Shown here: positions 1-32,664 of the stretch, piece by piece | Layout: the number at the start of each line of letters is the position of its first letter | Numbering within the stretch: position 1 is the stretch's first letter | Origin: a virus | Length of the DNA: 32,664 bases | Reading direction: 5' to 3' (one strand) | Virus record (IMG/VR): IMGVR_UViG_3300037010_001623 | Span: 1-32,664 of that record | The notes under the pieces: model-generated | Told to the model about the DNA's origin: nothing | What the model saw: only the letters and a program-made list of their open reading frames with translations | The model's database searches: none | Position numbers and translations under genes: made by a program

Positions 1-230
1 GCTGCCAGTGCATAATTCTTTGATACTTCGCCTTCGGCAATCAGCTTGCGCAGCAAATCAGACTGCCTTTGCAATGCCATCGCGTTAATTTCAGCGGCTT
101 TTAATCCCGCCAGCGCCATGCCCATGACCTGCGCCTGCGCCTGCGCCTGATCATTCCGACCCAAGCGCGTTCCGCCCAGCCATGTTGGTATTTTTTTTCT
201 CACGTTTTTGAGTAATGCAGACGCAAACAT
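1..230 (-). CDS. Unknown tail-region protein, 5' part only
   Basis: The reading frame is open from an ATG at 230 to the left edge of the window, giving the first 76 residues; the C terminus is outside. The start is supported by a GAGGAG Shine-Dalgarno sequence formed by the last codons of the collagen-like gene, whose stop lies only 2 nt upstream. The N terminus is basic (LLKNVRKK), followed by a run of alternating Gln-Ala from repeated GCGCAG codons and then a helical, Leu/Ala-rich stretch. I do not recognise a family. Its place after the tape measure and fibre genes suggests a tail-tip or fibre-associated protein, but that is context only. Confidence 0.55.
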   Translation of the reverse strand, partial: MFASALLKNVRKKIPTWLGGTRLGRNDQAQAQAQVMGMALAGLKAAEINAMALQRQSDLLRKLIAEGEVSKNYALA

Positions 231-232
231 AG

Positions 233-5293
<5,061 letters not shown>

Positions 5294-5294
5294 G

Positions 5295-5956
5295 TTATCC
5301 CCTCAAGATTGCGTTGACGGCTATCGGTAGCCGTTTGCGGACATCCGCAGGCACGTTGTGCCAATCCAAAACCGTTTGCGCGTCGCTGTAGCGAAACCCC
5401 GCACGCTGCCCGTGCTCAAACACCCAACACGCTTCAGTCAGCGGTAACACCGCTAACACCGCGTAATTCAGCGGATGCAGGCGCTGTGCCGGAACATTAG
5501 CAGCCTGCTGTTGCTGGCGTTGTGCCACGAAAGCGGCAATCTCCGCCTCCGGTACACGGTTCGCCCGAAACGCGGCTACCAGTGAATCATCTACACCAGC
5601 AAATCGGGCGTTGCGGCTGTTTCGACCAATCCCTGCCCAGCGTCTGGCAGCTTCTTCGAGGGTTTGGTCAGGGCTTTTTTTCGCCAGAAAACCCCGTATT
5701 CGTCATACAGCCAGTTCGTCAAGCCGGGGTGTTCTACCACAGCGTCCAGCGTCTCAGCGGCTGGCACTTCCACGTCATCGCGTATCAGCTTCAGCCCCGT
5801 GATGCTTTTCGTGACCTTGCGCACGAATTCCGCGTTGCTATCCGTCATCCCCGCCATGTATTTCTCGTGGGATAGGATTTCAAACGTAACGGACACATTG
5901 CCGTCTTCCAGTTCAATCAAATGCACGTCGGTAGTGCTAATGCGTTGCGTTGCCAT
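5295..5956 (-). CDS. Tail assembly chaperone, -1 frameshift fusion (gpGT-like)
   Basis: The upstream chaperone frame and the following frame overlap without a stop, and their offset is exactly -1. Slippage on seven A residues (5681-5675) gives a 220-residue product: the first 94 residues of the short chaperone, then 126 residues starting SPDQTLEEAARRWAG and ending PIAVNAILRG. The -1 frame stays open throughout the overlap and reads as ordinary protein, including LHPLNYAVLAVLPLTEACWV, so it is real coding sequence. No independent start is needed; the only GTG (5528) lacks a good Shine-Dalgarno sequence and would discard about 49 plausible residues. Lambda gpG/gpGT is the established precedent: the T part recruits the tail tube protein to the tape measure. 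Confidence 0.88.
5591..5956 (-). CDS. Tail assembly chaperone, short form (gpG-like)
   Basis: This 121-residue protein lies between the tail tube and tape measure genes, the fixed place of the tail assembly chaperone in siphoviruses. It starts MATQRISTTDVH, has a beta-rich first half (HLIELEDGNVSVTFEIL) and a helical second half, and ends ATPDLLV. The ATG at 5956 is chosen because AAAGGA lies 8 nt upstream; the same frame extends further up but would run through the tail tube gene. Ribosomes that do not shift at the A7 slippery site terminate at 5591. In the family the short form is made in large excess over the fusion and coats the tape measure during assembly. Confidence 0.85.
   Translation of the reverse strand: MATQRISTTDVHLIELEDGNVSVTFEILSHEKYMAGMTDSNAEFVRKVTKSITGLKLIRDDVEVPAAETLDAVVEHPGLTNWLYDEYGVFWRKKALTKPSKKLPDAGQGLVETAATPDLLV
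5675..5681 (-). other. Programmed -1 ribosomal frameshift site (A AAA AAA)
   Basis: In the zero frame the minus strand reads CGA AAA AAA GCC, so the heptamer A AAA AAA fits the X XXY YYZ rule perfectly and both tRNA-Lys can re-pair one base back. The -1 frame is open from well before this site to the stop at 5295. The site lies 28 codons before the zero-frame stop. I have not identified a stimulatory RNA structure downstream. Confidence 0.88.
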
Positions 5957-5966
5957 GTGCGTTCCT

Positions 5967-6923
5967 TTAGTTGCAGGTAATGCTGTAATCGTCGCCACCG
6001 ACCGATGGCAGCAGCAACATATCCATTTGCAGGGTGCGGATACCGTCCGAATCCCCATACTTCGGCGCAAGCAACTGCACCTTAGGCGCTGCAAGCGTGA
6101 GCTTTTTCCCCACGCCGCCGTCGAGCTTGAATGACAACGCGCCCGTCGCACCCGCTTTGGCAATCGCGAACCAGTCCTTAGTGCCGATGGATTCCGCTAC
6201 AAACTCGATTGACCCTTTGCACTGCCGATCAGTGATCGACGCTTGCGGTGCATTGCAGTTGAGAAATTCCTGCAACTTAATGTCGTTGCCCGTATCCAGC
6301 GAGAGAGAACTAAGGCACAGGTTAGTCATGCCATGCAGCGATAGCGTGGTAGTCGCCCCTAACAGCAAATCAGGCAGCACCCGCGATTCCAGCGCCACCG
6401 TGGGGATGGTTGCCGCCGTGGGGTCAATGTACACGCCCGTAATGTCATACTTGCGCACCCAGTAACCGCCCACGCTCAATTCGAGGGATGATGTGCCGCG
6501 TGCGCTGTGCAGCGCGTGCAGGTTGGGGCCGATGTAACACGCCAGCGAACCGAGTTCATACCCACTGTTCAGCGGTTTGTAGACAACGCCTGCTTCCACG
6601 GGTGGCACGGCGGTCGGTGCGGCGGCAATCGCGGTTTTACCCATGCCGCAAATGCGCTCCAACACACCCCAGTAGGGTTCTGTGCCTGCCGTGCCTGAGC
6701 CTGCCAGCGCCACGGAAAACGACAACTTGACCTTCAGCCCGTAGAACTTTTGCGGGTTTGCGCCGAACGTCGCTTTGATCAGCGTCAGCTCTTTGCTTTC
6801 CGCCACGAACGGCTCAATGCTCGCGTCGGTGATCTCTACCCAGTCTGTTGGAGCGGGTGCAAGGAAGGTCGTACCCGTTTGAATCTTGGCTAGCAGGATG
6901 GTTTGATTGGTAAAAATAGGCAT
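5967..6923 (-). CDS. Major tail tube protein
   Basis: A 318-residue beta-rich protein immediately before the tail chaperones, the standard place of the tail tube subunit. It begins MPIFTNQTILLAKIQTGTTF and has repeated beta-strand patterns such as YGLKVKLSFSVALAG and TLSLHGMTNLCLSSLSLDTG. It lacks a clear Ig-like C-terminal extension. The assignment rests on order and general character rather than a single diagnostic motif; the length and the Ala/Gly/Thr-rich composition fit a tube protein that polymerises in hexameric rings. Its stop is 10 nt before the chaperone start. Confidence 0.8.
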   Translation of the reverse strand: MPIFTNQTILLAKIQTGTTFLAPAPTDWVEITDASIEPFVAESKELTLIKATFGANPQKFYGLKVKLSFSVALAGSGTAGTEPYWGVLERICGMGKTAIAAAPTAVPPVEAGVVYKPLNSGYELGSLACYIGPNLHALHSARGTSSLELSVGGYWVRKYDITGVYIDPTAATIPTVALESRVLPDLLLGATTTLSLHGMTNLCLSSLSLDTGNDIKLQEFLNCNAPQASITDRQCKGSIEFVAESIGTKDWFAIAKAGATGALSFKLDGGVGKKLTLAAPKVQLLAPKYGDSDGIRTLQMDMLLLPSVGGDDYSITCN

Positions 6924-6932
6924 CGGTTAACC

Positions 6933-7670
6933 TCAGCGTCGGTATTGTGTGTGTCGGTACGTGTCTAACCACGCGTATAAGCCGCAATCTATCGGCAGCG
7001 GTTGCCCTTCAATAAACAGCATTAGCCCCGTATGGCTGGATTCGCACCATCCTGTCAGCGCGGTGCGTGCCGCATCACGACGGGTTTGCAGCACATCCAG
7101 CCCGCTGGCGACGAATAGCAGCGCGTAATCTTGCTCAGCAACGGGGAAAACATCGGGACAAACCTGCTTGCCCACGGTTTTCACCGCGCCCTCCATCACC
7201 AACACATCGGCGATAGGGGCGGAAAGCTCTACATCCAGCGCACTGACGTACAGCGCGGCATCGTCATCGTAATCATCCAGCGCATTCACGGTTTCCACGC
7301 CCGTGGTCGCCGCCAACGCGGCACGCACCGCGTCTTCCTGCCCCACCAGCGCCTGATAACTGGTGGCGCGGATTTCCAGCGAGAACCCGATCAACGTCGC
7401 CACGGCTTTGCCCTGAAACGTGCGCTGCTCGGATTTGACCACGCCGTAAATGCCGTCTGGCGTGGGGCGCACCCCGTCGCTTTGCTTGGCGGTCAGCGGG
7501 TACAGCGTCGCCGTATCGCTACCCGCTGGGGTAAACAACGGCTTCAGCAGGTTATAAAACGCCTGCGTGTCTTGCTGCTTACGCGCTGGCAAATCCACCA
7601 CGCTAGGCTCGGCAATGCTTAGCGTGGGCAGCGTGGCTTGCAGGTGCGTAATGATCGCGGCGATGCTCAT
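6933..7670 (-). CDS. Probable tail terminator/tail completion protein
   Basis: A 245-residue protein between the HK97 gp10-like protein and the tail tube, a slot usually held by the tail terminator that caps the tube and joins it to the head. The N-terminal SIAAIITHLQATLP helix followed by mixed alpha/beta segments is typical of such proteins, but I see no diagnostic motif and the protein is longer than the lambda gpU/HK97 gp9 type (about 130-150 residues); the extra C-terminal part includes LFVASGLDVLQTRRDAARTA. It overlaps the upstream gene's stop by 4 nt (ATGA), implying coupled translation. Confidence 0.6.
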   Translation of the reverse strand: MSIAAIITHLQATLPTLSIAEPSVVDLPARKQQDTQAFYNLLKPLFTPAGSDTATLYPLTAKQSDGVRPTPDGIYGVVKSEQRTFQGKAVATLIGFSLEIRATSYQALVGQEDAVRAALAATTGVETVNALDDYDDDAALYVSALDVELSAPIADVLVMEGAVKTVGKQVCPDVFPVAEQDYALLFVASGLDVLQTRRDAARTALTGWCESSHTGLMLFIEGQPLPIDCGLYAWLDTYRHTQYRR

Positions 7671-8197
7671 GCGGCCCGCGCCTTAGCAACCGCTGCCGTT
7701 ACGCCTGCCGCAAAACGTTCGGCGTATTTGCGGTTATGCGTCGCCATCAGTTGCCGCAGCAACCAACGCCCACGAAAGCCTTTGTGATACAAAGCGCGTG
7801 CGGGGCGCGTGCCGCTCTTGTTCATCTTGCGCACCGCTTGTGTGCCATAGCGTTTGTTATCAGCGCCCCACGCCATCAGGATATGGCGTTTAACGCCACC
7901 TTCCAAAAAGCGCAGGATGTAATCCTGTTTGCGCGGCTTCGCCACGCCAGCGCGTGCTACCTTGCGTGTTCCGCCAATTTTCAATGCCGCGATTTCGTCG
8001 CCGCGCTTTTTCAGCACTTTCGCGCCAATGGAACGGCGCAATACGCCCGTTTGCGTCGGTACGGCGGCTTTCAGGTCTTTCACGCCTTCACGCCCCACCG
8101 CTTTAACCCCGCCTGCTACGCCCTTGCGCATGATCTTGCGCGGCAACGTGCCGAGGTCACGGATAACGCTATCAACACCCGCTAATTCCAGTTTCAC
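7667..8197 (-). CDS. HK97 gp10-like head-tail component
   Basis: This 176-residue basic protein starts with GTG at 8197, supported by AAGGAG upstream and a GTGA overlap with the preceding gene; a longer frame exists but would overlap that gene needlessly. The opening KLELAGVDSVIRDLGTLPRK and the segment AAVPTQTGVLRRSIGAKV match the HK97 gp10 family, in which a helix is followed by a PvrTGnLrrSi-type motif. These proteins bridge head and tail and assist tail completion. A Lys/Arg-rich middle (KIGGTRKVARAGVAKPRKQ) replaces the usual short loop. Confidence 0.8.
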   Translation of the reverse strand: MKLELAGVDSVIRDLGTLPRKIMRKGVAGGVKAVGREGVKDLKAAVPTQTGVLRRSIGAKVLKKRGDEIAALKIGGTRKVARAGVAKPRKQDYILRFLEGGVKRHILMAWGADNKRYGTQAVRKMNKSGTRPARALYHKGFRGRWLLRQLMATHNRKYAERFAAGVTAAVAKARAA

Positions 8198-8529
8198 GGT
8201 GCAATCTCCTTGACCCATTGGCACAACAGGTGCATTTCAGCGTTGCGCCCGTCACGGTGGTCAATATGACCCACAGTTAGGGTTTTAGCGCCGAACACTA
8301 CCCGCCAGCTTGTGGCTACGTCATCGCGGTGGCGCATCACCACGCGCTTGTCAGCGGGGTGGTAATCTTGGTCGGCTTGATACGTTGCTGATTTGCGGCT
8401 CGTGGCTTCTTCCACGCCTGCGGGTATCGTGGCAACATCAAGCCATTGCAGCATCTTTTCGCCGTAAGCGTCCTGAGTGAACACGGGGCGTTGCAGCGTG
8501 ATGACGTGGCGTAGGCGGGCGGAGCGCAT
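8194..8529 (-). CDS. Head closure / head-tail joining protein
   Basis: A 111-residue protein starting MRSARLRHVITLQRPVFTQD and containing EKMLQWLDVATIPAGVEE, the beta-barrel signature of SPP1 gp16/HK97 gp7-like head closure proteins that plug the connector after DNA packaging. The ATG at 8529 is chosen because it overlaps the previous stop as TAATG, and because the strand pattern begins right there; the frame continues 13 codons further without support. It lies in the expected connector-closure-gp10-terminator order. Confidence 0.85.
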   Translation of the reverse strand: MRSARLRHVITLQRPVFTQDAYGEKMLQWLDVATIPAGVEEATSRKSATYQADQDYHPADKRVVMRHRDDVATSWRVVFGAKTLTVGHIDHRDGRNAEMHLLCQWVKEIAP

Positions 8530-9086
8530 TAGGCAATCCTCAGGATGCGGTGCGAATCCAGTAGCCACTGGTACGACAACGGCACATCGCGGACTTGCAA
8601 CGGGCTGCTGGCTTCACGGTTTTCGTACCAATGCGAGGCAATCAGCAAAATAGCCTGCTTAACGGTAGGTTCAACGAATGCCGCGCCCACGGTAAAGGTA
8701 ATCAGTACCGCATCGCCGCGCTGGTAAACAGCAGGGAAGAAGGTGCTATTGAAAAACACCACACCACCTTGTGAGGTGAAATACAACTCAGGGCTGATAA
8801 CTTGCAGCAGGTTATCAACGTCGTAATAGCGCACCTGACCCACGCTCAGTAGATCAGGCTGCAGGCGCATTCCGCTGTTAAAATCGCGGTAATGCGCTTC
8901 TAGGGTTTGTTCCGCGAAAAACCGCCCCGTGTAATGCTCAGCATCGGCACGGGCGGCACTGATCAACGCCTGCAATTCCACGCTTTCCGCGCCCATGTAG
9001 TCGCCGTCACCCGTAAACAGGCGCAAATTACGCGCCAATTCGGTCACGGTCACGGGTTCAAGGCTTGCGGGCGTGATCAGCTTCAT
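8529..9086 (-). CDS. Head-tail connector protein (gp6-like)
   Basis: A 185-residue helical protein opening MKLITPASLEPVTVTELARN, the phrase typical of gp6-like/phiE125 gp8-type connectors, followed by AARADAEHYTGRFFAEQTLE and a C-terminal helix AILLIASHWYENREAS. These form a ring below the portal. It overlaps the small upstream gene by 4 nt (ATGA) and the downstream closure gene by 1 nt, so the connector genes are tightly coupled. Confidence 0.87.
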   Translation of the reverse strand: MKLITPASLEPVTVTELARNLRLFTGDGDYMGAESVELQALISAARADAEHYTGRFFAEQTLEAHYRDFNSGMRLQPDLLSVGQVRYYDVDNLLQVISPELYFTSQGGVVFFNSTFFPAVYQRGDAVLITFTVGAAFVEPTVKQAILLIASHWYENREASSPLQVRDVPLSYQWLLDSHRILRIA

Positions 9087-9280
9087 GCAGCGGCTACCGC
9101 CACATTTTGCTTAATCAACCACGCGGCTTTATCCGCCGGGAATCCCGCCGTTTCGCCTTTGCCGTACAGCGCCCATTGCTCGGTAAATGTCACTCGCACA
9201 ATGGCATCCACCACGGGCGGTGGCGGGGCGGTGGCTTCAGCGACCTTTGCTTCTTCCGCGTCTTTTTTTGCCTCAGCCAT
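9083..9280 (-). CDS. Small protein after the major capsid gene
   Basis: A 65-residue protein, MAEAKKDAEEAKVAEATA with a Pro run (PPPPVVDAIVR), then a short beta/alpha C-terminal part VTFTEQWALYGKGETAGFPADKAAWLI. The ATG at 9280 overlaps the capsid stop as TAATG. Genes of this size between capsid and connector in HK97-type phages sometimes encode decoration or head-fibre-like proteins; the charged N terminus and a WxLYxxGExxGFPxxxA pattern are suggestive but I cannot assign a function. Confidence 0.7.
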   Translation of the reverse strand: MAEAKKDAEEAKVAEATAPPPPVVDAIVRVTFTEQWALYGKGETAGFPADKAAWLIKQNVAVAAA

Positions 9281-10587
9281 TACACAGCCCCCCACTTAAC
9301 GCCCGTCAACACGGCGACGGACGCATCATGGCGCATCCCGAAGTCGTTACTGGATACGGCGCGAATCAAGGTCTGGTTGCTGGTAAACGCATTTTTAACC
9401 GTGCCGGACACAGGGTCGGTATAACTGGCTTCGGTTGAAATGGCTAACGAGACTGTGCCGCTTTCGCCGATAATCGCGTCGGCAAAATCCACGAGGTAAA
9501 CCTCGGATTCCGTGCCTGTGCCAAGGTTGCTAGGCACTTGCGTGGTAACAGCCAACGGCTTGCCGCGTAATTGGTTTTGCGCCAGTTCGGGGTAAACCTT
9601 GTTGCCATTGCCGTCACGCTGCGACATCAAGAACATAAACGTGGTGGGGTTCATTACCCAGCCCGGTTTCAACATGCGCACATTGGCATTCAGGAGCTTG
9701 AGTTCCAATTTTGAAAGATCAGTCTCTACCAGTGCAATACTAGTACCCGCGCTGGCGACAACGACGTTGGCGACAGGCGCGAGGTTGCGGAAACCCTTGG
9801 GCGTATTTGCCAAGCCATCCCCACGGATATACGCCAGATCTTCGCGCAAGCCCATGCTATTGACCATATCGCCCACAATCAGGCTTTCGACGTTTTGATT
9901 AACGCCGCTGTATTGCAACAACTGGTTAGACACGGGTACGAGCGTGATCATGTGCTTAGCACTCAGTGATAAATCACCGAAGGTTTGCTCAGAAGCCGTT
10001 CCCGCTTGCGATTCGCTCACGTAGTACGAGGTTGCGCCGCCCGTCATTTTTGGCACGGTTAAATTACCGTGCGGCATGGGCAGGGCAATTGCGCCCATGC
10101 TACGTACCACGGATTTTGGCATGAGGAGTTCCACCACATCCGCCATAAAATCCTTAGGGACAAGCACGCCGCCTGCGGTAGCCGCTCCGGTATTCAGCGC
10201 CATCGCTACATCGGCATCACCCAGCACGGTTTCAGCATAATGCGCGGCTTCACGCCCACCGCGCCCCGTTGCGCCGATGGCTTGAATCATTCGCGCCACT
10301 TTCGCGCCTTTCACATCCGGCGTTTTAGGCTGGGCGGAATAGCCGTAGCCATTGCCTGCCAGCGCACCTTGCGTAGGCAACGGCTTGGCGACCGCCGCCG
10401 CCATTTGCTCGGCAACTTCCAGCCGTTGAATTTGCAACGTGAGCGCGGCAAATTCTTGCTGGATGCTGGCGAACGCTTCCACCTGTTCGGCGGTTAATTC
10501 AGTGCCTGCGGCTTCTAGGGTTGCCAGCGCCTGCGCTTCATCATTGAGTTTGGCGCGTTTCTGGCGCAGATCGTTAATATCTGGCAT
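9280..10587 (-). CDS. Major capsid protein, HK97 fold
   Basis: This 435-residue protein has the two parts of HK97-type capsid precursors: a charged coiled N-terminal delta domain (about residues 1-110, MPDINDLRQKRAKLNDEAQA through QIQRLEVAEQM), then the shell domain with NTGAATAGGVLVPKDFMADV, VSESQAGTASEQTFGDLSLS and AYIRGDGLANTPKGFRNLAP. The start at 10587 is backed by CGGAGAAA upstream; the frame extends further but into the protease gene. The delta domain acts as the internal scaffold and is expected to be cut off by the S49 protease encoded immediately upstream. Confidence 0.94.
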   Translation of the reverse strand: MPDINDLRQKRAKLNDEAQALATLEAAGTELTAEQVEAFASIQQEFAALTLQIQRLEVAEQMAAAVAKPLPTQGALAGNGYGYSAQPKTPDVKGAKVARMIQAIGATGRGGREAAHYAETVLGDADVAMALNTGAATAGGVLVPKDFMADVVELLMPKSVVRSMGAIALPMPHGNLTVPKMTGGATSYYVSESQAGTASEQTFGDLSLSAKHMITLVPVSNQLLQYSGVNQNVESLIVGDMVNSMGLREDLAYIRGDGLANTPKGFRNLAPVANVVVASAGTSIALVETDLSKLELKLLNANVRMLKPGWVMNPTTFMFLMSQRDGNGNKVYPELAQNQLRGKPLAVTTQVPSNLGTGTESEVYLVDFADAIIGESGTVSLAISTEASYTDPVSGTVKNAFTSNQTLIRAVSSNDFGMRHDASVAVLTGVKWGAV

Positions 10588-10600
10588 GGGTCTTTCTCCG

Positions 10601-11536
10601 TTACAGTTGCATTTGCATGGCGGCGGCTTGCATACCGATACGCCCTGCGTTGGTTTTACGGCTAACATTGCGTTGGGCAAGGTTCGCGGCAATCTGGTTT
10701 ACCGCGTCCTGCGGGTGCATGAGCTTATCCGCTAGCCCCGCGCTAATCGCTTTCGCGCCCGTGAATAACCCCGCTTGGGTATCACGGATAGACGCGGCGG
10801 ATACGTGGCGGTTACGCGCCACGCTATCGACAAACAGCGCGTATAACTCGTCTAAGCTGGCATTCAGCGCGGCGGTGGCGGTATCCGTCAGCGGCGCATA
10901 CGGTGAGAGGTCGTTTTTGTGGTCGCCACGGTAAAACGTGGTGATCTTCAAGCCGTCATTATCGAGGGCTTTGCTTAGGTCAACATGTGCGGCAATCACG
11001 CCGATTGAACCCACGCCACTGGTAGTGGAAACAATGATTTCATCCGCTGCCGAGGCAATCATGTAACCCGCCGAATACGCCGAAAAATTCACAATGGCGG
11101 TGATCGGCTTAACGCCACGGGCCTGATACACGCGCTCCGCAAAATCAAAGCAACCCACTGCCGCGCCGCCGGGCGTGTTCATGTCCAGCACGATGTGTTC
11201 CACCGCGCTGCTATTCAGCGCCGCCTCTAGCAAGCTACCGATTTTTTCATAACTACTGATTTCCATGCAGCTCGCATCCATTGCCCCTCGCCGTGTGGTG
11301 AGAATGCCATGCACTGGCAACACCGCTACGCCGCCGACGGTACGCATTGCCACCGCTTCCGCGTCGTAATCTTCATAACGCGGGGCAAGCAACGCGGGTG
11401 CGGTGCTGCTGCTCATAGGGTTAGCGGTCAAGCGCGGCATCAGGGCTTGTTGCACCGCGTCTAGCAGTAAGGGCGTGCACATCAGCGGGGTGTTGAACAC
11501 CATGCTAGCGATATGCGGGTAATTGATATGCTTCAT
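10601..11536 (-). CDS. S49-family capsid maturation protease
   Basis: A 311-residue ClpP-fold serine peptidase of the SppA/lambda gpC type. VGGVAVLPVHGILTTR opens the domain; DMNTPGGAAVGCFDFAERVY is the oxyanion-hole loop and following helix; AYSAGYMIASAADEI carries the probable nucleophile Ser; GVGSIGVIAAHVDLSKALD is conserved in the family, and the Lys in FYRGDHKNDLSPY is the likely general base. It cleaves scaffold/delta domains in the prohead. No separate or nested scaffold gene is obvious, consistent with a capsid delta domain. The gene overlaps the portal stop by 4 nt. Confidence 0.9.
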   Translation of the reverse strand: MKHINYPHIASMVFNTPLMCTPLLLDAVQQALMPRLTANPMSSSTAPALLAPRYEDYDAEAVAMRTVGGVAVLPVHGILTTRRGAMDASCMEISSYEKIGSLLEAALNSSAVEHIVLDMNTPGGAAVGCFDFAERVYQARGVKPITAIVNFSAYSAGYMIASAADEIIVSTTSGVGSIGVIAAHVDLSKALDNDGLKITTFYRGDHKNDLSPYAPLTDTATAALNASLDELYALFVDSVARNRHVSAASIRDTQAGLFTGAKAISAGLADKLMHPQDAVNQIAANLAQRNVSRKTNAGRIGMQAAAMQMQL

Positions 11537-12804
11537 GCGGCTTGTTCCTTGATTTCGTCGAGTTCGCGGCTCAATTTAGGGTTTTTCAACGGATTGCTGC
11601 CCGCATCAATCATGTTTAGCGGCTGTAGGTACACGTCGCCGCCCTTCACTGGCGGCAGGTTTTCCATCCGGCGAATATCATTCACTGACAGCCAGCCCCA
11701 TTGCCGCCCTTGCGCGTATGCAGCAAAACGGCTGCCTGTGTCACCGCGCATCAAGCCGCTGACGTTGAATTCGATGTAATGCCCGTCCTTGCGCTCACCC
11801 GCCGTGAGTAGATCGCGCATCATTGCCGCTTCATGGCGGCGTATCCACGGTAGCAGGGTGTAGATAACGAACTGCAAGCCTTGGTGTTCAATGTTTGAAA
11901 AAGTGGCTTTGTCCAATAACTGAATCATGTGGGGCGGGATATTGTAGAGCCGTGCCACTTCACCAATGCCATGCACGCGGCTGGCGAGTAGCTGCGCGTC
12001 TTCGTTACTCATCGAGATTTTTTTGTATTGCAGACCGTCTTGCAGCACAGCTAGTTCGCCCGTGTTTTTCAGACCGGAATACAGGGTTTTCCATTGCTCC
12101 TTGAGTGCGGATACTTGATCAGCGCCCAACGGCTTTAAGCCCTGCACAAACGGACGCTCTAACACGCCGCCCACATTGGTGGAATTGGCAAACACAAACC
12201 CCGCGTGCTGCTCGGTCGCCAGTGCCAGCCCCAGCCCTTCACGCCCTGCGGCTATTGGCGACATCCCGACATAACCGTTAGTGGAAAACGCGGCGATATG
12301 GTGCATCCGCGAAAACGGCACGCCCGTCTCGCCTTCGTCTAGTAGATCAAACACGGGGCGGCGGTCTGAGCCGACGCGCACCGTTACTTTGCTAGGGTTA
12401 AGCGGGATGATCGCGCTCACGTCACCCGCGCCGTTACGGTCAACCAGTGCATAGGCATTGCCGCGCAAGCCTAAGCCGCCCTGCATGTATTCATGATATT
12501 GGAAGGCGGTTTGCCAGCCGTTCGGGGTGTTGTGGATTAGGTCATAAACGGGGTGATCGTTGGCGCGTTCGCGGTTGCCGTTGTCATCGGTGCGGCGGTA
12601 CAGGTTGCAGGGCAATTGTGCTACCGATTCCGACAAGAGCTTGACGCAGGCATACACGGCGATAAAGCCGATAGCGTTTTCAGGGGTAACGTGTATGCCG
12701 CTGGTGCTGCGGTTGCTACCACCCAGTGTGGACATCAACCATGAGCCGTGCGGCGGTTTGCTGCCGCTGTGGTCGTTACCGCCGAAAATACCGGGGAAGA
12801 ACAT
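11533..12804 (-). CDS. Portal protein, HK97 family
   Basis: The 423-residue product has the HK97 portal pattern: VTPENAIGFIAVYACVKLLS, SVAQLPCNLYRR, HPVYDLIHNTPNGWQTAFQY, GNAYALVDRNGAGDVSAIIP, and the C-terminal EVARLYNIPPHMIQLLDKAT followed by FVIYTLLPWIRRHEAAMMRD. Length is typical. Portals form the dodecameric DNA gate at one capsid vertex and dock the terminase. Here the gene is about 1.7 kb away from the terminase large subunit, because an accessory island and a promoter module lie between; usually they are adjacent. Confidence 0.94.
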   Translation of the reverse strand: MFFPGIFGGNDHSGSKPPHGSWLMSTLGGSNRSTSGIHVTPENAIGFIAVYACVKLLSESVAQLPCNLYRRTDDNGNRERANDHPVYDLIHNTPNGWQTAFQYHEYMQGGLGLRGNAYALVDRNGAGDVSAIIPLNPSKVTVRVGSDRRPVFDLLDEGETGVPFSRMHHIAAFSTNGYVGMSPIAAGREGLGLALATEQHAGFVFANSTNVGGVLERPFVQGLKPLGADQVSALKEQWKTLYSGLKNTGELAVLQDGLQYKKISMSNEDAQLLASRVHGIGEVARLYNIPPHMIQLLDKATFSNIEHQGLQFVIYTLLPWIRRHEAAMMRDLLTAGERKDGHYIEFNVSGLMRGDTGSRFAAYAQGRQWGWLSVNDIRRMENLPPVKGGDVYLQPLNMIDAGSNPLKNPKLSRELDEIKEQAA

Positions 12805-13007
12805 TAGTTATCCCCTTGCGTGGCGGACATTGCCATTTTGCTCATTTGCAGTTGTGCGCCGATGCTGACGTACCATGTCCACCACATCGCAAATAGACCG
12901 CCGATGATGCAGGCGACAGGCACGGAGAAGAAGGCTATGCCCCATAGCATGGCGGAGAAACCCATCAACCCCACCAGAAATATCAGCACTGGCGCTATGT
13001 GTCGCAT
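12804..13007 (-). CDS. Small two-helix membrane protein at head of the capsid operon
   Basis: A 67-residue protein with two predicted membrane helices (about residues 5-28, APVLIFLVGLMGFSAMLWGI, and 31-50, VACIIGGLFAMWWTWYVSIG) and a short polar C terminus. A GAGGTG Shine-Dalgarno sequence lies 6 nt from the ATG and its stop overlaps the portal start as TAATG, so it is first in the capsid operon, just after the leader terminator. Tiny membrane proteins in this slot occur in other HK97-like phages; whether it helps lysis, exclusion or head assembly at the membrane is unknown. Confidence 0.72.
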   Translation of the reverse strand: MRHIAPVLIFLVGLMGFSAMLWGIAFFSVPVACIIGGLFAMWWTWYVSIGAQLQMSKMAMSATQGDN

Positions 13008-13034
13008 GGTTTCACCTCATCAAATCGTGGGCAT

Positions 13035-13068
13035 AAAAAAAGCCCCCTACGTGGCACGTAAGAGGCTT
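13035..13068 (-). terminator. Rho-independent terminator in the capsid operon leader
   Basis: The minus-strand RNA forms a 13-bp stem (AAGCCUCUUACGU with ACGUAGGGGGCUU, two G-U pairs, GCC loop) followed by a U run (7 T in total, two in the stem). It lies downstream of the promoter-hairpin module at 13094-13203 and directly before the small membrane protein gene, so the whole capsid/tail operon would be silent unless polymerase reads through. The tail GGGCATAAAAAAA (plus-strand reading) is shared with the terminator at 18530-18551. Confidence 0.9.
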
Positions 13069-13093
13069 TAAGATTCGTCAGACCGCTAGGCAA

Positions 13094-13203
13094 TCCCCAG
13101 AAACGACTACGCCCAGAGGGGTTTCAACCGTCTGGGCGTAGCTTCTGCGAATTATAGGAATTTATACCCTAAAAACGGTGCACAAGTCAATAGGTCGGTT
13201 TAT
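13094..13203 (-). promoter_or_regulatory. Late promoter-hairpin module, copy 2
   Basis: Reading leftward: TTGACT (13190-13185), a conserved GCACCGTTTTT block, TATAAA (18-nt spacer from TTGACT), TATAATTCG (13156 down), and 9 nt after TATAAT an 11-bp perfect inverted repeat CTACGCCCAGA/TCTGGGCGTAG (13141-13131 with 13117-13107). The whole block recurs at 19044-19151 in the same orientation. The transcription start is either near the hairpin base (if TATAAT is the -10) or a few bases before. It abuts the stop codon of the broken ORF upstream and is followed by a terminator, as in Q-controlled late promoters. Confidence 0.75.
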
Positions 13204-13351
13204 GCAGCGTTCCCCACGGTGGCTACCATGCGGTGGAAGGCGCTGTTTTTGCGCTTTCCCCAGAATGCTTCTACATCCGCGTCGGTCGCATTGCTTGGCG
13301 TACCCAAGCTGCAAAAGTGAATGCTTGAATGTTACTATTCGTATTAGCCAT
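13200..13351 (-). pseudogene. Small ORF broken by a single-base frameshift
   Basis: An ATG at 13351 with a good AGGAG Shine-Dalgarno sequence 9 nt upstream opens a frame of only 26 codons (stop at 13271). The -1 frame is open from just before the TTTT run near 13315 and continues to a stop at 13200 with ordinary-looking protein (ATDADVEAFWGKRKNSAFHR). Adding one T to the T4 run would join MANTNSNIQAFTF to this part and give a coherent 50-residue protein. No slippery heptamer is present, so a mutation or sequencing error is likelier than programmed shifting. Product unknown; it follows the Phd-like antitoxin. Confidence 0.5.
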
Positions 13352-13382
13352 GATATTTGTCTCCTGTACAGACATTGATTGG

Positions 13383-13592
13383 TTAGCCTTGCTCTGGTGT
13401 TTGCCGCACCGGGGCTTGGCGTTCTTTTTTGCCCTCCATTGCCTCCAACTTCAGCATCAACTCCATGTAATGCTCCATTGTCATCAAGACGTGACTATCT
13501 ATGCCGTGCGCCGTAATGATGACGGGTTCTTGGAATGCTGCCCTAAGCAGCTTTCCTAATTCTTGCTTGAGTTCGGTCTTCGTTGCTTTCAT
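13383..13592 (-). CDS. Phd/YefM-like antitoxin, no toxin found
   Basis: The 69-residue protein has the Phd/YefM pattern: an N-terminal helix (KATKTELKQELGKLLRAAF), then EPVIITAHGIDSHVLMTMEH and YMELM, matching the beta-hairpin and 'hG.p.avL...eyy.l' helix of prevent-host-death antitoxins. The DNA-binding part is complete but the C-terminal toxin-binding tail is short and polar (KKERQAPVRQTPEQG). No RelE- or Doc-like toxin is next to it; the only downstream ORF is small and broken. A possible promoter TTGCCA (13627-13622), 16 nt, TAATAT (13605-13600) puts the start close to the ATG. It might be an orphan antitoxin carried as a moron, or a repressor. Confidence 0.68.
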   Translation of the reverse strand: MKATKTELKQELGKLLRAAFQEPVIITAHGIDSHVLMTMEHYMELMLKLEAMEGKKERQAPVRQTPEQG

Positions 13593-13740
13593 TTCGCCTA
13601 TATTATCTATTTTTCACTTATTGGCAACCACTATTTGCTATGGGCGGCAGAAAAACGCGCATTGCTCTGTTTAAGGCGTTGATAAATTGGCGGTTGGGTG
13701 TGAGAATTAAATTTTATTTGGGCAAATCTTGGGGAAGATT

Positions 13741-14412
13741 ATGGGCTTCAGATTCAGGAAAAGCATAAAGTTGCTTCCGGGTGTTCGGGTGAACATCAGC
13801 AAGGGTGGTGCAAGCCTTTCTGTCGGCGGGAGAGGTGCAACTGCGAATATCAGCAAGCGCGGGGTTAGGACTACGGTTGGCATACCCGGCACGGGGTTTT
13901 CTTACACGGCGCAGCCCGTCAAATACAACACATCAAAAAACACCACAGCCACACCTCCAACGGTACAAGCTGGCAGTGATAATGTTGCCCTGCAATTGGC
14001 AATAACGCTTATCATCATGGGCGCTATAGGCGCAACTGTTCACCAGTGCGCCCCAAGTAAAGCAGTTATCGCCGAATCAGAGGTGATTGCAACGCCAGTA
14101 AAACCTGAAGAATCTAGAGCAATTAATTTTAAAAAACCAACATGGTGCCGGAAGGCAAAAACCACTGTGGAACTGATGGTGTGTGGCGATAGCGATTTAT
14201 CAGAATCAGCCGTCGCACTGGATAATCTCTGGGATGATTATAAGGCGACGCAACCAAAAGCTGATATTGCCAAGGCGCGTGCCTACCTGCGATCTTGGAA
14301 CAAAGATATATTTCAAGCCTGTGATTCTAGCCCCAACATGAACCTGTGCATTGCGCAAGCCTATGGCGTGGTGCTGAATCACAAGCTACTTTCCCCAGTG
14401 AAAAAAAACTGA
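13741..14412 (+). CDS. DUF4236 plus LprI-like membrane protein (moron)
   Basis: A 223-residue rightward gene inside the leftward late operon. Residues 1-53 are a DUF4236 domain (MGFRFRKSIKLLPGVRVNIS, GGRGATANISKRGVRTTVGI). A membrane helix follows at about 85-105 (LQLAITLIIMGAIGAT), then a C-terminal domain with WCRKAKTTVELMVCGDSDLS and spaced Cys/Trp resembling the lysozyme-inhibitor LprI family. The ATG at 13741 has GGGGA upstream and matches the usual DUF4236 start; an in-frame TTG 12 nt earlier is less likely. Opposite orientation, its own leader and insertion between terminase and portal are typical of a lysogenic conversion gene. Possible promoter: TTGATA (13679), 17 nt, GAGAAT. Confidence 0.8.
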   Translation: MGFRFRKSIKLLPGVRVNISKGGASLSVGGRGATANISKRGVRTTVGIPGTGFSYTAQPVKYNTSKNTTATPPTVQAGSDNVALQLAITLIIMGAIGATVHQCAPSKAVIAESEVIATPVKPEESRAINFKKPTWCRKAKTTVELMVCGDSDLSESAVALDNLWDDYKATQPKADIAKARAYLRSWNKDIFQACDSSPNMNLCIAQAYGVVLNHKLLSPVKKN

Positions 14413-14497
14413 CGCTCATGGCTTACGTTCCGGTCGGGATGGCATTTGAAAAGCCATGCGAATGGCGCAAGGTAAGCGATTTGGACAACTGGTTCGG

Positions 14498-16321
14498 CTA
14501 GATATACACCCCGTCTTCATACGCGCCTTCAATCGCTTCCACGCGCCCCAGACTAACGCCCCGCGCAATCATCAACGCCACGGCGGGGTCAATCTTGTCA
14601 GGGCTGGACTTTTTATCAGGTTTGACGTTAAGCGACGGGTCAAGCGTTGCCACCACGTTGCCCATTGCCCACGTCAGCAGCGGGTCATTAGCGTGTTGTA
14701 ACTTGCCGCCTTGGTAGTCATGCTCCAAGGCTCGCATCGCAGGGGACATAGACTGATAGCCCATGCCATACCCCACCATCGGCAGCCCGAATTCCATCAG
14801 CTTATTGACTATCCAGCCGCTATTCCAACGGTCAATCCCCACTGCTTCCAGCTTCGGCAATGCAAACAGAATACCTTTCTCGTTGGCATGACCCGCTTGC
14901 CATTCGTCCCCCAGCAAATCGGCAATGATGTATTCGTAGTCGGTCACATTGCCCGGCGTGGCTATCAGCCAGCCATCCCGAATCCATTGATCATAAGGCA
15001 CGCTGCGCGACTTGATCGCGTTGTCCACTTGATCTTGCGGCACGTAAGAACGTTGCCATACGCGGATTGCACCGTCCGGCATAAATGCCAGCAACGCCAC
15101 GCTGCATAAGTCGGAGACGCTCGCAAGGTCAAGCCCTGCATAGATACGTTCCGCGCACGCTAGGTCTGCCAGCGCGTACTCAGTGCCGCATTGCGCCCAT
15201 AAATCAGGGTTCAGCCACGACACCGCCGACGATAGCCAAATACTAAAATTCTTGGTCAGCACCCCGACCCGCGCCACGGGTGAATTCTGCGCTTTGACCA
15301 CCTGCCCTTGCAGGTAGTCGAATTTAACTGAGCCGCGCATTTGCGGCTGCCCATCGGCACGGACACCGCACGGGTATTCAAGGTTAGGATTGGCTTTTAC
15401 CCATGCCGCTGGGTCTTTCCATTCGTTTTCCCAGTCGTCAAGGGTGTATATCACCCCAAAATGCTCATCATCAGCATACGCGCCTTCCAAAATCTTGCAG
15501 GTGTACTCGCGCTGCTCAAGGCAAATCGACGCTTCTTTGTTATTGGTGAAGCCTGCCGTGGTGATTTCCCATAGCAACGGCTGCGACCGTGCGCCCTGCC
15601 CTGATACCAATACATCATGAATTTCACGGGTTTTATGGGCGTGCAGCTCATCCACTAAGGCAAAATGCGGGTTAGCGCCGTCAATTGCTTCGGATTCGCG
15701 GGAAAGGGGAATGAATATGCCGTCATTGCTGGGGCATTCGATGTGGCTTTCGGAATCGCGGATTTTGATCTTTTTGGCAATGTGCTTGGAATAGCCCAGC
15801 ATCTTCCGCGCATCTTTCCAGAGCCGTTTGGCTTGTTCGCGGGTGGTGGCGGCGGCGTAGATCTCCGGTGCGCCCTCGCGGTCTTTCAGCAAACCGAAGC
15901 CGCCGATACCCGCCAGCTTGATCGTTTTGCCGTTTTTCCGCGCCACTTCTTCGTAAACCTGCCGAAAACGGCGCTTGCCGTTGGTGCGCAGCCAGCCGAA
16001 TACCACGGTCACTATCCAGCATTGCCACGGCTCAAGCTCCACGCGCTTGCCGCGCCATTCGCCCTTGTAATGGGAGAGGTACGACATAAACACCAGCACA
16101 CGGGCCGCTGAATAGTCGTCGAAATACAAGCCGCGCTCATGCCCCGTGGCACGGTCACGCTCGTCACGCTCTACCGCCAGCCGCACCCAGCGACACGCCA
16201 CAATCTCACCGGATAGCACGCCGTTGGCGTAGGCACGCGCATCCGCCAACCCACGTTGGGCAATAGCGGCTTGATCGGGTGAGAATGGGCGTATTTTTGG
16301 AAAAGCGGCTGGTCTTGTCAT
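14498..16321 (-). CDS. terL: Terminase large subunit
   Basis: A 607-residue packaging motor of the HK97/Terminase_1 type. The ATPase has a variant Walker A in YEEVARKNGKTIKLAGIG (near residue 140) and Walker B FALVDELHAHK (near 222); WEITTAGFTNNKEASIC is the coupling motif III region. The C-terminal nuclease starts at RIYAGLDLASVSDLCSVALL, whose Asp residues should bind metal, and ends near HANDPLLTWAMGNVVAT. It cuts concatemers and pumps DNA into the portal. It overlaps the small subunit by 4 nt. Its end converges on the rightward DUF4236 gene; I see no strong terminator between them, only a 5-bp ATGGC/GCCAT stem. Confidence 0.95.
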   Translation of the reverse strand: MTRPAAFPKIRPFSPDQAAIAQRGLADARAYANGVLSGEIVACRWVRLAVERDERDRATGHERGLYFDDYSAARVLVFMSYLSHYKGEWRGKRVELEPWQCWIVTVVFGWLRTNGKRRFRQVYEEVARKNGKTIKLAGIGGFGLLKDREGAPEIYAAATTREQAKRLWKDARKMLGYSKHIAKKIKIRDSESHIECPSNDGIFIPLSRESEAIDGANPHFALVDELHAHKTREIHDVLVSGQGARSQPLLWEITTAGFTNNKEASICLEQREYTCKILEGAYADDEHFGVIYTLDDWENEWKDPAAWVKANPNLEYPCGVRADGQPQMRGSVKFDYLQGQVVKAQNSPVARVGVLTKNFSIWLSSAVSWLNPDLWAQCGTEYALADLACAERIYAGLDLASVSDLCSVALLAFMPDGAIRVWQRSYVPQDQVDNAIKSRSVPYDQWIRDGWLIATPGNVTDYEYIIADLLGDEWQAGHANEKGILFALPKLEAVGIDRWNSGWIVNKLMEFGLPMVGYGMGYQSMSPAMRALEHDYQGGKLQHANDPLLTWAMGNVVATLDPSLNVKPDKKSSPDKIDPAVALMIARGVSLGRVEAIEGAYEDGVYI

Positions 16322-16749
16322 AGTTCGTCGAAGAGGTCGACTTGTCCGGGGTCGGATAGGCGCATTGCTACCCGCGCAGGTGGGGTTAGCCCCAGTTGCT
16401 TAGCATACGCCATTATGGGCTTCAGCAGTTTGTTCCATGCGGTAAACGTACCCGTTTCAGCCTCGTATCCGGTGCTGGTTTTCTGCGTCATGCCGACGAG
16501 TTCGAGCTTTTCATCCAGTTCAATGAAGCGGGCGAATGTGCTGCAATAGACCGCCAGCATATCTGCGTCGAGTTCATTGATAATGTTATGCCGCACGAGG
16601 TTTTCCGCGATTTCGTGCCAGTGCTTGCGTGATAACGGGCTTAACCATTCGGGCGGTTCAGGTATGCCCACGGCAATGGGCTTGCTGGTCGGCACGCCCG
16701 TGCCTGCAAAATCGTAGTGTATGACGGTAGCGGTAGCGGTTTCGTCCAT
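16318..16749 (-). CDS. terS: Terminase small subunit, P27 family
   Basis: A 143-residue protein directly before terL. IPEPPEWLSPLSRKHWHEIA followed by LVRHNIINELDADMLAVYCS and the C-terminal KQLGLTPPARVAMRL are the marks of the P27-type small subunit, which recognises packaging sites and loads the large subunit. The ATG at 16749 was chosen because it follows GGGGC and lies 2 nt after the HNH gene stop; the longer open frame overlaps that gene completely. Confidence 0.9.
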   Translation of the reverse strand: MDETATATVIHYDFAGTGVPTSKPIAVGIPEPPEWLSPLSRKHWHEIAENLVRHNIINELDADMLAVYCSTFARFIELDEKLELVGMTQKTSTGYEAETGTFTAWNKLLKPIMAYAKQLGLTPPARVAMRLSDPGQVDLFDEL

Positions 16750-16750
16750 G

Positions 16751-17080
16751 TTATTGCCCCTGCTTGGTTGGGTTGCCAAAGCCGCCATCTTTCGAGGCGG
16801 TTTTGCGGGAATGGCACGGTTTGCATAGCGCCTGCCAGTTAGTTGAATCCCAAAACAGTGCCATATCGCCCTTGTGTGGCTTGATGTGGTCAACCACGCT
16901 TGCTGCGGTAACGCGCCCCGTGGCAGCGCAGGTCACACACAAGGGGTTCTGTTGCAGAAACCCCAGTCGGGCGCGTTGCCATGCGCTGTTATAGCCGCGC
17001 TCGTGGGCGTTCTCGCGCACCTCAGGGCGTAGTACCTTGAGTGCGTTGGGAGGCTGGAAGGACGGCAGGCGTTGTGCCAT
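16751..17080 (-). CDS. HNH endonuclease
   Basis: A 109-residue HNH nuclease with CVTCAATGRVTAASVVDHIK, then NWQALCKPCHSRKTASKDG. The two CxxC pairs should bind structural zinc, and the His of VDHIKPH with the Asn/His of the second half form the beta-beta-alpha metal site. In HK97-type phages an HNH protein encoded next to the terminase is required for efficient terminase cleavage at cos sites, and the position before terS fits that role here; this favours cos packaging. Confidence 0.9.
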   Translation of the reverse strand: MAQRLPSFQPPNALKVLRPEVRENAHERGYNSAWQRARLGFLQQNPLCVTCAATGRVTAASVVDHIKPHKGDMALFWDSTNWQALCKPCHSRKTASKDGGFGNPTKQGQ

Positions 17081-17358
17081 TAGTCTTCTACCGCGATTTG
17101 GCGCTTGGCTTTAAGGCGGTAATTGAGCCAGTGGAACAATATAGTGGTGATTAACCCCCCCGCACCCATCACAATGCCCGTGATAATGCCGATAATCTGC
17201 CATTGCTCGACCGTGTAGCCGAACATGTGTGGCATATCCAGTGTTGCCGCTAGCGTTACTGTGCTCGCCGCCGATACTCCGGTTACTTTTGCTGCGATAG
17301 CAGCGACTGTTTGTGTCATGTTGTTCTTTTCGGTGATGTTGACGGATGCGGACAACAT
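17080..17358 (-). CDS. Probable holin
   Basis: A 92-residue protein with one clear membrane helix (about residues 55-78, WQIIGIITGIVMGAGGLITT), a hydrophobic Ala/Thr-rich N-terminal half (TVAAIAAKVTGVSAASTVTL) that may form a second, and a basic tail (NYRLKAKRQIAVED). Place in the lysis cassette and size fit a class II holin. The start at 17358 is preferred for its GGGAG Shine-Dalgarno sequence; a second ATG 13 codons later (MTQTVA) could give a shorter form, the dual-start arrangement seen in some holins. Confidence 0.75.
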   Translation of the reverse strand: MLSASVNITEKNNMTQTVAAIAAKVTGVSAASTVTLAATLDMPHMFGYTVEQWQIIGIITGIVMGAGGLITTILFHWLNYRLKAKRQIAVED

Positions 17359-17374
17359 AGGTGTGACTCCCGTG

Positions 17375-17578
17375 TTAGTTGCTCGCTTTTTTAACGTCTG
17401 GATAGACCATGCCGTACTGTTCCGCTAAGCGGCTCAGGGCATCGCTACGCATCCGTGCATAGGCTTTCATGCGTTCGTCGTGCATACGCACTTCTAGCTG
17501 CATGAGATCTTCATACGCGGCTTCTTGCGCGGCTATATCGTCGGTGTAGGCTTGTTGCAATTGATCGTGGCGCGTCAT
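17375..17578 (-). CDS. Small coiled-coil protein of the lysis cassette
   Basis: A 67-residue, mostly helical, charged protein (QQAYTDDIAAQEAAYEDLMQ, ERMKAYARMRSDALSRLAEQ) between endolysin and holin genes. It has no signal peptide, lipobox or membrane segment, so it is not an evident spanin. ATGA overlap with the endolysin stop indicates coupled translation. No function recognised. Confidence 0.65.
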   Translation of the reverse strand: MTRHDQLQQAYTDDIAAQEAAYEDLMQLEVRMHDERMKAYARMRSDALSRLAEQYGMVYPDVKKASN

Positions 17579-18504
17579 GGGGTGGCTCGCTTGTGGGTCA
17601 TGTAAAGGTTAATGCCGAGGTGTATCAAGCTGGGCAAGGCTGACCGGAAACCGGAGACAACGAAGGCTTCCTGCATCATTTCCGCGCCCGTGGCAGGGCT
17701 AATGCCGGGGATGTAGCCCAGCATCGCGGCTATACCCACGCCGCCACTGATTAACATGCCGATGTGGGTTTTTTTGCCGGATAACCATGTATTAGCCGTT
17801 GCGGGTGGTGGCACTGGCACGGGCGATAGCATGGCGGGTACGGGATGGCAGATCGTGGGTGGCGGCGGTTCGGGGTCTGGTTCAGGGTCGGGTGGTAGTG
17901 GGGCGGATTCGGCGGCTGCCAAGGCTTCGAGGAATAAAGCATGGTAACGCGCCACCTTTCCGGCTTGATCACGCCCGTTGACTACCCGACGGGCTTGTAT
18001 TGCGTCTAAATTGCCGGATTTGTCGGTGTAATCGGCTAACGCTTTTCCGGTGAAATCGCCGTCTAACATGCCTTCCACCAGTACTTTTAACGACACGGGC
18101 ATGGTTAGGATGCGTTCCGGCTCGGCTTCTAGCGGTATCCCGTGTTTTATTCCCTGGTTGCGAAAATTAGTGCGGCCCGTGAGCTGTACCAATCCGCCTG
18201 TGTAGCGTGCGCCGTCGCCTTTTTTGGTGTTGCCTAGGCGTTTGGCTACGTCGGGGCGGTCGCCCGTGGGGTCATACATTCGCATTAAGTAATCATGCCC
18301 ACCATTTTCGGGGGTGGGCTGCATCGTGGTGGCGGTTTCGTGGTAAGCGGTCGCAAAAATATAGGCAAGGTGGGTTATGCGCCCGCGTGGGTGGTGCGCT
18401 TGCCAGTAGTCGAGCAGGGCTTCTATGCCGTCAACCTGATGCTGTTCGAGGGCGCCGCCGTAAAGCGTGGGGCGGATGGCATTAAAGAATACTTCCCGAT
18501 TCAT
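17575..18504 (-). CDS. Endolysin, GH19-like, with C-terminal membrane domain
   Basis: A 309-residue lysin. Residues 1-170 are a chitinase/lysozyme-like GH19 domain: LAYIFATAYHETATTMQPTP carries the likely catalytic Glu in AYHET, and YTGGLVQLTGRTNF is the substrate-cleft motif typical of phage GH19 muramidases. A proline-rich linker follows (about 196-232, PLPPDPEPDPEPPPP), then a hydrophobic C-terminal region (THIGMLISGGVGIAAMLGYI, SALPSLIHLGINLYM) with one or two membrane segments. GGAGG precedes the ATG. The C-terminal part is unusual for a soluble endolysin and suggests membrane anchoring or a built-in holin-like function. Confidence 0.85.
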   Translation of the reverse strand: MNREVFFNAIRPTLYGGALEQHQVDGIEALLDYWQAHHPRGRITHLAYIFATAYHETATTMQPTPENGGHDYLMRMYDPTGDRPDVAKRLGNTKKGDGARYTGGLVQLTGRTNFRNQGIKHGIPLEAEPERILTMPVSLKVLVEGMLDGDFTGKALADYTDKSGNLDAIQARRVVNGRDQAGKVARYHALFLEALAAAESAPLPPDPEPDPEPPPPTICHPVPAMLSPVPVPPPATANTWLSGKKTHIGMLISGGVGIAAMLGYIPGISPATGAEMMQEAFVVSGFRSALPSLIHLGINLYMTHKRATP

Positions 18505-18529
18505 GGCGGCTTCCTCCGTTTTTGGGCAT

Positions 18530-18551
18530 AAAAAAACCCGCTAGGCGGGTT
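18530..18551 (-). terminator. Rho-independent terminator before the lysis genes
   Basis: Minus-strand AACCCGC, CTA loop, GCGGGTT, then a T run. It overlaps the stop codon of the 128-residue gene and lies about 25 nt before the endolysin start, so lysis and packaging genes require read-through. Its tail sequence (GGGCATAAAAAAA on the plus strand) is shared with the terminator at 13035-13068. Confidence 0.92.
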
Positions 18552-18936
18552 AAGTGGTGGGTGTTGGCGGCTGTTTCGCCGCGTTTTTGACTTCTTTGGC
18601 GATGATCGCGCTTAGTAGCTTTCCGGCGGCTTCGTTGATCGTGCCGTCGGGGTAAATCATGCCTAGCGCAGCGGCTTTCTGCACCAAGCCGCGCAGCCCT
18701 TCGGTAATGTGGATGCTGCTTTTTTCGGAGAGTTCGGCTAAATCGTATTGCGCTAGCACCCATGCTTGTTTGTAAACATCACCCTCGGCGGGGATGGCTT
18801 GCTCTAGCGGTAGGGTAACGGCGGTATTGCGCCAGCCTATGCAGAGGTTCTGGAAGTTGTGGTTGCGACTTAGGGTTAGGAGGCAGTCGTTGTTTGCGCG
18901 GCGCTTGTGTTGCTTTAGCCAGTCACTCCATAACAT
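18550..18936 (-). CDS. Unknown protein, first gene after late promoter module 1
   Basis: A 128-residue protein opening MLWSDWLKQHKRRANNDCLL, with KSSIHITEGLRGLVQKAAAL and a C-terminal Ala/Lys helix ending KQPPTPTT. I do not recognise it. Its Shine-Dalgarno sequence AAGGA directly touches the (CTGGG)14 tandem repeat, so repeat length or folding could affect its translation. It sits alone between the late promoter module and the terminator at 18530, the position of the short late leader transcript in lambda, though here it is coding. Confidence 0.72.
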   Translation of the reverse strand: MLWSDWLKQHKRRANNDCLLTLSRNHNFQNLCIGWRNTAVTLPLEQAIPAEGDVYKQAWVLAQYDLAELSEKSSIHITEGLRGLVQKAAALGMIYPDGTINEAAGKLLSAIIAKEVKNAAKQPPTPTT

Positions 18937-18950
18937 GCGGCATCATCCTT

Positions 18951-19020
18951 CCCAGCCCAGCCCAGCCCAGCCCAGCCCAGCCCAGCCCAGCCCAGCCCAG
19001 CCCAGCCCAGCCCAGCCCAG
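18951..19020. repeat. (CCCAG)14 pentanucleotide tandem repeat, possible G-quadruplex
   Basis: Fourteen perfect copies of CCCAG on the plus strand; the leftward transcript carries (CUGGG)14, that is GGG tracts separated by two bases, which satisfies the usual G-quadruplex pattern many times over. It lies in the 5' leader of the 18550-18936 gene, between the hairpin of the late promoter module and the Shine-Dalgarno sequence. Perfect short repeats of this kind slip easily, so copy number probably varies. Confidence 0.95.
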
Positions 19021-19043
19021 CCTGCAAATCATAGATTTTTCTC

Positions 19044-19151
19044 CCTGAAATGACTACGCCCAGTCGGTTATTAGCCGCTGGGCGTAGTTTCGTCGAATTA
19101 TAGAAAAATCCTATGCAAAAACGGTGCATAAGTCAATAGGCAGGTTTATTA
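19044..19151 (-). promoter_or_regulatory. Late promoter-hairpin module, copy 1
   Basis: Same block as at 13094-13203. Leftward: TTGACT (19136-19131), conserved GCACCGTTTTT, TAGGAT at 17 nt, TATAATTCG (19102 down) and, 9 nt later, the stem CTACGCCCAG/CTGGGCGTAG (19087-19078 with 19063-19054) extended by an inner CGG/CCG. The loop and inner stem differ between copies while the outer stem is identical. The distance TTGACT to TATAAT is 28 nt in both, so either the less conserved -10 is used or TATAAT is an activated promoter with ACCGTT at its -35 place. It abuts the stop of the methyltransferase gene. Confidence 0.78.
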
Positions 19152-20834
19152 ATGCACGCCCACCTCTAGTAGCAACACGCTGGTGGCGTGGCTTATTTGG
19201 AAGGTTGTGCCGAAATGTTCGGCGGCTTCCTGCGGTTTTATGCCCATTTCTTCGGCGGCATGGACGGGGTTGCGCAGCCAGCCTTTCAACCTGCCGAACT
19301 CTATGTTGAGGCGTTTCATAAATTTCTGGCTGAATTTGACGTGCATATTGCCGTTTTGGAAGGCTTTTACTTCCATCAGAACGTCACCGTTTACGCAGGT
19401 AAATGCTTGGGATTTGTTGCTACGCCATTCGCGGGCGGCATGACCTGCGCTGGTAACGGTGTCGGGGCTTGTCCAGCCTAGGGTTTTGGCTACCGCTAAA
19501 ATATCGTTGATCAAATCGGCGGCGCGTTCGCTTAGCCCGTTGAACTTTGTATTTTCCCATGACCATGATGAGGTGCTGATACCGCCTGCACGTTCTAGGA
19601 CAATGCGGTATTCAAGCTGGTAATGGGTTAATCCATCTGGGGTGGTAGTGCCGCAGTATCCGTAACGCCATTCTTCATCCCTAAAGGTGCGTTGGTTGGA
19701 TTTGTAGGTGACGATATTGGCTTGCCTTACCATGCCCTCTACTAGATCAACGAGCTGGCTATCGTAATAATGGTTGGCGTTGCGGATTACCCATAGGGTG
19801 ATGGCGTAGGCATTGTCCGCGCTGAAGTCTACCGCCATGTTGTCGCTTAGGGATTCTAAGATGCGTTTGCGGCTGGCGGTGGTCAAACGGTCGGTAATGC
19901 TGGCGTAATTGCCGAAGAATTCGCGCCAGTACAAGGTTTTCAGCCCTTTAATGCGCTCTTTAATGCCTTTTGATAGCCCTGCGTGGTTAATGGCTAGTTC
20001 TTTGAGTAAATCAGGGTCTAGGCTGCTGGCAGCGGCGTAATTGGCTTGTAGCTTGCTCATATCACGCTGATAAAGCATGACAAGGGTTTCGATTAGGGTT
20101 TTACCGGATACCATTTCGTGATTAATGGCTTTTTTCAAGCCGTCCTGCCCTTCTTCTATGGGTTCGGGTTGCTTGGGGAAGGTTTCATTAAACCATGCGT
20201 CAAAGGGGTCTACTTGTGGGTTTTTGGCGTGGTAGCTGCGCCGCGCTCCGATCAGGTCAACGTGGATAATGTGTACTTTTGCCCGTGCGGCGCGTTCTGC
20301 GTCGAGGAAATCACCTGCGTGGATAATGCTGGCAACTGCTTTGCGGGATTCGATGGCGTGGGCGATGGCGGTTGAGCTTTCCCAGCGTTGCGGGATGATC
20401 AGGTACACATCGGTGGCGTTGGCTTCGCGGATGATTTTTGCGGCCCATGCTTCGTATTCTGAGTAAGGTGGGTTTGAGAATACTATATCAACGCGCTTGT
20501 CGATTAGCGTGGCGTGGTGAAAGTCCGTGCCTACCGGGATAATGTCGTTAGGCTGGCGGTTAATCAAAGCGGTGCTTTTTTCAATGGCGTATTTGTTGCC
20601 GTTTTTTCCTGCCAAGGCGGTTAATACGCGCCCGTCGCCTGCGCCGCAGTCTAATACGTTTGAGCTTTCGCGGTGATCAACGCGCATGGTGCGGATATGG
20701 CGTTCAATAACGCTAATCATCGTGGCGGTGGTGGGATACCATTCAAAATCCTGCTCGGTTTCGCGCAGGTATTTTACGAGGGTGCTAGTGGTTGCGGTGG
20801 TGGCTGGTTTTGCCGTAATATTCAAAGTGGTCAT
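19149..20834 (-). CDS. NPPY-type DNA methyltransferase with DUF4942
   Basis: A 561-residue protein. SAM-binding motif I is NVLDCGAGDGRVLTAL (near residue 62) and the catalytic motif IV is IVFSNPPYSEYEAW (near 120), characteristic of adenine-N6 methyltransferases. PTTATMISVIERHIRT before motif I is typical of phage MTases of this type. The C-terminal half (about 250-450: LYWREFFGNYASITDRLTTA, SADNAYAITLWVIRNANHYY) matches DUF4942, a domain often joined to phage methyltransferases. Lacking a nuclease partner, it is probably a solitary protective or regulatory methylase. The leader contains an SD-in-loop hairpin like that of the 37-residue gene upstream. Confidence 0.88.
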   Translation of the reverse strand: MTTLNITAKPATTATTSTLVKYLRETEQDFEWYPTTATMISVIERHIRTMRVDHRESSNVLDCGAGDGRVLTALAGKNGNKYAIEKSTALINRQPNDIIPVGTDFHHATLIDKRVDIVFSNPPYSEYEAWAAKIIREANATDVYLIIPQRWESSTAIAHAIESRKAVASIIHAGDFLDAERAARAKVHIIHVDLIGARRSYHAKNPQVDPFDAWFNETFPKQPEPIEEGQDGLKKAINHEMVSGKTLIETLVMLYQRDMSKLQANYAAASSLDPDLLKELAINHAGLSKGIKERIKGLKTLYWREFFGNYASITDRLTTASRKRILESLSDNMAVDFSADNAYAITLWVIRNANHYYDSQLVDLVEGMVRQANIVTYKSNQRTFRDEEWRYGYCGTTTPDGLTHYQLEYRIVLERAGGISTSSWSWENTKFNGLSERAADLINDILAVAKTLGWTSPDTVTSAGHAAREWRSNKSQAFTCVNGDVLMEVKAFQNGNMHVKFSQKFMKRLNIEFGRLKGWLRNPVHAAEEMGIKPQEAAEHFGTTFQISHATSVLLLEVGVH

Positions 20835-20836
20835 TT

Positions 20837-20896
20837 CCCGTTCTCCTTTTGTTCGGGCTGTGGCAAGTAAGGCGCGGAAGGTTGTAGCTCCGCGCC
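20837..20896 (-). promoter_or_regulatory. Two-hairpin translational leader of the NPPY methyltransferase
   Basis: Hairpin 1 (20896-20871) has an 8-bp stem GGCGCGGA/TCCGCGCC around the loop GCTACAACCT. Hairpin 2 (20857-20837) has CCCG/CGGG enclosing AACAAAAGGAGAA, so the Shine-Dalgarno AAAGGA sits in the loop, 2 nt before the ATG-proximal AAATG. The same pair, with different hairpin 1 stem but the identical 12-mer GAGCTACAACCT, precedes the gene at 20903-21016. Confidence 0.62.
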
Positions 20897-20902
20897 TCGC
20901 GC

Positions 20903-21016
20903 TTATTTAAGGTTTACTTTGGCTTTATCTGAAAACGTTCCGGCTACTAAAGCGCGTATTTTGGCTTGTTCGCGCTTTATCTTGCGGTTGTGCTTTTTAA
21001 TGGCGTGCTGGTTCAT
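20903..21016 (-). CDS. 37-residue basic protein
   Basis: A very small gene, ATG at 21016 to TAA at 20905-20903, starting MNQHAIKKHNRKIKREQAKI and ending DKAKVNLK. It is strongly basic in the first half. AAAGGA lies in the loop of a hairpin 4 nt upstream of the start codon region, and the leader is shared with the downstream methyltransferase gene, which supports real translation. It lies between the PLP enzyme and the NPPY methyltransferase. Function unknown; a small nucleic-acid-binding or regulatory peptide is possible. Confidence 0.65.
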   Translation of the reverse strand: MNQHAIKKHNRKIKREQAKIRALVAGTFSDKAKVNLK

Positions 21017-21018
21017 AT

Positions 21019-21073
21019 CCCGTATCCTTTTGTTCGGGTTTTAAAAATGGCGTTGAGGTTGTAGCTCATTGCC
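21019..21073 (-). promoter_or_regulatory. Two-hairpin translational leader of the 37-residue gene
   Basis: Second copy of the leader: hairpin TGAG/CTCA (21068-21065 with 21057-21054) around CTACAAC, bracketed by GGC/GCC, then CCCG/CGGG (21038-21035 with 21022-21019) with the Shine-Dalgarno AAAGGA in its loop. Compared with the copy at 20837-20896 the loop sequence is conserved while the stem pairs differ, as expected for a selected RNA structure. Confidence 0.6.
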
Positions 21074-21139
21074 CGTTTAGTTAAGTTGCTGGCAGTCTAT
21101 ACCGGACGTTTTAAAAGTAAACTGCATTCTGATCTTTTT

Positions 21140-21832
21140 TTATGACCCTACGTTCCATATTAACGCGCCCGGTGTGGCGTGTCGTTTGGCGAATTGCCAT
21201 AGCTTTGCGTCGTAATTTTTACAGCTTGGGTAGGGCGGCAATATCTTTGCATCCTGTTCAAAACTTTCTGGGGCTATATAGGCTTTCGCCCTGCCTACAT
21301 TCGCGTCTTTCTTGCCGATTAATACCGTGTGGAAGGCTGCATTTGGGAAAGCGCGTTGTAAGCCGCGCGTCAATGTGCCTGACCCGCTAACCGTCCATAC
21401 CTCGTGCGGTTGCTCGCCCGCGGATAGTGCGGCGGCGGCGATTGCGTCTAGGCTTGCGTCAGTGTCTACGCCGAAGGGGATTAACGCCGCGCCTGTCTCG
21501 GCGGCGTAGGCGCGTGCTTTGCTTTGAACGTTGCTTAGGTAGCCGTGCGGTATCATCACTATCTTTGCGCCCGCATCCTTGGCTGCTAGGGTTAGTGGGT
21601 GGGGATGGTTGCGTTTGGCAGTGAAGATGGTGGCGCGTTTGCCCACCTCGCGGCAGGCTACCGCTAGGGCTAACTGGGCATAACCGAACGCGGGGCTGGC
21701 GTAGACGAACTCGTGATGATGGTCTTGCGCTACCAGCGGCTGAATGACGCGCCGTTTTGTGCCGCCGTGCAGTAGATCGTCGCGCACTACTTTGAATCCG
21801 GCGTGGATGGTGATAATGGGTAGCGGTAGCAT
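21140..21832 (-). CDS. Short fold-type-II PLP-dependent enzyme
   Basis: A 230-residue homologue of the ACC deaminase/D-cysteine desulfhydrase/tryptophan-synthase-beta fold. VVRDDLLHGGTKRRVIQPLV matches the family's REDL..GGNK.RKLE motif, with Lys26 as the expected Schiff-base lysine. SPAFGYAQLALAVACREVGK corresponds to the substrate-binding SNQ-type helix, and WTVSGSGTLTRGL (149-153 SGSGT) to the phosphate-binding Gly loop. At 230 residues it is about 100 shorter than free-standing enzymes. Its start overlaps the stop of the ParB-methyltransferase gene (TAATG), so the two are coupled and probably act together, plausibly on DNA bases or nucleotides. Substrate unknown. Confidence 0.8.
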   Translation of the reverse strand: MLPLPIITIHAGFKVVRDDLLHGGTKRRVIQPLVAQDHHHEFVYASPAFGYAQLALAVACREVGKRATIFTAKRNHPHPLTLAAKDAGAKIVMIPHGYLSNVQSKARAYAAETGAALIPFGVDTDASLDAIAAAALSAGEQPHEVWTVSGSGTLTRGLQRAFPNAAFHTVLIGKKDANVGRAKAYIAPESFEQDAKILPPYPSCKNYDAKLWQFAKRHATPGALIWNVGS

Positions 21833-23385
21833 TACATCACCGCGCCGTATTTGGTGGCGGGGTCGGGTATCTCGCTATCAACGCCCTGTTCTAATGCGTC
21901 GTTTACGTCCACGTCGCCGCAGAGATCGGTGGCTTTACGCGCATCGCCTTTAACAAAGATTAGAATATTTTGGTGGGTTTTCCCTAGTTTTCTAGTGGTG
22001 CTGAAGGCTTTGCCCATTCTAATGGGTAGGCTGCCCACGTTGGTTATAAGAATTCCTTCGTTGTAGTAATGCAGACCCGCTTTTATGAAAGCGTCGATAG
22101 TATCGCCGACAAAATTGTAGTAATTGCCTTTTTTATCGCGCACCTCACCTACTACAAAACAGGCGAAGGCGTTTTCTTTTAATAGGGCGCAGGTGTTGTT
22201 TATTATTTCAAGGTATGCTTCTTTGAATTCGGCATACTTTAGCGTGCTTATGTCTTTGGGATTGTCGCTGTAAACTTCTAAGTCGGCATACGGTGGGCAT
22301 GAGAATATCAGGTCGGCTTGCACGTCTTGGCAGGTTTTTTGGATTAAGCGGCTGTCGCCTTCTACCCAAATTGGCTGTATGTCGTCTTGTGCGCATATAT
22401 CGGCGGCTTGTTGACGGTTTTCGGCTACTTGTTCGCCGCGCAATTCATGCCCGATGTATTGTAGCCCTAATTTTGCGGCGACTATGCCGCGCACACTACC
22501 TCCCGCGAAGGGGTCTAGGATTGTGCCGCCGGATGGGGCGAACCAGCGGTAGATGATCTCGCATAGCACCGGATCAAAAATGCTAGTGCCTTTGGTTTGA
22601 AATGCGTCGGGTTGGGCTTCGTGGAATTCCGCCCATGATAATACCTTGCCGATTTGTTGTTCGTAGCGTTGTTTTTTGTCGTAAACCTCTGGCGGCTGGC
22701 ATCCGGTGGCGAAGAGTAGGCCGCTATCCGCTTCGCCGCTTTCACCGCGCCCTGCCTCGCTTTTTATGCCTAGGGCTAGCCAGCTTTTCTTGCGGTTCAT
22801 CCACCAGCCTTCCCGTGCGTTGAAAGTGGAGAAGGGCGGAATCATGAAGCGCTCGGCTAGGGATACACGTTCGGTGGGTGCGCCGCCTTGCGGGGCGGAT
22901 TCGTGCGGCTCTTGGTCGTGCGGTTCGTCAAAGCTGGCTAGAAAATCGTTTATTTCCGCATCATCGAAGCCCAGTAGGTTTAAGTCTATTCCGGCGGCTT
23001 GCAGGGATTTGATTTCTTGCTCAAGTATGCCTTCGTCGAAAATGCTGTTTCGCGCCACCCGGTTGTCGGCGATGACGTACATGCGTACTTGATCAGGTGT
23101 CCAGCCGTCGGCTAGTAACGCGGGTATTGTTCCGGTGGGGATGGCGGTTTTGTCTGCCATCCGCAAGGTTTTGCCGGATGCGTAGAAACGTTCGGCGGCG
23201 ACTTGCTTGCGTCCGTGTCCTGCAATCATGCGGTAACGTTCGCCGTTGCGTTCAAGTAACGCGGGCGCTGTCCAGCCTACCTCCTGCATTAATGATTCGA
23301 TTTGATGCAGTTGCGCATCAGGATGTGTATTACTGTTTGCGTCGTAATCGTCGATTAGCGACAGCGGTATAAACTGGATATTCAT
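21832..23385 (-). CDS. ParB-like domain fused to DNA methyltransferase
   Basis: A 517-residue fusion. Residues 1-110 are a ParB-like domain (FIPLSLIDDYDANSNTHPDA; RYRMIAGHGRKQVAAERFY with the GHGR box). The methyltransferase has FDPVLCEIIYRWFAPSGGTI, motif I ILDPFAGGSVRGIVAAKLG (near 291) and motif IV DLIFSCPPYADLEVYSDNP (near 361). Motif I precedes IV, unlike beta-class N4/N6 enzymes, and CPPY replaces the usual DPPY/SPPY, so target atom and even methyl transfer are uncertain. The related phage families are usually annotated as DNA modification methylases. The Shine-Dalgarno signal lies in a G8 tract 7 nt before the ATG. It is the first gene of a coupled pair with the PLP enzyme. Confidence 0.87.
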   Translation of the reverse strand: MNIQFIPLSLIDDYDANSNTHPDAQLHQIESLMQEVGWTAPALLERNGERYRMIAGHGRKQVAAERFYASGKTLRMADKTAIPTGTIPALLADGWTPDQVRMYVIADNRVARNSIFDEGILEQEIKSLQAAGIDLNLLGFDDAEINDFLASFDEPHDQEPHESAPQGGAPTERVSLAERFMIPPFSTFNAREGWWMNRKKSWLALGIKSEAGRGESGEADSGLLFATGCQPPEVYDKKQRYEQQIGKVLSWAEFHEAQPDAFQTKGTSIFDPVLCEIIYRWFAPSGGTILDPFAGGSVRGIVAAKLGLQYIGHELRGEQVAENRQQAADICAQDDIQPIWVEGDSRLIQKTCQDVQADLIFSCPPYADLEVYSDNPKDISTLKYAEFKEAYLEIINNTCALLKENAFACFVVGEVRDKKGNYYNFVGDTIDAFIKAGLHYYNEGILITNVGSLPIRMGKAFSTTRKLGKTHQNILIFVKGDARKATDLCGDVDVNDALEQGVDSEIPDPATKYGAVM

Positions 23386-23391
23386 GCGATA

Positions 23392-23515
23392 CCCCCCCCT
23401 AAAATGTTGAAAACGCTATATATATATTGGAGGCGCGGTCTATATGGCGAAGCCCTATAGAGATTTACCCCCCCATGCCATCAAAAAACAAAAGTCAATA
23501 GTTTTTTAAAGAAAA
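23392..23515 (-). promoter_or_regulatory. Leader of the modification operon with two poly-G tracts
   Basis: Between the Q-like gene and the ParB-methyltransferase. Leftward it holds TATTGACTT (same as in the late modules), then a G7 tract (23474-23468), a TAAATC/TATAGG region, an alternating TATATATATA stretch, and a G8 tract (23399-23392) that serves as the Shine-Dalgarno sequence. No -10 lies at normal distance from TTGACT; TTGATG with TATAGG at 19 nt, spanning the G7 tract, is an alternative. Promoter activity is therefore likely but its exact elements are not certain. Confidence 0.5.
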
Positions 23516-24073
23516 TCACGCACATTTACGAATTTTAAGATTATCCCGCAACGCACCGACAACACCACCCCAACTTGCCGCCAGCAACGCTTGCGAAACC
23601 AAATACAACGGCTTAATCCTGCCCCACTTGTTGTTAGACACCCCGGCATCACGCATCATCGACGCATCAGACCGAACCACCCTGCCCGACCCCTTACACC
23701 GCATACAAACCGCCACACCAATGCAACCATCACCCCCGCACTCCCTGCAAGCATCCCCAACCGCATCATGCAAACACGCCACACGCCACGCGATGGCAAA
23801 ATCAGCCACCGAAAACGCCACCACATCCGCCCGATACAACCGCAACGCCAACACAAACGCCCCGTCGACACTCTTATCCGCCAGCTCACCCGCCGACAAC
23901 ATCCCCAGCCGTGAATACACAAGCAACTCCGACAACGGGTCAATCCCCGACAACGCCGCCAACACGTCCTCGCGCGTAACCCGTGGCAACCCGCCACCGC
24001 CGCCACCGCCACCCAACCCACACCGAGGATTAAGCAGCGACAAACACCCCAACCAATCAAAATCAGCCGCCAT
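23516..24073 (-). CDS. Q-like antitermination protein with zinc finger
   Basis: A 185-residue protein with a DnaJ-like zinc knuckle C109-x2-C112 ... C123-x2-C126 followed by KGSGR (DACRECGGDGCIGVAVC, MRCKGSGR). Lambda Q-type antiterminators carry such a finger in the same relative place, and the gene lies, as Q does, after replication genes and before the late lysis region. The N-terminal half is helical (TREDVLAALSGIDPLSELLV) after an eight-glycine run. If correct, it loads onto polymerase at the promoter-hairpin modules and suppresses the terminators at 18530 and 13035. Alternative: an unrelated zinc-finger regulator. GGGGGAA precedes the ATG. Confidence 0.68.
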   Translation of the reverse strand: MAADFDWLGCLSLLNPRCGLGGGGGGGGLPRVTREDVLAALSGIDPLSELLVYSRLGMLSAGELADKSVDGAFVLALRLYRADVVAFSVADFAIAWRVACLHDAVGDACRECGGDGCIGVAVCMRCKGSGRVVRSDASMMRDAGVSNNKWGRIKPLYLVSQALLAASWGGVVGALRDNLKIRKCA

Positions 24074-24088
24074 AGCGATTCCCCCGAA

Positions 24089-24538
24089 TCAATCCAAAAA
24101 CGCCAACAACTCAGCAGGCATAGCCGCACGCGCCACCACTGGCGCAGGCACTGGCGCAGGCACTGGCACTGGCACTGGCACTGGCGCAGGCACTGGCGCA
24201 GGCACTTTCAGCGGATACACCCCAGCCCCGCCAAAGTCATACGGATTACGCAACGCCTTGCCGTATACCAATCGCGCATTCGGTCTACGCCCCTCTTCCT
24301 CCTCCACATTCCGCGCAATCTCACAGCCCCTTCTTTTCGCATTAAAGAACTCCAACGTCATCGCAAACGCCGCCGCAGGCTGACAAAAGCCATCCGCATC
24401 AACCTCACCCCCCGCAGCCAACCAAGCCAACTGCGTCATCGTATACCCCGAATTAACCGTGCTCAGCTCAACCAAACGCGCTTGCAGATCATACCGCTCA
24501 CCCGTAGCCGACTGCTTATTCAACGCCTTAGCACTCAC
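24089..24538 (-). CDS. Unknown protein with Val-Pro-Ala-Pro repeat
   Basis: A 149-residue protein starting with GTG at 24538 (GGGGGTG upstream), overlapping the DnaT-like gene by 11 nt. The N-terminal part (SGYTMTQLAWLAAGGEVDAD, CQPAAAFAMTLEFFNAKRRG) looks globular. Residues about 108-135 are a low-complexity VPAPVPAPVPVPVP run encoded by imperfect 6- and 12-bp DNA repeats (24137-24208), probably an extended stiff arm. It lies between DnaT-like and Q-like genes; function unknown. Confidence 0.7.
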   Translation of the reverse strand: MSAKALNKQSATGERYDLQARLVELSTVNSGYTMTQLAWLAAGGEVDADGFCQPAAAFAMTLEFFNAKRRGCEIARNVEEEEGRRPNARLVYGKALRNPYDFGGAGVYPLKVPAPVPAPVPVPVPVPAPVPAPVVARAAMPAELLAFLD

Positions 24539-25493
24539 GTTTCACCCCCTGATTCATCGCATCACGCTCTTGCTGCAAATTAAACTTCTCACACTCACGG
24601 CGCAGGAACGAACGGTACACACCATCATCCTCACCCGGCTTCATTTCCCGAAACCCACGCTGCACACCCCAATCTTGCAAAACCTTACCAAATAGCTTCT
24701 CAGGCACGGCAATCAGCTTAGGTGCAGGTGAGCTAGCCCTAGCCCGATTAAACGGCGTAACGTTGCCAGCAGGCGCAGCAATCGCCCCTTTGGGCGCAGT
24801 CAGCAGCTTCTCAAGCTCATTCTTCCATAGCTTCAGTTCCCAGCCAGCCTGATCAAGCTCAAGCGACTGAGCAGACCAATACATCGCAAACCCCAACACC
24901 TTGGCTTTCAAAACATCCATCACCGCCGGAGCAGGCTTCCACACATCGTTAATCTGCGTTTTGAAAACTTCGGACGGCTTCCAGTCGAGAGACAAACGGA
25001 ATCTGCCCAACGGATGCTCGCACGCACCCGCGCTCTTAGTTGGATGGATGGATGGAAGATATGTGGTAACTTCTCCCGAACTTATCACTTTTTGTACAGG
25101 GTAACTACCTTGATTTATAACGCTTTTGTTATGGTAACTTGATGGTAACTTCATGGTAACTTCATTTTGGACAAATTGAAGCACAAGATTATCCTCACGG
25201 CTTTTTGAAAGGCGCAGCAACAAGCCAGCCTCCACCAATCGCCGCACTGAATTGATCGCATCATCCCGCGAAAAAAGGATAGGACGGTTCCGCTTGCCCT
25301 GCGTCATCGTCTCAGAGATCTCAGCCGCCAGCCGTGCATACGACACCGCTGACTTAATCCCCGTAATCAACGTGTCATCATCCACCAACCACCAAAGGTG
25401 GTCGAACACCAAACGGTCAACAACCTTATTGCCCTGCGAACGCAGCACATCAGCCACATTCGCACGGTAATGCCGAAACGTTTGCATATCCAT
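24528..25493 (-). CDS. DnaT-like replication initiation/primosomal protein
   Basis: A 321-residue protein translated directly after the DnaB helicase (TAATG-type overlap at 25493). The N-terminal 100 residues look like a winged helix (SYARLAAEISETMTQGKRNR, FSRDDAINSVRRLVEAGLLL), as in phage O-like initiators. The second half contains FRLSLDWKPSEVFKTQINDV and AMYWSAQSLELDQAGWELKL, which match the DnaT pattern (WxPs ... YW ... xxWxxKF). It would recruit or help load the phage helicase at the origin. Such genes often carry the origin inside; the T-rich TGGTAACTT repeats at 25107-25163 could be that, see findings. Confidence 0.75.
   Translation of the reverse strand: MDMQTFRHYRANVADVLRSQGNKVVDRLVFDHLWWLVDDDTLITGIKSAVSYARLAAEISETMTQGKRNRPILFSRDDAINSVRRLVEAGLLLRLSKSREDNLVLQFVQNEVTMKLPSSYHNKSVINQGSYPVQKVISSGEVTTYLPSIHPTKSAGACEHPLGRFRLSLDWKPSEVFKTQINDVWKPAPAVMDVLKAKVLGFAMYWSAQSLELDQAGWELKLWKNELEKLLTAPKGAIAAPAGNVTPFNRARASSPAPKLIAVPEKLFGKVLQDWGVQRGFREMKPGEDDGVYRSFLRRECEKFNLQQERDAMNQGVKREC
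25060..25163. repeat. TGGTAACTT direct repeats inside the DnaT-like gene
   Basis: The motif TGGTAACTT occurs at 25061-25069, 25133-25141, 25142-25150 region and 25153-25161 (ggtaactt, atggtaactt, atggtaacttc), with a related GGTAACTAC at 25101. Four direct copies within about 100 bp inside an initiator-type gene resemble the iterons of lambdoid phage origins, which lie within the O gene. The coding frame there is Ser/Val/Thr-rich (NEVTMKLPSSYHN), consistent with DNA-level constraint. Confidence 0.5.
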
Positions 25494-26929
25494 TACCAGC
25501 CACCCTTGCTGCCAGCAGCCGCATAATCGTCGCCGTAGTAAGGATTCTCGAACCGCTGGTACTTACCCACCCAGTTAACCGTATCCGTGCCAACCTGACC
25601 GCCACGAGACTTAGCCGTAATCAACTCAGCGCGATCATGCCCACACTCAGCGTCATAAGCCGACTCACGGAATAAGAACAACACATTGTTACTATCCTGC
25701 TCAATTGCGCCCGTCTCACGCAAATCAGACAACACAGGGCGTTTGTTAACGCGGTTCTCTACCCCACGATTAAGCTGGGAAAGACTGATAACCGGAACTT
25801 TAAACGCCTTGGCTAAACGCTTCATCGACTGCGAAATCTCAGAAACCTCCGTTTCACGATTGCCATACGCTTTCTTGTCACCCGTCATCAACTGCAAATA
25901 GTCAACTACCACCAGACCCGGCTGCTTACCCGTCTCATGAATCAGCTTGCGTAAGCGCTGGCGAATCTGGGAAGGTTTCAAATCGGATGAATCATCAATA
26001 AACAGGTCGGAACCGTTAAGCCGCTTCGTGGATTGCCCAAGACGCGCCCAGTCATCCCCGTCAATCGTCCACGGCTGGCGGATATGTCCATAATCAGCAC
26101 GGCCCGCACACGCCATCAAACGTTCAGCCAATTCATCCCTATCCATTTCAAGGGAGAACACTGCCACAAACTCATTCACGTTATTGGCAGGCAACCAATG
26201 CGCAACGTGTTCAGCCACCTGCAAAGCAAACCCCGTCTTACCCATGCCCGGACGCGCTGCCACCGTATACAACTTACCCTTCTCCAAACCAGACCACCGC
26301 GCATCCAGCTCAGTAATACCCGTAGGCACGCCGTTCAGCATTTCCGCCGCAGGCTTGCCCGAACTGTTCAGTTCCTCAATCTTGCGCAACTTAGCCTTCA
26401 ATGCAGGCTTGATGCTCACCAGCGACGCATCATTAACCGTTTTGGATTGTTCCAGCTTAAACATAGCCGCAACGCCCTCTTCCACTAGAGCCAGCGTTGC
26501 CTCTTCGGACGGGTCATGCTCAAACGACTGCGCGATCAACAGCTCACACTGCGCAATCATCTGACGACGCACCGCATGGTTACGGACTATTTGCGCGTAA
26601 GCCTTGATATTCGCCGCCGAAGGCGTGTCTTTGCATAACGTACCAAGGTAAGACACCCCATTGCATTTATCCAAGTGACCCGACGCAGTAATCGCCGTCA
26701 CCATAGTAGTTAAGTCGATAGGGTCATTGACCGCCACCAACCGCGCCATCGCCGCAAAGATCAACGCATGGTCTTGACGGTAAAAATCCTCAGGGGAAAC
26801 GATGGAAGCAACTTTATCCCACGCGGAACCGTCTTGCGCCAAACCACTCAGCAGCAAGCCACCGATAACAGACTGTTCGGCATCAATCGAATGTGGCGGA
26901 ATTTTCAAACCATTAGGGGTAGTGCTCAT
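25493..26929 (-). CDS. dnaB: Replicative DNA helicase, DnaB family
   Basis: A 478-residue DnaB-type helicase. The N-terminal domain has IPPHSIDAEQSVIGGLLLSG and FYRQDHALIFAAMARL; the RecA-like motor has ITELDARWSGLEKGKLYTVA, Walker A RPGMGKTGFAL, Walker B VVDYLQLM, and the SQLNRGVENR, KRPVLSDLRETGAIEQDSN motifs. It unwinds the phage replication fork as a hexamer. It overlaps the KilA-N gene by 4 nt and is followed by the DnaT-like partner, so this phage brings its own helicase and loader. Confidence 0.96.
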   Translation of the reverse strand: MSTTPNGLKIPPHSIDAEQSVIGGLLLSGLAQDGSAWDKVASIVSPEDFYRQDHALIFAAMARLVAVNDPIDLTTMVTAITASGHLDKCNGVSYLGTLCKDTPSAANIKAYAQIVRNHAVRRQMIAQCELLIAQSFEHDPSEEATLALVEEGVAAMFKLEQSKTVNDASLVSIKPALKAKLRKIEELNSSGKPAAEMLNGVPTGITELDARWSGLEKGKLYTVAARPGMGKTGFALQVAEHVAHWLPANNVNEFVAVFSLEMDRDELAERLMACAGRADYGHIRQPWTIDGDDWARLGQSTKRLNGSDLFIDDSSDLKPSQIRQRLRKLIHETGKQPGLVVVDYLQLMTGDKKAYGNRETEVSEISQSMKRLAKAFKVPVISLSQLNRGVENRVNKRPVLSDLRETGAIEQDSNNVLFLFRESAYDAECGHDRAELITAKSRGGQVGTDTVNWVGKYQRFENPYYGDDYAAAGSKGGW

Positions 26930-27576
26930 GCCTCAGCCCTCCAATCCCGCAAAAATTCCCGCGCCGCCTCAGCCCGACGCGTTGAAGAACCCGCCGCATC
27001 AAACGGCACAGCCGTAGCCTCAACCAACGCAATACGCGCCGCATCCAGCCGCCCATAAGCCTCAGCAATCCACTGCATAGCGCCCGTCATCTCATCCATC
27101 AACGTCAACACCGTCGAATCCGCCACCACCGCCACATCCCCATAGAAAGTCTGCGTAACAGGCGCTTGCCCCTGCAAAATAGTAGTAACGATAGTCGTTT
27201 TAGGCGCAGGCAAAGCCGCACGCGGAACCGTGGTAGCCGCTTGTCGCGCAGGGGAAGAAGAGGATTGCAGCGAATCAAAGGCACGAATCACTTGCAGATG
27301 GAAACGTGGAGAAACCCACATAGCATACGCATACACCAGCTCCTTACAAACGTAAGTGCCTTTGTGCTTGCCGCCGTTGGTGGTCTTCACAGGTTCACTA
27401 CCCACATCTGGGTAGGAAGATTTGATTTCAGCAATCAGTTCTTGGGTTTGTTCCAAACGCAGGAAACGGTTTGGTTGATGCTTAGCAGCACCGCCAGCGG
27501 CAGTGTGCAGATCGTTAAGGGAGTATTTGCCATCAATGACGCGGATGGAGGACGCAAAAATAGTGATGTTTGACAT
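26926..27576 (-). CDS. KilA-N domain protein, probable antirepressor
   Basis: The 216-residue product has an N-terminal KilA-N domain: VIDGKYSLNDLHTAAGGAAK, PNRFLRLEQTQELIAEI, and TYVCKELVYAYAMWVSPRFH, the last ending in the VIRAFDSL helix. The C-terminal part is variable and helical. KilA-N/BRO-type proteins next to a C4-like RNA are antirepressors in P1-type immunity regions. ATG 27576 is preferred because the KilA-N domain begins right after it and AAGG lies 9 nt upstream. The frame is open for another 102 codons to an ATG at 27885 that overlaps the upstream gene stop, so an N-terminally extended form is possible. Confidence 0.82.
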   Translation of the reverse strand: MSNITIFASSIRVIDGKYSLNDLHTAAGGAAKHQPNRFLRLEQTQELIAEIKSSYPDVGSEPVKTTNGGKHKGTYVCKELVYAYAMWVSPRFHLQVIRAFDSLQSSSSPARQAATTVPRAALPAPKTTIVTTILQGQAPVTQTFYGDVAVVADSTVLTLMDEMTGAMQWIAEAYGRLDAARIALVEATAVPFDAAGSSTRRAEAAREFLRDWRAEA

Positions 27577-27585
27577 GATTGAAGC

Positions 27586-27790
27586 CTTATCTGTTGGAGA
27601 ATTTTCCCCACCAAACTGGTTGCAATCAGAAAATGGTGGGAACTGTACGGGGTTTGCAACTACTGGCAGATAAGAACCAGCCTTCCCGAAGGAAGCCCCG
27701 CACAGCCCCATAGAGGAGCTTTCTACACCCGCACGAAAACGCGGACGTAAAAAAAGACGCTGGTTGGAAGCGCCTATGCGCTTATCTGTT
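27586..27790 (-). promoter_or_regulatory. Two target sites of the C4-like RNA
   Basis: The leftward leader contains AACAGATAAG twice, at 27790-27781 and 27595-27586. The second covers AAGG, the only Shine-Dalgarno candidate for the KilA-N start. Both contain CAGATAAG, fully complementary to the CTTATCTG loop of the C4-like fold at 27643-27705. Two targets flanking one antisense element are the arrangement known from P4 (seqA, seqB, seqC) and P1/P7 c4. Confidence 0.68.
27643..27705 (-). ncRNA. C4-like antisense RNA
   Basis: The minus-strand RNA folds into a three-way junction: a closing helix CUGUGCGGGG/CCCCGUACAG (27705-27696 with 27652-27643, 10 bp), a hairpin CUUCC-UUCG-GGAAG, and a hairpin CUGG/CCAG with loop UUCUUAUCUG. 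The flanks GGGG... and UUCCCACC and the whole architecture match the C4 antisense RNA of phages P1/P7 and relatives. The loop is complementary to two sites in the same leader. It is presumably cut from the leader transcript and blocks translation or promotes termination upstream of the KilA-N gene, giving RNA-based immunity. A short, separately acting RNA has not been shown here. Confidence 0.78.
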
Positions 27791-27835
27791 ACAGGAGTTG
27801 CAGTCCCGGTAGCGGATTTTGCCGCTACAGGACTG

Positions 27836-27864
27836 AATGTAACCCTGCCCAACGTCCGTGTCAA
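27836..27864 (-). promoter_or_regulatory. Promoter of the C4-like RNA / KilA-N leader
   Basis: TTGACA (27864-27859, perfect -35), a 17-nt spacer and TACATT (27841-27836) in leftward orientation. It lies inside the start of the extended reading frame and about 130 nt before the C4-like fold, so transcription from it would make the leader RNA in a lysogen independently of the early operon. Confidence 0.7.
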
Positions 27865-27881
27865 TAAATTCAGTGGATAGA

Positions 27882-28226
27882 TCATGAAACACCCACCCGC
27901 ACCGACGCTTTCAACGTCGCCTTCAACTGCACCAGCGCATTTTCCGCCACCTTCTTGCCATTGGGCGTAACACACTGCCCAACCTGATTAGCCGCAAAAA
28001 ACACCGCCCGCCGCGCACTAAAATCATGCAGTTGCTTACGCACCAACGCCGCCTCATTCAAAAGCTGAATACGGATAAAGCACAGTTCATCATGCTTATC
28101 CGGCGTAATACGGCCCCATTTCGCCAAAAAGAACGCCCGATCACCCAGCACACGGCTATTCTCAGACAAAAACACATGGTTCGGATTCATCACCCGGTCT
28201 TTCGGATAATTGTTTTTAGTACTCAT
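27882..28226 (-). CDS. Unknown early protein
   Basis: A 114-residue protein starting MSTKNNYPKDRVMNPNHVFL after GGAGG, with a basic helical C-terminal half (QLLNEAALVRKQLHDFSARR, NALVQLKATLKASVRVGVS). Its stop overlaps an ATG at 27885 as ATGA, which would couple translation to the frame that runs through the C4-like leader into KilA-N. Not recognised. Confidence 0.68.
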   Translation of the reverse strand: MSTKNNYPKDRVMNPNHVFLSENSRVLGDRAFFLAKWGRITPDKHDELCFIRIQLLNEAALVRKQLHDFSARRAVFFAANQVGQCVTPNGKKVAENALVQLKATLKASVRVGVS

Positions 28227-28594
28227 GCCGCCACCTCCACCGAAGCGTGATCTAACGCAGCCAACACCTGCCAAACCAGCGCCAACAGAACCGGAACATC
28301 ATGCCAGCCATAAGCGCGAACCGCAGCGGAAAAAGCCCGATCATCTATGTAACGAATCATCCCATCACACACCACCACCGAGTCGGCTTGCCCGTCTTGG
28401 TCGCGGAACTCATCCAACGCCCCACACAACAACGCAGGGTTACAATCAAACAGCCGCGCAATCGCAAAATGCGACACGCGACGCTTACCTTCAACCATGC
28501 GAGTAGGGATTGCAGTTATCTGAACAGATAAATTACTGTTTTGAATGCCGTTATGGCATAAATCTTGATTAGTATTTTGTGTAAAACGTGGCAT
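28223..28594 (-). CDS. Unknown early protein
   Basis: A 123-residue protein starting MPRFTQNTNQDLCHNGIQNS at 28594 with GAGAG upstream; the longer frame adds only residues translated from the hairpin region. It contains RRVSHFAIARLFDCNPALLC, possibly a helix-turn-helix-like pair of helices, and AFSAAVRAYGWHDVPVLLAL. ATGA overlap with the next gene. It could be a small DNA-binding early regulator, but no family is clear. Confidence 0.65.
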   Translation of the reverse strand: MPRFTQNTNQDLCHNGIQNSNLSVQITAIPTRMVEGKRRVSHFAIARLFDCNPALLCGALDEFRDQDGQADSVVVCDGMIRYIDDRAFSAAVRAYGWHDVPVLLALVWQVLAALDHASVEVAA

Positions 28595-28615
28595 AATGAT
28601 TACTCTCAAATGTGA

Positions 28616-28657
28616 AACCGGAACACCTAGCCGCCAAGCCAAGTTCCGGTTTTTTTT
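28616..28657 (+). terminator. Rho-independent terminator, rightward
   Basis: AACCGGAAC (28616-28624) and GTTCCGGTT (28643-28651) form a 9-bp stem with an 18-nt loop, followed on the plus strand by T run to 28657. It stops rightward transcription although no rightward gene lies upstream, and sits just before the start of a leftward gene. It may guard the early leftward operon from, or define the 3' end of, an antisense transcript. Confidence 0.78.
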
Positions 28658-28757
28658 CGCCCGTCATTTCTGACAAGCACCCTGAGGAAAACCCTCTATC
28701 GGCGACTGCACCCAGCAACCGCCTGTCATAAGCACTCCTCTTATCTGATTTGATTGG

Positions 28758-29141
28758 TCAAACACCACTAACACTCCTACAACTCAAAGAAGCAACGCCG
28801 GGAGGGCAACCCCGACGCGCCGAAACCCGTTGGGTGAGCGTGTCAATCACCGCATCCGGCACGTTTATCATTGTCGTATCGTGTTCAGTGGTTGCTGCGA
28901 GGAAACCATTCAACCGAAGCCAAGCCTCAAGCAGCCTAGTGCGCTTATGCCCCGGCTCTTTGATGCAGCCATCCGAAAACAGCGAAAGCCACGAAGAATT
29001 AATGCCTGTTTCCTGCTTAATAGCGCGGAAATCGCGGCGTTCTTTGTTGCCTTTGCTGATAGCAGCCGTGTTCAACGCCGCAATAATCACGGCTAGTTCG
29101 GCTTCAATGTCTTCCATTACATGCTTGAGTGTTTCGTTCAT
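28758..29141 (-). CDS. Cro-like early regulator
   Basis: A 127-residue protein divergent from the CI-like gene. FRAIKQETGINSSWLSLFSD followed by EPGHKRTRLLEAWL looks like a helix-turn-helix DNA-binding region. It is the first leftward early gene, which is the place of Cro or a CII-like control gene. The 18-bp operator lies only 9 nt upstream of its ATG, and TTGACT (29176-29171) runs into the operator, so repression would be direct. The leader would be very short, maybe absent, and no clear Shine-Dalgarno sequence exists. Confidence 0.62.
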   Translation of the reverse strand: MNETLKHVMEDIEAELAVIIAALNTAAISKGNKERRDFRAIKQETGINSSWLSLFSDGCIKEPGHKRTRLLEAWLRLNGFLAATTEHDTTMINVPDAVIDTLTQRVSARRGCPPGVASLSCRSVSGV

Positions 29142-29147
29142 CCCTAT

Positions 29148-29176
29148 ATCGTTGAATATATTGAACGATAAGTCAA
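29148..29176. promoter_or_regulatory. Repressor operator and leftward early promoter
   Basis: CGTTGAATATATTGAACG (29150-29167), extended by AT/AT on both sides, is a near-perfect palindrome with one mismatched pair. The identical 18-mer recurs at 30265-30282. On the minus strand TTGACT (29176-29171) is the -35 candidate and the operator covers the spacer and -10 region (AACGAT at 17 nt, weak). It separates divergent regulator genes, as in lambdoid immunity regions. Confidence 0.8.
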
Positions 29177-29213
29177 GCGCAAAATGAACGCCACGTTCTG
29201 TAGAGTGATTAAT

Positions 29214-29675
29214 ATGGATACCAGAAAAGCAATCGCATCAAAAAACATACAAACGCTGCTTGAACTCAATCAAGACAGCATCTCCAATTTCGCGAGACGG
29301 TCAGGTATGGCCCCGTCAACTCTAACCACGTTCCTAAAATACCCAGAAGACCGGAACATAACCTTAGATCACCTCTTGGCAATCTCCGATATTTCCGGCA
29401 TTGAACTATGGACACTGTTCGTCCCAAATTTCCCCTACCGCAACACCCAAGGCAAGCGCATCACCAACATCAGCGCCGACGGCTACGCCCTGCTCCACAT
29501 CTACGAATCAGCCACGGACGAGCAACGCAAAAGCCTGCTTGACTATGCCTCATACCAGATGCGTGGCTCAGCAGCAGAAAGCAAAGTGCGCGACGTACAG
29601 TCCCGCTACCTCACCCCAACCCCGATCAACACCCCCATCCGCTACAAGGGTTGCAACGAAGACCACGACAAGTAG
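29214..29675 (+). CDS. CI-like repressor (HTH)
   Basis: A 153-residue protein starting MDTRKAIASKNIQTLLELNQ. DSISNFARRSGMAPSTLTTF with the following LDHLLAISDISGIELWTLF is an XRE-type helix-turn-helix of about 60 residues. The C-terminal half is short, with YALLHIYESATDEQRKSLLDYA; no LexA-type Ser-Lys protease motif is visible, so induction would have to occur by antirepressor rather than RecA cleavage, consistent with the KilA-N gene. ATG 29214 (AGAG upstream) is preferred over 29184, which falls too close to the operator and lacks a ribosome site. Confidence 0.8.
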   Translation: MDTRKAIASKNIQTLLELNQDSISNFARRSGMAPSTLTTFLKYPEDRNITLDHLLAISDISGIELWTLFVPNFPYRNTQGKRITNISADGYALLHIYESATDEQRKSLLDYASYQMRGSAAESKVRDVQSRYLTPTPINTPIRYKGCNEDHDK

Positions 29676-29728
29676 CCTAAAGAAACCACCCAGCAACCCA
29701 AGCGACCAAGCCGAACAATGGCGGAAAA

Positions 29729-30061
29729 ATGAAGCAACTGAATGACGTCAAGATAATTCCAAAAAACATCACATTGTCAGCCACCGCAATCGTGCGCAAA
29801 TATTGGCGCATCCGTATCCGCCGCCGCGCCTTCCACTCAGCCGCACTGATCGACACCCTCACACTACCCTTCGTACTCAATTTCATCACCTCCATCACCG
29901 CCACCACTTTTATTGCCTTATTCATGCCAACCCCTGCCTACAAAAGCCACTGGGTACTAACCACCATTGCCGCAGCATGGGCAATCGTCATACTACTGAC
30001 CATCGCCCTAACACTGTGGACAGCAAAACGCTACCGCAGGCGCACCAACGCCAAGGGTTGA
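29729..30061 (+). CDS. Small membrane protein after the repressor
   Basis: A 110-residue protein with a basic N-terminal half (RKYWRIRIRRRAFHSAALID), two membrane helices (about 43-67 and 76-97, LPFVLNFITSITATTFIALF and TIAAAWAIVILLTIALTLW) and a basic end (KRYRRR). It lies 53 nt after the repressor stop on the same strand, so it is probably expressed in lysogens. Position and topology fit a superinfection exclusion protein, though a leftward open frame overlaps it and the evidence is only architectural. Confidence 0.6.
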   Translation: MKQLNDVKIIPKNITLSATAIVRKYWRIRIRRRAFHSAALIDTLTLPFVLNFITSITATTFIALFMPTPAYKSHWVLTTIAAAWAIVILLTIALTLWTAKRYRRRTNAKG

Positions 30062-30158
30062 CGGGGTTCTCAGGGTTCGCCAACCCCGTCAACCCCTGCC
30101 AACTCAGTAAAAACATAAACTTACCACAATCGGGTTGACGCTCTGTCAACCCCGCAAC
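30055..30158. repeat. Cluster of inverted GGGTTGAC repeats
   Basis: GGGTTGACGGGGTT (30055-30068) and its exact reverse complement (30082-30095) form a 14-bp stem with a 13-nt loop. About 40 bp on, GGGTTGAC and GTCAACCCC recur (about 30134-30153) as a second inverted pair. Direct copies of GCCAACTC (near 30098, 30164, 30177) follow. There is no T run, so a simple terminator is unlikely. It lies between the membrane protein gene and the operator cluster. Confidence 0.8.
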
Positions 30159-30212
30159 CCCGCGCCAACTCATAACGCCAACTCTGTCAACTACACAATC
30201 ATTCTATCCCCG

Positions 30213-30282
30213 CGTTGAAATAATTTGAAAGCCCGTTGAATATATTTATTGACTTGCTGCTTACCGTTGAATATATTGAACG
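30213..30282 (+). promoter_or_regulatory. Rightward early promoter with three operator-like sites
   Basis: TTGACT (30249-30254), 17 nt, TATATT (30272-30277) is a strong sigma-70-type promoter. The exact 18-bp operator CGTTGAATATATTGAACG (30265-30282) covers the -10. Upstream, CGTTGAATATATTTATTGAC (30234-30253) and CGTTGAAATAATTTGAAAG (30213-30231) look like two weaker operators. Three graded sites recall lambda OR. The promoter should drive the operon starting at 30601 and be silent in lysogens. Confidence 0.82.
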
Positions 30283-30600
30283 ACATCAGCACGGCGAAAC
30301 GGAAAACACCCCGAATCACCCGCTAATAACAGCGAATCCCAGCGGTTCGCCGCTACTTAACAAATTGACCAACCCTAACCGGAAATAAATACAGGCTCGG
30401 CTAATTTAAAACAGCCAAGAGCGCGGGAGGGAGTGAGTCACACCCAGACTGGTGTGCAAACGGGTCAAGATCACCGTGACCTAGGGCAACAACAACGGAA
30501 TCACTTAATCAATCGTTCCAACCTCCTCACAACAACTTGCTAGCAAGGAGGATGTTGGCGCGATTACCAACCAAGTCACCCAACCAAACCGGAGAAGCAT
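30283..30600 (+). other. Long structured leader (318 nt) of the rightward operon
   Basis: No gene is evident between the promoter and the ATG at 30601. The leader can fold into CACACC/GGTGTG (30439-30444, 30451-30456), GGTCA/TGACC (30463-30467, 30477-30481) and a longer element in which CCAACCTCCT (30518-30527) pairs with AGGAGG plus GTTGG (30546-30558). AGGAGG is followed at once by ATG TTG, a possible 28-codon ORF overlapping the next gene, but the SD-start distance is too small for normal use. Confidence 0.5.
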
Positions 30601-30918
30601 ATGGCTTACTATTACCAGCACATCACCCTATTCGATAACGGCAACGTTTGCTGTGGCGAAGTAACTAACATTGATCTAGCAGTAGAGATGTGGAACGAAG
30701 ACTTCTACGTATCCAACACCTCTTGGGAAAGCAAACCAACCGAAGAAAAGCAGATCATTATCGAAGAAACATTAAACTACGCCGCCGAATTAGCCAGAAC
30801 CGCAGCAGAAAAAGCCACCGCTAGTGCCGCTTACCACCAAGCGTGCAAAATGAGATACCACACTAAGCAGCCATCCCTAGAAACAGAAAAATTCACAAAA
30901 ACCGCAAACCCCAAGTAG
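30601..30918 (+). CDS. Unknown protein, first gene of rightward operon
   Basis: A 105-residue acidic protein starting MAYYYQHITLFDNGNVCCGE, with CGGAGAAG upstream. The middle has VEMWNEDFYVSNTSWE and a long helix (IIEETLNYAAELARTAAEKA); the C terminus is basic. No signal peptide or membrane segment. Not recognised. A terminator follows it at 30931-30968, so the downstream secreted-protein genes need read-through or their own promoter. Confidence 0.75.
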   Translation: MAYYYQHITLFDNGNVCCGEVTNIDLAVEMWNEDFYVSNTSWESKPTEEKQIIIEETLNYAAELARTAAEKATASAAYHQACKMRYHTKQPSLETEKFTKTANPK

Positions 30919-30930
30919 CGGTAAGCCCTT

Positions 30931-30968
30931 GGCTGGAACAAATCCCCAATAGTTCCAGCCCTTTTTAA
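30931..30968 (+). terminator. Rho-independent terminator
   Basis: GGCTGGAAC (30931-30939) and GTTCCAGCC (30952-30960) form a perfect 9-bp stem with a 12-nt loop, followed by CTTTTTAATT. It closes the transcription unit of the 30601 gene. Confidence 0.9.
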
Positions 30969-30969
30969 T

Positions 30970-31029
30970 TAGCGCCTTACTGATGTTTATCAGTACTCCT
31001 CCTCTCCTAGCGGTATCGGTAGGGCGCTA
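30970..31029 (+). ncRNA. Putative three-way-junction RNA element
   Basis: TAGCGCC (30970-30976) pairs with GGCGCTA (31023-31029). Inside lie a 6-bp hairpin ACTGAT-GTTT-ATCAGT (30979-30994) and a second hairpin CTAGCG-GTAT-CGGTAG (31007-31022, five pairs and one G-G mismatch). The element starts just after the terminator and precedes the secreted-protein gene by about 50 nt. No known riboswitch class is recognised; it may be a cis-regulatory leader element or chance folding. Confidence 0.42.
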
Positions 31030-31081
31030 TTTAAAAAGGACTTTGGGCAACGGCAAGGATACGCCAAACAATAACCTTAAA

Positions 31082-31486
31082 ATGAGTATTTCCAACATGT
31101 TAAAGCTATCAAAAGCACAACAAAGCTCCCTGTATTTCGGTCTGTCCATTATCAGCGGCTTACTCGCCGCCGCACTGGTAGCAAGCCAACCTGCTCACGC
31201 AGACGCGCCTTTCGCCGTTGATCACAGCGACTACGACGCAGCACGCAGCGACTCAGAATCAGAATGCCGCGTCCTCACCAAGCCAGACGCAAACGGCAAC
31301 ATCGACGCATTCAACCGCTGTGTGCAGATCACGATGCACGACCGCTACGGATTCGGAACACTACCCGACACCGTACAAAGCCAGAACGTACCGCTTGAAA
31401 CAACCCCGTGGGGTGTCTACCGCGAACCCGCAGAAGTAGCACAAGCATTAGCCGCACAAGCCACGCGCAACGGAGCAATCCAATGA
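31082..31486 (+). CDS. Small secreted protein
   Basis: Starting at ATG 31082, the 134-residue product has a signal peptide: KLSKAQQSSLYFGLSIISGL, then LAAALVASQPAHA with likely cleavage after AHA. The mature part is acidic and holds two Cys (ESECRVLTKPD, FNRCVQITMHDRYGFG), which could form a disulfide in the periplasm. Alternative ATGs at 30983 (overlapping the RNA element) and 31097 exist; no start has a strong Shine-Dalgarno sequence. It overlaps the next gene by 4 nt. Not recognised. Confidence 0.65.
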   Translation: MSISNMLKLSKAQQSSLYFGLSIISGLLAAALVASQPAHADAPFAVDHSDYDAARSDSESECRVLTKPDANGNIDAFNRCVQITMHDRYGFGTLPDTVQSQNVPLETTPWGVYREPAEVAQALAAQATRNGAIQ

Positions 31487-31701
31487 TCAACAAACACATT
31501 TTGTTAATGCTTATCGTTGCAGTAGCCGCCATGCAAGCCGCCAACGCAGCATCACCCAAAGCACCCACTGCAAAAATCCCAGTTATCGCAGGCACATACA
31601 CCCCGCCAGCAACTGAAGACTGGGGCTGCGGAACAGGCAAGCCAATCACCATCCGAGAGGACAAGAGCCGCATCTGCCCAATCGACAGAAAGTACAAATA
31701 A
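31483..31701 (+). CDS. Small secreted protein
   Basis: A 72-residue protein with a clear signal peptide (NKHILLMLIVAVAAMQAANA, cleavage near residue 22) and a mature part of about 50 residues with two Cys (DWGCGTGKP, SRICPIDRKYK). ATGA overlap with the previous gene indicates coupled translation, so the two secreted proteins may act together. Not recognised. An ATGCCCC/GGGGCAT hairpin without a T run follows at 31708-31729. Confidence 0.72.
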   Translation: MINKHILLMLIVAVAAMQAANAASPKAPTAKIPVIAGTYTPPATEDWGCGTGKPITIREDKSRICPIDRKYK

Positions 31702-31732
31702 AAATGCCCCTTGGTAGGGGCATCCACTAACC

Positions 31733-31768
31733 ACGCTGCACCTGTTTTTGAACGGGCGGGTGCAGCAA
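31733..31768 (+). promoter_or_regulatory. Hairpin just before a ribosome site
   Basis: GCTGCACC and GGTGCAGC form an 8-bp stem (about 31735-31742 and 31759-31766) and are followed directly by AAGGAG, the Shine-Dalgarno sequence of the 50-residue gene. It could protect the RNA after processing or insulate translation from the upstream genes; there is no T run. Confidence 0.55.
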
Positions 31769-31779
31769 GGAGTATCAAC

Positions 31780-31932
31780 ATGTTACAGGCAAAACAACCC
31801 ATCGAACAAGCCACCCGCAACGACTTCAAGGCGATTTTCCGCGAATTAGGGCGATTGCACCGCATGGGCTACCACACCAAATACAAAAAAGTGGACAACA
31901 CCACTATCGTACTAACGGAGAAATCCGCATGA
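31780..31932 (+). CDS. Unknown 50-residue protein
   Basis: MLQAKQPIEQATRNDFKAIF continues as a basic helix and ends TTIVLTEKSA. A strong AAGGAG lies 9 nt before the ATG, and its stop overlaps the next start (ATGA). Cytoplasmic by sequence. Not recognised. Confidence 0.7.
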   Translation: MLQAKQPIEQATRNDFKAIFRELGRLHRMGYHTKYKKVDNTTIVLTEKSA

Positions 31933-32664
31933 CACTAGCTATCAAATCACTGCGCATCCTCGCAGGCGTAACCAGTGCAATCAGCGCAGCAGCAGCAGTA
32001 CCCGCCGCAATCACAATGGGTGGTGGCACCGTATTCGGCGTAGCGATTGTTTCCGCAACTGCCGCCGTCATCTACGCCAATTGGCACTACGTATCAGTAG
32101 CACAACCCACCACGGACGGCGAACAAGCCATCCGCGTCGGTGCAGCACTTACCGCCATCGCATTTTCCGCCGCAGTGGTGTTTGGCATCCACACCAGTGC
32201 CCAACTAAAAGCCGTTGACGCTTCCGCAAAAGCAAACGAATCGGCAATCACGCTCTACACCAATCAAGAAAGCAGTCGGATGGCAACCTTGGCAAGCCTC
32301 AACATAGAGTTGCGTTCAACGTCAAAATCCAAAAACCCCGTTGAATACGCAGAGCTACAACGCCAGATCGACAAGCAATCCACGCCCACCCCCAAAGATG
32401 TGGCAAGCACCGACAACGCTGCACCAACCGTCAACGGCATCTACTCATGGATTGTCGCCGCCTCCTTTGAAATCGTCACGCCAGCCCTGCTGATCATCGC
32501 AGGTCTATTCGGCCGCCACCGCAAACGCCCACAAGACACCGCAACTGCATCAACAGTAGCGCAACTCAAAGCAGCACTGGAAGCAGCAGAGGCGAAGGCA
32601 GCATCAACTGAACATCAACTCACCGCAACTCAAACCGCAACTGCATCAACAGTAGCGCAACTCA
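31929..32664 (+). CDS. Multi-pass membrane protein with coiled tail, 3' end outside
   Basis: The first 245 residues are in the window and the frame is open to the edge. Predicted membrane helices lie near residues 8-28, 32-52, 68-88 and 172-195 (NGIYSWIVAASFEIVTPALL), with a charged helical loop at 90-150 (AYAELQRQIDKQ-type heptads) and a basic stop GRHRKRP. After residue 203 an Ala/Thr/Gln-rich coiled region begins, encoded by a 96-bp repeat. The arrangement of membrane part and cytoplasmic coil could be a sensor or exclusion protein; function unknown. Confidence 0.75.
   Translation, partial: MTLAIKSLRILAGVTSAISAAAAVPAAITMGGGTVFGVAIVSATAAVIYANWHYVSVAQPTTDGEQAIRVGAALTAIAFSAAVVFGIHTSAQLKAVDASAKANESAITLYTNQESSRMATLASLNIELRSTSKSKNPVEYAELQRQIDKQSTPTPKDVASTDNAAPTVNGIYSWIVAASFEIVTPALLIIAGLFGRHRKRPQDTATASTVAQLKAALEAAEAKAASTEHQLTATQTATASTVAQL
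32541..32664. repeat. 96-bp-period direct repeat in the membrane protein tail
   Basis: The block beginning GCAACTGCATCAACAGTAGC at 32541 recurs exactly at 32637 and continues to the window edge (at least 28 nt identical). The period is 96 bp or 32 codons, and the encoded ATASTVAQL unit repeats in frame, so the coil is probably built from several such units beyond the window. Confidence 0.85.

Follow-up and report, generated by a model that had tools for sequence, protein, structure and literature searches.

A widespread phage gene pair of a ParB-linked CPPY DNA methyltransferase and a short PLP enzyme as a candidate DNA hypermodification system

PLP enzymes acting on base-attached amino acids reportedly have a precedent in thymidine hypermodification (Lee et al. 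in 2018 and 2021), and in 2021 these authors are reported to have classed them as PLP-dependent decarboxylases that act on DNA-linked amino acids. The PLP enzymes of ViI-like phages (Vi01_182 and PP35 ORF169) and Montesquieu_41 of Glutamicibacter phage Montesquieu belong to base-hypermodification gene sets, in which their partners are a dUMP hydroxymethylase, a 5-hmdU kinase and alpha-glutamyl/putrescinyl thymine pyrophosphorylases (aGPT-Pplases). For PP35, a 'PLP enzyme' appears in the list of 5-hmdU transformation genes, a set described as common to all Ackermannviridae (PMC6336734).

In the CmoA-CmoX-CmoY system of Synechococcus phage S-B43, which gives 5-carboxymethylcytosine, a phage DNA alkyltransferase likewise acts with a partner that changes SAM chemistry, followed by processing, and genes with ParB domains often lie nearby. 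Iyer et al. in 2013 reportedly predicted phage DNA modifications made from modified SAM derivatives, and that work may already hold part of the idea developed here. Finally, phage AdoMet decarboxylases (AdoMetDC, SpeD) are known as polyamine genes; that of Croceibacter phage P2559S is a genuine enzyme by complementation and was discussed in terms of polyamine metabolism (PMC9992855).

The window analysed here is an entire IMG/VR virus record of 32,664 bp that encodes a terminase, a DnaB-type helicase and a KilA-N protein. It carries two adjoining genes, named here MTase and PALP, with the following features.

21832..23385, minus strand: MTase gene, ParB-like domain plus permuted CPPY DNA alkyltransferase, 517 aa (open reading frame, Pfam and PHROG matches, structure matches)
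22900..23385, minus strand: ParB/Srx-like N-terminal domain, residues 1-162 (phrog_620 match over 1-162, E 6.7e-30; ParB/Noc structures matched)
22486..22518, minus strand: SAM-binding motif I LDPFAGGSVRG, residues 290-300, including G296 and R299 (family alignment)
22366..22410, minus strand: stretch separating the motif II helix from the motif III strand, approximate limits; PALP insertion site in other phages (alignments)
22288..22302, minus strand: motif IV SCPPY, residues 362-366 (sequence, family alignment)
21140..21832, minus strand: PALP gene, 230-aa fold-type II PLP enzyme, phrog_7093-like (open reading frame, PHROG match, alignment, AlphaFold2 model)
21749..21766, minus strand: GGTKRR with catalytic Lys26 (Lys26 in 116/116 dereplicated PALPs)
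21362..21388, minus strand: PLP phosphate-binding loop SGSGTLTRG, residues 149-157 (G152 invariant, S151 and L154 97-98%)
21203..21214, minus strand: C-terminal YDAK motif, in which Y207 and K210 never vary; Y[ED]GK in thymidine-hypermodification PALPs (alignments)
21155..21157, minus strand: Trp226 of [LI]W-N-V-G, kept in phage DNA-modification PALPs and absent from E. coli CysK, CysM, IlvA and DcyD

As the original prediction had it, the two genes overlap at TAATG: both reading frames were found, and at 21830-21834 one base is common to the MTase stop TAA and the PALP ATG, a junction by which the genes are translationally coupled. Directly downstream of the pair lies a second methyltransferase-like gene (19149-20834, minus strand, 561 aa) with an SNPPY-type motif and DUF4942.

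The N-terminus of the MTase matches the ParB-like PHROGs 15396 and 620 and its C-terminus the DNA methyltransferase profile phrog_498, with a Pfam PF01555 match confined to the motif I end. Its motif I and motif IV regions are homologous to those of the beta-class DNA amino-methyltransferases TTHA0409 and CcrM. However, motif I precedes motif IV, as the original prediction had also noted, whereas in the beta-class order, exemplified by the solved relative TTHA0409 (2zie), TSPPY comes first and DPFAG last; the fold of the MTase is therefore circularly permuted. It further differs from TTHA0409 and CcrM in carrying Cys in place of Asp, Asn or Ser before PPY, in its ParB fusion and in the partner of its family, PALP or AdoMetDC. 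By contrast with CmoX, a HhaI-type C5 cytosine methyltransferase that uses Cx-SAM, it has an amino-methyltransferase-type fold, CPPY and a PLP enzyme as partner, and it matches PF01555 and phrog_498, not PF00145. The canonical N4/N6 motif IV, [DNS]PP[YFW], is replaced by CPPY in the window and in nearly the whole family, where motif IV reads [FL][ST]CPPY almost throughout, including in members without PALP and in AdoMetDC-linked members. SCPPY had been taken as a reason to doubt ordinary methylation; as a trait common to the family, partnerless MTases included, it does not discriminate, and it was discarded as an indicator of hypermodification.

PALP was predicted to keep Lys26 and the SGSGTLTRG loop while being about 100 residues shorter than free enzymes, and both statements hold: it has 230 aa, compared to 323 for E. 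coli CysK, 328 for DcyD and 279 for the PHROG profile. Among 116 dereplicated members, less than 90% identical to one another, Lys26, R17-D18-D19, G24, G121, G152, Y207 and K210 are the same throughout, with W226 and N227 nearly fixed. The AlphaFold2 model has the fold-type II architecture (pLDDT 96.9) and matches the ACC deaminase homologue 1j0a with a Foldseek TM score (query) of 0.82. PALP is related to phrog_7093, named 'threonine dehydratase'. In Pfam PF00291 the window protein scores 24.8 bits, below the gathering score of 35 bits, and 98 of 103 PALP relatives match PF00291 at E<=0.001. The residue conservation and the modelled fold rule out a chance resemblance, and the 'minimal' PALP is a genuine, conserved short family and no degraded enzyme. 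A non-catalytic DNA-binding or scaffold domain would accord with the shortened C-terminus and with the insertion of PALP into the MTase in some phages, but we consider this highly improbable, since none of the PLP-binding and catalytic residues varies across the 116 members; for the same reason degeneration is unlikely, and PALP is predicted to be an active enzyme.

A search of viral contigs with the single PALP sequence gave no match, and profile searches were required; these returned at least 543 stretches confirmed by tblastn, plus 39 genome loci. Pairing was counted in viral loci centred on PALP in which each flank spans 2.5 kb or more. Of these 63 loci, 57 contain the same MTase family (38/41 once dereplicated at 90%), whereas the MTase query has any match in about 0.3% of phage records (150/50,697). 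The count comes from a collection that was PALP-centred and made of contig fragments, so that absences are soft; several of the exceptions carry that MTase or a distant TSPPY methyltransferase elsewhere on the contig. All 167 non-fused pairs have both genes on the same strand, with PALP directly downstream within 300 bp in 116 of them. When the search was centred on the MTase, PALP was present in 34/75 newly fetched loci. Far from lacking a conserved neighbourhood, the two families therefore co-occur in many contigs, and in 11 records they are fused. In the neighbourhood survey for further conserved modification genes, only terminase, portal and similar genes recurred; no CmoA was recognised among these recurring neighbours, and recurrence was seen neither for the MTA/SAH nucleosidase noted by eye in marine phage L051 nor for the PAPS reductase of Erythrobacter phages. 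Our literature searches found no report of the PALP-MTase pair. Taken together, these data make it almost certain that PALP and MTase form one functional unit.

In L051 (2898-5257) PALP adjoins another TSPPY methyltransferase with a DPSSGWGG motif I and without ParB, the locus also holding the MTA/SAH-nucleosidase-like gene; this suggests that PALP also pairs with a second methyltransferase family. Some public records are misannotated: the PALP of Microcystis phage Mae-JY30 (L002 5995-6705) is named 'DNA modification methylase', and that of mycobacteriophages (L182 1406-2275) 'nucleoside deaminase' or 'carboxylate deaminase'.

No PALP was found elsewhere on the contigs, themselves fragments, of 26 records with a partnerless MTase, nor, except in AlanGrant, in the complete phages tested that carry the MTase; the complete phages Listeria B054 and phiFL3A have a partnerless MTase and PALP nowhere in the genome. 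On the MTase tree, which is poorly resolved with many open forks, some 11 changes in the presence of PALP, by gain or by loss, are counted, and PALP is therefore dispensable. No conserved MTase columns are specific to PALP-linked members. These observations leave room for the main competitor of the scheme proposed below, namely that the MTase performs plain N4/N6 (or C5) methylation while PALP acts separately, for instance on a metabolite or on another DNA group: partnerless MTases such as those of Listeria B054 and phiFL3A share the same donor pocket and resemble standalone methylases, the conserved positions of PALP-linked and partnerless members are indistinguishable, and the MTase is homologous to TSPPY methylases. 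We nevertheless regard plain methylation as rather unlikely, because PALP depends near-obligately on the MTase and has repeatedly been fused into its methyltransferase domain, and because a sister clade is paired with AdoMetDC.

In 11 records from several lineages the PALP domain forms part of the MTase chain itself, inserted at a single fixed position. The fused proteins are those of Erythrobacter phages R6L and ZS04, of Pseudanabaena phage Pam4, and of L012, L014, L018, L020, L022, L029, L038 and L039, of which L012 and L038 are truncated at contig ends. L118, a fusion according to the scan, was excluded because its frame is broken. In the aligned fusions the insertion point lies after the motif II helix and before the motif III strand, presumably away from the active-site face of the MTase fold, a point against the scheme proposed below. 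The Pam4 insert matches the profile of hypermodification PALPs at 98.5% (E 3e-15), compared to 96.4% for the main MTase-linked PALPs, which suggests that PALP joined the MTase more than once. The AlphaFold2 model of the fused protein (pLDDT 62.9) is unusable for active-site geometry.

Profile-profile comparison relates the MTase-linked PALPs to the thymidine-hypermodification group (96.7%, E 4e-10) rather than to free enzymes, for which the values are 28% for DcyD/ACC deaminase, 22% for CysK/CysM and 6.5% for IlvA. As single sequences, the Montesquieu and AlanGrant enzymes match the window-type profile at 96% and 94%, respectively, and that of Vi01 weakly, at 13%. In a tree, all phage PALPs fall on one side of the branch that separates them from five free enzymes, with a support (91/86) that is not decisive. 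The PALP of mycobacteriophages AlanGrant and Vincenzo adjoins a CPPY ParB-MTase. It matches 335 phage records, among them Salmonella phage Vi01; judged by size and host, most are of the ViI-like Ackermannviridae type. Its closest relative outside mycobacteriophages is Montesquieu_41, whose gene overlaps one for a clade 2 aGPT-Pplase and has a P-loop nucleotide kinase nearby. The ViI-like enzymes, Montesquieu_41 and the window PALP alike have fold-type II, KR[DE]D, G-x-K, Y[ED]GK and FW-VG, and a place in base hypermodification is likewise proposed for the window PALP; the latter, however, is a shorter protein with a single ParB-MTase as partner, and no hydroxymethylase, kinase or aGPT-Pplase was found among the window proteins scanned, which are some of the reading frames of a fragment.

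Diverged PALPs are also encoded in phage-like contigs (L115 4396-11051, L116 5814-9792, L119 386-4880 and L113 5635-10898), where they adjoin a thymidylate-synthase-like gene (where contained), a dCMP deaminase and proteins of 330-400 aa without assigned function, and in L115 additionally a C5 methyltransferase. These loci look like further base-modification cassettes. The proteins beside PALP in L113 and L115 have no counterpart in Pfam, and the ones taken further matched neither a named PHROG nor a phage protein; that they are aGPT-Pplases is thus no more than a suspicion.

A different partner was found in Pseudomonas phage ZRG1 and Croceibacter phage P2559S, in which an AdoMetDC gene follows and overlaps the CPPY MTase gene. 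A search with MTases of this type alone returned 80 viral loci, picked only by MTase motif; AdoMetDC lies downstream in 73/80 of them and none of the 80 has PALP, and across all loci the two partners never occur together. The AdoMetDC active-site motifs are intact in 74-75 of 75 sequences. Motif I of this clade reads FAGD[TS]VFG, compared to FAGGSVRG in PALP-type MTases, and the window MTase, with FAGGSVRG and PALP, stands outside it. The donor pockets differ accordingly: AdoMetDC-linked MTases all have D296/F299, whereas PALP-linked and partnerless FAGG MTases all have G296/R299. From the sequences, Arg299 may contact the SAM carboxylate, which is absent in decarboxylated SAM (dcSAM), and G296D/R299F would be expected if the MTases of the AdoMetDC clade no longer bind the carboxylate. 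The location of the genes beside CPPY DNA methyltransferases (L178 4424-4813; L185 3962-4282; L186-L265), a context other than that of cyanophage speD, suggests that AdoMetDC serves DNA aminopropylation and not polyamine synthesis in those phages.

The shared gene position and mutual exclusion of PALP and AdoMetDC would also be accounted for if PALP supplied the donor, making from SAM, or from some other amino acid, a new alkyl donor for the MTase. Such supply has a precedent in CmoA, which provides Cx-SAM to CmoX, and AdoMetDC would likewise give dcSAM in the sister clade. We find this improbable for PALP, as the donor pocket is the same in PALP-linked and partnerless MTases whereas the AdoMetDC clade has altered several fixed positions, and the kinship of PALP with hypermodification-cassette enzymes better fits action on DNA.

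That the product of the pair is a hypermodification beyond methyl, as originally predicted, is in our judgement probable: the conserved coupling, the fusions and the kinship of PALP with thymidine-hypermodification cassettes speak for it, although the argument from SCPPY has fallen away. The end result may be an amino-acid-derived group on a DNA base. We tentatively propose, as the best explanation though at somewhat less than even odds, that the ParB-linked CPPY enzyme is a SAM-using DNA alkyltransferase that would move the 3-amino-3-carboxypropyl (acp) side chain of SAM, instead of or besides methyl, and so leave an amino acid on the base. PALP with its PLP cofactor would then work on this DNA-linked amino acid, most likely by decarboxylation, to give a positively charged 3-aminopropyl base that may block host nucleases. 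This order of steps is suggested because the precedent of PLP enzymes on DNA-linked amino acids combines with AdoMetDC as the alternative partner. The acp transfer, the decarboxylation, the target base and the anti-restriction purpose are what we infer, and we know of no modified nucleoside for any of these phages. In the sister clade the order would be reversed: AdoMetDC would make dcSAM, from which the MTase with its altered donor pocket could transfer aminopropyl directly. It is conceivable, if somewhat doubtful, that two unrelated decarboxylases, PALP after transfer and AdoMetDC before it, thus converge on the same 3-aminopropylated base, with the PLP domain sometimes built into the alkyltransferase.

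Acp transfer might instead be followed by another PLP reaction (elimination, racemisation or transamination), since the nearest free fold relatives of PALP are of the ACC deaminase, D-cysteine desulfhydrase and threonine deaminase types, which are lyases or deaminases and not decarboxylases. We hold this to be quite improbable, because decarboxylation alone makes the PALP and AdoMetDC routes converge. The class reported for the ViI relative, that of a decarboxylase, agrees with decarboxylation by PALP.

If true, the scheme would add a way of modifying DNA with the part of SAM other than its methyl group, would explain the presence of AdoMetDC beside DNA methylases in many phages, and would provide a compact enzyme pair, or a single fused enzyme, that places a primary amine on DNA. 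The chemistry is directly testable, since both versions exist in cultured phages: that with PALP in Erythrobacter phages R6L and ZS04, Microcystis phage Mae-JY30, Pseudanabaena phage Pam4 and mycobacteriophages Vincenzo and AlanGrant, and that with AdoMetDC in Croceibacter phage P2559S and Pseudomonas phage ZRG1.

Three further observations concern the window itself. A run of Cs on the plus strand (23391-23399), just upstream of the MTase start, is a possible phase-variable or assembly-error site. A long PVPAPVPVP repeat protein is encoded at 24089-24538 (minus strand), and its tandem repeat leaves a long open frame on the opposite strand. Near the left end of the record, a collagen-repeat protein (PF01391; 233-1213, minus strand) is probably a tail fibre.
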